From NCBI RefSeq assembly GCF_900128975.1, contig NZ_FQVC01000017.1:1-64000 (forward strand): a stretch of 64,000 nt of DNA. Reading direction: 5' to 3'. Positions 1-64,000 of this stretch are shown in pieces. Position 1 is the stretch's first letter. Every line of letters starts with the position of its first letter. The notes below the pieces were generated by a model. The model ran no database searches and had not been told where the DNA came from. It saw only the letters and a list, made by a program, of their open reading frames with translations. The position numbers and the translations under genes are program-made. The stretch is from Devosia limi DSM 17137. Its GTDB lineage: Bacteria; Pseudomonadota; Alphaproteobacteria; Rhizobiales; Devosiaceae.

Positions 1-2
1 TC

Positions 3-323
3 ACCTTGCTGGCCGACATGCCCGAGCTTGGAAAGGTCTCCGCCAAGGTCGCTGCGGCCCTTCTGGGCGTGGCCCCCTATGCGCGCCAGTCCGGCGCTTC
101 CGATCGCAATGGGCGATGCAGTGGCGGCCGAAAGCACCTGCGCGACATCGCCTACATGGCTGTGCTCAGCGCCATCAAGGTCAAGGATCCCGTGCTCGGC
201 AGCTTCTACCAAAGGCTCCGGGCGCGCGGAAAACCCTTCAAGCTCGCCATGATCGCTACCGTCCGCAAACTCATAACAATCCTCAATGCCATCGCCAGAT
301 CTGACCCCGCATTCAATCCATGA
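3..323 (+). CDS. IS110-family transposase, C-terminal fragment (5' end outside window)
   Basis: The frame is open from the window edge, so the N-terminal RuvC-like DEDD domain lies outside or is lost. What remains matches the C-terminal Transposase_20 region of IS110/IS116/IS902 transposases: a GVAPYARQSG block, then YMAVLSA, FYQRLRARGKPFKLA and a closing RKLITILNAIAR helix. These enzymes insert circular intermediates by a serine-dependent C-terminal domain. The usual IS110 order of residues is kept, but the RxGGR and H blocks look slightly altered (CSGGRKHLRDIAY). Whether the full gene is intact cannot be judged here. No terminal inverted repeat was seen downstream, as expected for IS110. 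Confidence 0.8.
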   Translation, partial: TLLADMPELGKVSAKVAAALLGVAPYARQSGASDRNGRCSGGRKHLRDIAYMAVLSAIKVKDPVLGSFYQRLRARGKPFKLAMIATVRKLITILNAIARSDPAFNP

Positions 324-377
324 TGCCCACGGTTGCTTGACCCGAGGGTGCTTGCACAATGGGCCTCTTCCCCACCA

Positions 378-409
378 CGTCATCCCGGCGCCAGCCGGGA
401 TCCAGTTTT
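378..409. repeat. Family B palindromic intergenic repeat
   Basis: A short palindrome of the form TCCCGGCG-nnn-GCCGGGATCCAG lies just upstream of rsmD. Related copies occur at 35512-35542, 35558-35583 and 35778-35807. Such elements are common between genes in Hyphomicrobiales. Confidence 0.6.
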
Positions 410-452
410 CCTGATCGTCCACCCACGGACACGGCATTAGCGGAACCCGACC

Positions 453-1010
453 ATGCGCATCGTCGCCGGCAAATTCCGGGGCAAGGCCCTCAACTCCCCC
501 TCCGACGATTCCATCCGTCCGACCGCCGACCGCGTTCGCGAATCGATGTTCAACATCCTCGCCAGCCGCCTCGGCCCGGTCCTGGATGGCGTGCGCGTGC
601 TCGACCTTTTCGCCGGCACTGGCGCCCTCGGCCTCGAAGCCCTGTCGCGCGGTGCCGCCCATGTCACTTTCGTTGAAATCGGCGCCGAAGGCCGCGGCCT
701 GATCCGCGACCATGTCGAGGCCTTCGGGGCAGGGGGCATTACCAAGCTGCTGCGCCGCGACGCCACCGATCTGGGCACCCCCGGCACCTTCGGTCAGTTC
801 AATCTGGTGTTTCTCGATCCGCCCTATGGCCAGGGCCTGGGCGAAAAGGCCCTGGCGGGCCTGCGCGATGGTGGCTGGCTCGCCCCCGGCGCCACCCTGG
901 TATTCGAGGAAAGCGTCGATGCCGAAGTGGTTGTCCCGCCTGGATTCACGCTGGATGATCGCCGCGAATACGGCGCAGCGGCGGTGTATTTCCTGCGGTT
1001 CGGCGCTTAG
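453..1010 (+). CDS. rsmD: 16S rRNA (guanine(966)-N(2))-methyltransferase RsmD
   Basis: A 185-residue SAM-dependent methyltransferase that makes m2G966 in 16S rRNA of the small ribosomal subunit. It opens with MRIVAGKFRGKAL and IRPTADRVRESMFNIL, which are family signatures. The SAM site VLDLFAGTGALGLEALSRGA lies near residues 49-68, and the catalytic motif DPPY in LVFLDPPYGQGL lies near residue 123. Length matches the family. The gene faces zur across a pair of inverted repeats, so it is probably the last gene of its transcript. Confidence 0.95.
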   Translation: MRIVAGKFRGKALNSPSDDSIRPTADRVRESMFNILASRLGPVLDGVRVLDLFAGTGALGLEALSRGAAHVTFVEIGAEGRGLIRDHVEAFGAGGITKLLRRDATDLGTPGTFGQFNLVFLDPPYGQGLGEKALAGLRDGGWLAPGATLVFEESVDAEVVVPPGFTLDDRREYGAAAVYFLRFGA

Positions 1011-1021
1011 TGGATAACGCA

Positions 1022-1136
1022 GACCCCCACCTGACCTCCCCCTCATAGGGGGAGGAACAGATCGAGCTTGTGCGAGACGTCGCCCCATTCGCCGGGCAGT
1101 GCCTCCCCCTATGAGGGGGAGGTTCGGTGGGGGTTC
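1022..1136. repeat. Family A repeat, inverted pair between rsmD and zur
   Basis: Two copies of the C/G-rich family A palindrome lie head to head, a minus copy at 1022-1058 and a plus copy at 1101-1136. The core is CCTCCCCCTATGAGGGGGAGG followed by a GGTGGGGGTT-type tail. They sit between converging genes and could fold as a bidirectional terminator, although there is no T-run. Confidence 0.7.
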
Positions 1137-1143
1137 TCTCCAC

Positions 1144-1560
1144 CTAAGCCGCCAGCTTCAAGCACTCCGCGCATTTGCCGCGAATTTCCATCGTCGTGCG
1201 CTCGACCTTGAAGCCCTTGGCCCCGGCCCAGTTGCCCAGCCGCTCCTCGATCACCGCATCGGCGAATTCGTCGACCTTGCCGCACCCCTCGCAGATCGCA
1301 AACGCGATCAGCCCCTTGCGGTGGCAATGCTCGTCGGCGCAGGCCACAAAGGCATTCAGGCTCTCCAGCCGGTGCGCCAGTCCGCGCTCCACCAGCTTGT
1401 CCAGCGCCCGATATACCTGCAGCGGCGCCCGCAGCCCGTCCTCGCGCAGCCGGTCGAGAATGTCATAGGCGCTCAGCGGCCCGCTCGAACGGTTGAGCGC
1501 CCCCAGCACCAGGCCCTGATTGCGGGTCAGATCAGCCGGAACTTCATGAACGTGCGCCAT
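1144..1560 (-). CDS. zur: Zinc uptake regulator Zur (Fur family)
   Basis: A 138-residue Fur-family repressor. The N-terminal winged helix (LTRNQGLVLGALNRSSGPLSAYDILDRL, with the recognition helix around APLQVYRALDKLVERG) is followed by a dimerisation domain carrying the structural zinc cysteines CEGCGK and CAEC and a His/Cys sensor segment CADEHCHRKG. Zur represses zinc import when zinc is plentiful. Its 5' end overlaps the znuB 3' end by 17 bp, so it is the last gene of znuC-znuB-zur. A perfect Zur-type palindrome at 3551-3563 implies that it controls its own operon. Confidence 0.93.
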   Translation of the reverse strand: MAHVHEVPADLTRNQGLVLGALNRSSGPLSAYDILDRLREDGLRAPLQVYRALDKLVERGLAHRLESLNAFVACADEHCHRKGLIAFAICEGCGKVDEFADAVIEERLGNWAGAKGFKVERTTMEIRGKCAECLKLAA

Positions 1561-2368
1561 CGGGAGCCTTTCTGCCGTAAAGCCGCGTGACGGGAACCGT
1601 CAGCGACACCAAAAACACTATCAAAGCCATTACCACAATCGAAGGGCCCGATGCGGTGTCCCAGGTGCGCGAGCCGAACAGCCCGCCCACGACCGCCACC
1701 GCGCCCAGCACCGCCGCGACCACCGCCATCTGCTCGGGCGTCGCGCTCAGCCGCCGCGCCGTCGCCGCCGGAATGATCAGCAGCGAGGTGATCAGCAATA
1801 CCCCCACCAGCTTCATCGCAATGGCAATCACCGATGCCATCAGGATCATCAGCACCAGCCGGCTCGCCTCCGGCCGCAGCCCCTCAGCCTCCGCCAGTTC
1901 CGGGCTCACCGTCGAGGCCAGCAGCGGCCGCCAGGCAAAGATCAGGATGGCCAGGATCGCCAGCCCGCCGCCATAGATGATGACGATGTCATCGACCGAA
2001 ACCGCCAGGATATCGCCAAACAGGAACCCCATCAGGTCGATCCGTACGGTGGTCAGGAACCCCACCAGCACCAGCCCCACGGCCAGCGTCGAATGGCTCA
2101 ATATCCCCAGCAGCGCGTCGGTCGATAGTGTCGCCTGCTTCTGCAACACGATCAGCGCCCCCGCCACCAGCGCCGCCACCGCAAACACGCCCAGCGTCAT
2201 GTTCATGGAGAGAATGATCGACAGCGCCACGCCCAGCAGCGCCGAATGCGCCATCGTGTCGCCGAAATAGGCCATCCGCCGCCACACCACAAAGCACCCC
2301 AGCGGCCCCGTCACCAGCGCCAGCCCAATGCCCGCAATCAGCGCCCGCGAAAAGAAATCACCGAACAT
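1544..2368 (-). CDS. znuB: Zinc ABC transporter permease ZnuB
   Basis: A 274-residue inner-membrane permease of the ABC-3 family with about eight hydrophobic segments. It starts MFGDFFSRALIAGIGLALVTGPLGCFVVWRRMAYFGDTMAHSALLG, which carries the ABC-3 signature, and keeps the ISLTVPVTRLYG-like end. It would form the zinc channel with ATPase ZnuC and the binding protein ZnuA. Three palindromic repeats lie between it and the upstream znuC. Confidence 0.93.
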   Translation of the reverse strand: MFGDFFSRALIAGIGLALVTGPLGCFVVWRRMAYFGDTMAHSALLGVALSIILSMNMTLGVFAVAALVAGALIVLQKQATLSTDALLGILSHSTLAVGLVLVGFLTTVRIDLMGFLFGDILAVSVDDIVIIYGGGLAILAILIFAWRPLLASTVSPELAEAEGLRPEASRLVLMILMASVIAIAMKLVGVLLITSLLIIPAATARRLSATPEQMAVVAAVLGAVAVVGGLFGSRTWDTASGPSIVVMALIVFLVSLTVPVTRLYGRKAPDGARS

Positions 2369-2415
2369 TATTCTGCTCCTGCCACGTGGCCCCAGATGAC
2401 CGAGCGCCCCGATCC

Positions 2416-2614
2416 ACTCCCTCCCCCTTGAGGGGAGGGCCGGGGTGGGGGTGCTGAGGCATAGACAAAACTCTGCGTTCCTGGAAACCGCAGCACCCCC
2501 ACCCTATCCCTCCCCTCAAGGGGGAGGGGACGGATCGAGGCATGCGCACTTTCGTTCGCGAGCCACTGGCCCGAAGCCCCGCCCCCTTGAGGGGAGGGGC
2601 CGGGGGAGGGGGTC
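2416..2614. repeat. Family A repeat triad (+/-/+) between znuC and znuB
   Basis: Three family A copies stand in a row: plus at 2416-2457, minus at 2489-2530 and plus at 2577-2614, with spacers of 31 and 46 bp. Each has the core CCCTCCCC(C)TTGAGGGGAGGG and a GGGGTGGGGGTGCTG-like tail. The arrangement is the same as the triad inside cobN at 12048-12614, but here no gene lies between the first two copies. The triad separates two genes of one operon. Confidence 0.75.
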
Positions 2615-2635
2615 TTGCGCTTCATCACCAAAATC

Positions 2636-3442
2636 TCACCCATGCCGATGCCCCTCATGCCGATGCCCCTCATGGCTATGTGCCTCGCCATCCGGCACCA
2701 CGCAGCCATCCTCATGATGCTCATGGTCATGGTGATGCTGGTAAATCGCCAGGGATCCCGCCGCCCGCTCACCGAACAGCCGCAGATATTCGGGGCTCCG
2801 CTTCACCGCCGCGGGCGTCCCCCGGCAGCACACATGCCCATTGAGGCAGATCACCGTATCGGTCTCGGCCATCACCACATGCAGATCGTGCGAGATCATC
2901 AGGATCCCGCTCTGCGTCGTATCGCGGATCTGCCGCACCAATTCGTACAGCGCCACTTCGCCGGAAAAATCCACGCCCTGCACCGGCTCGTCCAGCACCA
3001 AGAGGTCCGGCTTGCGGATCGTCGCCCGGGCAAACAGCACCCGCTGAAATTCCCCGCCCGATAGTTCCTGCACCGCCGCATGCAGCAGGCGCCGCGCGCC
3101 CACCGCTTCCAGCGCCGCGTCGATTTCGCTCCGGCTGAAGCGCCCGGTCAGCGTCATCAGCCGCTCCACCGTCAGTGGCAGTGTCCAGTCAATGCTCAGC
3201 TTTTGCGGCACATAGCCGATTTTAAGCCCCGGCTGGCGCGTCACTGTGCCAGTTGTCGGCTTGAGCACCCCGGTCGCCATCTTCGCCGTGGTCGACTTTC
3301 CCGAGCCGTTCGGTCCGATCAGCGTCACGATTTCGCCGCGCGCAATCGTCAGGTCCACCCCACTCACCAGCGTCCGCCCGCCCTGGCTCACGCCCGCGTT
3401 CTTCAGGGTTATCAAATTCTCTTTCGGTGCCAGGGCATCCAT
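2636..3442 (-). CDS. znuC: Zinc ABC transporter ATP-binding protein ZnuC
   Basis: A 268-residue ABC ATPase with Walker A GPNGSGKST, signature ELSGGEFQRV and Walker B LLVLDEPVQGVD. The C-terminus is a His-rich tail (HHHDHEHHED, then repeated HSHEGHRHEGHRHG), typical of zinc ABC ATPases and probably a metal buffer. The start is placed at the ATG at 3442, with GGAG upstream. The frame stays open to 3595, but that extension only translates the family A repeat at 3461-3503 and the promoter, so it is not used. First gene of znuC-znuB-zur. Confidence 0.92.
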   Translation of the reverse strand: MDALAPKENLITLKNAGVSQGGRTLVSGVDLTIARGEIVTLIGPNGSGKSTTAKMATGVLKPTTGTVTRQPGLKIGYVPQKLSIDWTLPLTVERLMTLTGRFSRSEIDAALEAVGARRLLHAAVQELSGGEFQRVLFARATIRKPDLLVLDEPVQGVDFSGEVALYELVRQIRDTTQSGILMISHDLHVVMAETDTVICLNGHVCCRGTPAAVKRSPEYLRLFGERAAGSLAIYQHHHDHEHHEDGCVVPDGEAHSHEGHRHEGHRHG

Positions 3443-3460
3443 AAATCTATCGGCTCCATC

Positions 3461-3503
3461 GCTCCCTCCCCCTACGTGGGGGAGGGCCGGGGTGGGGGGG
3501 GAA
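3461..3503. repeat. Family A repeat upstream of znuC
   Basis: One plus-oriented family A copy with the variant core CCTCCCCCTACGTGGGGGAGG lies in the znuC leader. It contains no stop codon in the znuC frame, so it falsely lengthens that frame upstream. Confidence 0.65.
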
Positions 3504-3550
3504 GGGTTCGCAAGAAAAGTGGCGCCAGTCCCCTTGACTGCTTTCAATAC

Positions 3551-3588
3551 GTTATAGCATAACACTGCCGCAAGCGTAATAACATAAC
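3551..3588. promoter_or_regulatory. Divergent znuC/znuA promoter with Zur operator
   Basis: A perfect 13-bp palindrome GTTATAGCATAAC (3551-3563) is followed by a second imperfect site GTAATAACATAAC (3576-3588). They match the alphaproteobacterial Zur box pattern GTTAT-n3-ATAAC and lie in the AT-richer gap between the divergent znuC and znuA. Two sites one and a half to two turns apart would allow two Zur dimers to close both promoters. Confidence 0.8.
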
Positions 3589-3628
3589 ATATCACGCTCC
3601 CCTATACGCACATCAAGAGGCTCCGCCG

Positions 3629-4585
3629 ATGAAACTGCTCGCCCCGCTTGTCCTGCTGTCCACGGCTCTGCTCACCAATGCGGCGCTTGCTGGCCCATCG
3701 GTCGTCGCCTCGATCAAGCCGGTGCATTCGCTGGTTTCCGCGGTCATGGCCGGCATCGCCGAGCCCACGCTCATCGTCAAGGGTGCCGCCTCGCCCCATA
3801 CCTATGCCCTGCGCCCCTCCGATGCCGGCGCGCTCGAAAGCGCCGATATCGTGTTTTGGACCGGCCATGGCATGGAGCTGTTCCTCGCCGATGCGCTGGA
3901 AACCCTCGCCACCCAGGCCAAGGTCATCGAACTGGCCGATGCCCCCGGCATCACCCTGCTGCCGGTCCGCGAAGGCGGCGCTTTCGAAGCCCACTCCCAT
4001 GAGGGCGAAGGCGAGGACCATGATCATGCCCATGACGGCGAAGATCACGCCGATCACGCTCACGAGGGGGAAGGCGGCGATATGCACTTCTGGCTCGATC
4101 CCGACAATGCCGCGCTGATGGTCACCCAGATCGAGCAGACCTTGGTCGCCGTCGATCCCGACAATGCCGCCGCCTACACCGCCAACGCCGCCGCCGAAAT
4201 CGCCCGCCTCGCGGCTCTCGCCACCGAGCTGGAAACCACGCTCGACCCGGTCAAGGACAAGCCCTTTGTCGTTTTCCACGACGCCTATCAGTATTTCGAG
4301 TCCCGCTTCGGCCTGACCCTGGCCGGCTCGGTCACCGTCACGCCCGACGTCATGCCCGGCGCCCAGCGCATTGGTGAGCTCAAGGCCAAGGTCGCCGAGC
4401 TCGGCGCGACCTGCGTCTTCGCCGAACCCAATTTCGAACCCACCATTATCGCCGCCATCACCGAAGGCAGCGCCGCCAAATCCGGCACCCTCGACCCCGA
4501 AGGCGGCGCCCTCGCCGAAGGCCCCGACCTCTACCCAAACCTCCTCCGCGGCCTCGCCAAGTCCCTGGTCGACTGTCTGGAATAA
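3629..4585 (+). CDS. znuA: Zinc ABC transporter substrate-binding protein ZnuA
   Basis: A 318-residue periplasmic cluster A-I binding protein. Signal peptide MKLLAPLVLLSTALLTNAALA is followed by VVASIKPVHSLVSAVM and SPHTYALRPSDA, which supply two of the zinc-binding histidines. HFWLDPDN supplies the third, and the usual C-terminal ligand position is near DLYPNLLRG. A long His/Asp/Glu-rich loop (HSHEGEGEDHDHAHDGEDHADHAHEGEG, about residues 121-150) is the family's zinc-catching loop. Divergent from znuC, under the same Zur operator. Confidence 0.95.
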   Translation: MKLLAPLVLLSTALLTNAALAGPSVVASIKPVHSLVSAVMAGIAEPTLIVKGAASPHTYALRPSDAGALESADIVFWTGHGMELFLADALETLATQAKVIELADAPGITLLPVREGGAFEAHSHEGEGEDHDHAHDGEDHADHAHEGEGGDMHFWLDPDNAALMVTQIEQTLVAVDPDNAAAYTANAAAEIARLAALATELETTLDPVKDKPFVVFHDAYQYFESRFGLTLAGSVTVTPDVMPGAQRIGELKAKVAELGATCVFAEPNFEPTIIAAITEGSAAKSGTLDPEGGALAEGPDLYPNLLRGLAKSLVDCLE

Positions 4586-4652
4586 GGGCAGGGGGGCTCT
4601 GCCTTCCCTAGGGCCTCTTGCCTGCCTAGACGTAGGTTTCACCTTCTTCCTT

Positions 4653-4692
4653 CTCCCTCCCCCTCGTGGGGAGGGCCGGGGTGGGGGGCTAG
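4653..4692. repeat. Family A repeat downstream of znuA
   Basis: A plus copy with a shortened core CCCTCCCCCTCGTGGGGAGGG and a GGGGTGGGGGGC tail, in the 443-bp gap between znuA and aztD. Confidence 0.65.
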
Positions 4693-4764
4693 GCTGGGCA
4701 GAGAGCCCATAGTCGGGACGGTAGAACCTCCTCTGCCCTCGCTCAATCCCACTCCCCCCACCGC

Positions 4765-4929
4765 GCTGCCCGCGGGCTTGACCCGCGGGCCACTCTCCCC
4801 CGGAACGACATCGCGGCTCTCGCTGAGACCCGCGGATCAAGCCCGCGGGCAGCCCGGTGGACGACAACGCAGACAGTGGCCCCCACGGCCACCCACCAAT
4901 CGTCACCCTCGGGCTCGACCCGAGGGCCC
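4765..4929. repeat. Family C repeats in the znuA-aztD gap
   Basis: Three palindromes built on GCCCGCGGGCTTGACCCGCGG lie at 4765-4791 and 4827-4857 (inverted to the first), with a diverged one at 4904-4929 (CCCTCGGGCTCGACCCGAGGG). The same family recurs as an inverted pair at 35256-35354. With the family A copy at 4653 they account for most of this gap. No gene was found in it. Confidence 0.6.
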
Positions 4930-4997
4930 ATCATCCATCCACCCCACGGCCAACTGCCGTGGGCACCGCCCCCCGCTACCCAAATTTCCCCTCGCAC

Positions 4998-5010
4998 GTA
5001 ATGTGCTAAC
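4998..5010. promoter_or_regulatory. Possible weak Zur box upstream of aztD
   Basis: GTAATGTGCTAAC keeps the outer GTnAT and TAAC half-site bases of the clear Zur box at 3551, but the centre differs (8 of 13 positions match). It lies about 20 bp before the aztD start. The zinc role of the next gene makes it plausible, but it is weak. Confidence 0.35.
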
Positions 5011-5028
5011 ATACCCGGAGCCTGTCTC

Positions 5029-6216
5029 ATGTCCCGCCGCCTCCTCCCGCTTCTGGCCACTACCGCCCTGATGTCCACCCCCGTTTTTGCCGATGAGCTC
5101 ACCGCCTGGCGCCTGTTCGTCGCCGATCACGCCGCTCCTCAGGTCACCGCGCTCGATCTCGCCAGCGGCGACACCCTCGCCACTTTCCCCCTGGCCAGCC
5201 CCGGCGTCCTCTACAAAACCCATAGCGGTGAAGCCGTCTATGTCGTGCAGGGCGCCGGCAACCAGGTCTCGGCCATCGCCTCCGGCATCGCCATCGATGA
5301 CCATGGCGATCACGGCGATATCGCTGTCTCCGCTCCCAAACTGATCGATGCCACCGTCCCCGGCACCAAGCCCGTCCATTTCGTCGAGCACAATGGCAAG
5401 ATCGCCCTGTTCTTTGACGGCGAGGGCAAGACCCGCCTGCTCAGCGAACACGCCTGGATCGACGATGCCAATGCCGCCACCACCGAGTTTGACAGCGGCG
5501 CACCCCATCACGGCGTCGCCGTGCCCTGGGGCGATTACACCATCGTCTCCGTGCCCAATCCCGAAGACCCCACCAAGCTCCCCATCGGCGTCAAAGTGCT
5601 CGATGCTGCCGGTGCCCCGGTCGGCGATCTCCACGCCTGCGCCGACCTTCATGGTGAAGCCTCGTCCGGCAATGTCCTGGCCATTGCCTGCGCCGAGGGC
5701 CTCCTGATCGTCACCGGTTCCGGCGAGCCCCAGATCGATCTACTGCCCTATACCGGCCTGCCAGAAGGCAAGTCGACCACGCTGATCGGCGGCACCGGCT
5801 TTCAGTATTTCCTCGGCAATTATGGTGCCGACAAGCTGGTGATCATCGATCCCGCCGAAGCCGCCCCGTTCCGGCTGGTCGAACTGCCCACCCGCCGCGT
5901 CCACTTCGTCACCGATCCGCAGCGGCCGAAATTCGCTTACATCTTCACCGAGGATGGCAAGCTCAACCAGCTCAACATCATCTCGGGCGAACTCTCCAAG
6001 TCGGTCTCGGTCACCGAGCCTTATTCCATGGATGGCGAATGGAGCCTGCCGCGCCCGCGCATTGCCGTCGCCGGTGACGTCGTCGCTGTCACCGATCCCA
6101 ATGCCAGCACAATTCACCTGATCGATATCGCCACCTTCACCCAGTCCGGCGAACTGCCGCTCGCCGGCGCCCCCTACAACATCGTCGCCATCGGCGGCTC
6201 CGGCAGCACCCACTAA
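5029..6216 (+). CDS. aztD: Zinc metallochaperone AztD
   Basis: A 395-residue exported protein, with signal peptide [21 protein letters not shown] and then [27 protein letters not shown]. The rest is a series of blade-like strands that fits the beta-propeller fold of AztD. In Paracoccus, AztD is a periplasmic chaperone that hands zinc to the ABC binding protein AztC. A His/Asp motif [11 protein letters not shown] near residue 90 and [12 protein letters not shown] near residue 162 are likely metal sites. It follows znuA and precedes a CobW-type zinc GTPase, which supports the zinc role. Confidence 0.85.
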
Positions 6217-6233
6217 CGCAACAGCTCGCCCAG

Positions 6234-6306
6234 TCGTCCTCCCCCTTGCAGGGGGGCTCGCAGTCGTCGCCCTCCCCCTCAGGGGGAGGGATCAAGGGTG
6301 GGGGTC
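6234..6306. repeat. Family A repeats upstream of the zigA-like gene
   Basis: A short palindrome (CCTCCCCCTTGCAGGGGGG, about 6237-6256) is followed by a full plus copy at about 6268-6306 (CCCTCCCCCTCAGGGGGAGGG and a GGGTGGGGGTCTC tail). Both lie between aztD and the next start. Confidence 0.65.
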
Positions 6307-6344
6307 TCAGACCGGCCCCCGCCCCCCAACTTCCCGAGGTGCCC

Positions 6345-7533
<1,189 letters not shown>

Positions 7534-7541
<8 letters not shown>

Positions 7542-7890
7542 GCGGTCCCTTGAAGATGAAGAACGCCCCGCCAAAGATCAGCGCAAAGCCGATGCCATGG
7601 TTCAGCGTCAGCTTCTCGCCCAGGAAAAACACCGCGAACAGGGCGAACACGCTGAGCGAGATCACCTCCTGGATGGTCTTGAGCTCGGCCGCGCTATAGG
7701 CGCCATAGCCGATGCGGTTGGCGGGCACCGCCAGCCAATACTCGAAAAACGCGATGCCCCAGCTGGTCATCACCGCCACCCACAGCGCCATATGCGGGAA
7801 TTTCAGGTGCCCATACCAGGCGAAGGTCATGAACACATTGGAGGCGATCAGCAGCGCTATCGGCGCCAGCGTTGCAAAGTTGAGGCCCAT
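7534..7890 (-). CDS. DMT-superfamily DUF486 membrane protein
   Basis: A 118-residue protein with four membrane segments, starting [31 protein letters not shown]. The block [19 protein letters not shown] and the end [18 protein letters not shown] are characteristic of the DUF486/DMT_2 family of small inner-membrane proteins related to drug/metabolite transporters. The substrate is not known. It converges on the zigA-like gene with an 8-bp overlap and lies upstream of, and opposite to, the cobalamin riboswitch. Confidence 0.88.
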
Positions 7891-8029
7891 AACTCACCCG
7901 GGGCAGAATCAACGCCGGAGCGGCGCCGCCATTCATCTCTCTGCGCCCCGATCCCCGCAAGAGCGCCATTGTCCGCGGGCTTGCTGTGTCATCGGCGTTG
8001 ACCCCATGGCCCACCCGTGTCAAACCCAA

Positions 8030-8225
8030 GCTGTGTTGGTTCCTTGCGCTCGTCGGGCAAGAGGATCAAAAGGGAACACGGTGCGGATTACCCATCAGGG
8101 GCCAAAACCGGGACTGCCCCCGCAACTGTAAGCGGCAAGCTTTCGCCACACGCCACTGATCCCCACGGGATCGGGAAGGCGGCGCAAGCGCTCAAGATGC
8201 CGCCAGTCAGGAGACCTGCCAGCAC
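8030..8225 (+). ncRNA. Cobalamin (adenosylcobalamin) riboswitch
   Basis: All the hallmarks are in order: the start GGTTCC near 8038, the core GCGGATTACCCATCAGGG-like stretch with GGGACTGCCCCCGCAACTGTAAGCGG (about 8110-8136), GCCACTG at 8152-8158, the GGGAAGGCGG at 8172-8181, and the B12 box GCCAGTCAGGAGACCTGCC ending at 8220. It ends about 50 bp before cbtB. When bound to the coenzyme, it would shut off the cobalt import and cobalamin genes that follow. Confidence 0.95.
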
Positions 8226-8274
8226 GAAGGGGCATTTGCCCGAACGTTTACGTGCACACGGAGGGTGTCGTCAC

Positions 8275-8457
8275 ATGAATACCTCGGTCCAGACTGCCGG
8301 TACCACCGGCCTTACCGTCTCTCAGCGGCTCATTGCCGGCTCCATCGCCCTGCTGCTCGGGCTGACCCTGCTGGTCGGCACCGGCTTTGCCGGCGATTTC
8401 CGCCTGCATAACGGCGCGCACGATACCCGTCACGCCATGGGCTTCCCCTGCCACTAG
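8275..8457 (+). CDS. cbtB: CbtB, small subunit of predicted cobalt transporter
   Basis: A 60-residue protein with one membrane helix (IAGSIALLLGLTLLVGTGFAG) and the C-terminal metal-binding signature HNGAHDTRHAMGFPCH, which defines CbtB. The start at 8275 follows GGAGG. CbtAB is a B12-riboswitch-linked cobalt import system predicted from genome context. Here it is the first gene after the riboswitch and precedes cbtA by 23 bp. Confidence 0.93.
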   Translation: MNTSVQTAGTTGLTVSQRLIAGSIALLLGLTLLVGTGFAGDFRLHNGAHDTRHAMGFPCH

Positions 8458-8480
8458 GCAGCGTCGAGAGAGACACTGAC

Positions 8481-9230
8481 ATGTTCCGCAATCTGTTTCT
8501 TGCTGCGCTGGTCGCAGCGCTTTGTGCTGGCCTGGTCACTTCCGCCTTCCAGGCCTGGCGGGTAACCCCATTGATCTTTGCCGCCGAAGCCTTCGAGGGC
8601 GGCGGCGAAGCCGTCCACACCCATGAAGCAGCCACGCCCGCACCCGGCCAGGATGCCGCCACCACGATGCCTGCCCACGATCACGGCGAGGAAGAGTGGA
8701 TGCCGCAGGACGGGTTCGAGCGCACGGCCTTTACACTCTTCTCCAACATCCTCGCGGCCGCTGGTTACGCACTGATCATCGGCGCCGTGTCGGTCCTTTT
8801 TGCCCTGCCCATCACCTTTGCCAATGGCATTCTCTGGGGCCTCGGCGGCTTTGCCGCCTTCACCCTGGCGCCGGCGCTTGGCCTGCCCCCTGGCATGCCC
8901 GGCATGCCGGTGGCCGATACGTTGGCGCGTCAGGTCTGGTGGTTCGGCGCCGCCCTTTCCACAGGCGCAGCCCTGGTCCTGGTCGCCAAGGTGCGGGCCC
9001 CCTGGGCGCTCGCCGTCGCCGTCGCGCTGGTGCTGCTGCCCCAGCTCATTGCCGCCCCGCAGGCGCCGGACGACCCCACCGGCGTGCCGCCCCGCATGAC
9101 CGCCGAGTTCGTCGCCGCCGTGATCTATAACGGTGCCCTTTTCTGGGTCGTGCTCGGCCTTGCTTTCGGTCGCATGGCCGATCACCTTGCCGCCCGTTCG
9201 GCGGCCGTCCCCAATGGAGCCCGAGCATGA
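8481..9230 (+). CDS. cbtA: CbtA, membrane subunit of predicted cobalt transporter
   Basis: A 249-residue membrane protein with about five helices. It opens MFRNLFLAALVAALCAGLVTSAFQAWRVTPLIFAAE, the CbtA signature, and has a His-containing loop (AHDHGEEEWMPQDGFERTAFT). It pairs with CbtB in predicted cobalt uptake that feeds cobalamin synthesis. The 3' end overlaps cobW by 4 bp (ATGA), so the two are translationally coupled. Confidence 0.92.
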   Translation: MFRNLFLAALVAALCAGLVTSAFQAWRVTPLIFAAEAFEGGGEAVHTHEAATPAPGQDAATTMPAHDHGEEEWMPQDGFERTAFTLFSNILAAAGYALIIGAVSVLFALPITFANGILWGLGGFAAFTLAPALGLPPGMPGMPVADTLARQVWWFGAALSTGAALVLVAKVRAPWALAVAVALVLLPQLIAAPQAPDDPTGVPPRMTAEFVAAVIYNGALFWVVLGLAFGRMADHLAARSAAVPNGARA

Positions 9231-10288
9231 CCACCAAGATCCCGACCACCGTCATCACCGGCTTTCTCGGTGCCGGCAAGACTACCCTGGTGCGCCACCT
9301 GCTGGCCCATGCCCCCAAGGGCAAGCGCATCGCGCTGATCATCAACGAGTTTGGCGATCTCGGCGTCGACAAGGACATCCTCGCCGGCTGCGGCGATGAA
9401 ACCTGCCGCGAAGAGGATATGGTCGAGCTGTCCAATGGCTGCATTTGCTGCACCGTGGCCGATGAATTCATCCCCACCATGCAGGCGCTGCTCGCCCGTC
9501 CGGAAAAGTTCGATCACATCGTCATCGAGACTTCGGGCCTGGCTTTGCCGCAGCCGCTGATCCGCGCCTTCAACTGGCCCGAGATCAAGGCCCAGGTCAC
9601 CATTGACGGCATCGTCACCGTCGCCGACGCCTCGGCGCTGGCCGAAGGCCGCTTTGCCTCCGATGAAGCCGCCGTCGATGCCCTGCGCCGCCAGGACGAA
9701 ATGCTCGATCACGAAACCCCGCTTGGCGAATTGTTCGAGGACCAGCTTTCGGTCGCCGATCTGGTCATCATCAACAAGGCCGATCTGGTCGATGCCGCCA
9801 TGCTGGATAAGGTCGAAGCCAATATCCGCGCCGAACTGCGCCCCGGTGTCGGCGTCATCCATGCCCGCAATGGCCATGTCGATGTCGCCGCTCTGCTCGG
9901 CATGGGCATGGGCAGCGAAGACGACATCGCCAATCGGCCCAGCCATCACGAGCTGGAGCATGACGGGGAAACCCACGAGCACGACGATTTCGACTCCTTC
10001 TCGCTGCGTTTCCCCCAGGTGACCAGCAAGGACGATCTGCTGGCCGTCATCGAGGACACCATCCGCAGCCATGACGTGCTGCGCCTCAAGGGCTTCGCCG
10101 CCATCGAAGGCGCGCCGGCCCGTCTTGCCATCCAGGCCGTCGGTCCCCGCGTCACCGCCTATTTCGACCGCCCCTGGAAATCCGGCGAAGTCCGCGAGAC
10201 TGCCCTTGTCGTCATCGGCGAAAGCCCCCTCGACCACGCCGCCATCACCACCAGCCTGCACCGCGCCACTAAAGCCCTCGCGGCCTAG
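9227..10288 (+). CDS. cobW: CobW, cobalt-pathway COG0523 GTPase
   Basis: A 353-residue CobW GTPase with P-loop [15 protein letters not shown], the metal motif CICC in [14 protein letters not shown], an insert CGDETCREED typical of true CobW, ETSGLALPQP, NKAD and a His-rich stretch HHELEHDGETHEHDD near residue 243. CobW is thought to deliver cobalt to the CobNST chelatase. Direct position between cbtA and cobN supports this and separates it from the zinc paralogue at 6345. Confidence 0.93.
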   Translation: MTTKIPTTVITGFLGAGKTTLVRHLLAHAPKGKRIALIINEFGDLGVDKDILAGCGDETCREEDMVELSNGCICCTVADEFIPTMQALLARPEKFDHIVIETSGLALPQPLIRAFNWPEIKAQVTIDGIVTVADASALAEGRFASDEAAVDALRRQDEMLDHETPLGELFEDQLSVADLVIINKADLVDAAMLDKVEANIRAELRPGVGVIHARNGHVDVAALLGMGMGSEDDIANRPSHHELEHDGETHEHDDFDSFSLRFPQVTSKDDLLAVIEDTIRSHDVLRLKGFAAIEGAPARLAIQAVGPRVTAYFDRPWKSGEVRETALVVIGESPLDHAAITTSLHRATKALAA

Positions 10289-10304
10289 GCGCCAAACCCT
10301 CGAT

Positions 10305-10343
10305 CCGTCCCTCCCCCTGTCAGGGGGAGGCTAGGTGGGGGTA
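10305..10343. repeat. Family A repeat between cobW and the PhnA-like gene
   Basis: A plus copy with core CCTCCCCCTGTCAGGGGGAGG and a short GGTGGGGGT tail, directly before the next ribosome site. Confidence 0.6.
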
Positions 10344-10364
10344 TGCAAACGAAAGTCTCTTCCC

Positions 10365-10583
10365 ATGAGCGAAATCACCAAAGACTCCAACGGCACCCAG
10401 CTCAATGACGGCGACGCCGTCACCCTGATCAAGGACCTCAAGGTCAAGGGCACCTCGGTGACGCTCAAGCGCGGCACGCTGGTCAAGAATATCCGCCTGA
10501 CCGACGACACCGCCGAAATCGAGTGCAACGCCGAAAAGGTCAAGGGCCTGGTCCTGCGCACCGAGTTCGTCAAGAAGGCCTGA
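10365..10583 (+). CDS. Small PhnA/YjdM C-terminal-domain protein
   Basis: A 72-residue protein of the alkylphosphonate-utilisation PhnA family, consisting only of the C-terminal SH3-like domain: TKDSNGTQLNDGDAVTLIKDLKVKGTS, then KRGTLVKNIRLTDD, and VKGLVLRTEFVKK. The zinc-ribbon N-terminal half of longer YjdM proteins is absent. Its biochemical role is not established, and the phosphonate link of the name is doubtful. It sits inside the cobalamin run between cobW and cobN. The start at 10365 is preferred over an upstream ATG inside the repeat. Confidence 0.85.
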   Translation: MSEITKDSNGTQLNDGDAVTLIKDLKVKGTSVTLKRGTLVKNIRLTDDTAEIECNAEKVKGLVLRTEFVKKA

Positions 10584-10619
10584 TCCAGTTGAACGATCGG
10601 GCAACATCGCTGCAATCGA

Positions 10620-10652
10620 CACCCGCCCCCTTGTGGGGCGGGATCGAGGGTA
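10620..10652. repeat. Degenerate family A repeat before cobN
   Basis: A short diverged copy (core CGCCCCCTTGTGGGGCGGG) with a reduced tail, in the 109-bp gap between the PhnA-like gene and cobN. Confidence 0.5.
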
Positions 10653-10692
10653 AGAGGCCTTCCGGCACTGCCATCAGCGGACAAATCTGACC

Positions 10693-13600
10693 ATGCATCT
10701 GCTCTCCGCCCAGGCCGGCGCCATCCAGCAGGAGGGGGAGGCCATCGATCTGGCCCAGACCCCCGGCGCCATGATCTTTGCCTCCGCCGCCGATAGCGAA
10801 CTGGCCATGCTTGCCGGCGCCGCCGACCGGGCAGGGACGGCCGAGCTGCGCCTCGCCAATACCCTGCGCCTGTCCAACAATCTCTCCGTCGATCTCTGGC
10901 TGGAACAGACCGTCGCCCATGCGCGCCTTGTCGTCCTCCGCCTCATCGGCGGCGCTGCCTATTTCCAGTATGGCGTCGATGAGCTGACCGCCCTCTGCAC
11001 CAACAGGCGCATCCCGTTGGTCCTGCTCCCCGGCGATGCCAATCCCGATCCCATCCTGCAGGCGCGTTCCACCATCCACCCCGATGACTGGAGCCGCCTC
11101 CACGCCCTCTTCATCGCCGGCGGCCCCACCAATGCCGACGCCATCCTGCAAGCCTTCAACACGCTGGCCTCTTCTTTACCTCGCCCCTCCGGGGAGAGGT
11201 CGGCGGCTCTGCCGCCGGGTGAGGGGGCCTTGCTCGTCAATCTCCCCCCCACCCCTTTCGCCCGCTTCGGCCTCTGGTACCCCAGCCTCGGCATGCTCGA
11301 CGAAGCCGCCCTGCGCTCCACCCACGCGGCTCCACCCCTTCCCACCGAGGGAGGGGGGCCTGCGGCTTCATCCCCAAACCACATCCCCATCCTCTTCTAC
11401 CGCGCCGCCCTCGAAGGCGCTGGCACCGCCACCATCGAAGCGCTGATCGCCGAGCTGGAACGCCAGGGCCTCGCCCCGGTGCCGATGGTCGTCTCCTCGC
11501 TCAAGGAAGCCGCCTGCGTCCGCTTCGTGCAAAACGCCTTCGCCGCCTTCCCCCCCGCCGCCATCTTCAACCTCACCGGCTTCGCCCTCGGCCTCGATAG
11601 TCTCGACGCCAAGGCCAATCCCTTCGCGGGGGTCGATGCCCCGGTGATCCAGCTGATCCAGTCCGGCCGCTCATACGCCCAGTGGGAAGCCGACACGCAG
11701 GGCCTGTCCTCCAAGGACATGGCGATGTTCCTCGTCATGCCCGAGGTCGATGGCCGTCTCGCCGGCCTCATCGTCGGCCACAAGGCCGATGCTGTCTGGC
11801 ACGAGCGCACCCAGTGCCCGCTCAGCGCCTACGCCCCCGACGCCTCCGGCATCGCCCGCGCCGTCACCCTCGCCGCCAATTGGTCGCGCCTGCGCGCCAC
11901 CCCACGCCCCGCCCGCCGCATCGCCCTCGTCCTCGCCAACTACCCCATCCGCGACGGCCGCCTCGCCAACGGCGTCGGCTACGACGCCCCGGAATCAACA
12001 GTGCGCATGCTGCAGACCCTCGAAGCGGCTGGCTACACACTGACCCAGTTCCCCTCCCCCTTGAGGGGAGGGGCTAGGGGTGGGGGTGCTGCGCCCTCCA
12101 CCATCTCCGCCTCTCAGTCCGGCGGCCCCGGCCACGTCAACACCCGCCTGGCGCGAGCCCCCAAAAACCTCGAACGGGCCCGTTCCCTCCGCAGCGCGCC
12201 GACGCCGTTCGAGCAAAAACTCTGGAGCTATCTGCGGGGTCTCGACCAAGCACATTTCCGGCGTCAGGTTCCCATCGGCCCATATTTCGCCGACTTCGCC
12301 TCCCATGGCCTCAAGCTGGTCATCGAACTCGATGGCGACACCCATGCCAGCTCCAGCGCCCAAACCCATGATCGCATCCGGATCGAGTTCCTGACGGATG
12401 CCGGCTATCACGTCATCCGTTTCGCCAATCGCGATATCGCAGGCAATCTCAACGGCGTCTGGCAAGTCATTCAGGCCACAATTTCCGAGCGCAGCACCCC
12501 CACCCCTAACCCCTCCCCTCAAGGGGGAGGGGAACTCTCGCGCGCGCAAACCGACCCCACCGTCCCATCGCCTCCCTCCCCCTTGAGGGGAGGGACTGAG
12601 GGTGGGGGTGCTGCAGTCTCCGACTACCCAGTCGACTCCGCCGCCCTCATCACCGCCCTCCAATCCGGCCCCACCAACGCCAATCCGCAGCGCGGCACGT
12701 CCTCCGCCAGGCTCTCACTCGCCCGCTACGCCGAGCTCTTCGCCGCGCTCCCACCCAAAATCCAGGCCGAGGTCACCACCCGCTGGGGCCCGCCGTCCGC
12801 CGATCCCTTCGTGCGCAACAATGCCTTCCACCTCCCGGCGCTGGTCTTCGGCAATGTCGCCATCCTGCTCCAGCCCGCCCGCGGCTATCAGCTCGATGAA
12901 ACGCTGAGCTATCACGACCCGGCTTTGCCGCCGCCCCATGCCTATCTCGCCGCCTATCTCTGGCTGCGCCACGAATTCGACGCCCATGCGCTGATCCACA
13001 ATGGCAAGCACGGCACGCTCGAATGGTTGCCCGGCAAGGCGGCGGCGCTCGATGAGGCCAGCTATGCCGATGCGGTCTGGGGCCAGTTGCCCCATCTCTA
13101 TCCGTTCATCGTCAATGATCCCGGCGAAGGCACCCAGGCCAAGCGCCGCACCGGCGCAGTGATCATCGATCATCTGGTGCCGCCGCTGACCCGCGCTGAA
13201 ACCTACGGTCCCCTCAAGGATCTCGAAGCACTGCTCGACGAATACTACGCCGCCTCCGGCATGGATCGCCGCCGCCTCGCCGATCTGCGCCGCCGTATTC
13301 TCGATTTCACCCGCGATGCTCGCCTCGATCGCGACATCGGCCTGCCCGAGGACGAGACCGAGGCGCTGATCAAGATCGACAATTTCCTTTGCGACCTCAA
13401 GGAAGCCCAGATCCGTGATGGCCTGCACATTTTCGGGCAATCGCCGCAGGGCGATCTCGAACGGGACCTGATCGTCGCGTTGGCCCGTGTGCCGCGCGGC
13501 GACGGTCCGGGTGAAGGCTCCCTGATCCGCGCCCTGGCCGATGATCTCAAGCTTGGTTTCGATCCCCTGACCGCTAAATTGGGCGAGCCGTGGACCGGAC

Positions 13601-15132
13601 CGCAGCTGCCGCTGCTTGCCGGTCATGGGCTTGCCAGCACATCGCCAGCAAACCGCCAGCAAACCAGCAAGCAAGCCAGCAAGAAACCCAGCATGCTGGC
13701 TCGAATTCGCACCATTGGCGACGTTGTCGAGGCCCTGGAGGCCATCGCGGCCGAGCTGGTCGAAGGATTTATCCCCCATCCCGATTGGCACGCGACTAAA
13801 CTTGTCCTCGCCACCGTTGAGGACATTATCCGCCCCCGTCTGGCGGCCTCCGGGCCAGCTGAAATCCAGGGGCTGCTCGATGGTCTCGATGGCAAGTTTG
13901 TCGCCCCCGGCCCCTCCGGCGCCCCCTCGCGTGGCCGCCTCGACGTGCTGCCCACCGGCCGCAATTTCTACTCCGTCGATAGCCGCGCCGTGCCCACGCC
14001 GACCGCCTGGGAACTCGGCCGGAAATCGGCGGAAAGCCTGGTTCTCCGCCACTTCCAGGACCATGGCACTTATCTCAAGTCGGTTGCGCTCTCCGTCTGG
14101 GGCACCGCCAATATGCGCACTGGCGGCGACGATCTCGCCCAGGCCCTGGCGCTGATCGGTGCCCGCCCGACCTGGGACCCATCCTCGCTGCGCGTCTCGG
14201 GCTATGAAATCATCCCATTGGCCAAACTCGGACGCCCTCGCGTCGACGTCACCTTGCGGATATCGGGCTTTTTCCGTGATGCCTTCCCGGCCCAGATCGC
14301 CCTGTTCGACCGCGCCATCCGCGCCATCGGCGCCCTTGATGAACCCACCGACGACAACCCCATTGCCGCCCGCATGCGCACCGATGCCCTGGGCCTGATG
14401 GCCTCGGGCAGCTCGGAGCGCGAAGCCGCCCTGTCAGCTGGCCATCGCATTTTTGGTTCCAAACCAGGTACTTACGGAACCGGCCTTTCGGCGCTGATCG
14501 ATTCCGGCGCCTGGAAGGACAAGGCGGATCTGGGCAATCAGGCGCTCGATTGGGGCCAGTATGCCTATGGCGCCCAGGCTGCGGGTCTGCCGGAACGCGC
14601 CCGCTTTGCTGCCCGCCTCTCCGACCTCGATGCGGTGGTGCATAACCAGGATAACCGGGAGCACGACCTGCTCGACAGCGACAATTACTACCAGTTCGAA
14701 GGCGGCCTCGCCGCCGCCGCCGAACTGCTGGGCGGCACTACCCCCGCCGTCTATCACAACGATCACTCCCGCCCCGAGCGGCCACTTATCCGCACGCTCG
14801 AGGAGGAAATCTCCTTCGTTATGCGCTCCCGCGTCGTCAATCCAAAATGGCTCACCGGCGTCAAGCGCCACGGCTACAAGGGCGCCTTCGAAATCATCGC
14901 CACCCTCGACTTCATGTTCGCCTTCGCCGCGACGACTGGCGCGGTCAAAACCCACCATTTCGACATGGCCTTCGAGGCCTTTGTCGAAGATGAAGCGACC
15001 CGCGATTTCATCTGTGACAACAACCGCTTCGGCTATGACGAGCTGATCGCCAAATTCAATGAAGCCCGCCAGCGGGGCCTGTGGGTCCCGCGCTCCAATT
15101 CCGCCTATGCTTTTCTGGAGGAAAGCCGATGA
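10693..15132 (+). CDS. cobN: Cobaltochelatase subunit CobN carrying an in-frame DUF559 insertion
   Basis: CobN is the large subunit of the ATP-dependent CobNST chelatase, which puts cobalt into hydrogenobyrinic acid a,c-diamide. The frame is 1479 codons, against roughly 1250-1280 for usual CobN. The family core is intact: HNGKHGTLEWLPGK, FIVNDPGEGTQAKRRTGAVIIDHLVPPLTRAE, SVALSVWGTANMRTGGDD and VYHNDHSRPERP. The surplus is foreign. Residues about 452-641 are three family A repeats with a DUF559 endonuclease domain (487-597). Residues 162-179 and about 213-225 are short in-frame repeats. A Ser/Lys/Gln-rich linker lies near residue 990. No stop interrupts the frame, so one long polypeptide is predicted. 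Whether it is active or processed is unknown. The gene overlaps cobO by ATGA. Confidence 0.93.
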   Translation: MHLLSAQAGAIQQEGEAIDLAQTPGAMIFASAADSELAMLAGAADRAGTAELRLANTLRLSNNLSVDLWLEQTVAHARLVVLRLIGGAAYFQYGVDELTALCTNRRIPLVLLPGDANPDPILQARSTIHPDDWSRLHALFIAGGPTNADAILQAFNTLASSLPRPSGERSAALPPGEGALLVNLPPTPFARFGLWYPSLGMLDEAALRSTHAAPPLPTEGGGPAASSPNHIPILFYRAALEGAGTATIEALIAELERQGLAPVPMVVSSLKEAACVRFVQNAFAAFPPAAIFNLTGFALGLDSLDAKANPFAGVDAPVIQLIQSGRSYAQWEADTQGLSSKDMAMFLVMPEVDGRLAGLIVGHKADAVWHERTQCPLSAYAPDASGIARAVTLAANWSRLRATPRPARRIALVLANYPIRDGRLANGVGYDAPESTVRMLQTLEAAGYTLTQFPSPLRGGARGGGAAPSTISASQSGGPGHVNTRLARAPKNLERARSLRSAPTPFEQKLWSYLRGLDQAHFRRQVPIGPYFADFASHGLKLVIELDGDTHASSSAQTHDRIRIEFLTDAGYHVIRFANRDIAGNLNGVWQVIQATISERSTPTPNPSPQGGGELSRAQTDPTVPSPPSPLRGGTEGGGAAVSDYPVDSAALITALQSGPTNANPQRGTSSARLSLARYAELFAALPPKIQAEVTTRWGPPSADPFVRNNAFHLPALVFGNVAILLQPARGYQLDETLSYHDPALPPPHAYLAAYLWLRHEFDAHALIHNGKHGTLEWLPGKAAALDEASYADAVWGQLPHLYPFIVNDPGEGTQAKRRTGAVIIDHLVPPLTRAETYGPLKDLEALLDEYYAASGMDRRRLADLRRRILDFTRDARLDRDIGLPEDETEALIKIDNFLCDLKEAQIRDGLHIFGQSPQGDLERDLIVALARVPRGDGPGEGSLIRALADDLKLGFDPLTAKLGEPWTGPQLPLLAGHGLASTSPANRQQTSKQASKKPSMLARIRTIGDVVEALEAIAAELVEGFIPHPDWHATKLVLATVEDIIRPRLAASGPAEIQGLLDGLDGKFVAPGPSGAPSRGRLDVLPTGRNFYSVDSRAVPTPTAWELGRKSAESLVLRHFQDHGTYLKSVALSVWGTANMRTGGDDLAQALALIGARPTWDPSSLRVSGYEIIPLAKLGRPRVDVTLRISGFFRDAFPAQIALFDRAIRAIGALDEPTDDNPIAARMRTDALGLMASGSSEREAALSAGHRIFGSKPGTYGTGLSALIDSGAWKDKADLGNQALDWGQYAYGAQAAGLPERARFAARLSDLDAVVHNQDNREHDLLDSDNYYQFEGGLAAAAELLGGTTPAVYHNDHSRPERPLIRTLEEEISFVMRSRVVNPKWLTGVKRHGYKGAFEIIATLDFMFAFAATTGAVKTHHFDMAFEAFVEDEATRDFICDNNRFGYDELIAKFNEARQRGLWVPRSNSAYAFLEESR
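11176..11229. repeat. Short palindromic repeat inserted in frame in cobN
   Basis: A 54-bp stretch made of two nested palindromes (CCCCTCCGGGG and CGGCGGCTCTGCCGCCG) and ending GGGTGAGGGGG adds 18 codons (LPRPSGERSAALPPGEGA) with no stop. It resembles a second class of alphaproteobacterial REP-like element. Aligned CobN proteins would be expected to lack it. Confidence 0.6.
11329..11366. repeat. Second short repeat-like insert in frame in cobN
   Basis: A C-rich then G-rich palindromic stretch (CCACCCCTTCCCACCGAGGG, then AGGGGGGCCTGC) encodes APPLPTEGGGPA inside cobN. It is similar in style to family A but more diverged, and the limits are approximate. Confidence 0.45.
12048..12094 (+). repeat. 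Left family A repeat of the cobN element
   Basis: Plus-oriented copy, with core CCCCTCCCCCTTGAGGGGAG and tail GGGGTGGGGGTGCTGCGC. In the cobN frame it reads SPLRGGARGGGA. Confidence 0.8.
12151..12483 (+). CDS. DUF559 (Vsr-like PD-(D/E)XK endonuclease) domain within the cobN frame
   Basis: About 111 residues, starting ARAPKNLERARSLRSAPTPFEQKLWSYLRG and ending NLNGVWQVIQATI. The whole DUF559 pattern is present: FRRQVPIGPYFADFA, KLVIELDGDTH with the acidic E and D and the following His, then HDRIRIEFLTDAGYHVIRFANRDI. The expected nuclease residues appear intact. There is no in-frame ATG or GTG and no ribosome site, so the domain can only be made as part of CobN unless an unusual start is used. 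Free-standing DUF559 genes are usual in related bacteria. This is a domain entry rather than a separate gene. Confidence 0.85.
12489..12535 (-). repeat. Right family A repeat of the cobN element (inverted)
   Basis: Minus-oriented copy, 46 of 47 positions identical to the left repeat in inverted orientation. In the cobN frame it reads STPTPNPSPQGGGE. Confidence 0.8.
12572..12614 (+). repeat. Third family A repeat in cobN
   Basis: A plus-oriented copy 36 bp beyond the right repeat, with core CTCCCTCCCCCTTGAGGGGA and tail GGGTGGGGGTGCTGC. It reads SPLRGGTEGGGA in the cobN frame. After it, normal CobN sequence resumes with SDYPVDSAALITALQSGPTN. Confidence 0.75.
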
Positions 15133-15785
15133 CCGATAAGCCTGTGACCGACAAGCCGCTGAAGAAGACGGACCTGATGACCGAGGCCGAGCGCGACGTC
15201 TATCACGCTGAAAAGATGCGGAAAAAGAAGGAAGCGCGCAACAAGATCCTGTCGACCAAGACCCAGGAAAAGGGCCTGCTGATCGTCCACACCGGCAAGG
15301 GCAAGGGCAAGTCCACGGCCGCTTTCGGCATGGTGTTTCGCGCCCTGGGGCACGGCTACAAGGTCGGCGTCGTGCAATTCGTCAAGGGCGTATGGGAAAC
15401 CGGCGAGCGCGATGTGCTGATGAAATTCCCCGAACTGGTGACCATCAACGCCATGGGTGAGGGTTTCACCTGGGACGTCGCCGACCGCCAGCGCGACCTC
15501 GCCGCCGCCCGCGCGGCCTGGGAACAGGCCAAGGCCCTGATTTCCGATCCCGAGAACAAGCTGGTTCTGCTCGATGAACTCAACATCGTGCTGCGCTACG
15601 ATTATTTGCCGCTCGAGGAAGTGGTTGAGTTCCTGCGCAACAAGCCGGTCGACACCCATGTCATCGTCACTGGTCGCAATGCCAAGGATGAGCTGATCGA
15701 GATCGCCGATCTGGTCACCGAGATGACTGAAATCAAACACCATTTCCGCGCCGGCGTAAAAGCCCAGCCGGGGATCGAGTTCTAA
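15129..15785 (+). CDS. cobO: Cob(I)yrinic acid a,c-diamide adenosyltransferase CobO
   Basis: A 218-residue CobA/CobO/BtuR-type ATP:corrinoid adenosyltransferase that attaches the 5'-deoxyadenosyl group. P-loop HTGKGKGKSTAAFGM lies near residue 56, followed by VGVVQFVKG, LVLLDELNIVLRYDYL and HVIVTGRNAKDELIEIADLVTEM. The start ATG at 15129 overlaps the cobN stop (ATGA) and fits the family N-terminus, so the longer upstream frame is not used. Confidence 0.95.
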   Translation: MTDKPVTDKPLKKTDLMTEAERDVYHAEKMRKKKEARNKILSTKTQEKGLLIVHTGKGKGKSTAAFGMVFRALGHGYKVGVVQFVKGVWETGERDVLMKFPELVTINAMGEGFTWDVADRQRDLAAARAAWEQAKALISDPENKLVLLDELNIVLRYDYLPLEEVVEFLRNKPVDTHVIVTGRNAKDELIEIADLVTEMTEIKHHFRAGVKAQPGIEF

Positions 15786-15800
15786 GACAAGCCTGGCGCT

Positions 15801-15815
15801 GGGGCGCTTTGCCCC
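15801..15815. terminator. Small hairpin after cobO
   Basis: GGGGC-GCTTT-GCCCC lies between the converging cobO and the secreted-protein gene. There is only a weak T content after it, so a terminator role is uncertain. Confidence 0.3.
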
Positions 15816-15819
15816 GCCT

Positions 15820-16299
15820 TCAGCACGCAGTCGGTACGAAGGATCGAACCAGGCCCTCAAGGACCGGGTGCATGCCCGGTAGGTCTTGACTTGGATAGAC
15901 CGATCGGAAGCTTGCATGGCTTTGCCGATCACACAGGATGATCATGCGTCGGTAAAGTACCTGCCCGTCCTTCACGCCGGACCAGCTTGCCCAATCCGGT
16001 GTTGCGACCTGATAGGTGATGGCCCAGCCATCGGCGATATCGGAGTCCAGCGCACGCTGCGCAGCGTCCGTAAAGTCGCCGCTGTCCGCTTCGAGCGCCT
16101 CGCCCCAAACGGTCAGCTCCTGCTGCATTCCAACCAACATGAAGACCGCGCCATTGCCATCGGCGCTGTCCATATAGTTTTCGTAGCCGGGCGGAATATC
16201 GATCTCGTAGCCGAAGGCGTCGTTCTCGTAGTGGGTCCAGTACTGGGCCTGGACGGGCATGACGAGGAGGGTGGCGAGGAAGAGCAGGATCAAGCGCAT
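15820..16299 (-). CDS. Secreted hypothetical protein
   Basis: A 159-residue protein with a clear signal peptide (MRLILLFLATLLVMPVQAQ) followed by YWTHYENDAFGYEIDIPPGYENYMDSADGNGAVFML. The mature part has the look of a small mixed alpha/beta periplasmic domain and ends RSVYPSQDLPGMHPVLEGLVRSFVPTAC. No family is recognised with confidence. The start at 16299 is chosen for the signal peptide. The frame runs further upstream but without homologous character. Confidence 0.6.
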   Translation of the reverse strand: MRLILLFLATLLVMPVQAQYWTHYENDAFGYEIDIPPGYENYMDSADGNGAVFMLVGMQQELTVWGEALEADSGDFTDAAQRALDSDIADGWAITYQVATPDWASWSGVKDGQVLYRRMIILCDRQSHASFRSVYPSQDLPGMHPVLEGLVRSFVPTAC

Positions 16300-16399
16300 G
16301 GCGCAGGCTATCCTCGGCGCGCTTACGCCGCAAGGCCGCTGGCTGCCTCCGGCGAACGGCGCGGATGGCAATGGCGCGCCGGTGCTTGAAATTCTTGTC

Positions 16400-17302
16400 C
16401 TAGAGAACCACGATCCCGGCATGCTTGGCCTTGTCCTCCGGCTCGACATGGATGGTGATCTGCACGTCCTTGACCACCTCGCGCAGCTTGGCCTCCACCC
16501 GGTCGCAAATGGTGTGAGCGGCATCCACGCTCATCGCCCCGGGCACCACCAGGTGAAAGTCGATAAAGGTCATCTTCCCTGCCTGACGGGTGCGGATATC
16601 ATGGGCCTCGATGGCGCCTTCGGCATTGCCGGCGATTACTTCCCGAATGGATTTCTGCGTCAAGGGCGGCACGGCCACGTCCATCAGCCCACCGACGCTT
16701 TCGCAGATCACGGCCCAGCCTGACCAGAGGATATTGACCGCTACCAGCGCCGCCAGGATTGGATCGAGCACGGCCCAGCCCGTCAGCAGCACCAGCGCCA
16801 AGCCAATAAGCACGCCGATAGTGGAGATCACGTCGGTCAGCAAGTGCTTGCCATCGGCCTCGAGCGCCGGAGAGCGCACCTTGCGGCCATGCCGGATCAG
16901 CACCCCGGCCCAGACCACGTTGATCACGGTCGCAACGGCGCTAATCATGATGCCCTGGAGGGGGGCGTCGGGAAGTTCCGGTGCCCAGAAGCCGGACCAG
17001 GCCTCACGCGCAATCATAATGGCCGCAACAATGATCATCACGCCCACGACCACCGCCGAAAAATACTCGGCCTTGTGATAGCCATAGGGTAGGGCGGCAT
17101 CGGCCGGCTTCTGCGCCAGGCGCACTGCGATCAGTGCGACGACGGCGGTGACCACGTTGACGATCGATTCCAGAGCGTCCGAATAAAGCGCAATCGAGCC
17201 GGTCGTCCACCAGGCCAGAAACTTGAGCCCGAGCACAAGTAGGCCGACGCCAAGGCTGGCCCCGGCAATGACAAGGGTTCGACGTTCGGTATTGATGCTC
17301 AA
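16400..17302 (-). CDS. Cation diffusion facilitator (CDF) family transporter
   Basis: A 300-residue proton-coupled divalent metal exporter with six membrane segments and a cytosolic C-terminal domain (IRTRQAGKMTFIDFHLVVPGAMSVDAAHTICDRVE). The metal site in helix 2 reads SDALESIVN, where the last acidic residue of the common DxxxD is Asn. Helix 5 keeps HLLTD (HxxxD). The altered site makes the metal (zinc, iron, manganese or cobalt) uncertain. The likely start is TTG at 17302 with a G-rich ribosome site. It lies beside cobalamin genes but is divergent from cobE. Confidence 0.88.
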   Translation of the reverse strand: MSINTERRTLVIAGASLGVGLLVLGLKFLAWWTTGSIALYSDALESIVNVVTAVVALIAVRLAQKPADAALPYGYHKAEYFSAVVVGVMIIVAAIMIAREAWSGFWAPELPDAPLQGIMISAVATVINVVWAGVLIRHGRKVRSPALEADGKHLLTDVISTIGVLIGLALVLLTGWAVLDPILAALVAVNILWSGWAVICESVGGLMDVAVPPLTQKSIREVIAGNAEGAIEAHDIRTRQAGKMTFIDFHLVVPGAMSVDAAHTICDRVEAKLREVVKDVQITIHVEPEDKAKHAGIVVL

Positions 17303-17405
17303 GATGCCGCCCCGTTATCGCGTATGCCAGTATGGCGCGCCGGTATCATTGCGGGCATAGCCTTGATCAAAAATTCGCGCAAGTCCTTGTATTTGCAAAT
17401 CATTT

Positions 17406-17420
17406 TCAGAAGCATTCTGA
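17406..17420. promoter_or_regulatory. Perfect inverted repeat in the CDF/cobE divergent gap
   Basis: TCAGAA-GCA-TTCTGA is a perfect 6-3-6 inverted repeat in the AT-richer part of the 305-bp gap (17303-17607) between the CDF gene and cobE. It resembles Fur/Irr-type operators in layout. Nothing else recognisable was seen in this gap; in particular there is no second cobalamin riboswitch. Confidence 0.4.
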
Positions 17421-17607
17421 TCTGGATCATGTGGGGCGCAAGCCTTTGATTGACCACGGACTTCCGCCGGCCTAGAACCGGTTCTTGCGCAGCGTTCCCA
17501 CCAAGGAACTGAAACAGAGTCTGGTGCGGTCGACCCAAACCGGGGACCAAGTCCAGAGCTGCTCCGGTCTTTAGCGAACCTGCCTCTTGCTGACCAAAGA
17601 GGCTGAC

Positions 17608-18111
17608 ATGTCGACCCCGGCTTTCCCCGGCCTCGCGCCTGGCGAACGAACAAGGCTTTCTCCATCCATCGTGGCCGGTATCGGCTGCTGCCGCGCCATT
17701 GCGGCCGATGAAATCATCGCGTTGATCGAAACCGCGATGCTGGAAGCCGCTTTGCCCCGCGTCAGCCTCCTCGCCATCGGAACCCATGAACGCAAGTCCG
17801 TCGAACCGGGCCTTCGCGCCGCCGCCGCCTATTTCGACGTGCCCCTGCGCATCCTGGCCGATGCCGAACTCGAGCCGGTTGCCGTCCACCTTCCTGTCAC
17901 CCGCGCTGGCGTGGCTGCAGTTGCCGAAGCTGTGGCACTGACTGCGGGGGACCTGGTTCTGGGCAAACGCAAATCCGCTGGCGCCACCTGCGCACTGGGC
18001 GCGGTTCGCCCCGGCTTCGACTTGACGAATTTCGGTCGCAGCGCTCAGGCACCGACCTCGAGCGCGGCGATTGCAGCATCGATGTCAGCCACTTCCCTGG
18101 CTGGGCCATAG
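17608..18111 (+). CDS. cobE: Cobalamin biosynthesis protein CobE (CbiG C-terminal domain)
   Basis: A 167-residue protein of the CobE/CbiG-C family, which in the aerobic pathway is needed for corrin ring synthesis although its exact reaction is not settled. It shows VAGIGCCRAIAADEIIALIETAML, LLAIGTHERKSVEPGLRAAAAYFDVPLRIL and KRKSAGATCALGAV. The start at 17608 follows AAAGAGG. The C-terminal 35 or so residues look non-homologous and run 67 bp into the opposite-strand cobK end, so the stop may have drifted. Confidence 0.87.
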   Translation: MSTPAFPGLAPGERTRLSPSIVAGIGCCRAIAADEIIALIETAMLEAALPRVSLLAIGTHERKSVEPGLRAAAAYFDVPLRILADAELEPVAVHLPVTRAGVAAVAEAVALTAGDLVLGKRKSAGATCALGAVRPGFDLTNFGRSAQAPTSSAAIAASMSATSLAGP

Positions 18112-18773
18112 CTTGGACGCGCGATCATGACCACCGTGACCCCCAGCCGCTGCGCCGCTTCGAGCTTGGCTGCCGTCTGTCCGCCGCCGGAATTCTTGGT
18201 CACCAGATGAGTTATGCCCTCGCGCTCCATCAAGGCCATCTCGTCGTTCAGGCTATAGGGTGGCCGCGACAACAACAGTCTGGCATGCCGGGGAACTTCG
18301 AACTCGGGCGGCTCGATCACCCGCACCACGAAGTGGCAATCATCGCGCGCGAGAAAAATATCGAGCCCGGCATGGCCGGTAGTCAGCAATGCAACGGCGT
18401 TGGCGGGCAGGCTGGCGGCGGCCTCGGCTGGTGTTCCAACGATCTGCCAATGGGCATCCATGGGTTGCACCCAGGCCGGTCGCATATAGCGCACCAGCGG
18501 CACCCCCGACGACTGCGCCGCCGCCACGGCATTGGCCGACATCTGTTCCGCATAGGGATGTGTCGCATCGACCAGCCGTTCGATCCCGGCTATGTGCAGA
18601 TAGGCCACCAGCCCCGCAATGCCGCCAAAGCTGCCTATCCGCACACTACCGGCGGGCAGCATCGGGCCACTGGTGCGCCCGGCCAGAGAGGTGATCACCT
18701 CGTGCCCCGCATCCACCAGCCGATCGGCCAATTGCCGCGCTTCCGCCGTGCCACCCAGAATCAGGATCTTCAT
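18045..18773 (-). CDS. cobK: Precorrin-6A reductase CobK
   Basis: A 242-residue NADPH-dependent reductase that makes precorrin-6B. It has the family start MKILILGGTAEARQLADRL, ERLVDATHPYAEQMSANA, a FVVRVIEPPE segment, and the closing VTKNSGGGQTAAKLEAAQRLGVTVVMIARP. The start is set at 18773. The frame upstream has no family similarity. It lies on the opposite strand between cobE and cobA. Confidence 0.94.
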   Translation of the reverse strand: MKILILGGTAEARQLADRLVDAGHEVITSLAGRTSGPMLPAGSVRIGSFGGIAGLVAYLHIAGIERLVDATHPYAEQMSANAVAAAQSSGVPLVRYMRPAWVQPMDAHWQIVGTPAEAAASLPANAVALLTTGHAGLDIFLARDDCHFVVRVIEPPEFEVPRHARLLLSRPPYSLNDEMALMEREGITHLVTKNSGGGQTAAKLEAAQRLGVTVVMIARPSYGPAREVADIDAAIAALEVGA

Positions 18774-18888
18774 TGACCGTCTCGGCTCCTCTCCCGGCAC
18801 ACTGCCTGTCCTCCGCGCCGGCCTCAAGGGCCGCGATGCTTTGCACCGGTGCATACCGCGCTATAAGCACGACAAATTGGGGCAACTG

Positions 18889-19728
18889 ATGTTCGACTGG
18901 ATCAAGAAACCAAAACCGCGCGCCGGCCATTTCGGTGCTTTGGATCATGCGGTCTTCCCCGCGTTCGATCCCGGTACCGTATGGCTGGTTGGCGCTGGCC
19001 CCGGCGGGCCGGGATTGCTGACGATCTTGGGGTTCCATGCCCTGGGCCAGGCCGACGTCATCGTCCACGATGCGCTGGTTTCCCCTGAGCTTCTGACGCT
19101 GGCGCCGGCGCGGGCCAAACGCGTCTTCGCCGGCAAGCGCGGCGGAAGACCTTCACCGAAGCAGGCCGATATCTCTCTGCAGCTGATCGAGCTGGCAAGA
19201 GCCGGAAAGCGGGTTCTGCGCCTCAAGGGCGGCGATCCGTTCATGTTCGGTCGCGGCGGCGAAGAAGCCGGTGCGTTAGCCAAGGCTGGCATCCGTTTCC
19301 GCATCGTTCCGGGTATTTCCGCCGGTCTGGGCGGTCTTGCCTATGCCGGCATTCCGGTGACGCATCGCGACACCAATCATGCGGTGATCTTCCTGACCGG
19401 TCATGATGACACCGGGGCCGTGCCTCAGGGCGTCGATTGGGGCGCCGTCGCCAATGCCGCCCCTGTTATCGTCATGTACATGGCGGTCAAGCATCTCGGC
19501 TCCATTGCCGAAAAGCTACTGGCTGCCGGGCGCGATAGCGCAGATCGTGTCGCCATCGTCTCCCACGCAGCCACGCAGCAGCAAAGCGTCATCCAGACCA
19601 CGCTGGCCGAAGCGGGGAGCCTTACCGATGTGCCCACGCCGGCCATCGTCGTGCTCGGTCCGGTCAGCGCCTATCGGGATTCGCTCGATTGGTACGTGGA
19701 TCGCGCCCGGGAGAGCATACTTGGCTAA
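18889..19728 (+). CDS. cobA: Uroporphyrinogen-III C-methyltransferase CobA
   Basis: A 279-residue SUMT that methylates uroporphyrinogen III at C2 and C7 to precorrin-2, the entry to the corrin branch. Motifs: VWLVGAGPGGPGLLTILG, the VIVHDALVS block, KRGGRPSPKQADISLQLIELARAGKRVLRLKGGDPFMFGRGGEEA, GIPVTHRD and YMAVKHLG. Only the methyltransferase domain is present, with no CysG-like N-terminus. The 3' end overlaps the cobB start. Confidence 0.94.
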   Translation: MFDWIKKPKPRAGHFGALDHAVFPAFDPGTVWLVGAGPGGPGLLTILGFHALGQADVIVHDALVSPELLTLAPARAKRVFAGKRGGRPSPKQADISLQLIELARAGKRVLRLKGGDPFMFGRGGEEAGALAKAGIRFRIVPGISAGLGGLAYAGIPVTHRDTNHAVIFLTGHDDTGAVPQGVDWGAVANAAPVIVMYMAVKHLGSIAEKLLAAGRDSADRVAIVSHAATQQQSVIQTTLAEAGSLTDVPTPAIVVLGPVSAYRDSLDWYVDRARESILG

Positions 19729-21010
19729 GGGCCTGGTCATCGCGGCGCCGCGTTCCGGCTCCGGCAAGACGGTGGTCACGCTCGGCCTGCTTGCGGCTAT
19801 GCGCCAGCGCGGTGTCGTTGTTGCTCCTGCCAAGACCGGTCCTGACTATATCGATCCAGCCTTTCTTGGCCGCGCTGCCCAGCGTGAGGCGGTCAATCTG
19901 GACCCATGGGCCATGTCGCCGGATCGCTTGAAACAGCTGGCGTCCATTCAGTCCACCGGGGCTGATCTCATGCTGATCGAAGGCGTCATGGGCCTGTTTG
20001 ATGCCGCTGCCGACGGGCAGGGCTCCACGGCCGACCTCGCCGAACTGCTGGAACTACCGGTGGTCATGGTCATCGATGCCGAGCGCCAGAGCCAGTCCGT
20101 CGCGCCATTGCTTGCCGGGTTCGCCAATTGGCGGGCCGGCGTGCGGGTTGGCGGCGTCATCCTCAATCGCGTTGCCTCGGCCAAACATGAGCGGATGCTG
20201 ATTGATGCCATCGAGGCTACGGGCATTCCATGCCTCGGCGCCATTCCTCGCAATGCCGAACTGGTTATTCCAGAGCGCCATCTCGGTCTGGTGCTGCCGG
20301 GCGAGGTCGATGGCTTTGAGCCCTTCCTCGCCGCCGCTGCGCAAACCATGGGCAGCTATGTCGATCTACCGGCGCTGCTGGCTTTGGCTGCACCCCTGGC
20401 GGAGGCCGAAATATCGGTGCCGCCCCTCGCGCCCCTCGGCCAGCGGATCGCCATCGCCCGCGATGCCGCCTTTGCCTTTCTGTACCCGCACCTGCTGGAT
20501 GGCTGGCGTGCCGCCGGTGCCGAACTCAGCTTCTTCTCGCCGCTGGCCGACGAAGTGCCGTCAGCCATCGCCGATGCCGTATTCCTGCCCGGTGGCTATC
20601 CGGAACTCCACGGTGCCACACTCGCTGCCGCGGCCCGATTCAAGGCTGGTCTCTCCGCCGCTGCCCACCGCGGCGCACTGATCTATGGCGAATGCGGGGG
20701 CTTCATGGCCTTGGGCGAGGCGCTGGTCGACAAGGCCGGCTGTTCGCATGCCATGACGGGCCTCTTGCCCGTCGTCACCCGCATTGACCGGCCCAAGCGC
20801 ATCCTCGGCTATCGCCGCATGACCCAATCGGGCGCACTGCCCTGGCCCGCCCAGCTGACCGGCCATGAATTTCACTATTCCTCCGCCAAACAATCGCGCC
20901 TGCCGCCATTGTTTCTGGCCAATGACGCGCGCGGCGAGGCGCTGCCGCCGATGGGCGCTGCCATCGGCAATGTCATGGGGTCTTACGCCCACGTCATCGA
21001 TGCGGCATAA
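19721..21010 (+). CDS. cobB: Hydrogenobyrinic (cobyrinic) acid a,c-diamide synthase CobB
   Basis: A 429-residue glutamine amidotransferase that amidates the a and c side chains. The N-terminal ATP site reads [20 protein letters not shown], then [12 protein letters not shown]. The C-terminal GATase domain has [10 protein letters not shown], the nucleophile in [15 protein letters not shown], and GHEFHYS. The best start is TTG at 19721, which overlaps cobA by 8 bp, because residues from that codon match the family N-terminus and no ATG fits. Confidence 0.92.
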
Positions 21011-21017
21011 GCGGGCC

Positions 21018-22481
21018 ATGGCCAAGTCGCTGATGTTCATGGGTACCGGTTCCGATGTCGGCAAATCGCTTGTGGTCGCCGGCCTATGCCGCGCCTTTGC
21101 CAATCGCGGCCTGAAGGTCGCGCCGTTCAAGCCGCAAAACATGTCCAACAACGCCGCCGTCACCGCCGATGGCGGCGAAATCGGCCGCGCCCAGGCACTC
21201 CAGGCCCGCGCTGCCCGCCGCGAACCGCTGACCACGATGAACCCGGTCCTGCTCAAGCCCGAGCAGGAGACCGGCGCGCAACTGGTGGTCCGCGGCCAGC
21301 GCCGTAGCTCGATGTCCGCGCGGGATTATTTCGCTCGCCGCGCGGTGTTGCTGCCCGAAGTGCTGACGGCATTTGCCGAGCTCGCGGCTGATGCCGACCT
21401 GGTGCTTGTGGAGGGGGCAGGCAGCGCTTCCGAAGTCAATCTTCGGGCCAATGACATCGCCAATTTCGGCTTCGCCCAGGCCGCCAATGTGCCGGTCGTG
21501 GTCATCGGCGATATCAATCGCGGGGGCGTCATCGCCGCGCTGGTCGGCACTTTCGCGGTGATAGCGCCGACCGATGCCGAATTGATCGTGGCCACGTTGA
21601 TCAACAGGTTCCAGGGCGACCCCACCCTGTTCGATGCTGGCAAGACGTTCATCGCCGAGCGTACCGGCGTGCCTTGCCTGGGCCCGATCCCCTATTTCGC
21701 CGAAGCGGCACGGCTGCCGGCGGAAGACGTCATGGCGCTTGACGCGCCCACGACCGGAAGCGGGGGCGCATATCGCATTGCCGTGCCCCGCCTGCCGCGC
21801 ATCGCCAATTTCGACGATCTTGACCCCCTGAGCGCCGAACCCGGCGTCGACGTGGTGATTGTCGAGCCGGGGCGGCCAATTCCGCGTGCCGACCTGATCA
21901 TTATCCCCGGCTCAAAGGCGACACGGGCAGATCTGGCTGCCCTGCGGCAGCAAGGTTGGGACATTGATATCCTCGCCCATCACCGGCTTGGGGGTAGCGT
22001 GCTCGGCATTTGTGGCGGCTATCAGATGCTGGGCAGAACCATCGCCGATCCCGACGGCATCGAAGGTGCCCCGGGCAAGAGCGAAGGGCTGGGCCTGCTG
22101 GATGTCGAAACGGTGCTGACGCCGGTCAAGCAATTGCGGGTTGAGCAGGCGCATGATGCGGGCTCGGGCCTGCCGATTGCGGGCTACCACATGCATATGG
22201 GCGAGACCTCGGGCGGCGACCGTGCACGGCCTTTTGCCAATGTGTCGGGCGAGCCCGAAGGTGCCATCAGCGCCGATGGGCTGGTGTCCGGGACCTATCT
22301 GCATGGCCTCTTTGCCGCCGATGAATTCCGGCGCAGTTTCATTGGCAACGCAGCCAGTGCCGATCTCGATTACGAAGCCGGGGTGGATGCGGTGCTCGAT
22401 GCGCTGGCGCAGCACCTTGAAACCCATCTCGATCTCGATGCGCTTCTGGCGCTCGCCCAGCCTGTCCGGACCCTGCCATGA
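21018..22481 (+). CDS. cobQ: Cobyric acid synthase CobQ
   Basis: A 487-residue glutamine-dependent amidotransferase that adds the b, d, e and g amides of the adenosylated corrin. It starts [25 protein letters not shown] with [36 protein letters not shown], the GATase nucleophile in [14 protein letters not shown], and the end-region GYHMHMGET and [10 protein letters not shown]. It starts 7 bp after cobB and overlaps cobD by ATGA. Confidence 0.95.
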
Positions 22482-23443
22482 ACTTCGTGATCGCCGCCCT
22501 TGCCCTGATCATCGAGCGCCGCCTGGGCTATCCCCAGCAATTGGTCAGCAGCATCGGCCACCCGGTGATGTGGTTTGGCAAGCTGATCGATTTCATGGAG
22601 CGTGGTGTCGACAAGCGCGAGCGAACCCCACGCCAACGCCGTGATGCCGGCATTTTTACACTGGCTGTCTTGCTGTTGGTGGCATTGGCCGTAACGCTGC
22701 TGGTCCAGCAGGTCACGCGCTCGGTTCCCCAAGGCTGGATTCTCGAGGTTTTGCTGGCGACACCCTTCCTGGCGCAGAAGGAGCTCGGCCGCGCCGTTCA
22801 TGCGGTGGCGGATGCCCTGCAGTCGTCGCTCGCTGAGGGCCGCGAAGCGGTCAGCGAGATTGTCGGGCGCGATCCGCAGGCACTCGACGAGGCCGGGGTG
22901 TCCCGCGCCGCCATCGAAACGCTGGCGGAGAGCACTTCGGACGGGGTGATTGCGCCGTTGTTCTGGCTGCTGGTGCTGGGGCTGCCAGGCATCGTGCTCT
23001 ACAAGGCCATCAACACCGCCGACTCGATGATTGGCCACCTCAACGAGCGCTATCGCCATTATGGCTGGGCCGCCGCCAAGCTGGATGATCTGGTCAACTG
23101 GATCCCGGCGCGACTGACGCTGGTGCTGGTGACTATGGCCTGCTTCTTTGTTCCCCATGCCAGCCCCGGCATGGCCTGGACAACGGCCCGCCGTGATGCG
23201 CGCAAGCATGCTTCGCCCAATTCCGGCTGGCCGGAAGCCGCCTTTGCCGGGGCATTGGGTTTTTCGCTCGGCGGTCCGCGCAGCTATGATGGCGAGATTG
23301 TTGACCTGCCGGCCTTCGGCACCGGCAAGCGGGCGCTGGTTTATAGCGACATCCTGCGGGCGCTGGTGCTGTACCGCATGACCCTCAACGTCACGCTGGC
23401 GTTGACAGCTGCCATCGCCATTCTCTGGCTGATTGCTGCCTAG
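22478..23443 (+). CDS. cobD: Adenosylcobinamide-phosphate synthase CobD (CbiB)
   Basis: A 321-residue inner-membrane enzyme that joins the aminopropanol arm to adenosylcobyric acid. Family blocks: [110 protein letters not shown] and the closing [11 protein letters not shown]. It is the last of cobA-B-Q-D. cobC, which often follows, is not in the window. It meets cobU/P with a 4-bp tail overlap. Confidence 0.94.
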
Positions 23444-23994
23444 GCATCGCTCTTGGGCGGCGGCTGCACGAGAGGCGCTTCCCCCTTGAGCGTCATCGGC
23501 AGGCCGGCAACGATGAAATAGACGTCATCGCAGAGCTCCGCCAGGCGTTGGTGTGCCGCACCGGCAAGGTCGCGGAAAGTGCGGGACATCGCATTGTCGG
23601 GCACGATCCCCAGGCCGACCTCATTGCTGACCAGCACGATCTTGACGTCCTGCAATGCCATCAATGTTGCCAGCAGTTCATCGACTGCATGGGCAACGTT
23701 GTCGCCGGCGACGAGCAGATTGGTGATCCACAGCGTCAGGCAATCGACCATGATGACGTCGTGATGATTTGCAGCTGCTATCAGCGCCTTGGACAGTGCA
23801 ATCGGCTCTTCGATGGTGGCGAAATGGGCGGCGCGGCTGCGACGGTGGCTTTCGACACGGTCGCGCATTTCCGCGTCCAGCGCCTGTGCCGTTGCCAGAT
23901 AGGCCGGGCGATGTCCCGATCGCATGGTGAGTCGTTCGGCAAAAGTGGTTTTCCCCGAGCGCGCACCGCCCAAAACCAGCACATGTCGTGTCAT
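23440..23994 (-). CDS. cobU: Adenosylcobinamide kinase / guanylyltransferase CobU (CobP)
   Basis: A 184-residue bifunctional enzyme that phosphorylates adenosylcobinamide and transfers GMP to it. It has P-loop VLVLGGARSGKTTFAE, the ATAQALDAEMRDRVESHRRSRAAHF block with the guanylylated His, VDCLTLWITNLL, and VSNEVGLGIVPDNAMSRTFRDLAG. The gene converges on cobD and starts from the 169-bp gap that also serves the kinase gene. Confidence 0.95.
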   Translation of the reverse strand: MTRHVLVLGGARSGKTTFAERLTMRSGHRPAYLATAQALDAEMRDRVESHRRSRAAHFATIEEPIALSKALIAAANHHDVIMVDCLTLWITNLLVAGDNVAHAVDELLATLMALQDVKIVLVSNEVGLGIVPDNAMSRTFRDLAGAAHQRLAELCDDVYFIVAGLPMTLKGEAPLVQPPPKSDA

Positions 23995-24163
23995 CGTATT
24001 CCCCTTCGATAATGGCCCGGTGCGCTGCGCAGGCGGGCCATGCAGGCATGGCGCCTGGCAGACGAAATTCGCCGCTTATTCTACTTTCGTCTTAGCATCT
24101 TTCGCATTATGGTCCGCGCCGAACCGACACTCTAGAATCTGTCAAATCTGCGGAGGCGACTGC

Positions 24164-25105
24164 GTGCCCAAATACTATCTTGGCGTTGATGGTGGTGGCA
24201 CCAATTGCCGCGTGCGTCTGGCTGACGAGAATCTCGTAACCCTCGCCGAAGTCAAGAACGGACGCTCCAATCTGCAGATTGACGAGGGCGGACCCGCTTT
24301 CAAGGCAATCAGCGACGGCACCCGCGATGTATTCGCCGCTGCCGGTGTCGATTTCGCCGAAACCGCCAACACCTTTGCCTGCTTCGGCATGGCCGGTGGA
24401 CGCATGCACACTGCGCGCGATAATTTCGCGGCGCGGCCATGGCCCTTTGCCAGCGTCAAGGTTTACGACGATATCGATATTGCCCATGCCGGCGCCCTGG
24501 GTGGCGAAGACGGGGCCGTCATCATCGTTGGCACCGGCTCTGCCGCGTTGGCCATCGTCAATGGTCAGCGCCATCAGGCCGGGGGCTGGGGTTTCCAGAT
24601 CGGCGATCAGATGTCGGGGGCGATACTGGGCCGCGAACTGGTGCGCCATGCGGTGGAGGCCGAGGACGGCCTGGCGTTGGCCTCGCCTCTGACCAAGGCC
24701 GTTATCGCGGCGCTGGGGGGCGACAATCAGGGCGTCATGACCTGGTCGTTCGGCACCGATGAGAATGTCCGTATTGTCGGCAATGACGGTTCGGAAGGCC
24801 ATGACAACCTGCTGATCGGCAGGGCTCCCGCCGAATTCGGCCGCCTGATGCCGCTGTTTTTTGAACATTTCGAGCGGGGCGATCCGGTCGCCCGCACGCT
24901 GATGGATCTGCAGCTGTCTTATATCGACACCTATGCCAACTGGTTCAAGGCACGCGATGCCCGGGTCATGGCGGTCGTCGGCGGCTTTGGGCAGCGCCTC
25001 TTCCCGCTGTTGCAGGAGCGTTACGGCGATTTTGTCGCCCTGCCGCTCTATGAGCCGTTGCATGGCGCGGTCATTCTCGCCAAACAGAACTTTGCTTCCG
25101 CCTGA
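24164..25105 (+). CDS. BadF/BadG/BcrA/BcrD-type ATPase, probable amino-sugar kinase
   Basis: A 313-residue ASKHA-fold kinase: YYLGVDGGGTNCRVRLAD (phosphate 1), TFACFGMAGG, DDIDIAHAGALGGEDGAVIIVGTGSAAL (phosphate 2) and GGWGFQIGDQMSGAILGRE. It resembles bacterial N-acetylglucosamine/glucosamine kinases of this superfamily. The exact sugar is not shown by sequence. The start is GTG at 24164 behind GGAGG. It lies 27 bp upstream of zwf and so probably feeds or shares control with the Entner-Doudoroff genes. Confidence 0.8.
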   Translation: MPKYYLGVDGGGTNCRVRLADENLVTLAEVKNGRSNLQIDEGGPAFKAISDGTRDVFAAAGVDFAETANTFACFGMAGGRMHTARDNFAARPWPFASVKVYDDIDIAHAGALGGEDGAVIIVGTGSAALAIVNGQRHQAGGWGFQIGDQMSGAILGRELVRHAVEAEDGLALASPLTKAVIAALGGDNQGVMTWSFGTDENVRIVGNDGSEGHDNLLIGRAPAEFGRLMPLFFEHFERGDPVARTLMDLQLSYIDTYANWFKARDARVMAVVGGFGQRLFPLLQERYGDFVALPLYEPLHGAVILAKQNFASA

Positions 25106-25132
25106 TCGTTTGCCAATAAAGGACTTAGCCTC

Positions 25133-26614
25133 GTGTCCAGTCGTATCATTCCGGTCCAGCCCTTTGACTATGTGGTGTTCGGCGCCACCGGTGACCTGAC
25201 CAAACGCAAACTGATTCCGGCGTTGTATCACCGTTTCAAAGACGGGCAGTTCGACGAGCAGTCCCGCATCATCGGTGCGTCGCGCTCCAAGCTGAGTTCT
25301 GCCGATTTCCAGCAGGCCGCTCGCGATGCCATCGCCCAGTTCGTCGAGAAGGACTATCAGGACGAGGCGGTTATCGAGCGCTTCATCAAGATTTTCTCCT
25401 ATGTGCCGGTCGACGCGACCAACCCGGAAGGCTCGGGTGATCTGGGCAAGGAATTGCGTGACGATCCCAAGGTGGTGCGCGCCTTCTATCTGGCCGTGGC
25501 GCCTGATCTGTTCGAGCCGATCGCCGAATACCTGCTGCAGAAGAAGCTCTATCGCCGTGACGCCCGCGTCGTGATCGAGAAGCCGCTGGGGCACGATCTG
25601 GCCTCGTCGATGGAAATCAACGATGGCGTGGCCAGGATCTTCAAGGAAGATCAGGTTTACCGCATCGACCATTATCTCGGCAAAGAGACGGTGCAGAACC
25701 TGTTGGCCCTGCGCTTCGCCAATACGCTGTTCGAACCCATCTGGAATTCGGCCCATATCGACCACGTGCAGCTGACCGTGGCGGAATCGGTCGGCGCTGG
25801 CACGCGCGGCTATTACGACGAGAGCGGCGCGCTCCGCGACATGATCCAGAACCATATGCTGCAGCTGCTGTGCCTCGTGGCCATGGAGCCGCCCGCCAGC
25901 GACGATGCCAATGCGCTGCGCGACGAAAAGCTCAAGGTACTGCGCGCGCTCAAGCCGATCACCAATGGCGAAGTCGCCAAGAATACCGTTCGCGGCCAGT
26001 ACAAGGGCGTGAAGTCGGAAACCACTTCGGTGGCCGGCTATCAGGACGAATTGCCCGAGGACAAGAAGGGCAGCCGCACCGAGACGTTCGTGGCGCTCAA
26101 GGCCGAGGTCGAGAACTGGCGTTGGGCCGGCGTGCCGTTCTATTTCCGCACCGGCAAGCGCATGGCGCAGCGCGTTTCGGAAATCTGCATCCAGTTCAAG
26201 CCGATCCCGCATTCGATCTTCGACCATGCAGAAGGGGCGCCCAAGGCCAATAAGCTGATCATCCGCCTGCAGCCTGACGAAGGCGTCAAGCTGATGATGA
26301 TGATCAAGGATCCGGGGCCGGGCGGCATGCGCCTGCGCGAAGTGCCGCTCAATCTGAGCTTTGCCCAGACGTTCTCGGAGCGTACACCTGAAGCCTATGA
26401 GCGCCTGCTGATGGACGTGATCCGTGGCAGCCAGGCACTGTTCATGCGCCGCGACGAACTCGAGGCCGCCTGGAACTGGGTCGACCCGATCCGCCATGCC
26501 TGGGACCGCTCGAGCGATGCGCCACAGAGCTATGTTGCGGGCACCTGGGGCCCCAGCGGCGCCATTGCCCTGATCGAACGTGACGGACGCACCTGGTATG
26601 AGGACGATATTTAA
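25133..26614 (+). CDS. zwf: Glucose-6-phosphate 1-dehydrogenase
   Basis: A 493-residue NADP-linked enzyme of the oxidative pentose phosphate and Entner-Doudoroff routes, producing 6-phosphogluconolactone. The nucleotide motif FGATGDLTKRKLIPALY is near residue 15, the active-site block RIDHYLGKETVQN follows, and the domain closes with FYFRTGKRMAQRVSEICIQFKP. Length is standard. It uses a GTG start with an AAAGGA ribosome site. The pgl start follows its stop at once. Confidence 0.97.
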   Translation: MSSRIIPVQPFDYVVFGATGDLTKRKLIPALYHRFKDGQFDEQSRIIGASRSKLSSADFQQAARDAIAQFVEKDYQDEAVIERFIKIFSYVPVDATNPEGSGDLGKELRDDPKVVRAFYLAVAPDLFEPIAEYLLQKKLYRRDARVVIEKPLGHDLASSMEINDGVARIFKEDQVYRIDHYLGKETVQNLLALRFANTLFEPIWNSAHIDHVQLTVAESVGAGTRGYYDESGALRDMIQNHMLQLLCLVAMEPPASDDANALRDEKLKVLRALKPITNGEVAKNTVRGQYKGVKSETTSVAGYQDELPEDKKGSRTETFVALKAEVENWRWAGVPFYFRTGKRMAQRVSEICIQFKPIPHSIFDHAEGAPKANKLIIRLQPDEGVKLMMMIKDPGPGGMRLREVPLNLSFAQTFSERTPEAYERLLMDVIRGSQALFMRRDELEAAWNWVDPIRHAWDRSSDAPQSYVAGTWGPSGAIALIERDGRTWYEDDI

Positions 26615-27316
26615 GTGACACAAGCTCTCGATCGCCGCAGCTTTGCCGACAAGCCGACCCTGGCCAAGGAACTGGCCGAGGCCGTTGCCGACCGCATTCG
26701 CACGGCCATCGCCGAGCGTGGCATGGCGGCGATTGCCGTCAGCGGCGGTTCGACCCCAGCCCGCTTCTTCCAGACACTGGGCAAGACCAAGGATATCGAC
26801 TGGTCCAAGGTCATCGTGACGCTGGTCGACGAACGCTGGGTCGATGAAACCAGCGAGCGTTCCAATGCCTTGCTGGTCAACGAAAAGATGCTGCAGGGCC
26901 CGGCCGCAACCGCCCGGTTCTTCCCGCTCTATTCGGGAGGCGACGAGCCGACCGCTGCGGCGGTGGCCAAGACCAACGCGCTCCTGGCCGGCTTGCCGAC
27001 GCCGTTTGCCGCTGTCGTGCTGGGCATGGGCAGCGACGGGCATACTGCTTCCTTCTTCCCCGGTGGCGATACCCTGGCCGAGGCGCTGTCGGCGCCGGGG
27101 CCGGCCATTGCCATTCGGGCGCCTGGCGCGGGCGAACCGCGCATCACCTTTACCCTTCCGCGTCTTCTGGACACGGATGGGCTCTACCTCCACATCGAAG
27201 GGGAGGAAAAGGCCGGCGTTCTCGACGCTGCGCTGGGCGATGGTCCCATCGAGGACATGCCCATCCGCGCCGTGTTGCGCTCCGGCCAGACTGTAACCGT
27301 CTACTGGTGCCCATAG
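26615..27316 (+). CDS. pgl: 6-phosphogluconolactonase
   Basis: A 233-residue DevB-type lactonase that hydrolyses the Zwf product. Motifs: AIAVSGGSTPARFFQTLG, VTLVDERWVDETSERSNALLVNEKML, VVLGMGSDGHTASFFPGG and RITFTLPRLLD. The GTG start abuts the zwf stop, so the genes are transcribed and translated together. Confidence 0.96.
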   Translation: MTQALDRRSFADKPTLAKELAEAVADRIRTAIAERGMAAIAVSGGSTPARFFQTLGKTKDIDWSKVIVTLVDERWVDETSERSNALLVNEKMLQGPAATARFFPLYSGGDEPTAAAVAKTNALLAGLPTPFAAVVLGMGSDGHTASFFPGGDTLAEALSAPGPAIAIRAPGAGEPRITFTLPRLLDTDGLYLHIEGEEKAGVLDAALGDGPIEDMPIRAVLRSGQTVTVYWCP

Positions 27317-27322
27317 TCCCCG

Positions 27323-27345
27323 GGGCGGTCCCAAATCGACCGCCC
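27323..27345. other. Intercistronic hairpin between pgl and edd
   Basis: GGGCGGTC and GACCGCCC form an 8-bp perfect stem with a 7-nt loop. There is no T-run, so it is more likely a processing or stability element than a terminator. Confidence 0.4.
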
Positions 27346-27376
27346 TGGCCACTTGCGGCTCCATAAAGGAGCTCAA

Positions 27377-29191
27377 ATGTCTGTCCGCAAATCCGTCCAG
27401 GATGTTACCGACCGTATCACCGCGCGCAGCCGCGATACGCGCCGCGATTACCTCAACCGGCTCGACGCCGCCCGCGAAGCCGGCGTTTATCGCTCGGCCC
27501 TCTCCTGCGGGAATCTGGCCCATGGCTTTGCCGCCTGCTCGCCCTCCGAAAAGGCGGCGCTGGCCGGCAACAAGGCGCTCAATCTGGGGATCGTGACGAG
27601 CTACAACGACATGCTCTCCGCCCACCAGCCCTATCAATTCTATCCGGATATCATCAAGGCCGTGGCCCGCGAGATCGGCGCGACCGCCCAGGTCGCCGGT
27701 GGCGTGCCGGCGATGTGCGATGGCGTGACCCAGGGCCAGCCGGGCATGGACCTGTCGTTGTTTTCGCGCGACGTCATTGCCATGGCGACGGCGATCTCGC
27801 TCAGCCACAATATGTTCGACGCCGCCGTCTATCTGGGCATTTGCGACAAGATCGTCCCGGGCCTGCTGATCGGTGCGCTGACCTTTGGTCACCTGCCGGC
27901 TGTTTTCGTCCCCGCCGGGCCGATGCCATCGGGCCTGCCGAACGACGAAAAGAGCCGCATCCGTCAGCTCTATATGGAGGGCAAGGTCGGCCGCGCCGAA
28001 CTGCTCGAAGCGGAAGCCAAGTCCTACCATTCGGCCGGCACCTGCACCTTCTATGGCACGGCCAATTCCAATCAGATGCTGATGGAAATCATGGGCCTGC
28101 ACCTGCCGGGCTCCAGCTTCGTCAATCCGGGCACCCCGCTGCGCGATGCGCTGACCCGCGAAGCCACGATCCGGGCGCTGTCGCTGACCGCACAGGGCAA
28201 TGACTATACCCCGGTCGGGCACGTCATCGACGAGAAGAGCATCGTCAATGGCCTCGTTGGTCTGCACGCGACGGGCGGTTCGACCAACCACACCATGCAC
28301 CTGATCGCTATCGCGGCTGCAGCTGGCCTGCAGATCACCTGGGATGACATGAGCGACCTGTCCGACGCGACCCCGCTGCTGGCGCGCGTCTATCCCAATG
28401 GCGTGGCTGACGTGAACCATTTCCACGCCGCTGGCGGCATGGGCTTCCTGATCCAGGAACTGCTGGCAAGCGGGCACCTGCACGAGGACGTCAAGACCGT
28501 GTGGGGCAATGGGCTGTCCGGCTATACCGTCGAAGCCAAGCTGATCGAGGACAAGCTGGCCTTTGAGGCCTCGCCCAAGCAATCGGCGCTGCCCAAGGTG
28601 CTGACCGGCGTTGCAACGCCGTTCCAGGAGACCGGTGGGCTCAAGCTGCTGACCGGCAATCTCGGTCGGTCGGTGATCAAGGTGTCGGCGGTCAAGCCCG
28701 AACACCGGGTGATCGAGGCGCCGGCGCGGGTGTTCCATGGGCAGGAAGGCCTGCAGGCGGCGTTCAAGGCCGGCGAGTTGACCGGCGACATGATTGCCGT
28801 GGTGCGCTTCTCCGGCCCCCGTGCCGTGGGCATGCCGGAACTGCACAAGCTGACCCCGGCGCTCGGCGTGCTGCAGGATCGCGGCTTCAAGGTGGCGCTG
28901 CTCACCGATGGCCGCATGTCGGGCGCTTCGGGCAAGGTGCCGGCGGCGATCCACATGACCCCGGAGGCAGTCGATGGCGGCGCGATCTCCAAGATCCGCG
29001 ATGGTGACATGATCCGCCTCGATGCCAATGAAGGGACGCTGACTTTCCTCGGCGACGAGCGCGAATTTTTCGCCCGCACCCCGGCAACCGAAGACCTGCG
29101 CCGCGAGCATTACGGCATGGGCCGCGAGCTTTTCGCCGGGTTCCGCAGCCTCGTCGGTGTTGCCGATCGCGGCGCCAGCGTCTTCCAGTAA
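27377..29191 (+). CDS. edd: Phosphogluconate dehydratase Edd
   Basis: A 604-residue IlvD/Edd-family iron-sulfur dehydratase that makes 2-keto-3-deoxy-6-phosphogluconate. It has [22 protein letters not shown], the cluster ligand region [46 protein letters not shown], and [29 protein letters not shown]. The start at 27377 follows AAAGGAG. The aldolase gene eda is not next to it in this window. Confidence 0.97.
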
Positions 29192-30322
29192 TCAGCCAAT
29201 CGGCGCGGGCCCGACATAATGGGCCCGCGGCCGGATCAATGCGCCGCTCTCGGCCTGTTCCAGGGCATGAGCCAGCCAGCCAATGGTCCGGCCCAGGGCG
29301 AAGAGCGTTAGCGGCGCCGTCTGCGGCAGATCGAAGGCTGCCGCGAGCGCAGCCAGCGCAAAATCGATATTGGGGCGTTCGCCGACCGCCGTTTCGCCAG
29401 CCGCTGACAGGCCCTGATAGAGGGGCGGCAGCGCAAAATGCTGCATCAGTTCCAGGCCTCGCACATCGCCATCCGGATAGAGTCGATGACCGAAACAGGG
29501 CAGGGCCCGGCCCTGCGCCAGATAAGAACGCGCTGCGCCTTCGGGGCCAAGCCGTTCCGCGACCACGACCAGATCCTGCATTGCCGCCGCCGCGCCGCCA
29601 TGTCGGGGCCCGCTGAGCGTGGCCAGACCGGCCAGCACCGCTGCCGCCAGGGATGCGCCAGTTGAGGCGGCGACGCGAGTGGCGAAGGTCGAGGCATTGA
29701 GTTCGTGCTCGGCCAGCAGCACCAGGGCGCGGCGCAGCATGTCGGCGGCCTCCGGGCGCTGCCAGTGCATTGCCAGCCGCTCATGCAGCGGACCGCTCTG
29801 GCGGCCGGTGACCGCAGCGCCAACCGCGCCGACCACGCGCGCGGCCTCCCGATGCAGCACGGCGGGGCTGCGCTCCAGTGAGGGCATGTCGGTGGCTGCC
29901 AATTGGGCGAGGGCTATGAAGGCGGGGGTGATGCCTTCGCCCGACGCCGGAATCGCAATGGATTGGAAAATCACAGGGCCGCTTTGCCAGAGCAGCGCCG
30001 CGACCGTTTCGAGATCGGCATGGCGGGAGAGGGCGGCAGCATCTTCGCCGCGATAGAACAGCCGTCCGTCGATCACGGTTGAAATGGCCGTGTTGAGCAC
30101 CGGATCGCCCCAGGCGATGGACTGGGCGGCGACGGTCTCGGCCTTGCGACGGCCACGCTGGCGGGCGGCGAGGCGCTCGACATCCTCGCTGCTGTAGAGA
30201 CTGCGGCGCGGATCGGCGGGATCTGGTTTGGCGGCAATGCGGCCACGGCTGACATTGGCGTAAAGCGTCTGTGGCTTGGTGCCCAATCGGGCGAGTGCAG
30301 CTTCGGCAGTGACCCAGCCCAT
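29192..30322 (-). CDS. Citrate synthase homologue with N-terminal helix-turn-helix
   Basis: A 376-residue fusion. The first 50 or so residues (MGWVTAEAALARLGTKPQTLYANVSRGRIAAKPDPADPRRSLYSSEDVERL) form a MerR-like/excisionase-type DNA-binding head. The rest is citrate synthase-like, with AALSRHADLETVAALLW, EHELNASTFATRVAAST, GPRHGGAAAAMQDLV, LPCFGHRLYPDGDVRGLELM and the end GALIRPRAHYVGP. Key synthase histidines are partly kept. It is probably an autogenous regulator that senses an acyl-CoA or 2-oxo acid, or a dual enzyme-regulator. The start at 30322 follows GGGG. It is divergent from a second citrate synthase. Confidence 0.85.
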   Translation of the reverse strand: MGWVTAEAALARLGTKPQTLYANVSRGRIAAKPDPADPRRSLYSSEDVERLAARQRGRRKAETVAAQSIAWGDPVLNTAISTVIDGRLFYRGEDAAALSRHADLETVAALLWQSGPVIFQSIAIPASGEGITPAFIALAQLAATDMPSLERSPAVLHREAARVVGAVGAAVTGRQSGPLHERLAMHWQRPEAADMLRRALVLLAEHELNASTFATRVAASTGASLAAAVLAGLATLSGPRHGGAAAAMQDLVVVAERLGPEGAARSYLAQGRALPCFGHRLYPDGDVRGLELMQHFALPPLYQGLSAAGETAVGERPNIDFALAALAAAFDLPQTAPLTLFALGRTIGWLAHALEQAESGALIRPRAHYVGPAPIG

Positions 30323-30345
30323 ATTTCCCCACATTGATCATTCGC

Positions 30346-30369
30346 ATCAAGATTGACGTCAATCTTGAT
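30346..30369. promoter_or_regulatory. Perfect 24-bp palindromic operator between two citrate synthase homologues
   Basis: The half-site ATCAAGATTGAC is followed directly by its reverse complement, giving 24 uninterrupted palindromic bases. It lies 23 bp upstream of the HTH-citrate synthase start and 37 bp upstream of the other gene's start, so it should overlap both promoters. The MerR-like head of the minus-strand protein is the obvious candidate ligand. Confidence 0.75.
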
Positions 30370-30406
30370 TGATCTCATGTACCCCAGCAACACAGGAGAA
30401 CGCAAC

Positions 30407-31483
30407 ATGGCCTCTGGACTGGACGATGTGATCGCCGCCGAAACCACCCTCTCGGATGTGGACGGCGCCAATGGGATTCTGGTGATCCGGGGCCGCTCGC
30501 TCGATGATCTGGCGCGCACCGCCCGCTACGAAGATGTGTTGGCGCTGCTGCTCGGCAATTTTCTCGGTAAAGAAACCCCTCTCATCCAGTCCGAACTCGG
30601 CGTGGCCCGCGCCGCCGTGTTCACCCATCTTGCTGCCGTCGATGCCACAATCCTGGCGCTGACGCCGATTGAAGCCCTGCGTGCACTTATGGCACGGCTG
30701 GCGGATGGGGAGGATAAAGCGGTGGCCCTGCAGCTGATCGCCGCTCCGGCCGTGTTCACCGCCGGCCTGCTGCGTCTGCGCCAGGGACTGCAGCCGGTTG
30801 CGCCGGATGCGGGCCTAGGTCATGCCGCCGACATGCTGCGCATGCTGACCGGCGAGACGCCCAATGTGGCGCAGGTGCGGGCGCTGGACACTTACCTGGT
30901 GACCGTTTCCGACCATGGCCTCAATGCCTCGACCTTTGCCGCCCGCGTGGTGGCCTCGACGCGGGCAGGGCTGACTTCGGCGGTACTGGCGGCACTCGGG
31001 GCGCTCAAGGGGCCGCTGCATGGTGGGGCGCCGGGGCCGGTGCTCGATATGCTCGACGCCATCGGTGAGGGCGACAATGCCGAGGCCTGGCTGGGGGCCG
31101 AACTCGCCGGAGGCGGACGGCTGATGGGCTTTGGCCATCGCATCTACCGGGTGCGTGACCCCCGCGCCGATGCGCTCAAGGCGGCATTGGCAGAGCTGAA
31201 ACTGGCCGGGCAGACGCCGGGTGAGCGGCTGGCGCTGGCCGAGGCGACGGAAGTGGCAGCGCTCAAGCTGTTGCGGTTGAAGAAGCCTGACCGGCGGCTG
31301 GAAACCAATGTGGAATTCTACACGGCGCTGTTGCTGGAGGCCCTCGGATTGCCGCGCGAGGCCTTTACCTGTGTTTTTGCTGCCGGTCGGGTCGGCGGCT
31401 GGGTAGCGCATGCCCGCGAACAGATCGACCACGGACGGCTGATCCGCCCGCAGTCACGCTATATCGGCCCAGCTGCGGCCTGA
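30407..31483 (+). CDS. Citrate synthase / 2-methylcitrate synthase-like protein
   Basis: A 358-residue single-domain citrate synthase-family enzyme: MASGLDDVIAAETTLSDVDGANGILVIRGRSLDDLA, SDHGLNASTFAARVVAST, LKGPLHGGAPGPVLDML, LMGFGHRIYRVRDPRADALK, RRLETNVEFYTALLLEALGLPREAFTCVFAAGRVGGWVAHAREQ. The catalytic His (in FGHRIY), the other His (LHGGAPG) and Asp/Glu region (NVEF) are present. Condensation of oxaloacetate with an acyl-CoA is expected; which acyl-CoA is unknown. The start at 30407 follows AGGAGA. The 3' end overlaps the convergent gene by 25 bp. Confidence 0.88.
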   Translation: MASGLDDVIAAETTLSDVDGANGILVIRGRSLDDLARTARYEDVLALLLGNFLGKETPLIQSELGVARAAVFTHLAAVDATILALTPIEALRALMARLADGEDKAVALQLIAAPAVFTAGLLRLRQGLQPVAPDAGLGHAADMLRMLTGETPNVAQVRALDTYLVTVSDHGLNASTFAARVVASTRAGLTSAVLAALGALKGPLHGGAPGPVLDMLDAIGEGDNAEAWLGAELAGGGRLMGFGHRIYRVRDPRADALKAALAELKLAGQTPGERLALAEATEVAALKLLRLKKPDRRLETNVEFYTALLLEALGLPREAFTCVFAAGRVGGWVAHAREQIDHGRLIRPQSRYIGPAAA

Positions 31484-33024
31484 GCCTGCAACCATTCCGC
31501 GATCGCCGGGGCGTCGTGGTCGGAGAGGGCGTGGCCGGCGTCGAGGGTTTTGACGGTGACCGTGGCGCCGGCGGCCTTGAGGGTGGCAGCGAGGTCGTCG
31601 CCATTGCCGCGATAGGGATCGTGCTGGCCGAGGACGATCAGGATGGCGGTGCCGGAGAGGTCGGCTGCGGGGACGTCCTTGAGCACCTGCACGGGGCGGA
31701 GCAGCACGGCGCGGCGGATCAGGCCGGGATGCAGCAACAGGGCCGCGCCCATGAGGTTGGCGCCGTTGGAATAGCCGAGCGCCGTCATCTTGTCGGCGTC
31801 GAGCTGATAGGCGGACCGGGCGTCCTCGAGAAAGGCTTCCAGCGCGCCGGATTCAAAGCGGATGTCGGCCTGGTCGAATTGCATCGGGGCGGGGCTGCGG
31901 AACCAGCGCTGCACACCGCTTTCGGTGCTGCGTCCGCGCAGGCCGAGCAGCACTGCATTGGGGGCGACCCGGCGCGCCAGCGGCATCAGGTCGGCCTCGT
32001 TGCCACCGGTGCCGTGCAGCAGGACGATGGTCTGGCCGTCGGGATGCTCGGGGGTCTGGAGGCGGTGGATGTAATGCAGGTCGCGATAGACGACGCGCTC
32101 CTCGCCCGGCAGGCCGAACTGGGGCAGGAGGGCAATGATGTCAGCGGCCTCGGCAGCGGCGTCGGGCGGCACGAAAAGCGTGCTGCCCAGCGTTTCCAGC
32201 GGCTCGTCGAGCGTGAATCCCGGGCCGTCCGTGGCAAGCTCGATCAGCACGCCCCCAGGCTCGCGGACGTAGAGCGAGGTGAAATAATTGCGGTCGTGCA
32301 GGTTGGTCAGGCTGGAATTGCGCTTGGCCAGGTCGCGCTCGACGGCATGGACGGCTTCGGCATCGGGGGCCCGGAAGGCGATGTGATCGGCGGAGCCGGG
32401 GCCGGGGGCGCCGCGCCAGAAGCCGGTGGCATCGCGGATATCGACCGTGTCGCCGATATCGGACACGAGCCGCTCGGTGGTGCCGTCGCGGCCAGCGGGG
32501 CGGAAGCCGAAATGGTTGCTGATGAACGCCGTGGTCTGCTCGGGCGTGGCCGAGAGAATGGTGGCGCCGCGAATGCGCCTGATGGCGTGTTCGGGCGGTA
32601 TATCGCTGGCCTTGGGTGCGTCGAGCGGCGGCAAATTGGCGCCGACCAGCTTGATGACCACGCCATCGGGATCGCGCAGCCGCAATTCGGTTTCGCCAAA
32701 GGCCTGCCCGGTGCCCTCGACCTTGACCTGGTGGCGCAGCGCCCGTTCCAGCCAGAAGCCGATGCTGGCCGGATCGATTGCCAGCCCGATCTCGCTGACC
32801 TGCCCCTCGCCGGCACGGCCGGGGGAGCCATCCTGCCAGACGAGGAAGGTGAGCAGCGAGCCGGGATTGGCGGCATAATCGCCATAGAACAGATGCAGCT
32901 GGCGCGGGTCTTCATAGCCGCCGGTGCGCTTGACCAGCCGCAGGCCGAGAAAGCCGACATAGAAATCGACATTGGCCTGCACATTGGCGGTGATCAGGGT
33001 GATGTGGTGAATGCCACTGGTCAT
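31459..33024 (-). CDS. Fusion of MhqO-like ring-cleaving dioxygenase and MhqD-like hydrolase
   Basis: A 521-residue fusion. About residues 1-310 are two VOC-fold modules of the MhqA/MhqO extradiol dioxygenase family (GIHHITLITANVQANVDFYVGFLGLRLVKRT, then DHIAFRAPDAEAVHAV and LYVREPGGVLIELATDGPG with the metal-binding Glu). From about residue 320 an alpha/beta hydrolase of the phospholipase/carboxylesterase type follows, with LLHGTGGNEADL, nucleophile ALGYSNGANL, Asp in VLGQHDPYRG and His in LDAGHALSDHD. In Bacillus these two activities are separate proteins in quinone detoxification. The start at 33024 overlaps the mutL stop by one base. Confidence 0.87.
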   Translation of the reverse strand: MTSGIHHITLITANVQANVDFYVGFLGLRLVKRTGGYEDPRQLHLFYGDYAANPGSLLTFLVWQDGSPGRAGEGQVSEIGLAIDPASIGFWLERALRHQVKVEGTGQAFGETELRLRDPDGVVIKLVGANLPPLDAPKASDIPPEHAIRRIRGATILSATPEQTTAFISNHFGFRPAGRDGTTERLVSDIGDTVDIRDATGFWRGAPGPGSADHIAFRAPDAEAVHAVERDLAKRNSSLTNLHDRNYFTSLYVREPGGVLIELATDGPGFTLDEPLETLGSTLFVPPDAAAEAADIIALLPQFGLPGEERVVYRDLHYIHRLQTPEHPDGQTIVLLHGTGGNEADLMPLARRVAPNAVLLGLRGRSTESGVQRWFRSPAPMQFDQADIRFESGALEAFLEDARSAYQLDADKMTALGYSNGANLMGAALLLHPGLIRRAVLLRPVQVLKDVPAADLSGTAILIVLGQHDPYRGNGDDLAATLKAAGATVTVKTLDAGHALSDHDAPAIAEWLQAQAAAGPI

Positions 33025-34838
33025 CAGCGGCTCCGTCCGAACAGGCGTTCGATATCGCGCTTCTTGAGCTCGACATAGGTGGGACGCCCATGGATGCACT
33101 GGCCGGAATGGGGCGTGGCCTCCATGTCGCGCAGCAGCGCATTCATCTCGTCGACCCGCAGGCGGCGTCCTGAACGCACCGAGCCATGGCAGGCCATGCG
33201 GCCGATGATCTCGTCCATCCGGTCGCTGATGGCGGTGCTGCTATCCCATTCGGCGAGGCCATCGGCGAGATCGCGAATGAGCCCGGAAATATCGGTCTGG
33301 CCGAGCAGGGCCGGGGTTTCGCGCACGGCAATGGCGCGGGGGCCGAAGCGTTCGAGATAAAGCCCGAAACGCTCGAACTCCGGCGCTGCCTCTTCGAGGC
33401 GGGCGCAATCCTCTTCAGGGAGCTCGATGACCACCGGAATCAGCTGCGCCTGGCTGGCAACTGGGCCGGAGGCCAGTTGCGCCTTGAAGCGCTCATAGAC
33501 CAGCCGCTCATGGGCGGCGTGCTGATCGACCAGCAGCAGGCCTTCGCCATTCTGGGCAATGATGAAATTGTCAAACATCTGCGCCCGCGCGGTCCCGAGC
33601 GGAAATTCGACCATCTCGGGGACTTCCTCGGGGCTGCTTTCCACCCTGGCGCTCGGCTCGGTAAAGCCTTCGAAGCGCGACAGCATGGCCGGCTCGATCG
33701 GGCGCGGCTGGCCAGAACTGCGCAGCAGCGGCGCGGCGCCGTACTGCGCCGGTGGCAGCTGCTGCTGCGGCGGTGGGGCGGCTTCGTAATTGGGCGTGGT
33801 GAAGGCGCCGAGCACGTCTTCGGCGACGCTGGTCGAGGCCTTGAAGCCAGCGGCGGACAACGCCTTGCCAATAGCGCGAATGACGGCGCTGCGCACGGCG
33901 CCGGGGTCGCGGAAGCGCAGCTCGGCCTTGGCGGGGTGGACATTGACGTCAACCTCGGCCGGATCGATGGCGATATAGAGGGCGACGACCGGGAAACGGT
34001 CGCGGAAGATGTAATCGGCATAAGCGGCGCGGACAGCGCCGACCAGCACCTTGTCGCGCACCGAGCGGCCGTTGACGAAGTAGAACTGGCTGAGCGAATT
34101 GGCGCGGGTATAGGTCGGCAGGCCCGCCAGGCCAGCGACGACAACGCCATGGCGGGCGGTGGCGAGGCGGACGGCATTCTGCGCGAAATCATCGCCGATA
34201 ACCTGGGCCAGCCGGGCTTCGAGTGCGCCGGTGCCATTGACCGAGGGCCAGTTGGAGAGGCTGCGATCGGTGCCATTGAGCACGAAATGCACGGAAGGAT
34301 TGGCCATGGCGAGGCGCTTGATCACATCGGTGATGGCGCCGCCTTCGCCGCGGTCGGTCTTGAGGAATTTGAGGCGGGCCGGCACATTGGCGAAAAGGTT
34401 CCTGACCTCGACAATGGTGCCGCGATTCATCGCCTGGGGGACCGGACCCTGGCGGACGCCGGAGCGCACATCGATGCGCAGCCCGCTTTCGGCATGGGCC
34501 GGGCGCGAGGAAATCGACAATTCGGCGACCGAGCCGATCGAGGCCAGCGCTTCGCCGCGAAAGCCCAGGGTGCGGATATCGTCGAGATCGTCGACAGAGA
34601 GTTTGGAGGTGGCGTGGCGCTCGACCGACAGCAGCAGATCGGCCTGGTCCATGCCGATGCCGTCATCCTCGATGCGGATCAGGCCCTTGCCACCGGCTGC
34701 GGTGGTGACGACGATGCGGCTGCCGCCGGCATCGATGGCATTCTCGACCAGCTCCTTGACCACACTGGCAGGGCGCTCGACCACCTCGCCGGCGGCGATG
34801 CGGTTGATCAGGTCTTCGGGTAGCTGGCGGATGGGCAA
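33024..34838 (-). CDS. mutL: DNA mismatch repair protein MutL
   Basis: A 604-residue GHKL ATPase that couples MutS to strand incision. The N-terminus has IRQLPEDLINRIAAGEVVERPASVVKELVENAIDAG, RIEDDGIGM, RHATSKL, GFRGEALASI and GTIVEVRNLFANVPARLKFLK. The C-terminal dimer domain ends ATPHSGQCIHGRPTYVELKKRDIERLFGR, with the conserved CxHGRP. The likely start is TTG at 34838, preceded by AGGAGA. The longer frame to 34901 has no family similarity. It is coupled to the downstream fusion gene. Confidence 0.96.
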   Translation of the reverse strand: MPIRQLPEDLINRIAAGEVVERPASVVKELVENAIDAGGSRIVVTTAAGGKGLIRIEDDGIGMDQADLLLSVERHATSKLSVDDLDDIRTLGFRGEALASIGSVAELSISSRPAHAESGLRIDVRSGVRQGPVPQAMNRGTIVEVRNLFANVPARLKFLKTDRGEGGAITDVIKRLAMANPSVHFVLNGTDRSLSNWPSVNGTGALEARLAQVIGDDFAQNAVRLATARHGVVVAGLAGLPTYTRANSLSQFYFVNGRSVRDKVLVGAVRAAYADYIFRDRFPVVALYIAIDPAEVDVNVHPAKAELRFRDPGAVRSAVIRAIGKALSAAGFKASTSVAEDVLGAFTTPNYEAAPPPQQQLPPAQYGAAPLLRSSGQPRPIEPAMLSRFEGFTEPSARVESSPEEVPEMVEFPLGTARAQMFDNFIIAQNGEGLLLVDQHAAHERLVYERFKAQLASGPVASQAQLIPVVIELPEEDCARLEEAAPEFERFGLYLERFGPRAIAVRETPALLGQTDISGLIRDLADGLAEWDSSTAISDRMDEIIGRMACHGSVRSGRRLRVDEMNALLRDMEATPHSGQCIHGRPTYVELKKRDIERLFGRSR

Positions 34839-34972
34839 GGGCGATTCTCCTGGGCCCCAATATAGGCGATGCCTTGCCGGTTTCCGACCCGGTTCGCACA
34901 CTTACCCATGCCGAATTGCCGCTACGGCTATGGCCGCGCGGGGAGGATTGGTCGGCGCCCGCTTTGTGCGGG

Positions 34973-35035
34973 GATGGCGAGGCTTTTGCCCCGAGCGGGT
35001 AGTCCGCAATGAAATGAGGCAAGAGCCTCGCCATC
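34973..35035. other. Long hairpin in the mutL-TDT gap
   Basis: Arms 34973-34990 and 35018-35035 pair over 18 positions with one G-T mismatch (GATGGCGAGGCTTTTGCC against GGCAAGAGCCTCGCCATC), with a 27-nt loop. A T-run (35045-35050) follows ten bases later. It may be a terminator-like or small-RNA structure. It has no similarity to the repeat families described here. Confidence 0.4.
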
Positions 35036-35255
35036 GCGCCGGTATTTTTTGTGGGACCGAACCAGGGGCGGCGGTTTTTCAGCCGATACTGACGGTGTCG
35101 CCCACCGGGACAGGACGACCCCAACCCCACCGGCATTCCCCGCACCGACCGTTCGTCGCGACCGCGCAGTAGAAGTGCGGGAATGGGGGCATTGTGGGGG
35201 AGGTGGCAGGGGGCGGGGATAAGTTTTGTTTTGTCGGAGATCGATCAACCCTCAC

Positions 35256-35354
35256 CGGGCTGCCCGCGGGCTTGACCCGCGAGTCGGGTGCCACGAGCGC
35301 GGTGCGGTGGGGAGGCGAGTGGCCCACGGGTCAGGCCCGTGGGCAGCCCGGTGG
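35256..35354. repeat. Family C inverted repeat pair
   Basis: The left arm (35256-35285) and right arm (35321-35354) repeat the CCGGGCTGCCCGCGGGCTTG motif in opposite directions. They match the family C copies at 4765-4857. About 35 bp of unique sequence lies between. Confidence 0.6.
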
Positions 35355-35390
35355 GTGGGTTTTGGCTCGGTGGTTGCGGAGGCATACCCC

Positions 35391-35475
35391 CACACGCTCC
35401 GGCCTCGTGACAACCGCGGCACCCCCACCCTAACCCTCCCCCTCGAGGGGGAGGGGACGCAGACTGCGGGGGCGG
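35391..35475 (+). repeat. 85-bp direct repeat, copy 1 (contains a family A element)
   Basis: An 85-bp block beginning CACACGCTCCGGCCTCGTGA and ending in ACTGCGGGGGCGG, with an internal minus-oriented family A palindrome (35417-35460). It recurs at 35678-35762 with only a few base changes, some of them paired changes inside the palindrome. Confidence 0.7.
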
Positions 35476-35511
35476 TTTTGGGGTTGGGCGATGACGCCGC
35501 AACAGACTCGG

Positions 35512-35583
35512 CGTCACCCCGGCGAAAGCCGGGGTCCAGTTTGGGGATGCGTATAAGGAAACTGGATCCCGGTTTTCGCCGGG
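35512..35583. repeat. Family B inverted pair
   Basis: Two family B palindromes in opposite directions (35512-35542 and 35558-35583), each with a CCCGGCGAAAGCCGGG-like core and a TCCAGTTT end facing inward. Confidence 0.6.
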
Positions 35584-35626
35584 TTGAGGGCGTTGAGGGC
35601 CTGGTTTGGTGACGAATTTGCAGTCG

Positions 35627-35670
35627 TCTCCCTCCCCCTCGAGGGGGAGGGATCAAGGGTGGGGGTTCTG
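35627..35670 (+). repeat. Family A repeat, plus copy in the 35-kb nest
   Basis: Core CCCTCCCCCTCGAGGGGGAG with a GGGTGGGGGTTCTG tail. It lies between the two 85-bp direct repeats. Confidence 0.65.
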
Positions 35671-35677
35671 CGCGCCC

Positions 35678-35762
35678 CACACGCTCCGGCCTCGTGACAA
35701 CCGCAGCGCCCCCACCCTGACCCTCCCCCTCAAGGGGGAGGGGACGCAGACTGCGGGGGCGG
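35678..35762 (+). repeat. 85-bp direct repeat, copy 2
   Basis: Second copy of the block at 35391-35475. Its internal family A palindrome lies at 35702-35750. A family B copy follows at 35778-35807. The whole gap 34839-35845 holds no gene that can be supported. It is a repeat nest plus the hairpin at 34973. Confidence 0.7.
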
Positions 35763-35845
35763 CGCATCCACAAACACGGCGTCGTCCCGGCGAAAGCCGG
35801 GATGACGGCGGTGGGTGGGGACGGTGTGGGCAGCAATGTGACGTC

Positions 35846-36985
35846 TCAATCCTCGGCCAGGCATGGTGCGGCGAAGAGGGTGCCGTGCCAGGCGCCGGCG
35901 AGGGTGCGGGTGGAGACGATGAGCCAGACTATGGCGAGGGCGGCGACGAGGATGGAGCCAAGGACCATGAAGGGCGCGAAGGGGATGAGGTGGGCGAGCT
36001 TGAGCGTGGTGACGGCATAGACGCCGAGCGGGAAGGTGAAGGCCCACCAGCCGAGGTTGAACGGCACTTCGCCACGGAAATAGCGCAGGGTTATGAGCAC
36101 GGCCATCCCCAGCCACCACAGGCCATAGCCCCAGAGCAGCACGCCGATGAGGAGGCTCGCTCCGGCAATGGCATCGGCATAATGGGCCATGCCATTGGCG
36201 GCGAATACGGAAGGTCCGTGCTCGGCCAGCAGCAGCATGCCGAGGGCGCCGGTGGCGATGGGGCCGAGGGCCAGCCAGCACGAACTGGCCATTCCCGCAT
36301 CCGGCAGGTTGTGGACGATCATGCGCACCACGAGCACGACCAGCAGGCCCAGCGCCAGCGGCACCGAACAGGCCCAGAGGCAATAGCTGAGCAGGGTGAC
36401 GGTCAACTGATCGGCCGGGGCGAGATAGGGCACCAGCAGCGCCCCGCTGGCGGCAGCGACTTCGGCGGCGACGATCGGCAGCAGCCAGATGGCGGTCATC
36501 TGGTGGGGGGCATGGGTCTGGCGGGTGAACATCATGAATGGCACGACGATGCCGCAGGCCAGCGCCAGCCCGGCATCGAGCCACCACAGGCCATAGGCGA
36601 GCGGCACCAGCGCGGGATAGGCCGGAATGGCGAACAACACCACGCCATTGACGATGGTGGCCAGCCCCATGGGAATGCAGCCCAGCGACATCGACATGCT
36701 GGAATGGGCCAGCACGCGCTTGGCGCCGGAATAATGGGTGATCCAGCGCGTGGCGTAGAGCGCCGTAAACAGCGTGAACAGCGCGATGTTGAACAGCCAG
36801 AGGCCCATGCCGGCGGTAAACAGCAGCGGAATATCGGGGAATTGGCCGAAAGCGACCGCCAGAATGCCGGTGCCCATGGTGGCGGCAAACCAGTTGGGGG
36901 TGAACAGGCGCACCGCATCGGATGGCTTGGCCAGATGGGAGAAGGGGCGGATATTGGCGATGGCGGCAGACATTGGCATGGACAT
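35846..36985 (-). CDS. TDT-family exporter (TehA/SLAC1 fold)
   Basis: A 379-residue membrane protein with ten hydrophobic segments. It starts MSMPMSAAIANIRPFSHLAKPSDAVRLFTPNWFAATMGTGILAVAF, where PNWFxxxMGTG is the TDT signature, and ends PLGVYAVTTLKLAHLIPFAPF. The family includes tellurite-resistance TehA, C4-dicarboxylate exporter Mae1 and the sulfite exporter Ssu1. The substrate cannot be fixed from sequence. The start at 36985 follows GAGG. It is divergent from a LysR regulator that probably controls it. Confidence 0.88.
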   Translation of the reverse strand: MSMPMSAAIANIRPFSHLAKPSDAVRLFTPNWFAATMGTGILAVAFGQFPDIPLLFTAGMGLWLFNIALFTLFTALYATRWITHYSGAKRVLAHSSMSMSLGCIPMGLATIVNGVVLFAIPAYPALVPLAYGLWWLDAGLALACGIVVPFMMFTRQTHAPHQMTAIWLLPIVAAEVAAASGALLVPYLAPADQLTVTLLSYCLWACSVPLALGLLVVLVVRMIVHNLPDAGMASSCWLALGPIATGALGMLLLAEHGPSVFAANGMAHYADAIAGASLLIGVLLWGYGLWWLGMAVLITLRYFRGEVPFNLGWWAFTFPLGVYAVTTLKLAHLIPFAPFMVLGSILVAALAIVWLIVSTRTLAGAWHGTLFAAPCLAED

Positions 36986-37051
36986 GGAGAACCTCTGCCG
37001 CGAGGCATAACGCCAAAGCGTTGATCGTTTCCAACGCATGATTTATGTGAG

Positions 37052-37074
37052 ATCATTCGATATTATCGATTGAT
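37052..37074. promoter_or_regulatory. Near-palindrome between the TDT exporter and its LysR regulator
   Basis: A 23-bp AT-rich near-palindrome centred on TCGATATTATCGA, with outer ATC and GAT arms and few mismatches. It includes the T-N11-A pattern of LysR operators. It lies 14 bp before the LysR start and 67 bp from the exporter start. Confidence 0.55.
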
Positions 37075-37087
37075 CTGGCGGCGCCAA

Positions 37088-37975
37088 ATGACCCTCGAAC
37101 AATTGCGGATTTTCATTGCCGTCGCCGAGCGCCAGCACATCACCCGCGCAGCACAGGCGCTGCATATGACGCAATCGGCGGTGAGTGCGGCGGTATCGGC
37201 GCTGGAGACGCGCCATGGGGTGACGCTGTTCGACCGGGTTGGACGCGCCATCGTGCTCAACGAGGCGGGGCGCACCTTCCTGCCCGAGGCGCAGGCGGTG
37301 CTCGACCGGGCCAAGGCGGCCGAAGGGGCGCTGGATGACCTGTCGCGGCTATTGCGGGGGCGGCTCTCGATCATGGCCAGCCAGACCATTGCCGATTACT
37401 GGCTGCCCCAAAGGCTGGTGGCCTATCGACAGACGCATCCGCATATCGAGCTGGATATGCGCTTTGCCAATACCGATCACGTCGCCGATGGCGTGGAGAG
37501 CGGGCTGGCCGAACTGGGGCTGGTGGAAGGGCTGGTCGAACGAGGGGCGTTGAGCGTCAGCCTGCTCGACCAGGATGAAATGATCGTGGTGGTGGCCCCG
37601 GGGCATGATTGGGCCGCGCCGGGTGTGGCCAAGGCGGCGGGATATGGCGCCAGCACCTGGGTATTGCGCGAGACCGGTTCGGGAACCCGGGCGGCGTTTG
37701 ATGCGATGATCGGCAAGGCGGGGATCGATGCGGCGGCGCTCGATATCGCCATGGTGCTGCCGGGCAATGAAGCGGTGCTGGGGGCGGTCGAGGCGGGGCT
37801 GGGGGCGACGCTGGTATCGCGGGCGGTCGCGAGCGCCCGGATAGCGGCGGGACTGCTGGTGATGGTGGATCTGCCGCTGGTGCAGCGCAGTTTCTACCTG
37901 TTGCGCCACAAGGAACGCTATCGCACCAAGGCGGCGGAGGCGTTTCTGGCCATGGTGCGCGGCGACAAGGCTTGA
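37088..37975 (+). CDS. LysR-family transcriptional regulator
   Basis: A 295-residue LysR protein. The HTH is MTLEQLRIFIAVAERQHITRAAQALHMTQSAVSAAVSALETRHGVTLFDRVGR, followed by a PBP2-type effector domain (GRLSIMASQTIADYWLPQRLVAYRQTHPHIELDMRFANTDHVADGVESGLAELGLVEG). The effector domain is of the CysL/YwfK-like type that often guards sulfur-related genes. Divergence from the TDT exporter suggests local control, for instance of sulfite export. The start is ATG 37088. Confidence 0.9.
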   Translation: MTLEQLRIFIAVAERQHITRAAQALHMTQSAVSAAVSALETRHGVTLFDRVGRAIVLNEAGRTFLPEAQAVLDRAKAAEGALDDLSRLLRGRLSIMASQTIADYWLPQRLVAYRQTHPHIELDMRFANTDHVADGVESGLAELGLVEGLVERGALSVSLLDQDEMIVVVAPGHDWAAPGVAKAAGYGASTWVLRETGSGTRAAFDAMIGKAGIDAAALDIAMVLPGNEAVLGAVEAGLGATLVSRAVASARIAAGLLVMVDLPLVQRSFYLLRHKERYRTKAAEAFLAMVRGDKA

Positions 37976-38007
37976 GCAGGCAGGGCCGGACCGGCTAGAG
38001 GATGGGC

Positions 38008-38463
38008 ATGACCGCATCACGCTCCCCGATGGATATGGCGCTGGACCTGGCCGAGGAAGCCGCAACCCATGGTGAAGCGCCGGTGGGGGCCGTGGTCATG
38101 CTGGGCGACACCATCCTCGCCGCCGAGCGCAATCGGATGAAGGCGCTCAACGATCCGACCGCGCATGCCGAAATGCTGGCCATTCGCACGGCGCTGGACA
38201 AGCGCGGCAGCGGGCGGCTGGATGGCTGCGATCTCTATGTGTCGCTGGAGCCCTGCGCCATGTGTGCAGGCGCGATTGCCCATGTACGGCTGCGGCGGGT
38301 GTATTTTGCCGCCGAGGACAGCAAGGCCGGGGCGGTGGAAAATGGCGTGCGGCTGTTCGAGCAGCCCACATGTCACCACAAGCCTGAGGTCATTGGTGGC
38401 ATTGGCGCGGCCCGGGCCGAAGCCATGCTGAAGAGTTTTTTCCGGGGACTGCGGGGCGAATGA
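38008..38463 (+). CDS. tadA: tRNA-specific adenosine deaminase TadA
   Basis: A 151-residue zinc deaminase that converts A34 to inosine in tRNA-Arg(ACG). It has the cytidine deaminase fold with HAEMLAIRTALD (zinc His and catalytic Glu) and PCAMCAGAI (two zinc Cys), plus NDPTAHAE and the closing GVRLFEQPTCHHKPEVIGGI. The start at 38008 is spaced 6 bp from AGAGG. An ATG at 38002 is too close to that site. Confidence 0.95.
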   Translation: MTASRSPMDMALDLAEEAATHGEAPVGAVVMLGDTILAAERNRMKALNDPTAHAEMLAIRTALDKRGSGRLDGCDLYVSLEPCAMCAGAIAHVRLRRVYFAAEDSKAGAVENGVRLFEQPTCHHKPEVIGGIGAARAEAMLKSFFRGLRGE

Positions 38464-38554
38464 GCGCTCCCCAGCACGCCCTTTGACGATAACCGGCTAG
38501 CCGCCTGCCATTTCCCATTGTATTGCGGGACAAAGTCCCTTCGGAGCCATTGCC

Positions 38555-39718
38555 ATGATCATCGAGCCTAAAATCCGCGGCTTTATCTGCACCACTGCCC
38601 ATCCGACCGGTTGCGCGACCAATGTTCAGCGCCAGATCGACCATGTGGTGGTCAAGGGCGAAATCCCGACCGGGCCGCGCCGCGTGCTGGTTCTCGGATG
38701 CTCGACGGGCTACGGGCTGGCCTCGCGCATCGTCACCACTTTTGGCAGCAATGCCGATACGGTGGGCGTATCGTTTGAAAAGCCGCCAGCGGAAAACAAG
38801 ACCGCCAGCGCCGGTTGGTACAATAACCGCGCCTTCGAGCAGCGCGCCAAGGCGGCCGGCCGCGTGGCCGTGACGGTTGAAGGCGATGCGTTCTCGGACG
38901 CCATCAAGGCCGAAGCCATCGCGGCGATCCGCGAGAATCTCGGCCAGGTCGACATGATCGTCTATAGCCTGGCCTCGCCGGTGCGCACCGATCCCAAGAC
39001 CGGCGAAACCTACCGCTCGGCGATCAAGCCATTTGGCGCGCCGGTGGAAGCCAAGACGCTCAATACCGCGACCGGCGAAGTCTCGCAGGTGGTGATCGAG
39101 CCGGCGACGGAAGAGGAGGCCGCCGCCACCGTCAAGGTGATGGGTGGCGAGGACTGGCAGCTGTGGATCGCGGCGCTGAGCGAAGCGGGCGTGCTGGCCG
39201 ATGGCTTTACCACGCTGAACTACACCTATCTGGGGAGCGAGCTGACCTGGCCGATCTACCACAAGGGCACGCTGGGCGTGGCCAAGGCCGATCTCGATCG
39301 GGCCGCCGGGGAAATCCGTGGTCAGTTCGGCGATAGCAGCGCCTATGTCGTGGCGCTCAAGGCGGTGGTGACACAGGCGAGCTCGGCCATTCCGGTGGTG
39401 CCGCTCTATGGCACGCTGCTGCTCAAGGTGATGGCGGAAATGGGTCTGGGCGAAGGCACGATCGAGCAGATCGATCGCCTGTTCCGCGCCAAGCTGGCCG
39501 ATCCGGTGGTTGACGAGGCGCACCGCATCCGGGTTGACGACTGGGAATTGTCGGACACCGTACAGGCCGAGATGATCCGCCGCTGGCCGCTGCTGTCGAC
39601 CGAGACGCTGCCGGACCTGGCCGATCTCAAGACCTACCGCGCCGAATTCCTCAAGCTGTTCGGCTTTGGCCTGGGCGGGGTCGATTACAGCCTCGACGTC
39701 GATCCGCGCGAAGTCTGA
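38555..39718 (+). CDS. fabV: Trans-2-enoyl-ACP/CoA reductase FabV
   Basis: A 387-residue NADH-dependent enoyl reductase of the FabV type, the last step of each fatty acid elongation cycle and naturally insensitive to triclosan. Motifs: IIEPKIRGFICTTAHPTGCATNVQRQID, RVLVLGCSTGYGLASRI, VGVSFEKPPAENKTASAGWYNN, VDMIVYSLASPVRTDPKTGE, and the Tyr-x8-Lys catalytic region in NYTYLGSELTWPIYHKGTLG. Slightly shorter than the usual 395-400 residues. Monocistronic in appearance. Confidence 0.95.
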   Translation: MIIEPKIRGFICTTAHPTGCATNVQRQIDHVVVKGEIPTGPRRVLVLGCSTGYGLASRIVTTFGSNADTVGVSFEKPPAENKTASAGWYNNRAFEQRAKAAGRVAVTVEGDAFSDAIKAEAIAAIRENLGQVDMIVYSLASPVRTDPKTGETYRSAIKPFGAPVEAKTLNTATGEVSQVVIEPATEEEAAATVKVMGGEDWQLWIAALSEAGVLADGFTTLNYTYLGSELTWPIYHKGTLGVAKADLDRAAGEIRGQFGDSSAYVVALKAVVTQASSAIPVVPLYGTLLLKVMAEMGLGEGTIEQIDRLFRAKLADPVVDEAHRIRVDDWELSDTVQAEMIRRWPLLSTETLPDLADLKTYRAEFLKLFGFGLGGVDYSLDVDPREV

Positions 39719-39732
39719 TCGCGTTTGAACAT

Positions 39733-39767
39733 AGCAAGGTCCTCGGACTTGATCCGGGGACCTTGCT
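39733..39767. terminator. Bidirectional hairpin between fabV and the DUF1801 gene
   Basis: AGCAAGGTCC and GGACCTTGCT make a perfect 10-bp stem, extended by TCGG/CCGG pairing. It lies between converging genes. There is no strong T-run, so it may act as a weak terminator or be a family C-like repeat. Confidence 0.45.
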
Positions 39768-39813
39768 GAATGCGTGCCGTATTGAGAGTGGCCCTCGGAT
39801 CAGGTCCGCGAAA

Positions 39814-40161
39814 TCAAGCCAGCGCAGCCGCCTGGGTGACATAGGCTGAAACCACGGCGGCATCGATCTGATCGGGGCTGGTGAAGCGGAGGTGGCGGCG
39901 ATATTGGCCACCGCCGCGCAGGAGGCCGGCGGGATCATCGAGTTCGGCGCCGCGGGTGAATTCGAGCGTCACATGCGCGGCATAGGCGAAGATCCCGCAA
40001 AACGGGCGGGCGCCGGCATAGTACAATCCACCATATTTGACGGTTTCCTCTGCCATGGGCGCGGCGCTGCGGACCAATGCGCGCAGCGTGGTGGCGATGG
40101 CGTGATTGGTCGGGCTGGCGGTGCCGATGGCATCGATCAGGGTGTCGGGGGATTGGGACAT
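39814..40161 (-). CDS. DUF1801 family protein
   Basis: A 115-residue YdhG/YjhX-like DUF1801 protein: SPTNHAIATTLRALVRSAAPMAEETVKYGGLYYAGARPFCGIFAYAAHVTLEFTRGAELDDPAGLLRGGGQYRRHLRF. The family has a small alpha/beta fold. Biological function is not established. It stands alone, facing fabV across the hairpin above. Confidence 0.88.
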   Translation of the reverse strand: MSQSPDTLIDAIGTASPTNHAIATTLRALVRSAAPMAEETVKYGGLYYAGARPFCGIFAYAAHVTLEFTRGAELDDPAGLLRGGGQYRRHLRFTSPDQIDAAVVSAYVTQAAALA

Positions 40162-40341
40162 GATGGGTATCCAGACGTGAGGTGAGGGCGAACCTGTGCC
40201 GGATTATCGATCGAGCGGCAATGGAGGATGCGCCGTCAGATTTGTCGTGTTTTCTCAGGACGCCGGTCGTTTGGGTGGTGCTTTGCAAGTTTGCAGTAAA
40301 AATTATCTTGAATATTCATCTTGGCCGGATATTATGCGGCC

Positions 40342-40797
40342 ATGGACACAATCGACCGCAAAATCATTGCGCTGCTCACCGAGGACTCCCGCCGTTCGCT
40401 GGCTGATATCGGCGGCAGTGTCGGCATGTCGGTATCGGCCGTAAACGAACGCATCCGCCGAATGACGGCCAGTGGCGCGATCCGGCGGTTCACCGTCGAT
40501 ATCGATCCGCTGGCGCTGGGCCTGGGCGTACTGGCTTTCGTCTGGGTGGAGCTGGCGGGCGATGCGGACGAACAGGCGTTTCGCGACTGGGTCGCCACCG
40601 TGCCGGCAATCACCGAATGCCATCATGTGACCGGCGGCTGGTCCTACCTGACCAAGGTGCGGGTGGGCACGCTGGCCGATCTCGAGGCATTCCTCGGAAG
40701 CATCAAGGCCAGGGGATATCTGGCGCGCAGCGAGACGGTGATCGTGCTGTCGACAGTCTCGGAAACAGCGGTTGCGGCGACGCTGGATCATGCTTGA
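40342..40797 (+). CDS. Lrp/AsnC-family regulator
   Basis: A 151-residue Lrp-type regulator with HTH MDTIDRKIIALLTEDSRRSLADIGGSVGMSVSAVNERIRRMTASGAIRRF and a RAM ligand domain (LAFVWVELAG, ECHHVTGGWSYLTKVRV, SETVIVLSTV). Such proteins sense amino acids. It overlaps the start of a LysE-type exporter, so it most likely controls amino acid export. The 180 bp before it are AT-rich and probably hold its promoter. Confidence 0.93.
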   Translation: MDTIDRKIIALLTEDSRRSLADIGGSVGMSVSAVNERIRRMTASGAIRRFTVDIDPLALGLGVLAFVWVELAGDADEQAFRDWVATVPAITECHHVTGGWSYLTKVRVGTLADLEAFLGSIKARGYLARSETVIVLSTVSETAVAATLDHA

Positions 40798-41413
40798 GCT
40801 GCTGTTCGCCAAGAGTTTTCTGCTGGGGCTGGCAGTTGCCGCGCCGGTCGGGCCCATCGGGGCGCTGTGCATCAATCGCACCCTGGAGCGCGGTTTCTGG
40901 GCGGGCGTGGCCGGGGGATTGGGTACGGCGATTGCCGATGCGGCTTTTGCTGTGCTGGCGGCGCTCGGATTTGCCGCCTTCGCGGCTTTGCTGGCGCGGA
41001 TCAATACGCCGCTGACCCTGATCGGTGGGGTGTTCCTGATCTGGCTGGGCTGGCGCGGCCTGCAGCCACGGCCCCTCGCCATTGCCGCCAGGGTGGGGGC
41101 ACTGGACCTGCTCAGCACCGTGGCGTCGACCTTTGTGCTGACCATCACCAATCCGGTGACCATCCTGTTCTTTGCCGCCATGTTTGCCGGACTGGGGCTG
41201 GGGGACAATCCCGACGCACTGAGCGCCGGCATCGTCGTGGCGGGCGTGTTCCTCGGCTCGCTGGCCTGGTGGTTCCTGCTCAGCGGCATCGTGGCTTTGT
41301 TGCGCAAGCGCCTGCCGGAAAGCTTTGCCAGATGGGTGTCGCTGATCTCGGGCGGCGTGCTGATCGCCTTTGGCATGGTGGCCATCGGCTCGGTGGTCAT
41401 GCAGCTCGGCTAA
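40790..41413 (+). CDS. LysE/RhtB-family amino acid exporter
   Basis: A 207-residue exporter with six membrane segments. It starts MLELLFAKSFLLGLAVAAPVGPIGALCINRTLERGFWAGVAGGLG, the LysE signature, and has TFVLTITNPVTILFFAAMFAGLG. The ATG at 40790 lies within the lrp-like gene's last codons (8-bp overlap). The amino acid exported is not shown. The 3' end overlaps the convergent patatin gene by 4 bp. Confidence 0.92.
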   Translation: MLELLFAKSFLLGLAVAAPVGPIGALCINRTLERGFWAGVAGGLGTAIADAAFAVLAALGFAAFAALLARINTPLTLIGGVFLIWLGWRGLQPRPLAIAARVGALDLLSTVASTFVLTITNPVTILFFAAMFAGLGLGDNPDALSAGIVVAGVFLGSLAWWFLLSGIVALLRKRLPESFARWVSLISGGVLIAFGMVAIGSVVMQLG

Positions 41414-42282
41414 TTGGAGGGAATGACCGGGATCTTGCCCTGGATATAGGCCTCGACCTTGGCCTCGAGGATACGCTTGAAGCGGTCCTTTTCCTTTTCG
41501 GCATGGGTGACGATCTCGCGGACGCGCCAGAATTCCAGCGCACCGAAGGTGGTGACATGGGGGCGGATATACATGTCTGGCGGATAGGCGGCCATCATAT
41601 GGGCGGTCAGCGAATGCATCATGATCTGCGCCGAGCCGAACCAGATATCGAGCGCCTTGTGGTCGGTCTTGGTAATGCCCTCGGACGGGTCGCCATTGAC
41701 GTCGATGCCGATGAGGAAATCGGTATCGATATCGGCCTGGTCGAGCGGCAGCGGATTGACCACGCCGCCATCCACCAGCATGTGATTGGCATAGACCACG
41801 GGTTTGAACAGGCTCGGAATGGCGATGGAGCCGGCAATCGCGGGGCGCAGCAGGCCGCTATTGAACACCACCTGGTGCCAGGACTGGAAATCGGTCGCCA
41901 CCACATAGAGCGGGATCTTGAGATCCTTGAACTCCAGCGGGAACATCTCCGGGGTAAAGCTGTCGACGATGCTGGTGGCGTCGAGCTGCATCGAGATGCC
42001 GTTCTTGAGAATGCCGCCAATGCCGCGGATCTGGGTGGCCCAGAGCTTGCCGGCAATGATGCGCATGGTCCCCAACACGTTGAAGGCGTGCTCGCGGATG
42101 TCTTCGCCGGTCATCCCAGCGGCCCAGCCAGCGCCGATCAATGCGCCAATCGAGGTGCCGGAAATGACGCTGGGCCTGATCCCCAGCTCATCCATGGCTT
42201 CGATATAGGGGATATGGGTGAGCCCGCGGGCCGAACCGCCACCCAGTGCAACCCCGATGCGTGGACCTGAACTGGTCGACAT
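41410..42282 (-). CDS. Patatin-like phospholipase / RssA-type protein
   Basis: A 290-residue patatin-fold serine hydrolase with the oxyanion motif GVALGGGSARGLTHI, nucleophile GTSIGALIGA (Ser near residue 46) and catalytic Asp in MLVDGGVVNPLP. C-terminal half: HSLTAHMMAAYPPDMYIRPHVTTFGALEFWRVREIV. The family hydrolyses acyl groups of membrane lipids. The start at 42282 follows GAGGGGAG. The frame upstream of it has no family similarity. Confidence 0.92.
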   Translation of the reverse strand: MSTSSGPRIGVALGGGSARGLTHIPYIEAMDELGIRPSVISGTSIGALIGAGWAAGMTGEDIREHAFNVLGTMRIIAGKLWATQIRGIGGILKNGISMQLDATSIVDSFTPEMFPLEFKDLKIPLYVVATDFQSWHQVVFNSGLLRPAIAGSIAIPSLFKPVVYANHMLVDGGVVNPLPLDQADIDTDFLIGIDVNGDPSEGITKTDHKALDIWFGSAQIMMHSLTAHMMAAYPPDMYIRPHVTTFGALEFWRVREIVTHAEKEKDRFKRILEAKVEAYIQGKIPVIPSN

Positions 42283-42424
42283 GCGGCTCCCCTCAACGTC
42301 TTTCGGGCGCAGCTGGCTCGCAACCGCTTCCCCGCCCGATTGCGGCGGGGTGCGTGGGAACTCTGCCGGTGCCCGATCAAAGACGGTTGCGGAGGAGGGT
42401 AGGCCTGCGAGGTTTACGAATGGT

Positions 42425-43699
42425 TCAGCTGGCGCTACGGGCGATGGCCCGCCAGCCGATGTCTCGGCGGCAGAAGCCATCCGGCCAGTCAATCTTGTCC
42501 ACGCTTGCGTAAGCACGGCTCTGTGCCTCCTGCACCGTCGGACCCAGTGCCGTGACATTGAGCACGCGGCCGCCAGCAGCAAGTAAACGCGTGCCGTCGC
42601 GTTGCGTTCCGGCGTGGAAGACATGTATTTCCGGGCTGTCGAGGCCTTCGGTGCCCCGAATCTCCGAACCCTTGGCATAGGGGCCGGGATAGCCCTTGGT
42701 GGCCATGATCACGGTCAGCGCCACATCATCGCTCCACTCGGTCGTCTTGCCGGCCAGAGTGCCGGTAGCGGTGGCGTGGAGCAGGTCCAGCAGGTCCGAT
42801 TTGAGGCGCATCACCAGCACCTGGGTTTCGGGGTCGCCGAAGCGGGCATTGTATTCGACCAGCTTGGGGCCGTCGGCGGTGAGCATCAGCCCGGCATAGA
42901 GCACGCCCTGATAGGGGGTGCCACGGGCCGCCAGGCCCTTGACGGTTGGGGCAATGACACTGTCCATCACTTCGGCGAGAAGGGCATCGCTCATGATGGC
43001 GGCTGGCGAATAAGCGCCCATGCCGCCGGTATTGGGGCCGGTGTCGCCGTCAAAGGCGCGCTTGTGGTCCTGCGCGGTGGTCAGCAGCAGCGTGTCCTTG
43101 CCATCGCAGAGCACGAACAGGCTGACCTCCTCGCCCTCCATGAATTCCTCGATCACCACTTCGGCCCCGGCCTCGCCAAAGCTGCCCGAGAAACAATCGA
43201 TGATGGCTTCCTCGGCCGCCTCGACGCTCATGGCAACGGTCACGCCCTTGCCGGCGGCGAGGCCATCGGCCTTGACCACGATCGGCGCGCCATGGGCGTA
43301 GACATGGGCGAGGGCCGCAGCTTCGGTGGTGAAACGCCCATAGGCGGCGGTGGGAATGCCCATCTCGTCGCAAAGCGCCTTGGTGAAGCCCTTGGAGCCC
43401 TCCAGCTGGCCGGCGGCCTTGGAAGGGCAGAAACAGGTAAAGCCAGCAGCGCGGATATCGTCGCCGAGGCCGGCAACCACCTGCGCGTCGGGGCCGACGA
43501 CGACGAAATCGATTTGATGGGTCTGGCAGAGCGCGATGATCGCGGCGTGGTCGGTGATATCGACGGGCAGGTTTTCTGCCACCGCGCCGGTGCCGCCATT
43601 GCCGGGGGCGATGAACAGCTTGGTCAGGTGTGGCGACTGGGCAATCTTCCAGGCCAGAGCATGCTCGCGGCCGCCCGATCCAATGACCAATACGCGCAT
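42425..43699 (-). CDS. purD: Phosphoribosylamine-glycine ligase PurD
   Basis: A 424-residue ATP-grasp ligase that makes GAR in purine synthesis. It has MRVLVIGSGGREHALAWKIAQSP, APGNGGTG, FVVVGPDAQVVAGLGDDIRAAG, FCPSKAAGQLEGSKGFTKALCDEMGIPTA, VVKADGLAAGKGV, TGGMGAYSPA and EYNARFGDPETQ. The start at 43699 is preceded by GAGGAG. Divergent from xseA. Confidence 0.97.
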   Translation of the reverse strand: MRVLVIGSGGREHALAWKIAQSPHLTKLFIAPGNGGTGAVAENLPVDITDHAAIIALCQTHQIDFVVVGPDAQVVAGLGDDIRAAGFTCFCPSKAAGQLEGSKGFTKALCDEMGIPTAAYGRFTTEAAALAHVYAHGAPIVVKADGLAAGKGVTVAMSVEAAEEAIIDCFSGSFGEAGAEVVIEEFMEGEEVSLFVLCDGKDTLLLTTAQDHKRAFDGDTGPNTGGMGAYSPAAIMSDALLAEVMDSVIAPTVKGLAARGTPYQGVLYAGLMLTADGPKLVEYNARFGDPETQVLVMRLKSDLLDLLHATATGTLAGKTTEWSDDVALTVIMATKGYPGPYAKGSEIRGTEGLDSPEIHVFHAGTQRDGTRLLAAGGRVLNVTALGPTVQEAQSRAYASVDKIDWPDGFCRRDIGWRAIARSAS

Positions 43700-43801
43700 G
43701 CTGTGCTCCTCAACGGCGGGACGGGGATGGCGGCCCTCTAGCATGGGTGCAAGCGCGCCGCCACCCTTGACGCATCAGCCGGCAGCGGGCACCAACAGCA
43801 T

Positions 43802-45415
43802 ATGGACAGCCCCAATACCAATGCCGCCGAATTTACCGTCTCCGAGATCGCCCAGGCGGTTAAGCGAACGGTCGAGGACAGCTTTGGTTATGTGCGCGTG
43901 CGCGGCGAAATCTCGGGGTTTCGCGGGCAGCATTCATCGGGCCACGCCTATTTTACCCTCAAGGACGAAAATGCGGCCATGGACGCCGTGGTCTGGAAGG
44001 GCAATTACGCCAGGCTGGCCTTCAAGCCCGAAGAGGGGCTCGAAGTCATCGCGACGGGGCGGCTGACGACCTTCCCGCGCTCGTCGAAATACCAGATCGT
44101 CATCGACAATATCGAGCCGGCCGGTGCTGGCGCGCTGATGGCGTTGCTCGAAGAGCGGCGCAAGAAGCTCCTGGCCGAGGGGCTGTTTGCCCGCGAGCGC
44201 AAGCGCGAACTGCCCTATCTGCCGCGGGTGATCGGCGTCATCACCTCGCCGACCGGTGCCGTGATCCGCGATATCCTGCATCGCCTGGATGACCGGTTCC
44301 CCAGCCATGTGCTGGTCTGGCCGGTGCGGGTGCAGGGCGAAACCTGCGCGCCCGAAGTGGTCAACGCCATCCAGGGTTTTAATGCGCTGGCCGTCGATGG
44401 GCCGATCCCGCGCCCCGACATCCTGATCGTGGCGCGCGGTGGTGGCTCGATCGAAGATCTCTGGGGCTTCAACGAGGAAGCCGTGGTGCGCGCGGTCGCG
44501 GCCAGCGGCATTCCCATCATCTCGGCGGTGGGGCACGAAACCGATACCACCCTGATCGATTACGCCGCCGACATGCGCGCGCCGACCCCAACCGCGGCGG
44601 CGGAAGCGGCGGTGCCGGTGCGGGCCGAACTCATTGCCTATGTCGACGATCTCGGCGGGCGGCAGCGTCAGGCGGCGCGGCGGCTGGCGGGCAGCTATCG
44701 CGACCGGCTGCGCGGCGCGGCAGCGGGCCTGCCCCGGCCGATTGATCTCGTCGCGACGCAGCGGCAGCGGCTGGACCATGCGGCGAGCAATCTGCTGTCG
44801 GCCCTGCGCCATTCGGTGCAGGCGCAGCGGGTGACGTTCTCGCGCATCGAACCCAAGCTCAACCAGCAGGTGCTACGCCGGCGCAATGCCGATCTGGGTG
44901 AACGGCTGCGCAATTTCTCGATGCGGGCCGAAGCCGGCCTGCGCAAATCGGTGGATCGCGCGCGGCTGACCCATGATCCCCGGGCCGAACGGCTGGCGCT
45001 GTCGGCGCGGCGGCTGGTGGAACGCAAGCGCGCCCAGTTCGAGGCGATTGGTCCCAAACTCTCGCCCAATGCGCTGCGCTCGGAACTGCGGCATTCCCAA
45101 AGCCAGTTGGCGCCGCTGACGGCGCGGCTGATGGCCGGGATCGGGCAGGGGCTGTCGGAACGCAGGGCGGCTTTGGGGCAGGCGGGCAAACTCCTGGCGT
45201 CCCTCAGCTACAAGAGCGTTTTGGCGCGCGGCTACGCGGTGATCAAGGATGCCGACGGCAATCTGGTGCGCGAACGCGCAGCGCTGGGCCCCGGCGACAT
45301 GGTGACGATCGAGCTGGCGGATGGCGCGGTGGGAGCGGCCATTGCTGGCAGCCCGGTCATCAAAAAGAAACCGCGTCCGCAGCCGGAAAGTGACTCACAG
45401 GAAAGCCTCTTTTGA
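43802..45415 (+). CDS. xseA: Exodeoxyribonuclease VII large subunit XseA
   Basis: A 537-residue subunit of the single-strand DNA exonuclease VII. An N-terminal OB fold (FTVSEIAQAVKRTVEDSFGYVRVRGEISGFRGQHSSGHAYFTLKDENAAMDAVVW) is followed by the catalytic core LPRVIGVITSPTGAVIRDILHRLDDRFPSHVLVWPVRVQG, LIVARGGGSIEDLWGFNEE and SAVGHETDTTLIDYAADMRAPTPTAAAE, then a long coiled-coil. The small subunit gene xseB is not nearby. Confidence 0.96.
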   Translation: MDSPNTNAAEFTVSEIAQAVKRTVEDSFGYVRVRGEISGFRGQHSSGHAYFTLKDENAAMDAVVWKGNYARLAFKPEEGLEVIATGRLTTFPRSSKYQIVIDNIEPAGAGALMALLEERRKKLLAEGLFARERKRELPYLPRVIGVITSPTGAVIRDILHRLDDRFPSHVLVWPVRVQGETCAPEVVNAIQGFNALAVDGPIPRPDILIVARGGGSIEDLWGFNEEAVVRAVAASGIPIISAVGHETDTTLIDYAADMRAPTPTAAAEAAVPVRAELIAYVDDLGGRQRQAARRLAGSYRDRLRGAAAGLPRPIDLVATQRQRLDHAASNLLSALRHSVQAQRVTFSRIEPKLNQQVLRRRNADLGERLRNFSMRAEAGLRKSVDRARLTHDPRAERLALSARRLVERKRAQFEAIGPKLSPNALRSELRHSQSQLAPLTARLMAGIGQGLSERRAALGQAGKLLASLSYKSVLARGYAVIKDADGNLVRERAALGPGDMVTIELADGAVGAAIAGSPVIKKKPRPQPESDSQESLF

Positions 45416-45464
45416 AGCGGCCCTTTGAGCGCTATATCCAACGCGGGCTGCAAGGAACACAGCG

Positions 45465-45686
45465 ATGAACATTTTCGACAAGGGGTTCACCCCCTCCGAA
45501 GCCACGATCCGCTATCTCGATGGCGACTATGTCGTACTCAAGCCCGGCAGCTTCGTGCGGTGCGCCATAACCGGCAAGCCCATTCCGCTGGACGAATTGT
45601 TCTATTGGAATGTCGACCGCCAGGAGGCCTATGCCGATGCAGTCGTCGCCAATGAGGCGTTCGAACGGTTCGGCCTCGGAAACTGA
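45465..45686 (+). CDS. DUF2093 family protein
   Basis: A 73-residue conserved alphaproteobacterial protein, MNIFDKGFTPSEATIRYLDGDYVVLKPGSFVRCAITGKPIPLDELFYWNVDRQEAYADA. It has the CAITGKPIPLDELFYW core of DUF2093. Function is unknown. It regularly follows xseA in related genomes, which fits the order here. It lies 2 bp before the next GTG start. Confidence 0.92.
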   Translation: MNIFDKGFTPSEATIRYLDGDYVVLKPGSFVRCAITGKPIPLDELFYWNVDRQEAYADAVVANEAFERFGLGN

Positions 45687-45688
45687 TC

Positions 45689-46852
45689 GTGGCGCAAGCG
45701 TCGGGGCGTCCCAGATATCTGTTCGTCTCCAATGGCCATGGCGAGGACTGGATCGCCGCTGCCATGGTGCGCCGCCTCGGCACTGCGGGGAGCGTTGAGG
45801 CCTATCCCATGCTGGGGCAGGGCTCTGCCTATGCCGATGTCTGTCCCATTGTCGGCCCACGCGCCAGCCTGGCATCGGGCGGCGCGCGCACGGCCAAGGG
45901 CTCGCTGCGCCGCGATGTTGCCGCTGGCGGGCTACGGACCGTTCCGCCGGCGCTGAAATTCCTGCGCAAGGTCAGGGGCCGCTACGACCGCGTCATCGTC
46001 GTCGGAGACATGATCGGCGTTCTGGCGGCCTTTGCCGTCGGGCACCGGAACCTGTTCTATATCGATGTCTACAAGACCGGCTCGGCGCGGCTCTATTCGG
46101 CGGCCGAACGTTGGGCGATCAGGAAATCCTGCGACATCGTCTATTGCCGCGCCGACAATCTGGCGGCTTCGCTGCGCGACATCGGCGTTGATGCCCGCTG
46201 CGCCGGCAATGTGATGATGGATACCATCCCTTATGGCAATTACGACGCCGCCAGCCGCCGCACGAGGCCACTGGCGGTAACGCTGTTGCCGGGCAGCCGT
46301 GGCGTTACTGGCGAGAACCTGGCCTTGCAGGTTGCCGCCTTGCGCAAGCTCCCGCCGGCCGTGCTGCCCGATGTGTTCCTGGCGGTGGCCGGCGGGCTCA
46401 ATGTCGATGATCTGGCGCAGGATGCCGGCTTGCAGCGCACGCCAATGCTGAGCGCCGAGAGCGGCGACATGGGCACGCTATCGGATGGCCGACTGACCAT
46501 CCACATGGCCAGTGGCAGCGCCATGGGCAATCTGGTGGCTGCCTCCGATCTGGTGCTGTCGCAGGCCGGCACGGCAACCACCCAGTCGCTGGGGCTCGGC
46601 CGGCCCTCGATAACCTTTGTCAGCGCCAATGACCGCCGCTCGCGCTTTCTCGACGAGCAGGCGCTGTTCGGCGAGGCGCGTATCGGCGTGCCGGCCACGG
46701 CCGAAGGCATTGCCGAGGCGCTGCAGCGTCTATTGGAAAATCCGGACGAACTGGCGCGGCTCAGCGCGATTGGCCGCGAACGCATCGGCCCGCCCGGTGC
46801 GATGCAGGCGATTCTGGCCGCGCTGCAGCCAGAGCGCGCCGTGGTCAGCTGA
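45689..46852 (+). CDS. Lipid-A-disaccharide synthase-related (LpxB-like) protein
   Basis: A 387-residue GT-B-fold protein of the LpxB-related group: YLFVSNGHGEDWIAAAMVRRL, AYPMLGQGSAY, RVIVVGDMIGVLAAFAVG, FYIDVYKTGSARLYSAAERWAIRKSCDIVYCRADNLAASLRDIGV, TLLPGSRG, and ASDLVLSQAGTATTQSLGLGRPSI. The SNGHGED start separates this group from canonical LpxB (which has AGEHSGD). The product is not known; a sugar-nucleotide glycosyltransferase role is inferred. GTG start. It overlaps the tail of an O-antigen-ligase-like gene by 8 bp. Confidence 0.82.
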   Translation: MAQASGRPRYLFVSNGHGEDWIAAAMVRRLGTAGSVEAYPMLGQGSAYADVCPIVGPRASLASGGARTAKGSLRRDVAAGGLRTVPPALKFLRKVRGRYDRVIVVGDMIGVLAAFAVGHRNLFYIDVYKTGSARLYSAAERWAIRKSCDIVYCRADNLAASLRDIGVDARCAGNVMMDTIPYGNYDAASRRTRPLAVTLLPGSRGVTGENLALQVAALRKLPPAVLPDVFLAVAGGLNVDDLAQDAGLQRTPMLSAESGDMGTLSDGRLTIHMASGSAMGNLVAASDLVLSQAGTATTQSLGLGRPSITFVSANDRRSRFLDEQALFGEARIGVPATAEGIAEALQRLLENPDELARLSAIGRERIGPPGAMQAILAALQPERAVVS

Positions 46853-48095
46853 GGGTAGCTTGGTTGCGCTGCAGGGCCATAAGATAGCCCAGCAGCAACA
46901 CGAACAGCATGGTTTGAGGCAATACGCCGAACATGGCATTGGTCAGGCCCAGCACGCCATAACCCACGACCAGCATCAGGCTGCCCAGCACCAGCGGGCG
47001 ATTGCTGCGCGCTGCTGCTGGAACCAGCAGGGACAGCGGCGTCAGCATGACCAGACCATAGGCGATGACGCCGAGCAGGCCGGCCATAGCGGCGAAATTG
47101 CCGATGTCGCTATGCAGGTTTTCGAGGGTCCCAAGATCCACGTCGGGATTGACCGCTTTGGCAAAGGGCATGATTTGCCCAAATCCGATACCAACGATGG
47201 GCGAAGACTTGAACGCCTCCCATGCGGCGTGGAGCATGGCCAGGCGCGCAACATCCTGCTGCTGGATCGCCTGTACCAGAGGCGCCTGAGCAATCAAGCC
47301 CTGCACCCCATTTGTTTCTGGAGGCAGGCCACCCGAAGCAAGCGAAATCGACGATCCGTTCCCCGCAATCGGACCAAGCAGCGCGACGGCACGATTGTCC
47401 GATGAGAGCATAACCACCGCTATGGCAGCCGCCAGGGCTATTGCCAGCGCGGCCAGGACCAGGCGATCGCGGCGGTTCCACCAAATGATGAAGGGGACCG
47501 CAACTATGCCCAAGGCGAACCAGGCCAGCAGGGGGCCCCGCGAACCGGAGAGCAATGCTGCGACCAGACCAGCAAGGGGCCCGAGCAGAAAGATCAGGCG
47601 GATCGGGGAGCGGCCGGCGACGATGCCGGTGAGGGCCATGAAGCCCAGCATGGTGGTGATGCCGCCATAATGAATGGGATTATTGCCGGCCCCGGCCCGG
47701 GCTCCTTCGATGGCGGCGTATTCAGCCAGCCCGACAAGGCAGGCGGCGATGGCACCAGCCAGGCACGCCATGGCGAAGGCATAGGGCGACAGCCATTCGG
47801 GGCTGCGCCGGAGCAGCGCTGCAATGCCGGGCACCAGCAGCAATGGCGCGAAGGCGGCCAGCGGCAGGAGGTCGGCCACACTGTGATAGACGAAGGGGAT
47901 GGTGATGCTGACCAGCACCAGCGCCAGCAGGAGCAGGCGGCTGGGCCAGGATCTGATCAATTCGTCGCGGGTGACCAGGGCCAGCACCAGACCGACAAGG
48001 CCCGCTGCCAGCACGATATAGTCGGCCACAAATGGCGCGGTGCCCATGAACACGAGGCCCGACACCAGCATGATGCTGGAAAGAGAGTTCAGCAC
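46845..48095 (-). CDS. O-antigen ligase-like (Wzy_C/WaaL family) membrane protein
   Basis: A 416-residue polytopic protein with about ten to twelve membrane helices. It has the Wzy_C pattern: an NNPIHYGGITTMLGFMALTGIVAG helix, LLSGSRGPLLAW, a long periplasmic loop (about residues 240-315), then GIGFGQIMPF and LENLHSDIGNFAAMAGLLGVIAYGLVM with the conserved His. Members join or polymerise surface glycans. Convergent with the LpxB-like gene, so a shared envelope role is inferred only from position. Confidence 0.82.
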   Translation of the reverse strand: MLNSLSSIMLVSGLVFMGTAPFVADYIVLAAGLVGLVLALVTRDELIRSWPSRLLLLALVLVSITIPFVYHSVADLLPLAAFAPLLLVPGIAALLRRSPEWLSPYAFAMACLAGAIAACLVGLAEYAAIEGARAGAGNNPIHYGGITTMLGFMALTGIVAGRSPIRLIFLLGPLAGLVAALLSGSRGPLLAWFALGIVAVPFIIWWNRRDRLVLAALAIALAAAIAVVMLSSDNRAVALLGPIAGNGSSISLASGGLPPETNGVQGLIAQAPLVQAIQQQDVARLAMLHAAWEAFKSSPIVGIGFGQIMPFAKAVNPDVDLGTLENLHSDIGNFAAMAGLLGVIAYGLVMLTPLSLLVPAAARSNRPLVLGSLMLVVGYGVLGLTNAMFGVLPQTMLFVLLLGYLMALQRNQATLS

Positions 48096-48141
48096 GCCGC
48101 AATCCTTGTTTCGTTACCCAGCATCAGAGGAGCGCGGAGCG

Positions 48142-48384
48142 CTATTCCTTGTGCGTTTCCGGATCCAGCAGGCGGTGCAGGTGAACGATGAAATAGCGCG
48201 TCTGGGCGCTGTCCACGGTCATCTGGGCCTTCTGCCGCCAGACCGCATAGGCGCTGGCGTAATTGGGATAGAGGCCAACAATGTCGACCTTGTCGAGATC
48301 GGCGAATGTCACGCCTTCCAGGCTCGACAATTCGCCCCCGATCACGAGGTGCAGGAGTTGCTTGGGCGTTTCCGAATTGGCCAT
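48142..48384 (-). CDS. DUF4170 family protein
   Basis: An 80-residue conserved alphaproteobacterial protein: LLHLVIGGELSSLEGVTFADLDKVDIVGLYPNYASAYAVWRQKAQMTVDSAQTRYFIVHLHRLLDPE. This is the DUF4170 pattern, with function unknown. It starts 17 bp after the cysQ-like stop and so shares its transcript. The start at 48384 excludes a non-homologous extension. Confidence 0.9.
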   Translation of the reverse strand: MANSETPKQLLHLVIGGELSSLEGVTFADLDKVDIVGLYPNYASAYAVWRQKAQMTVDSAQTRYFIVHLHRLLDPETHKE

Positions 48385-48401
48385 CGCTTGGGATCCGATA
48401 G

Positions 48402-49238
48402 TTAGGTGTGGGAGACTTCCGGCGCCGCCTGGCTGCCCGAGGGGCAACCATAGACCTTGATCAGCGCCGCATGCACCAGGGGTTTTAGGCTTATGTCGCC
48501 AAGCGCCGCAAGCGCCCCGTGACGCACATCAGGTCTGTTGAATTGTGGGAACCCCTGGCAGACATCGGCAAAGCCGATGCCGGCTTCATCCAGGATCAGC
48601 GCCGCTGCGGCGATATCCCAATCCTGGGCACCGCGCCGGGCCACGGCACCGTCGAGCTTGCCGGTCGCCACCTGGACCAGCCGATAGGCCAGCGACGGAT
48701 AGGCAGGGCCGCGCCGATAGTCGAGACCGGAGGCCTGCATTTCCTGATGTACGGCGCCCGGTGCCGGGATCAGCGGCGCGGCGCCGGGGCGGCGCCGGCG
48801 CATGATCGGCTTGCCGTTCAGACGGGCGCCGCCACCCTTGACCGCATCATAGAGTTCATCGCGCATCGGCGCATAGACGACGCCGGCAATCGGCACGCCG
48901 TCCTCGACCACGGCCAGCGAGACCGTCCAGCTGTCTTCACCGCGCAAAAAGCCGCGCGTGCCATCAATGGGGTCGATGACAAAGACACGACTGCGCTCGA
49001 GGCGGTTGAGATTGTCGGCGGTTTCTTCGCTCAGCCAGCCATAATCGGGGCGGGCAGCAAGCAGGGCCGCGGCAAGATATTGATCGACCACGATATCGGC
49101 TTCACTGACCGGGGAGGCGTTCTCCTTGGTCCAGCTCTTTACATCGCGCCGGAAATAACCGCTGGCGATGATCCCCGCTGCTACCGCCGAGGAGCGGAGC
49201 AGTTCGAGGTCTTGCGCTGGGCTGGTATCGGCTGTCAT
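48402..49238 (-). CDS. cysQ: CysQ-type 3'(2'),5'-bisphosphate nucleotidase / inositol monophosphatase family
   Basis: A 278-residue lithium-sensitive phosphatase of the IMP family. Metal-binding motifs: WTKENASPVSEADIVVDQYL, WLSEETADN (Glu), VIDPIDGTRGFLRG (DPIDGT) and the C-terminal AQDWDIAAAALILDEAG (WDxA). CysQ removes phosphoadenosine phosphate made in sulfate assimilation. The DUF4170 gene follows in the same operon. Start chosen at 49238. Confidence 0.9.
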   Translation of the reverse strand: MTADTSPAQDLELLRSSAVAAGIIASGYFRRDVKSWTKENASPVSEADIVVDQYLAAALLAARPDYGWLSEETADNLNRLERSRVFVIDPIDGTRGFLRGEDSWTVSLAVVEDGVPIAGVVYAPMRDELYDAVKGGGARLNGKPIMRRRRPGAAPLIPAPGAVHQEMQASGLDYRRGPAYPSLAYRLVQVATGKLDGAVARRGAQDWDIAAAALILDEAGIGFADVCQGFPQFNRPDVRHGALAALGDISLKPLVHAALIKVYGCPSGSQAAPEVSHT

Positions 49239-49539
49239 CGCCGCGCTTTTAGGCTTCCCCCAGCCATCGGGCAAGGGCCGGGCCGGGATGGGCTGTTGGT
49301 CCCCCGTTTTAGGGCGCCGATGTCATGCCGGAAGGGGCGCAAAGCAGGCGGTTAACGAGGTGCCAGCGCGGCCGGTTAATCGGCTGTTACACCCGGTTAG
49401 ATCCCGCTAACCCTCGCAGAAAACAACATAAACTTAACCGAACCGATTAAGGGGCTGGGTAAGGGGACCGCGTAAGGTGGGGTCATAAAAGAGAGCGCAA
49501 AAAACAAGCTCTTGAAGTTGACAGGAAGGCAGATCGAAA
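49239..49539. other. Intergenic region with several TTAA-containing segments
   Basis: A 301-bp gap between the divergent cysQ-like and DUF6101-like genes. It holds GGTTAACG, GGTTAATC, AACTTAACCG and GATTAAGG. Their spacing does not fit the CtrA pattern TTAA-N7-TTAA. Promoters for both genes are expected here, but no clear -35/-10 pair was found. Confidence 0.4.
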
Positions 49540-50055
49540 ATGGTTCATGGCGTTGGGATTGAAAGCGCATCGGTCGTTCTGGCGTTCGTGAAGCCAGCAG
49601 CGGCGCAGAAGCACTTTGTTGCCGCCAATGACAATGGCCCCCGCGAGCCGGTGAAGACCGTCACCGTGCGCAAGCAGCTCGAAAAGAGCGGCGTCGCCAT
49701 CAAGATCAAGGTGCCAGTGGATGAATTCATCGGCGTTGCCGTAGCGACGTCGATCTCGGATGAAGGCGTGTTGATCAGCACCATCGAGCTGGTCCATGGC
49801 GATCACGAGCTGAACTACAAAGTGTTCGAAGAGCAGGGCAACCACAACGTCGTTGCCGAATGGCAGAACTGGGGCCGCAAGCTGCGCCTGCCGCTGTTCA
49901 TCAAGGCCGGCGACGGCGCCTATATGCCCTATAGCCAGCAGGTCGATGGCGTCATGCTCGGCAATTCGGCCTCGCGCCGCAAGCTTGCCGCCGATGCAGT
50001 CCGCCGCCCCCGCTTCCTGAACCGCCGCAAGCCCGGCCAGACCGAAGCCAACTAA
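49540..50055 (+). CDS. DUF6101-like conserved hypothetical protein
   Basis: A 171-residue protein without signal peptide. The middle carries KTVTVRKQLEKSGVAIKIKVPVDEFIGVAVATSISDEGVLISTIELVHGDHELNYKVFEEQGNHNVVAEWQNWGRKLRLPLFIKAGDGAYMPYSQQ and the end is basic (ASRRKLAADAVRRPRFLNRRKPGQ). The layout matches a Hyphomicrobiales family I believe is DUF6101, with no known function. A strong hairpin terminator follows 20 bp after its stop. Confidence 0.75.
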   Translation: MVHGVGIESASVVLAFVKPAAAQKHFVAANDNGPREPVKTVTVRKQLEKSGVAIKIKVPVDEFIGVAVATSISDEGVLISTIELVHGDHELNYKVFEEQGNHNVVAEWQNWGRKLRLPLFIKAGDGAYMPYSQQVDGVMLGNSASRRKLAADAVRRPRFLNRRKPGQTEAN

Positions 50056-50075
50056 GCCTTTCTGCCTCCAAAGCA

Positions 50076-50122
50076 CGCGAAAGGGACCAGCCGGTGGTGC
50101 GGCTGGTCCCTTTCGCGTTTTG
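50076..50122. terminator. Rho-independent terminator
   Basis: Arms CGCGAAAGGGACCAGCCG and its exact complement form an 18-bp perfect stem with the 6-nt loop GTGGTG, followed by TTTTGT. The near-symmetric ends (AAA before, TTT after) would also stop transcripts from the convergent ubiA. Confidence 0.92.
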
Positions 50123-50137
50123 TCGTTGGTGAAACCG

Positions 50138-51076
50138 TTACCAGACCCACTCGGCCAGCAAGGCCAGGGTCAGCGCAATCCCCACCAGATGGTTGGAGCG
50201 GAAGCGGGTTTTGGGGTTTTCGGGCTTGAGGGCGTCGAGGGTTTGCACCTGCCAGGCGAGCAGACCGGCAGGGATCAGCGCCAGGACGGCGAAGATCAGG
50301 TTGGCGCCGGCCAGTATCGCGGCCGCCAGCCAGAGCACGAAGGCACCGGCGTAAAAGCCCGCGACAATGGGGCGGGTGTGCGGGCCGAACAGGCGCGCGG
50401 TCGATTTGACCCCGATCAGGGCATCGTCTTCGGCGTCCTGCATCGCATAGATGGTGTCGTAGCCGATGACCCAGAGGATGCAGCCGAAATAAAGGATCAG
50501 CGGGGTGACAGAAAGGCCGCCCATCTGCGAACTCCAGCCGAGCAGGGCGCCATAGGAAAAGGCGAGGCCGAGAAAGGCCTGGGGCCACCAGGTGATGCGC
50601 TTCATGAATGGATAGATGATCACCAGCACCAGCGAGGCGATGCCGAGGAACACGGTGACCCGGTTGAACTGGAGCAGGATGACAAGGCCGAGCAGCGCCT
50701 GCGCCAGCAGGAAGCCAAGCGCCTGCCTGGTGGTGACCTGACCGGAGGGGATCGGCCGCAGGCGGGTGCGGGCGACCTTGTCGTCGATGTCGCGGTCGAC
50801 GATGTCGTTAAAGGTGCAGCCGGCGCCGCGCATCAATACCGAGCCGAGGAACATCAATATGCACGCCCACCAGTCGAAACCGCGCACCGGATTGGCGACG
50901 GCGGCCAGTGCCAGACCGAAGGCGCAGGGCCAGAACAGCAGCCAGAAGCCAATCGGGCGATCCCAGCGCGCCAGTCGCGCATAGGGCTTGAGCCAGTCGG
51001 GGGCGTGGCTGTCGACCCAATTGCCCTCGGTTGCGTCGGCGACACTGCCGATATCGTTTGTGCTGGTTTGGGTCAT
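50138..51076 (-). CDS. ubiA: 4-hydroxybenzoate polyprenyltransferase UbiA
   Basis: A 312-residue membrane prenyltransferase of ubiquinone synthesis, with about eight helices. It has RLARWDRPIGFWLLFWPCAFGLALA, the first Asp-rich motif in CTFNDIVDRDIDDKVARTRLRPIPSGQV, and the second in YDTIYAMQDAEDDALIGVKSTARLFG. The start is uncertain: ATG at 51076 is chosen, while ATG at 51100 would add eight residues. Neither has a strong ribosome site. Confidence 0.95.
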   Translation of the reverse strand: MTQTSTNDIGSVADATEGNWVDSHAPDWLKPYARLARWDRPIGFWLLFWPCAFGLALAAVANPVRGFDWWACILMFLGSVLMRGAGCTFNDIVDRDIDDKVARTRLRPIPSGQVTTRQALGFLLAQALLGLVILLQFNRVTVFLGIASLVLVIIYPFMKRITWWPQAFLGLAFSYGALLGWSSQMGGLSVTPLILYFGCILWVIGYDTIYAMQDAEDDALIGVKSTARLFGPHTRPIVAGFYAGAFVLWLAAAILAGANLIFAVLALIPAGLLAWQVQTLDALKPENPKTRFRSNHLVGIALTLALLAEWVW

Positions 51077-51279
51077 GCTCACATTCGTCCGCTGGGTCAT
51101 TCACGCATCGCTAACCACTCTTAGCGCACCAGATGGCAGAGAAGAATGGCTTCCTGCCGTGCCGCAATGACCCGGTGGAAAAATGCCGCTATGGTTCGGG
51201 ACTGTGTCCGCGCAGACGCCCGTGCTTGATCGGTGCGGGCATTGGCAGTAACTGCAGCAAGACCAAGCGACGAGATCTC

Positions 51280-52029
51280 ATGCCCCGTAGTTATGCCTCA
51301 CTGCCGCGCCTATATGTCGAGCCCGATCTGGCGCTTGGCGGAGCGGTGGCCCTGCAGAAGGAGCAATCGCTCTATCTTGCGGCGGTGCTGCGCAAGGTGG
51401 TGGGCGATGAGGTCGTGCTGTTCAACGGCCGCGATGGTGCCTGGCGTACCCGCCTGACCAGTGATTCCAAGAAGTCGGTGACGCTGGAAGTGGTCGAGCA
51501 GGTGGCGGCCCAGACGCCGCCATCGGAGCTCTGGTATGGCTTTGCCCCGCTCAAGACCGAGCGGCTGGATTATGTGATCCAGAAGGCGACCGAGATGGGG
51601 GCCGGGATCATCCAGCCGGTGCTGACGCGCTACACGCAGGTCAGCCGCCTCAAGCATGACCGGCTGGTGGCCAATGCCATCGAGGCATCAGAGCAGTGCG
51701 AAGTGTTGACGGTGCCGGTAGTGGCCCCGGAGACGACGCTGGAAAAGCTGCTGTCGACCTGGGGAGCAGAGCAGGGCGACCGGCAACTGATTCTCGCCGA
51801 TGAGAGCGAAGCCTCGGCTTCGCCGGTCGAGCAGGTCGCGGCACTGCGGGGGCAAAAGGTCGGACTGCTGATCGGTCCCGAGGGCGGATTCTCCGAGGAG
51901 GAGCGGCAAGTCTTGCGGGCGCAAGCCTTTGTCACACCGGTGAGCCTGGGGCCGCGTATCCTGCGGGCGGACACCGCGGCGGTGGCCGGACTGGCCCTCA
52001 TTCAGGCAATCATCGGTGATTGGCGATAA
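51280..52029 (+). CDS. rsmE: 16S rRNA (uracil(1498)-N(3))-methyltransferase RsmE
   Basis: A 249-residue SPOUT methyltransferase that modifies U1498 of 16S rRNA. Motifs: LPRLYVEPDLALGG, HxV-type VLRKVVGDEVVLFNG, LKTERLDYVIQKATEMGAGIIQPVLTRYTQV, EASEQCEVLTVP, the SAM-knot GLLIGPEGGFSEEE and LGPRILRADTAAVAGLALIQ. The start at 51280 matches the family. The frame continues upstream without similarity. Confidence 0.96.
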   Translation: MPRSYASLPRLYVEPDLALGGAVALQKEQSLYLAAVLRKVVGDEVVLFNGRDGAWRTRLTSDSKKSVTLEVVEQVAAQTPPSELWYGFAPLKTERLDYVIQKATEMGAGIIQPVLTRYTQVSRLKHDRLVANAIEASEQCEVLTVPVVAPETTLEKLLSTWGAEQGDRQLILADESEASASPVEQVAALRGQKVGLLIGPEGGFSEEERQVLRAQAFVTPVSLGPRILRADTAAVAGLALIQAIIGDWR

Positions 52030-52102
52030 AAGGCGATTGCTTTCGGCTTGCGCGACGTTATGTTCGCGCCCCACAATCAACCCTCACGACCCAGAGGACC
52101 TT

Positions 52103-53473
52103 ATGGCCGGTGCCGAGATAGTTTCGCCCCCCATTGAATCGCGCGCCGACCTGATCGAGGCGATGGCCAGGGGCGCCAAACCGGCGGACCAGTGGCGCAT
52201 CGGCACCGAGCACGAAAAGCACGTCTTCCACACCAATCCGCTACGGCCGGTGGCCTATGAAGGCCCCAATGGCATCCGTGCGCTGCTAGAGGGCATCGAG
52301 GCCAAGACTGGCTGGACGCCGTTCTATGATGGGGACAATCCCATCGGCCTGCGCAATAATGAAATTGCCGGCGGCATTTCTCTCGAACCCGGCGGGCAGT
52401 TCGAGCTGTCGGGTTCGCCGCAGATCGATCTGCATGGCACGGCCAGCGAAATGGCCGAGCATATGCGCGTTGCCAAGGACGTCGCCGGCCCGCTGGATAT
52501 CCATTTCCTGGGCCTGGGCGTGACCCCGATCTGGTCGGTCTCCGAAATCCCCTCCATGCCCAAATCGCGTTACGCGATCATGGCGCCCTATATGGAAAAG
52601 GTCGGCACGCTCGGCACCTCGATGATGTTCCGTTCGGCCACCGTGCAGACCAATCTGGATTTTTCCAGTGAAGCCGACATGGTCAAGAAGCTGCGCGTCG
52701 CGCTGGCGCTGCAGCCGATCGCCACGGCGCTGTTCGCCAATTCGCCCTTTGCCGATGGTCGCGATACCGGCTTCCTCAGCTTCCGCAGCCATATCTGGCT
52801 CAATACCGACAATGATCGCACCGGCATGCTGCCCTTCGCCTTCGAGGAAGGCTTTGGTTTCGAGCAATATGCCGACCACGCGCTCGACGTGCCGATGTAT
52901 TTCGTCATCCGCAATGGCCAATATGTGAACGTGGCGGGCGAGAGCTTCCGCGCCTTCCTTGATGGCGACCTGCCGCAACTGCCGGGCGAAAAGCCCACCA
53001 TCAAGGATTGGGAAGACCATCTGTCGACGCTGTTCCCGGAAGTGCGGCTCAAGCAGTTCCTCGAAATGCGCGGCGCCGATATGGGCGACGAGAAGTCGGT
53101 CACGGCGCTGTCGGCCTTCTGGGTCGGGTTGCTCTATGACGACATCGCGCTCGAGGCGGCCTGGGAAATGGTCAAGCCGTGGAGCCGCGAGGACCGCGAA
53201 TTCATGCGCCGCGAAGTGCCGCGGCTGGGGCTGGCGACGCCTTATGAGCGTACCAATCTCTACGACATCGCGGCGCAGGCCGTGGGCATTGCCGAAGCCG
53301 GGCTTGTGCGCCGGGGCATCCGCAATGCTCGGGGCGAAGACGAAAGCATCCACATGGCGCCGCTGGAGGAAACCATCCGTCTGGCAAAATCGCCAGCCGA
53401 GCGCTGGCTCGACCTTTATGACGGCGAATGGGGCGGCGACCTGACCCGGATCTTCAAAGCCGCCGAGATGTAG
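52103..53473 (+). CDS. gshA: Glutamate-cysteine ligase GshA (plant/alphaproteobacterial type)
   Basis: A 456-residue gamma-glutamylcysteine synthetase, the first step of glutathione synthesis, of the plant-like class: WRIGTEHEKHVFH, GWTPFYDGDNPIGLRNNEIAGGISLEPGGQFELSGSP, FLGLGVTPIWSVSEIPSMPKSRYAIMAPYM, TVQTNLDFSSEADMVKKLRVALALQPIATALFANSPF and LDVPMYFVIRNGQYV. The start at 52103 follows AGAGGA. It follows rsmE closely. Confidence 0.96.
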   Translation: MAGAEIVSPPIESRADLIEAMARGAKPADQWRIGTEHEKHVFHTNPLRPVAYEGPNGIRALLEGIEAKTGWTPFYDGDNPIGLRNNEIAGGISLEPGGQFELSGSPQIDLHGTASEMAEHMRVAKDVAGPLDIHFLGLGVTPIWSVSEIPSMPKSRYAIMAPYMEKVGTLGTSMMFRSATVQTNLDFSSEADMVKKLRVALALQPIATALFANSPFADGRDTGFLSFRSHIWLNTDNDRTGMLPFAFEEGFGFEQYADHALDVPMYFVIRNGQYVNVAGESFRAFLDGDLPQLPGEKPTIKDWEDHLSTLFPEVRLKQFLEMRGADMGDEKSVTALSAFWVGLLYDDIALEAAWEMVKPWSREDREFMRREVPRLGLATPYERTNLYDIAAQAVGIAEAGLVRRGIRNARGEDESIHMAPLEETIRLAKSPAERWLDLYDGEWGGDLTRIFKAAEM

Positions 53474-53539
53474 GCTGCTGCCGACAATTTGAATTCTGCC
53501 TTGGGGCGGCGCTGGTGAGACCGGCGCCGCCTCATGACG

Positions 53540-54430
53540 TTATTCGGCGGCTTCGGCGGCGGGGCCGTGAGCGTCGAGATTGCCCATCGACTGCACGATA
53601 TGGTTGGCCAGCGCATCGTAAATGCCGCCATAGGCGTGGCTGGCCCGCATCAGGGCGATCTGGGCATCGCCCAGCCGGGGCAGGCCAAATTCCTCGGCCA
53701 CCATGCGCATGCCGGGCTGCAGCGCGCTTTCCGGCAGGAAGCCAACAGCCAGATCGGACAGTACGGCGCTCGAAATCGCGGTGGCGTTCGAGGACGTATA
53801 GGCGATGCGGTAATCCTTGCCGGCGCGGTTGAGGGCTTCCATCGCATCCTGCCGCCAGATGCAGCATTGCGGGCCGCAGGCAATCGCCAGGGGTTCGCTG
53901 GCGAGCGCCCGCCCACCATGGGAGGCCACCCAGAACATCTTTTCGGTACGGAACAGTTCGCCGAAATTCTGGTCGGTGCCCTGGGTAAAGACGATGAGAT
54001 CGTGCCGGCCGACCTTCATGCCATCGAGCAATTGCTCGGAGGCGACGCAGGCCACGTCGACGACAATGCGCGGATGGGTGCGCTGGAAACTGGAGAGAAT
54101 GACCGGCAGCAGGCGCACGGCATAGTCGTCGGGCACGCCGAAGCGGATCGAGCCCGACAGGTCGCCATCGGAGAAATGATCGAGAATCTCGGCATTGGTG
54201 CGCAGCATCTTGCGGGCGCGTTGATAGAGCGCCTCGCCATGATGGGTGAGATTGACGCTGCGGCCATCGCGGCTGAGCAGGGAATGGCCGAGCCGCTCCT
54301 CCAGCCGCTTGATCTGCATGGAAACGGCGGACTGGGTCTTGTTCACCCGCCGTGCGGCTTCGGTGAAACTGCCGCAATCGGCAATGGCGCAGAAGCTCTG
54401 CAGCTGGTCCAGATCGAGCGGGGCGGTCAT
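53540..54430 (-). CDS. VtlR/LsrB-like LysR-family regulator
   Basis: A 296-residue LysR protein with HTH LDLDQLQSFCAIADCGSFTEAARRVNKTQSAVSMQIKRLEERLGHSLLSRDGRSVNLT and effector domain beginning GSIRFGVPDDYAVRLLPVILSSFQRTHPRIVVDVACVASEQLL. The RRVNKTQSAVSMQ and GxPDDYA blocks resemble VtlR/LsrB of Brucella, Agrobacterium and Sinorhizobium. In those genera it activates AbcR small RNAs and DUF1127 genes. The divergent neighbour here is a DUF1127 gene, which supports the assignment. Confidence 0.85.
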   Translation of the reverse strand: MTAPLDLDQLQSFCAIADCGSFTEAARRVNKTQSAVSMQIKRLEERLGHSLLSRDGRSVNLTHHGEALYQRARKMLRTNAEILDHFSDGDLSGSIRFGVPDDYAVRLLPVILSSFQRTHPRIVVDVACVASEQLLDGMKVGRHDLIVFTQGTDQNFGELFRTEKMFWVASHGGRALASEPLAIACGPQCCIWRQDAMEALNRAGKDYRIAYTSSNATAISSAVLSDLAVGFLPESALQPGMRMVAEEFGLPRLGDAQIALMRASHAYGGIYDALANHIVQSMGNLDAHGPAAEAAE

Positions 54431-54582
54431 CGGTGTTTTCCATCACTGAAATTGATAGAGCGGATGAAATCTATTTGTTAGACGAATGGATGTCCAGCGC
54501 GTACCTCTGCACTATCGGCCTCCTGGGAGTGTCGAAACCCGCCGGACCTCCCTCCGGCACAACCAAAATTCGGAGACGTATC

Positions 54583-54843
54583 ATGGCTCTCTCGCTTTAT
54601 GGCGAGCGGTCGGTTGCGGCCGCCACGCCCGCAAGTCCTCTGTCCGCGCTGGTGCGCTGGATGGCCAAAGCACGCGCCGAGCGAGCCCGACGCGTTGCCC
54701 TGACCGCCCTGCTTGACCTCGATCATGACCGCCTGGACGACCTTGGCATCAGCCGCTCCGACATTGTCGAAGCCATGCAGACCCGGGGGCGCAGCGCCGG
54801 CTCGATGCTCAATGCAGCGCGTGCCCGCCGGGCCCGCCTCTAG
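54583..54843 (+). CDS. DUF1127 small basic protein
   Basis: An 86-residue protein whose C-terminal half is the Arg-rich DUF1127 motif: ERARRVALTALLDLDHDRLDDLGISRSDIVEAMQTRG (compare RxxLxxLdDrmLkDIGisRsdI). Such proteins affect growth and RNA or phosphate metabolism in Agrobacterium and Rhodobacter. The start at 54583 follows CGGAGA. It is divergent from a VtlR-like regulator and followed by a strongly structured non-coding stretch. Confidence 0.9.
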   Translation: MALSLYGERSVAAATPASPLSALVRWMAKARAERARRVALTALLDLDHDRLDDLGISRSDIVEAMQTRGRSAGSMLNAARARRARL

Positions 54844-54849
54844 CCTATT

Positions 54850-54910
54850 GGACGCCGTAAACGCCCGGAGCGGATCAGCTTTTCTCCATCGGGCGCGTTG
54901 ATCGGCGTCC
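54850..54910 (+). other. Long nested hairpin downstream of the DUF1127 gene
   Basis: Outer arms GGACGCCG (54850-54857) and CGGCGTCC (54903-54910) pair perfectly and enclose an inner CGCCCG/CGGGCG stem. There is no T-run. It may end or protect the DUF1127 transcript, or form part of the downstream small RNA. Confidence 0.5.
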
Positions 54911-55066
54911 CTCCCGACCGCCGGCGTCCCCCTGGGCGTCGGCTCCTTCAGTTGGCATGAACATTCCCTTGGAGCGCTCGTGCCATCTCCCAGGCCGGTT
55001 TTGCCGCCGGCCTAGTTTCCTGATGACTTGCCGGACCGGTGCCTGGAGCACTTGTCCGGCTTTTTT
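54911..55066 (+). ncRNA. Probable AbcR/alpha-r15-like small RNA
   Basis: No reading frame is supported here, but successive hairpins are visible: GCCGGCG/CGTCGGC, then GGCATGA/TCGTGCC (with the loop carrying ATTCCC), AGGCCGG/CCGGCCT, and a terminator at 55030. Single-stranded CTCCC-type anti-ribosome-site motifs lie before the first stem and at 54988 (ATCTCCCA). This layout fits the AbcR/alpha-r15 family, whose genes lie near vtlR in some relatives. The 5' end is a guess, and no promoter was identified. Confidence 0.45.
55030..55066 (+). terminator. Rho-independent terminator of the probable small RNA
   Basis: GCCGGAC and GTCCGGC form a perfect 7-bp stem around a 17-nt loop and run directly into six T residues (55061-55066). 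It reads in the plus direction, and the nearest plus-strand coding stop is 187 bp upstream. Confidence 0.85.
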
Positions 55067-55104
55067 GTATGGGGAGGCGGGCGGTCCGCGCAGAGGTGGC
55101 TCAA

Positions 55105-55350
55105 TCAGCTGAAGCTGACGCCGATCTCGGTCTCGCGGCGCCAGGCGATGGTGCAGGCAAAGCTGCGCCCATCATCCATGACCAGATCAAATGTGTCGGG
55201 AACGCCGACGACACTGGTAACCTTGAGCAGGGCGCCAGTGTCGGACATATTGCGGACGAGGCATTGCAGGGTCGAAAACCCGTCATTGAACGCGATGCGT
55301 CCGCCCTTGAGGGTGCGATGGCGAACAGTGCCGCGCCGGTCTTCCTGCAT
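55105..55350 (-). CDS. PilZ-domain protein
   Basis: An 81-residue single PilZ domain, the c-di-GMP binding fold: QEDRRGTVRHRTLKGGRIAFNDGFSTLQCLVRNMSDTGALLKV. The RxxxR motif is present as RRGTVRHR and the second motif appears as NMSDTGA (D/N-x-S-x-x-G). It probably links c-di-GMP to an output, but a partner is not evident. The ATG at 55350 is used rather than the TTG one codon earlier. Confidence 0.9.
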   Translation of the reverse strand: MQEDRRGTVRHRTLKGGRIAFNDGFSTLQCLVRNMSDTGALLKVTSVVGVPDTFDLVMDDGRSFACTIAWRRETEIGVSFS

Positions 55351-55359
55351 CAATGTCTC

Positions 55360-55403
55360 CTTGATCAGGGGAACTTGGATCAGGGGAGCTTGGATCAGGG
55401 GAG
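55360..55403. repeat. 15-bp tandem repeat (three copies)
   Basis: The unit CTTGGATCAGGGGAG is repeated at 55374-55388 and 55389-55403, with a slightly changed first copy at 55360-55373. The last copy overlaps the stop codon of the ialB-like gene (55395-55397), and the array fills the gap to the PilZ gene. Confidence 0.8.
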
Positions 55404-55913
55404 CTTGGCAAACCCGTCCTTGAAACCCTTGAGCGAGACCGGAATACCGATGCCTTCCTCGGGAGTCTTGAACACCACGAAAATGGCATTGGTGCCATTC
55501 GAGAGGGTCTCGATCAGGGCATCGTCGAGCACGACTTCGGCAACGCAGCCATTGGGCAGGCAGCGCACGAAGGCAACGCGGCCCATATCCTGGCCATCAA
55601 TATTGAGGCCCAGCCCATTGGGCAGCAGCACGCCGAGCGGCGCCAGCACCCGCAGCAGCCGCGACTGCTGATCGGCGGTCTTCAGGACAATGACCGAAAG
55701 CCCCACATTGGGCTGATCTTCGGCCATCACATTTTGAATGATGGCGCATTGTTCAGTGCTGGCACCGGGCGGGGTGTCGCAGCTCATCTGCCAATCGCCA
55801 TACTGGGCGCGAACCACGCCCTGGCCGAAAGCGGCTGCGCCACCAAGGCCCAGACTTGCCGCGGCGAGGCCGGCGACGATGAGATTGCGCATCAAAAACC
55901 GCTTCACTGTCAT
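55395..55913 (-). CDS. Invasion-associated locus B (IalB) family protein
   Basis: A 172-residue exported protein: signal peptide in MTVKRFLMRNLIVAGLAAASLGLGGAAAFG, then VVRAQYGDWQMSCDTPPGASTEQCAIIQNVMAEDQPNVGLSVIVLK, and GRVAFVRCLPNGCVAEVVLDDALIETL. The two cysteine pairs (C...C and CLPNGC) and GDWQMSC are IalB family marks. Members are periplasmic or outer-membrane proteins. In Bartonella one aids red-cell entry, but the role in free-living relatives is unknown. Confidence 0.88.
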   Translation of the reverse strand: MTVKRFLMRNLIVAGLAAASLGLGGAAAFGQGVVRAQYGDWQMSCDTPPGASTEQCAIIQNVMAEDQPNVGLSVIVLKTADQQSRLLRVLAPLGVLLPNGLGLNIDGQDMGRVAFVRCLPNGCVAEVVLDDALIETLSNGTNAIFVVFKTPEEGIGIPVSLKGFKDGFAKLP

Positions 55914-56247
55914 ATTACTCCTGACGAATCGCGCGTTCGCGAAGGCTTTCGCCTGTTTCCGACAGGCACTGTGCGCTGTCAACCGAAGCCCCCAATGCCC
56001 GCGATAACGTTGGCGATATGAAGGTGGCAAGTACGGCGAGGTTGAGGCCGGAAAATGTCCTGCGGGTGCAATATGACGCATGTAGGTGATCGTTCGCCGG
56101 AATGGACTCGGTTGCATTGATGTGATTTAGCTCGACATCGAGTTTAGCGCTCCGAGGTTGAGTCGGGGCGGCGTTAGCTATGCCGCACAAATCACCCCCC
56201 TCAATCCCGGTGCGGACGCACCAATTGCAGCTATTAGGGGGTTACAG
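55914..56247. other. Divergent promoter region of ialB-like gene and cytochrome oxidase operon
   Basis: A 334-bp gap that should hold the promoter of the ctaC operon. A short palindrome CTCGACATCGAG occurs at about 56131-56142. No clear -35/-10 pair, riboswitch or repeat-family copy was recognised. Confidence 0.4.
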
Positions 56248-57165
56248 GTGACCGGACAGTTTAAGAGGCGTTTGGGAGCCGTTGCCGCAGCCGCGCTGGC
56301 ATTCGCGCCAGGCGTGGCATTGGCTCAGCAGACTGAGGCGGGGCATCCAATGCCCGGTCAATATCATCTGCAGCCCTCGGTAACAGTGATCATGGACTCC
56401 ATCGTGGCCTTCCACGACGGCATTCTGATGTGGTCGATCACGGCGATCGTGGTGCTGGTTCTGGCGCTGCTGATCGTCATCGTGGTCCGCTTCAACGCCA
56501 AGGCAAATCCGGTTCCGGCCAAGTTCACCCACAATACCATGGTGGAAATCGTCTGGACCGTGCTGCCGATCATCGTCCTGATCATCATCGCCATCCCGTC
56601 TTTCGGCGTGCTGGCCGACCAGCTGACCACCCCGGATGGCGAGCGCAAGTACCTCGGCTCCAACATCTTCTCCTTCGGTGAAGTCGAAGTTCCTGCCGCC
56701 GAGATGACTGTCAAGGCGACCGGCGAGCAGTGGTACTGGAACTACGAATATGTCGACCAGACCAAGTTCTTCGACAGCAACATGCTGCAGGAGCCCGAGC
56801 GCCTTGCCGAAAAGCCCGGCCAGCCGCGTCTGCTGGCTGTCGATAACGAACTCGTCGTTCCGGTTGATACCACTGTGCGCGTGCAGGTCACTGCCAGCCC
56901 GACCGGTGTGATCCATGCCTTCGCCGTGCCATCCTTCGGTATCAAGATCGACGCCGTTCCCGGTCGTCTGAATGAAACCTGGTTCAATGCGCGCGAGACC
57001 GGTATCTATTATGGTCAGTGCTCTGAGCTTTGCGGCAAGGACCATGCGTTCATGCCCATCGCCGTGCGCGTGGTGACCAAAGAAGAATTTGCGGCCTTCA
57101 TGGCCGGCTTCGAGAGCGGCGGCGACTATGCGAGCGCCAACGCCACCCTCGCGGCGATCCAGTAG
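56248..57165 (+). CDS. ctaC: Cytochrome c oxidase subunit II CtaC (CoxB)
   Basis: A 305-residue subunit II of the aa3 oxidase. It takes electrons from cytochrome c at the dinuclear copper A centre. Signal peptide MTGQFKRRLGAVAAAALAFAPGVALAQ, then two membrane helices (MWSITAIVVLVLALLIVIVV and VLPIIVLIIIAIPSFGVL), the aromatic QWYWNYEY, and the copper ligands in CSELCGKDHAFMPI with the His in VIHAFAVPSFG. The GTG start at 56248 gives a proper signal peptide and follows AGGGGG. First gene of the operon. Confidence 0.94.
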   Translation: MTGQFKRRLGAVAAAALAFAPGVALAQQTEAGHPMPGQYHLQPSVTVIMDSIVAFHDGILMWSITAIVVLVLALLIVIVVRFNAKANPVPAKFTHNTMVEIVWTVLPIIVLIIIAIPSFGVLADQLTTPDGERKYLGSNIFSFGEVEVPAAEMTVKATGEQWYWNYEYVDQTKFFDSNMLQEPERLAEKPGQPRLLAVDNELVVPVDTTVRVQVTASPTGVIHAFAVPSFGIKIDAVPGRLNETWFNARETGIYYGQCSELCGKDHAFMPIAVRVVTKEEFAAFMAGFESGGDYASANATLAAIQ

Positions 57166-57191
57166 AAAAGGGTTAGGGGACACCTAAAGTC

Positions 57192-58892
57192 ATGGCAACC
57201 ACCACTCACCTCGAAGCCCATGCGACCGGCCACGATGCCGCCTCGCACGATGCGCATACCCCGACCGGCTGGCGCCGCTGGGTCTATTCGACCAACCACA
57301 AGGACATCGGCGTGATGTACCTGATCTTCGCGATTATCGCGGGGATCCTCGGTGGTCTGCTCTCGGGCGCGATGCGCCTCGAGCTGCAGGAGCCCGGCAT
57401 TCAGATTTTCCATGGCCTTGCGGCCATGGCCTACGGCATGGACCCGGCTGGCGGCGAAGCGCTCGACGCCGGCAAGCACATGTACAACGTGTTCACCACG
57501 GCTCACGCCCTGATCATGATCTTCTTCATGGTCATGCCCGCGACCATGGGTGGCTTTGCCAACTATTTCGCCCCGCTTATGATCGGTGCGCCCGATACCG
57601 CGTTCCCGCGCATCAACAACATTGCCTTCTGGCTGTTGCCGCCGGCCTTCATCCTGCTGCTGATGTCCATGTTCTTCGAAGGCCCTGCCGGTGCCCTCGG
57701 TACGGGCGGTGGCTGGACCATCTACCCGCCGCTGTCGACCTCCGGCCAGCCTGGCCCGGCCATGGATTTCGCCATCCTGTCGCTGCACGTCGCCGGTATC
57801 AGCTCGATCCTGGGTTCGATCAACCTGATCACCACCATCTTCAACATGCGCGCGCCGGGCATGACCCTGCACAAGATGCCGCTGTTTGCCTGGTCGGTGC
57901 TGGTCACTGCCTTCCTGCTGCTGCTGGCCCTGCCGGTTCTGGCTGGTGGCATCACCATGCTGCTGACCGACCGTAACTTCGGCACCACCTTCTTTGCCCC
58001 TGAAGGCGGCGGCGATCCGGTCCTGTTCCAGCACCTGTTCTGGTTCTTCGGCCACCCCGAAGTGTACATCATGATCCTGCCGGGCTTCGGCATCATCAGT
58101 CACATCGTGTCGACCTTCTCGCGCAAGCCCATCTTCGGCTACATGGCAATGGCTTACGCCATGGTCGCCATCGGCTTCGTCGGCTTCGTCGTGTGGGCTC
58201 ACCACATGTACACCACCGGCCTGAGCCTTGACGTGCAGCGCTACTTCGTTGCTGCCACCATGGTCATCGCGGTGCCGACCGGGGTGAAGATCTTCTCGTG
58301 GATCGCCACCATGTGGGGCGGCTCCATCACCTTCCGTACGCCCATGCTCTGGGCCATCGGCTTCATCTTCCTGTTCACCGTTGGTGGTGTGACCGGTGTG
58401 GTGCTCGCCAATGCCGGCGCCGACCGTGCCCTGCACGACACCTATTATGTGGTTGCTCACTTCCACTACGTGCTGTCGCTGGGTGCCGTGTTCTCGATCT
58501 TCGCTGGCTGGTACTACTGGTACCCCAAGATGTTCGGCTACATGTACTCGGAATTCCTGGGCAAGGTGCACTTCTGGACGATGTTCATCGGCGTCAATCT
58601 GGTGTTCTTCCCGCAGCACTTCCTCGGCCTCGCCGGGATGCCGCGCCGCTACATCGACTACCCGGACGCCTTTGCACTGTGGAACCGCGTCTCCTCGATC
58701 GGCTACTACATCACCTTCCTGTCGATGCTGATCTTCTTCTACGCGATGTGGGAAGCAGCCCGTAAGAAGCGTCCGGCCGGTGACAATCCGTGGGGCGAGG
58801 GCGCAACGACGCTGGAATGGACCCTGTCCTCCCCGCCGCCGTTCCACCAGTTCTCGACACTGCCCAAGATCGACTCGACCAACGCGCACTAG
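57192..58892 (+). CDS. ctaD: Cytochrome c oxidase subunit I CtaD (CoxA)
   Basis: A 566-residue twelve-helix catalytic subunit of the aa3 proton pump. It has [41 protein letters not shown], the copper B and Tyr-crosslink block [33 protein letters not shown], and the two haem ligands in [21 protein letters not shown]. Length and motifs are standard. It follows ctaC by 26 bp. Confidence 0.98.
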
Positions 58893-58910
58893 GCGCGAGA
58901 TCAACACCAT

Positions 58911-58937
58911 TCCGGACCGCGCCCCGCGCGGTCCGGA
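58911..58937. other. Intercistronic hairpin between ctaD and ctaB
   Basis: TCCGGACCGCG and CGCGGTCCGGA form an 11-bp perfect stem around a 5-nt loop, 18 bp after the ctaD stop. It lacks a T-run, so it likely stabilises the ctaCD message or lowers read-through into the assembly genes. Confidence 0.6.
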
Positions 58938-58955
58938 TCAACCAAGGCGAGGCCC

Positions 58956-59888
58956 GTGGCTTATCTCGGCGACACCAAAATCAATCCGGCAGTGACGGGT
59001 GAAGCGCGCGTGGGGGACTACCTCGCGCTGCTCAAGCCCAGCGTCATGTCGCTTGTGGTGTTTACGGCCTTTGTCGGCCTCGTCGTGGCGCCCGGTACGA
59101 TCAATCCGATCCTGGCTGTCATCGCCGTGTTTGCCATCGCCGTCGGCGGTGGCGCTTCGGGCGCGCTCAACATGTGGTACGATAGCGATATCGACGCCAT
59201 CATGAGCCGCACCGCCAATCGTCCGATCCCGGCCGGTCGCATCTCCCGCGAACAGGCGCTGGTCTTTGGCCTCGTCCTCTCGGTTTGCTCGGTCACCCTG
59301 CTGGGCCTGGCCACCAACTGGGTTGCCGGCGGACTGCTGGCCTTCACCATCTTCTTTTATGCGGTGATCTACACCATCTGGCTCAAGCGCCGGACACCGC
59401 AGAACATCGTCATTGGCGGTGCTGCCGGGGCTTTTCCGACCATGGTCGGCTGGGCCGCAGTGACGGGCGATATTTCGCTGGTCAGCTGCGCCATGTTCCT
59501 CATCGTTTTCCTCTGGACCCCGCCACATTTCTGGGCCCTGGCGCTCTACAAGCAGAGCGACTACAGCGCTGCCGGCGTGCCGATGATGCCCAATGTGGCC
59601 GGCGAAAAGTCGACCCGCGTGCAGATCCTGGTCTATTCGGTGCTGTTGGCCGCCTCGACCCTGCTGCCGAGCCTGCTTGGCTTTTCGGGCTGGCTCTATA
59701 CTGCCGCTGCAGTCGTCACTGGCCTGTCCTTCATCTATCTCGCGTGGAAGCTTCAGCGTGCCGAGGATGGCGCGCCGATGCGCCGCGCGGCCCGCACGCT
59801 CTTCACCTTTTCGCTGAGCTATCTCTTCATCGTCTTTTTCGCGCTGCTGACCGACAATCTCCTAGTGCGGTTTGGAGGCTTCCTATGA
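58956..59888 (+). CDS. ctaB: Protohaem IX farnesyltransferase CtaB (CyoE/Cox10)
   Basis: A 310-residue UbiA-fold membrane enzyme that makes haem O for the oxidase. It has [27 protein letters not shown], the Asp-rich motif [58 protein letters not shown], and [40 protein letters not shown] start. The stop overlaps the coxF start by ATGA. Confidence 0.96.
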
Positions 59889-60067
59889 GCGCACCTGACG
59901 AAATCCGCAGTGTCGAACTCGACACACCCGAAGTCGCTGCTGCCCGCGCCAAGGCGCGTCGCGGTCGCTCGATCGGCCTGGCGGTCGCTCTGGCCGGTTT
60001 TTCGGTGATCTTTTACGTTCTGACCATCATCAAGATGGGTCCAGGCCTGTTTGATCGGGCACTCTGA
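59885..60067 (+). CDS. CoxF-like small membrane protein of the oxidase operon
   Basis: A 60-residue protein with a charged N-terminal half ([10 protein letters not shown]) and one membrane helix ([23 protein letters not shown]). Position between ctaB and ctaG, with overlapping stops and starts on both sides, matches the small CoxF proteins of alphaproteobacterial oxidase operons. Role not established; assembly help is inferred. Confidence 0.85.
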
Positions 60068-60594
60068 TGGCCTCCAACAAGCGTGTCGGCATCATCTGCG
60101 CCAGCGTCGTCTTCGGCATGGTCGGGCTCGCCTATGCCTCCGTGCCGCTCTATGCCCTGTTCTGCCAGGTCACCGGCTATGGTGGCACGCCGAGCAGGGC
60201 CGACGATAATCCCAAGGGTGTCATCGCACGCGAAATGACCGTGCGCTTCGACTCCAATGTCGACCATTCGCTGCAGTGGACCGTTACCCCCGCAGCAACC
60301 ATCACCGACAAGATCGGCGCGGTCGATACGGTGAATTATGTGGCGACCAATCATTCCGACAAGCCGATGACCGGCATGGCGGTATTCAACGTCTCTCCGG
60401 AGCGCGCTGGCTACTACTTCAACAAGATCGAATGCTTCTGCTTTACCGAGCAGACGCTGCAGCCCGGTGAAACCGTGGAAATGCCGATCGTCTTTTTTGT
60501 GGACCCTGATCTCGCTGAGAACAAGGACCTCAACACCATCAAAGAGATAACGCTCTCTTATACTTTCTACGCTTCAGACAATGAGGGAAGCTGA
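60067..60594 (+). CDS. ctaG: Cytochrome c oxidase assembly protein CtaG (Cox11)
   Basis: A 175-residue membrane-anchored copper chaperone that loads copper B in subunit I. An N-terminal helix (VGIICASVVFGMVGLAYASVPLYALFCQVTGYGG) carries a conserved Cys, and the copper motif CFCF is in FNKIECFCFTEQTLQPGE. It ends LNTIKEITLSYTFY. The start overlaps the coxF stop by one base. Confidence 0.96.
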   Translation: MASNKRVGIICASVVFGMVGLAYASVPLYALFCQVTGYGGTPSRADDNPKGVIAREMTVRFDSNVDHSLQWTVTPAATITDKIGAVDTVNYVATNHSDKPMTGMAVFNVSPERAGYYFNKIECFCFTEQTLQPGETVEMPIVFFVDPDLAENKDLNTIKEITLSYTFYASDNEGS

Positions 60595-60596
60595 AC

Positions 60597-61433
60597 ATGG
60601 CCGCCATTGCCAAGAACCATGACTACCATCTCGTAAATCCCAGTCCCTGGCCCTTTGTCGGTTCTGTTGCGACCTTCGTTCTGGCGCTGGGCGGCATTGC
60701 CTGGATGCATAACTGGACGCCGTGGCTGTTCTTCATCGGCCTCGCTGGCGTGCTCTACACCATGTATGCGTGGTGGTCCGATGTGATCGCCGAAGCCAAT
60801 AATGGCGTTGATCACACCCCGGTGGTGCAGATGCATCACCGCTACGGGATGCTGCTGTTCATCGCTTCGGAAGTGATGTTCTTCGTTGCCTGGTTCTGGG
60901 CGTATTTCGACGGTTTCTTCCGCTTCGATGACGTCGAACAGGCCACTCGTGTCATCGCCACCGGTGGTCACTGGCCGCCGCTGGGTGTGGAACTCTTCGA
61001 CCCGTTCCACCTGCCGCTGTTCAATACGCTGATCCTGCTGACCTCGGGCACCACCGTGACCTGGGCGCACCATGCGCTGCTCAACAATGACCGTCAGGGT
61101 CTCAAGTGGGGCCTGATCCTGACCATCGCGCTGGGCGCGCTGTTCTCGGCCGTGCAGATCCTGGAATATACCGAAGCTGGTTTCTCGTTCTCGGGTAACC
61201 TCTACGGCGCCACCTTCTTCATGGCGACGGGCTTCCATGGCTTCCACGTCTTCATCGGCACCATCTTCCTGCTGGTCTGCCTGATCCGGGCCCAGCGCGG
61301 CGATTTCACGCCGGAACGTCACCTGGGCTTCGAATTTGCCGCCTGGTACTGGCATTTCGTCGACGTGGTCTGGCTGTTTCTGTTCGCCTCGGTCTATGTC
61401 TGGGGTAGCTGGGGCGTGGCGCTGAACCACTAG
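60597..61433 (+). CDS. ctaE: Cytochrome c oxidase subunit III CtaE (CoxC)
   Basis: A 278-residue seven-helix subunit: KNHDYHLVNPSPWPFVGSVATFVLALGG, HHRYGMLLFIASEVMFFVAWFWAYF, NTLILLTSGTTVTWAHHALL, FFMATGFHGFHVFIGTIFLLVCLIR, and LGFEFAAWYWHFVDVVWLFLFASVYVWGS. It supports stable proton pumping by the aa3 oxidase. Two bp separate it from ctaG. Confidence 0.97.
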   Translation: MAAIAKNHDYHLVNPSPWPFVGSVATFVLALGGIAWMHNWTPWLFFIGLAGVLYTMYAWWSDVIAEANNGVDHTPVVQMHHRYGMLLFIASEVMFFVAWFWAYFDGFFRFDDVEQATRVIATGGHWPPLGVELFDPFHLPLFNTLILLTSGTTVTWAHHALLNNDRQGLKWGLILTIALGALFSAVQILEYTEAGFSFSGNLYGATFFMATGFHGFHVFIGTIFLLVCLIRAQRGDFTPERHLGFEFAAWYWHFVDVVWLFLFASVYVWGSWGVALNH

Positions 61434-61456
61434 CGCCAACCCGGCCAAGCATTTAC

Positions 61457-61480
61457 GGGGCGCGGCACACGCCGCGCCCC
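61457..61480. terminator. Hairpin after ctaE
   Basis: GGGGCGCGGC and GCCGCGCCCC make a perfect 10-bp stem with loop ACAC, followed by GATTTCATTTT. It is probably a partial terminator between the oxidase genes and the DUF983-SURF1 pair. Confidence 0.65.
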
Positions 61481-61502
61481 GATTTCATTTTGAGGGTCAG
61501 CA

Positions 61503-61868
61503 ATGACGCCAGTTCAGCCACCTGCCTCGGCCCTTGTCACGGGCCTGCTCTGCCGCTGCCCCAATTGCGGGCAGGGCAAGCTGTTCAAGGGCTATCTCAA
61601 GGTGGCAGAGAGCTGCGCGATCTGCGGCCTTGATCTCAAATTTGCCGATAGCGGCGATGGCCCGGCGATCTTCGTGATCTTCCTCGTCAGCCCGATCATC
61701 ATCATTCTGGCGCTGATCGTCGGCGCCGTGTTCAACCCGCCGCCCTATGTGCATCTGATGCTGTGGATCCCGGCGACCATCGTGCTGTCGCTGGCGCTGC
61801 TGCCCCCGTTCAAGGGCGTGCTGGTGGCGCTGCAATACCGGCACGATGCCCATGAGGGTCACCAATGA
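61503..61868 (+). CDS. DUF983 family protein
   Basis: A 121-residue protein with an N-terminal zinc-ribbon-like part (GLLCRCPNCGQGKLFKGYLKVAESCAICGLDL, CxxC twice) and two membrane helices. DUF983 genes are regular members of alphaproteobacterial oxidase operons, but the role is unknown. The stop overlaps the surf1 start by ATGA. Confidence 0.93.
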   Translation: MTPVQPPASALVTGLLCRCPNCGQGKLFKGYLKVAESCAICGLDLKFADSGDGPAIFVIFLVSPIIIILALIVGAVFNPPPYVHLMLWIPATIVLSLALLPPFKGVLVALQYRHDAHEGHQ

Positions 61869-62632
61869 CCAGTCCCGCCGCCGAGCCGCGCCGTCCCAAT
61901 CCGATCATGACCTGGACCTTTGCCATCATCATGGTGGTGCTGACCGGGGTGTTCATCTGGCTGGGGACCTGGCAGATGGAACGCTTGGCCGAGAAGGAAG
62001 CGCTGGTCGCAGCGGTCGCCGAGCGGATCGATACGCCCGCTGTGGCGCTGCCGGCGCAAGCCGAATGGGCGGGCTTCGATGCCGACGCCCACAATTTTGA
62101 AGCCGTCAGCCTGACCGGCACATTCCACCACGACCAGGCCATTGCCATCTTCACCAGCCTGGTTGACGGCAATGGCCCGGCATCGGGCCCCGGTTACTGG
62201 ATCGTCACGCCCTTTGCGCTGGAAGGCGGTGGCTCGGTTTTCGTCAATCGTGGCTTCGTACCGCAGGCGGTGCAGCCCGATTTCATGAACGATCCCGCTG
62301 GCCCCCAAGGTGTGGTGACGATCACCGGCATGCTGCGGCCGCCTGAACATGCCGGGGCCTTTGTGCCCGAGGCCAATGCCCGCGATCGCATCGATTGGGT
62401 GCGCGACCCCCAGCGGCTAGGCGAGATGGTCGATCCGGCACTGGCGCCTTTCGCCCCATTCTATGTTGATTTGCCCGCCGGACCTGCGGGCACCTTGCCA
62501 CAAGGCGGCGAGACGGTGATCAGCTTTCCCAATAACCATCTGGGCTATGCGCTGACCTGGTATGGTTTTGCCATCATCACCCCGATCATGCTGGCGGTGT
62601 GGTTGTGGCGGCCGGGTCGGCGGCGGCGCTGA
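61865..62632 (+). CDS. surf1: SURF1-family oxidase assembly protein
   Basis: A 255-residue protein with helices at both ends (IMTWTFAIIMVVLTGVFIWLGTWQMERL and LGYALTWYGFAIITPIMLAVWLWRPGR) around a periplasmic domain. The family marks LGTWQxxRxxxK, VFVNRGFVP and NNHLGYALTWYGFA are clear. SURF1 assists haem a insertion into subunit I. Coupled to DUF983. Confidence 0.95.
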   Translation: MTSPAAEPRRPNPIMTWTFAIIMVVLTGVFIWLGTWQMERLAEKEALVAAVAERIDTPAVALPAQAEWAGFDADAHNFEAVSLTGTFHHDQAIAIFTSLVDGNGPASGPGYWIVTPFALEGGGSVFVNRGFVPQAVQPDFMNDPAGPQGVVTITGMLRPPEHAGAFVPEANARDRIDWVRDPQRLGEMVDPALAPFAPFYVDLPAGPAGTLPQGGETVISFPNNHLGYALTWYGFAIITPIMLAVWLWRPGRRRR

Positions 62633-62711
62633 GCGGGCACGTCCATCAAAACTTGCGGTTCAGCCGCGCTTTGACTAGGTTGCACTAATTCTAAAAGGGC
62701 ACTTCCCCTCG

Positions 62712-64000
62712 ATGCAGTTTGTTTCCACGCGTGGCCAGGCGCCGGCGCTCGGCTTCTCCGATGCGGTTCTGGCAGGTCTGGCCTCCGATGGGGGGCTCTA
62801 TGTCCCCCAGAGCTGGCCGCAGGTCAGTCCCGACGAAATTGCCGGCTTCGCTGGCCGGGCCTATGCCGATGTCGCCTATGACATCATTTCGCGCTTTACC
62901 GGCGACGAGATCGCGCCCGATGCGCTCAAGGCCATCATCGACGGGGCCTATGCCGGCTTCCGGCATCCGTCCGTGGCGCCGCTGGTCGAACTGGAGCCGG
63001 GCCATTTCGTGCTCGAGCTGTTCCATGGGCCGACGCTGGCCTTCAAGGACGTCGCCATGCAGTTCCTCAGCCGGGTCATGGACCATGTGCTGACCGAACG
63101 GAACCTGCGCGCGACCATCGTTGGCGCCACCTCCGGCGATACCGGGTCTGCCGCGATCGAGGCCTTCAAGGGCCGCGACACCACCGACATTTTCATCCTG
63201 CATCCCTTGGGCCGTACCTCGGCCGTGCAGCGCCTGCAGATGACGACCGTGCTCGATGCCAATGTGCATAACATTGCGGTCGAAGGCACGTTTGACGATT
63301 GCCAGAACATCGTCAAAGCCATGTTCAACAATCATCGCTTCCGCGATGGCGTGCGCCTGTCGGGGGTCAATTCGATCAATTGGGGCCGGATCGTCGCCCA
63401 GATCGTCTATTACTTCACCGCCGCAGCCTCGCTGGGCAGCCCGCATCGCAAGGTGAGCTTTGCCGTGCCGACCGGCAATTTCGGCGACATCTTCGCCGGG
63501 TATTGCGCCAAGCGCATGGGCCTGCCGATCGAGCGGCTTATCGTCGCCACCAATGCCAATGACATCCTGCGCCGTGCCATCGACACTGGCCGCTACGAGA
63601 TGGAAGGCGTGGCCCCCACCATCAGCCCGTCAATGGATATCCAGATCTCGTCCAATTTCGAGCGCCTGCTGTTTGACGCCGCGGGCCGCGATGCTGCTGC
63701 GGTCGTGCGCATGATGGATGGCCTCAAGCAGTCCGGCGGCTTTGCGCTGCCGGAGGCGGCTTTGGGCGCCATCCGCTCCGAGTTCTCTGCCGGCACGACC
63801 GGGGAGGCCGAGACGCGGGCGACGATTGCCACCACGCTCAAGAATTCGGGCTATCTGCTCGATCCCCATACCGCTGTCGGCGTGCATGTGGCCCGCGGCG
63901 CACTCGGCACCGTGCCGATGATCACACTGGCGACGGCGCATCCGGCCAAGTTTCCGGCGGCTGTGGCCGAGGCCTCTGGCATCGATCCGGCGCTGCCGGC
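62712..64000 (+). CDS. thrC: Threonine synthase ThrC (3' end outside window)
   Basis: The frame is open to the window edge, giving 429 complete codons. This PLP enzyme converts O-phosphohomoserine to threonine. It has MQFVSTRGQAPALGFSDAVLAGLASDGGLYVPQSWP, the PLP lysine in LFHGPTLAFKDVAMQFL, VGATSGDTGSAAIEAFKGR, NSINWGRIVAQIVYYFTAA and VPTGNFGDIFAGYCAKRMGLPI. The family is about 460-470 residues, so only the tail is missing. Separate from the oxidase operon by 79 bp. Confidence 0.95.
   Translation, partial: MQFVSTRGQAPALGFSDAVLAGLASDGGLYVPQSWPQVSPDEIAGFAGRAYADVAYDIISRFTGDEIAPDALKAIIDGAYAGFRHPSVAPLVELEPGHFVLELFHGPTLAFKDVAMQFLSRVMDHVLTERNLRATIVGATSGDTGSAAIEAFKGRDTTDIFILHPLGRTSAVQRLQMTTVLDANVHNIAVEGTFDDCQNIVKAMFNNHRFRDGVRLSGVNSINWGRIVAQIVYYFTAAASLGSPHRKVSFAVPTGNFGDIFAGYCAKRMGLPIERLIVATNANDILRRAIDTGRYEMEGVAPTISPSMDIQISSNFERLLFDAAGRDAAAVVRMMDGLKQSGGFALPEAALGAIRSEFSAGTTGEAETRATIATTLKNSGYLLDPHTAVGVHVARGALGTVPMITLATAHPAKFPAAVAEASGIDPALP

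What the first reader, a model, noticed from the sequence alone, without database searches (positions are those of the whole stretch)
12048..12614. DUF559 endonuclease element with near-identical inverted repeats, in frame inside cobN
Seen: 47-bp inverted repeats at 12048-12094 and 12489-12535 differ at one base and bracket a DUF559 (Vsr-like PD-(D/E)XK) domain with apparently intact motif residues, read in the cobN frame without a start codon of its own. A third repeat copy (12572-12614) brings the total to 567 bp, or 189 codons, so cobN stays open. Normal CobN sequence resumes on both sides, and cobN is longer than usual by about this amount. Established: DUF559 domains resemble very-short-patch repair endonucleases, and REP-like palindromes in other bacteria are moved by a nuclease (RAYT). 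Inference: this is a mobile unit in which a DUF559 nuclease and palindromic ends travel together and tolerate insertion in genes. I know of no described system of this kind.
Basis: partly seen in the sequence, partly recalled or inferred. Interest (0 to 1): 0.92.

Follow-up and report, generated by a model that had tools for sequence, protein, structure and literature searches.

The report
Nuclease genes bracketed by triplex repeats
A small DNA-cutting enzyme gene sits between mirror-image copies of a widespread but unexplained DNA repeat, here inside a vitamin B12 gene, and genomes that carry such enzymes tend to be the ones rich in that repeat, which points to the enzyme as the repeat's missing partner.

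Summary
A DUF559 (Vsr-like) nuclease domain lies in frame in cobN between near-perfect inverted repeats, with a third copy after it. The repeats are of the BoxC/PIT "intrastrand triplex motif" (TM) kind, known from over 260 genomes; Holder et al. 2015 found no mobility gene beside the E. coli copies. Here DUF559 genes carry TMs on at least one side in 132 of 145 Devosia copies and 68 of 72 named copies outside Devosia, against 58 of 556 control placements and 0 of 30 toxin genes. Genome-wide, DUF559 predicts TM abundance: 56/67 versus 17/222 Alphaproteobacteria with at least 5 copies, replicated in other classes (26/36 versus 12/212). RAYT transposases do not. In Devosia the main DUF559 lineages keep their own TM family. 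The cobN linker is a turnover hot spot: 11 of 50 species read hold DUF559 there, the others a repeat-length or short linker. Best reading: DUF559 is the dedicated nuclease of TM repeats, working like RAYT on REPs but unrelated to it. Association is shown; movement is inferred: DUF559 copies mostly stay at their sites, without recent duplicates.

The parts
10693..15132 (+). cobN (cobaltochelatase subunit), open reading frame that holds the insert
   Evidence: ORF; PF02514, TIGR02257
12047..12094 (+). left repeat arm; triplex-motif (TM, BoxC/PIT type) core 12051-12084, tail towards the nuclease
12169..12483 (+). DUF559 (PD-(D/E)XK, Vsr-like) domain, type A, read in the cobN frame
12489..12536 (-). 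right repeat arm, inverted; TM core 12499-12532, tail towards the nuclease
12572..12614 (+). third repeat copy, direct to the first (522 bp apart, in frame); TM core 12573-12606
11179..11227 (+). further element of the other repeat family (ending GGGTGAGGGGG, with a second hairpin), in frame in cobN; found by eye, position counted by hand, not among the detector's 16
   Evidence: sequence printed; peptide RPSGERSAALPPGEG
10310..10341 (+). stand-alone TM just after the ORF 9227-10288; other TMs of the window away from cobN: 1024-1055, 1102-1133, 2419-2450, 2497-2528, 3464-3497, 4655-4686, 6270-6303, 35423-35455, 35434-35488, 35629-35663, 35710-35742

Best explanation
DUF559 is the dedicated nuclease of a family of palindromic triplex-forming repeats (BoxC/PIT/TM). 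The repeat is a pyrimidine-purine hairpin followed by a purine third strand. The nuclease gene usually lies in the interval where two repeats face each other with their tails. In the proposed mechanism (inferred) the nuclease cuts at folded or single-stranded repeat DNA; the break is repaired or re-joined so that single repeats, inverted pairs and occasionally the whole repeat-nuclease-repeat unit are copied to a new place or exchanged between allelic sites, homing-like. The repeats are G+C-rich and leave the cobN frame open, so insertions in a tolerant loop such as the CobN linker survive when their length is a multiple of three. In cobN of this Devosia genome the whole unit sits in frame, and without an ATG or GTG of its own the domain is most likely made as part of CobN. 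Shown: association, inward orientation, pairing of nuclease lineage and repeat family, co-occurrence with repeat abundance, patchy occupancy of cobN, purifying selection. Inferred: cutting, movement and its chemistry.
For: (1) TM within 250 bp of DUF559: at least one side in 132 of 145 Devosia copies, 68 of 72 named copies outside Devosia and 35 of 38 class copies (8 of these 38 from one genome); both sides in 82, 48 and 24; control placements 6 both and 52 one of 556; ParE toxin genes 0 of 30. Independent scoring without the motif: 65 of 80 named loci versus 5 of 435 placements at score 14; genus 25 of 33, class 18 of 30, ParE 0 of 30. (2) The nearest pair has tails inward in 129 of 155 both-sided cases, whereas stand-alone pairs are mostly the opposite, -+ 77 of 126. 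(3) At least 5 pattern copies in 56/67 genomes with DUF559 (E<1e-20) versus 17/222 without, odds ratio 61; RAYT 15/58 versus 58/231, odds ratio 1.04; within-family contrasts 23 higher, 3 lower. Replicated: other classes 26/36 versus 12/212, further Alphaproteobacteria 43/48 versus 6/42; genomes of 4 Mb or more 26/29 versus 7/40. (4) Repeat family follows DUF559 lineage in Devosia: 5 changes versus 43.6 in shuffles. (5) No Y1 transposase match in 72 of 75 Devosia, none in this genome. (6) cobN: DUF559 in 10 of 49 species needs 10 changes on the tree, of which the well supported branches alone force 5, plus G062; synonymous divergence of the insert exceeds that of flanking cobN in 54 of 55 pairs. 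(7) dN/dS 0.10-0.29 in the 10 of 25 same-type pairs where it could be computed. (8) Fold nearest to DUF559 3hrl, homing endonuclease I-Bth0305I and Vsr.
Against: No movement, cutting or precise excision is shown, and no target duplication was found. DUF559 copies follow their sites, and of 205 within-genome pairs in 45 genomes none is 90% identical and 2 are 80% or more, so recent copying of the gene was not seen. E. coli YcjD has no TM within the 13 kb fetched although E. coli K-12 has 23 TMs (Holder 2015). 11 of 67 genomes with DUF559 have fewer than 5 copies and 17 of 222 without it have 5 or more; in the other classes 10 of 36 and 12 of 212. In Devosia G012 and G050 have 272 and 195 palindromes and no DUF559 match. 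The site-1 lineage of Devosia showed no inverted bracket in the flank scoring, only a nearby family-1 repeat. A divergent group (sites 15, 19, 20) has mixed repeat families. Caulobacter VsrA, a DUF559 protein, has been read as a mismatch-repair enzyme (PMC12907096, passages).
Confidence: 0.6

Rival explanations
1. Repair partner, not mover: DUF559 is a Vsr-like repair or structure-processing nuclease that genomes with many triplex repeats need, for instance to resolve folded repeats at replication forks; co-occurrence reflects dependence.
For: Fold and conserved residues resemble Vsr. Caulobacter VsrA carries DUF559 and causes an SOS response in cells without a cytosine methyltransferase (PMC12907096, passages). 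Vertical persistence at sites and no recent gene copies. Purifying selection.
Against: Does not explain why the gene itself lies between inverted repeats of its own repeat family at many separate sites, nor the patchy in-frame copies in cobN.
Confidence: 0.22
2. Homing-endonuclease reading: the nuclease gene is the selfish unit, it cuts repeat-bearing sites that lack it and is copied in; repeats are target sites and scars, spread by other means.
For: Catalytic domain resembles homing endonuclease I-Bth0305I. cobN copies form one clade of 11 (SH-aLRT 90) yet are scattered on the cobN tree and more diverged than the flanks; near relatives G014 and G037 carry different types A and B.
Against: Many stand-alone repeats per genome track the presence of the nuclease, which a pure target-site role does not predict; the phylogeny inside cobN rests on about 105 aa.
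Confidence: 0.12
3. Passive association: DUF559 genes simply live in repeat-rich accessory regions, or repeats gather at them as terminators.
For: TMs are common in these genomes (16 in this window).
Against: Placements in the fetched loci 6 of 556 both-sided, and another small accessory gene family 0 of 30. Repeat family follows nuclease lineage although both families occur in the genus. Genome-level odds ratios of 43-61.
Confidence: 0.04
4. Domesticated domain of CobN: in these species DUF559 has become a functional part of CobN.
For: In frame, no ATG or GTG start of its own in the window copy, dN/dS 0.10-0.29 in 10 of 25 pairs.
Against: Present in only 11 of 50 species read, scattered, with relatives that have a short or repeat-length linker.
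Confidence: 0.02

Closest known systems
BoxC / PIT / TM intrastrand-triplex repeats (Holder et al. 2015, PMC4666352)
   Same: Block order pyrimidine stem, purine stem, third purine strand; high copy; inverted pairs; linked to genome instability
   Different: In E. coli reported as always intergenic and without associated mobility genes; here also in frame in cobN and tied to a nuclease gene
REP/REPIN with RAYT (TnpA-REP), REPtrons (PMC3733652 section 16)
   Same: Nuclease gene flanked by copies of its own dispersed palindromic repeat; lineage-specific repeat families; paired stand-alone repeats
   Different: Enzyme is PD-(D/E)XK, not HUH tyrosine transposase; repeat has a triplex tail, no GTAG tag seen; Y1 transposase absent from 72 of 75 Devosia and unrelated to TM abundance
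CGTC palindromic repeats of Alphaproteobacteria (PMC3733652)
   Same: Palindromic repeats with no transposase partner, in the same class
   Different: Different sequence; whether DUF559 flanks them was not tested
Vsr and the Vsr-like homing endonuclease I-Bth0305I (family name EDxHD recalled)
   Same: Fold; patchy occupancy of one gene site
   Different: No intron or intein seen; flanking triplex repeats; mostly resident genes
VsrA of Caulobacter (PMC12907096, passages)
   Same: DUF559 domain protein
   Different: Studied as mismatch-repair nuclease; its repeat context was not examined here
Rickettsia palindromic elements (recalled, not read)
   Same: Palindromic repeats inserted in frame in genes
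   Different: Carry no nuclease, as far as recalled

Membership tests
PF04480 DUF559 | match over the curated cut-off | tested here: met
   87.4 bits, cut-off 20.6
PF04480 DUF559 | PD-(D/E)XK fold and conserved acidic/His residues | tested here: met
   model pLDDT 83.7; 3hrl E 2.9e-5, Vsr 1cw0 E 7.6e-4; E32 D59 E70 D72 H76 D85 invariant in 40
BoxC/PIT/TM triplex repeats | Y stem, R stem, third R strand in one strand | tested here: met
   detector finds 16 in window, 0 in 5 shuffles
BoxC/PIT/TM triplex repeats | dispersed in many copies and inverted pairs | tested here: met
   190 palindromes in the genome; neighbouring pairs -+ 77, +- 27, -- 13, ++ 9 in Devosia loci
BoxC/PIT/TM triplex repeats | forms a triplex in vitro | not testable with these tools
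   shown by others for the E. coli sequence (PMC4666352)
BoxC/PIT/TM triplex repeats | intergenic only (as reported for E. coli) | tested here: not met
   in frame in cobN in several Devosia
REP/RAYT REPtron | Y1 (HUH) transposase beside the repeats | tested here: not met
   none in this genome, 3 of 75 in the genus, the 4 loci found not bracketed
REP/RAYT REPtron | GTAG tag at the foot of the palindrome | tested here: not met
   by eye, none at the foot of the window repeats printed
Insertion sequence / MITE | target site duplication | tested here: inconclusive
   filled and empty cobN linkers compared by eye, linker too diverged
Insertion sequence / MITE | known transposase in the element | tested here: not met
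   Pfam finds only DUF559/MTES_1575 between the repeats
Intein | splicing (Hint) domain | tested here: not met
   Pfam scan of the whole frame gives CobN, DUF559, MTES_1575 only
Homing endonuclease gene | cuts the empty allele at the insertion site | not testable with these tools
   only patchy distribution and excess divergence shown
Vsr mismatch repair | T:G cleavage, link to a cytosine methyltransferase | not tested
   -

The most novel reading that the evidence does not exclude
DUF559 nucleases and triplex (BoxC/PIT) repeats form a two-part genetic system found in several bacterial phyla, a second nuclease-repeat partnership beside RAYT/REP. A PD-(D/E)XK nuclease reads a non-B DNA structure in its cognate repeat, drives the spread and turnover of tens to hundreds of repeats per genome, and spreads its own repeat-flanked gene by homing-like exchange, even in frame inside conserved enzymes without any splicing.
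Probability: 0.43. Interest if true: 0.93.

Novelty: categorically new. Interest (0 to 1): 0.86.

Why it matters
Triplex (BoxC/PIT) repeats are widespread bacterial repeats, linked to genome instability, noted since the 1990s and still without a known origin; Holder et al. 2015 wrote that they never found mobility activities around the E. coli copies. DUF559 is a family of unknown function. Linking them gives each a testable role, offers a non-RAYT candidate for repeats whose mover is missing, and provides a case where a nuclease unit is tolerated in frame in a metabolic enzyme.

Tried and rejected
RAYT as mover: PF01797 in 3 of 75 Devosia, none in this genome, and no relation to repeat abundance in 289 genomes. 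Ordinary transposon: 0 of 205 within-genome pairs of DUF559 copies at 90% identity or more (an earlier all-against-all comparison was cut in the output). tblastn with the window copy finds 44 of 72,556 plasmid records and 2 of 50,697 phage records at E 1e-5; several of the plasmid records are chromosome-sized, and a single diverged query undercounts. Defence system: only weak PADLOC matches, best E 0.00099. Old fixed part of CobN: disfavoured by short linkers in relatives. G-quadruplex reading of the repeat was considered because the purine part has four G runs; the triplex description fits the block order, and a choice was not tested. Azospirillum plasmids for an empty site: the flanks of the A. 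lipoferum copy match different records in relatives, and all 7 records that cover at least 80% of the A. brasilense stretch hold it; neither gave an empty site. Foldseek also hit mitoribosomal proteins, not followed. Literature: searches. The library holds 14 papers with a word beginning DUF559, one of them DUF5590; in none of the listings or passages that I saw is a repeat association reported. Read: PMC4666352 outline, sections 3 (part 1), 15, 18, 20 (part 1) and passages; PMC3733652 section 16 and passages; PMC12907096, PMC12308824, PMC9927313 and PMC10888264 passages only. Of the other DUF559 papers I saw only the search listing. Preprints and most subscription papers were not searchable.

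Limits of the counts. One search used matches of at least 40 bits and 80 model positions with 150 bp on each side, duplicates dropped; the E. coli copy (no repeat) and 4 Devosia copies of the named set (3 with a repeat) are separate rows. Of the 72 named copies 64 are Pseudomonadota, 5 come from four other phyla (all with a repeat; assigned from record titles, all metagenome-assembled by title) and 3 have no phylum. The bracket score is weaker for some of these, e.g. 12 for the Omnitrophota and 16 for the Planctomycetota locus. Of the genus matches only listed ones were fetched, and not all of those. cobN: 58 of 75 genomes matched, 53 were fetched, 49 entered the tree; G062 was read by hand; G010, G013 and G052 were not extracted, G013 because its frame shifts. 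The 'repeat' state in that tree is set by linker length (54 aa or more). 24 of 46 inner branches of the cobN tree are unresolved. The pattern is loose, and copies beside each DUF559 gene are counted in it. Relatedness was handled only by within-family contrasts and a genome-size cut. Synonymous divergence is near saturation for the insert and codon usage may differ, so only the contrast with the flanks is used. The DUF559 tree has 111 columns for 148 rows; clustering of repeat families on it is helped by copies inherited at one site.

Full report
What is there. cobN (10693-15132) is open over 1479 aa and holds a DUF559 domain at aa 493-597. It is bracketed by 48-nt inverted repeats with one mismatch; a third copy follows, direct to the first and 522 bp away, so recombination between the two would keep the frame. 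Solved CobN 9uk9 aligns without an insert at the corresponding place, near chain residue 425. The same genome has three other DUF559 places, one of them broken into two pieces; all four lie between inverted palindromic repeats.

What the repeats are. Each has a C-rich stem, a G-rich stem and a second G-rich block, for example CCCCTCCCCCTTGAGGGGAGGGGCTAGGGGTGGG. This is the block order of the class II intrastrand triplex motifs described as BoxC, PIT or TM elements (Holder et al. 2015, PMC4666352, sections read). That paper reports the G/C-rich motif in more than 260 genomes, always intergenic in E. coli, associated with instability, and with no mobility activities found around the E. coli copies. 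A detector written for this structure finds 16 in the window and none in five shuffles.

DUF559 and TMs go together. Scoring only inverted similarity between the flanks, 65 of 80 named loci reach 14 or more against 5 of 435 placements elsewhere in the same loci. In the genus it is 25 of 33, in a class sample 18 of 30, in ParE toxin genes 0 of 30, in four Y1 transposase loci of the genus 0 of 4; E. coli ycjD is not bracketed. With the triplex detector, at least one TM within 250 bp is present for 132 of 145 Devosia copies, 68 of 72 named copies outside Devosia and 35 of 38 class copies, and on both sides for 82, 48 and 24; placements give 6 both and 52 one of 556, ParE 0 of 30. A further phylum sample gave 13 both and 11 one of 27 loci, one of 28 being too short. 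The named copies are mainly Pseudomonadota (64 of 72); the 5 from Melainabacteria, Nitrospirota, Binatota and Omnitrophota all have a TM. In 129 of 155 both-sided cases the nearest pair points its tails at the gene, whereas stand-alone pairs mostly point outward (77 of 126).

Genome-wide co-occurrence. In 289 alphaproteobacterial genomes the loose repeat pattern occurs 5 or more times in 56 of 67 with a strong DUF559 match and in 17 of 222 without (odds ratio 61). Y1 transposases show no relation (15 of 58 versus 58 of 231). Within families the contrast goes the same way 23 times and the other way 3 times. In other classes of the phylum it is 26 of 36 versus 12 of 212, in further alphaproteobacteria 43 of 48 versus 6 of 42, and among the 69 genomes of at least 4 Mb in the first sample 26 of 29 versus 7 of 40. 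Within Devosia the palindrome count is higher with DUF559 (median 149 versus 42, one-sided p 0.007, 59 versus 9 genomes at least 90% complete). Exceptions exist in both directions; 4 of the 17 repeat-rich genomes without a strong match have a weak one, which may be decayed genes, though this was not examined.

Lineage pairing. In Devosia two repeat families map onto the DUF559 tree with 5 changes against 43.6 in shuffles; 135 of 148 rows could be labelled. By site, two widely shared sites (27 and 23 labelled copies) and two single-copy sites carry family 1; at 24 other sites every labelled copy carries family 2; sites 15, 19 and 20, part of a divergent group, are mixed, and site 11 has one copy of neither. 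Inheritance at one site inflates the shuffle contrast; the count over sites does not depend on it. This resembles RAYT-REP pairing and is hard to explain by passive neighbourhood.

Movement. Devosia DUF559 matches lie on about 32 sites (152 matches in 56 genomes, pieces of broken genes counted apart, from the places fetched) and follow their site on the tree (36 changes over 32 sites), so they are mostly inherited. Of 205 within-genome pairs none is 90% identical and 2 are 80% or more, so recent copying was not seen. The cobN linker is different. Of 49 species on a cobN tree, 10 hold DUF559, 22 hold a longer linker (54 aa or more, most with repeat-derived peptides) and 17 a short one; DUF559 needs 10 changes, the maximum, and the well supported branches alone force 5. 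Near relatives differ: G003 short versus G040 filled; G067 with a family-1 repeat where G066 has DUF559 with family-2 repeats; G014 and G037 with different DUF559 types. A twelfth member of the cobN cluster, G057, has its DUF559 outside the linker and is not counted. G062 has about five in-frame tandem repeat units before DUF559. The cobN copies form one clade of 11 with two types (SH-aLRT 90), yet their synonymous divergence exceeds that of the flanking cobN in 54 of 55 pairs; only G066 and G074 agree with descent together. This fits repeated gain or allelic exchange at one tolerant site; losses cannot be separated from gains. dN/dS is 0.10-0.29 in the 10 of 25 same-type pairs where it could be computed.

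Enzyme. The model of the window domain (pLDDT 83.7) matches the DUF559 structure 3hrl, the catalytic domain of homing endonuclease I-Bth0305I and Vsr. A DUF559 protein of Caulobacter, VsrA, has been reported as a likely Vsr-type repair enzyme that provokes an SOS response (PMC12907096, passages). In Legionella, three segments with a transposase and DUF559 were mutation and recombination hot spots (PMC12308824, passages).

Judgement. Association, orientation, lineage pairing and co-occurrence are shown here. That the nuclease acts on the repeats and drives their turnover is the best explanation (0.60); cutting and movement are not shown. It works like RAYT/REP but is not a member: transposase and tag were tested and absent. 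Rated categorically new because an unrelated enzyme class is paired with a structurally different repeat and neither reading (mover or repair partner) fits a described system in the library searched; a stricter reader could call it a new variant of nuclease-repeat systems.

Noticed in passing
L002 1867-3157 (G000 contig C15): Tandem array of about 310-bp units made of a piece resembling the uvrB 3' end plus repeat pairs, beside a DUF559 gene.
   Followed up: no
L090 (G062 cobN): About five in-frame tandem units of inverted repeat pairs in the cobN linker ahead of DUF559.
   Followed up: partly
L069 734-3749 (G005): 1205-bp duplication, 99.8% identical, on both sides of a DUF559 gene at the same site as that of L002.
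   Followed up: no
window 11179-11227: A second, different repeat family lies in frame in the N-terminal part of the same cobN.
   Followed up: partly
L098 and L099 (G071, G020 cobN linkers): A third kind of repeat-like peptide, SSPHGEPVEPRGR, occupies the same cobN linker.
   Followed up: no
L004 1160-1231: Palindrome GTCATTCCGGCGAAAGCCGGGATCCAGT, resembling (from recall) CGTC-type repeats that have no known mover, close to a broken DUF559 gene.
   Followed up: no
L396 (Deinococcus sp. NW-56 plasmid): DUF559 gene with a triplex repeat sits on the opposite strand between genes of an hpa catabolic cluster.
   Followed up: no
G001, G048 and G054: The only three of 75 Devosia genomes with Y1 transposase matches.
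   Followed up: no
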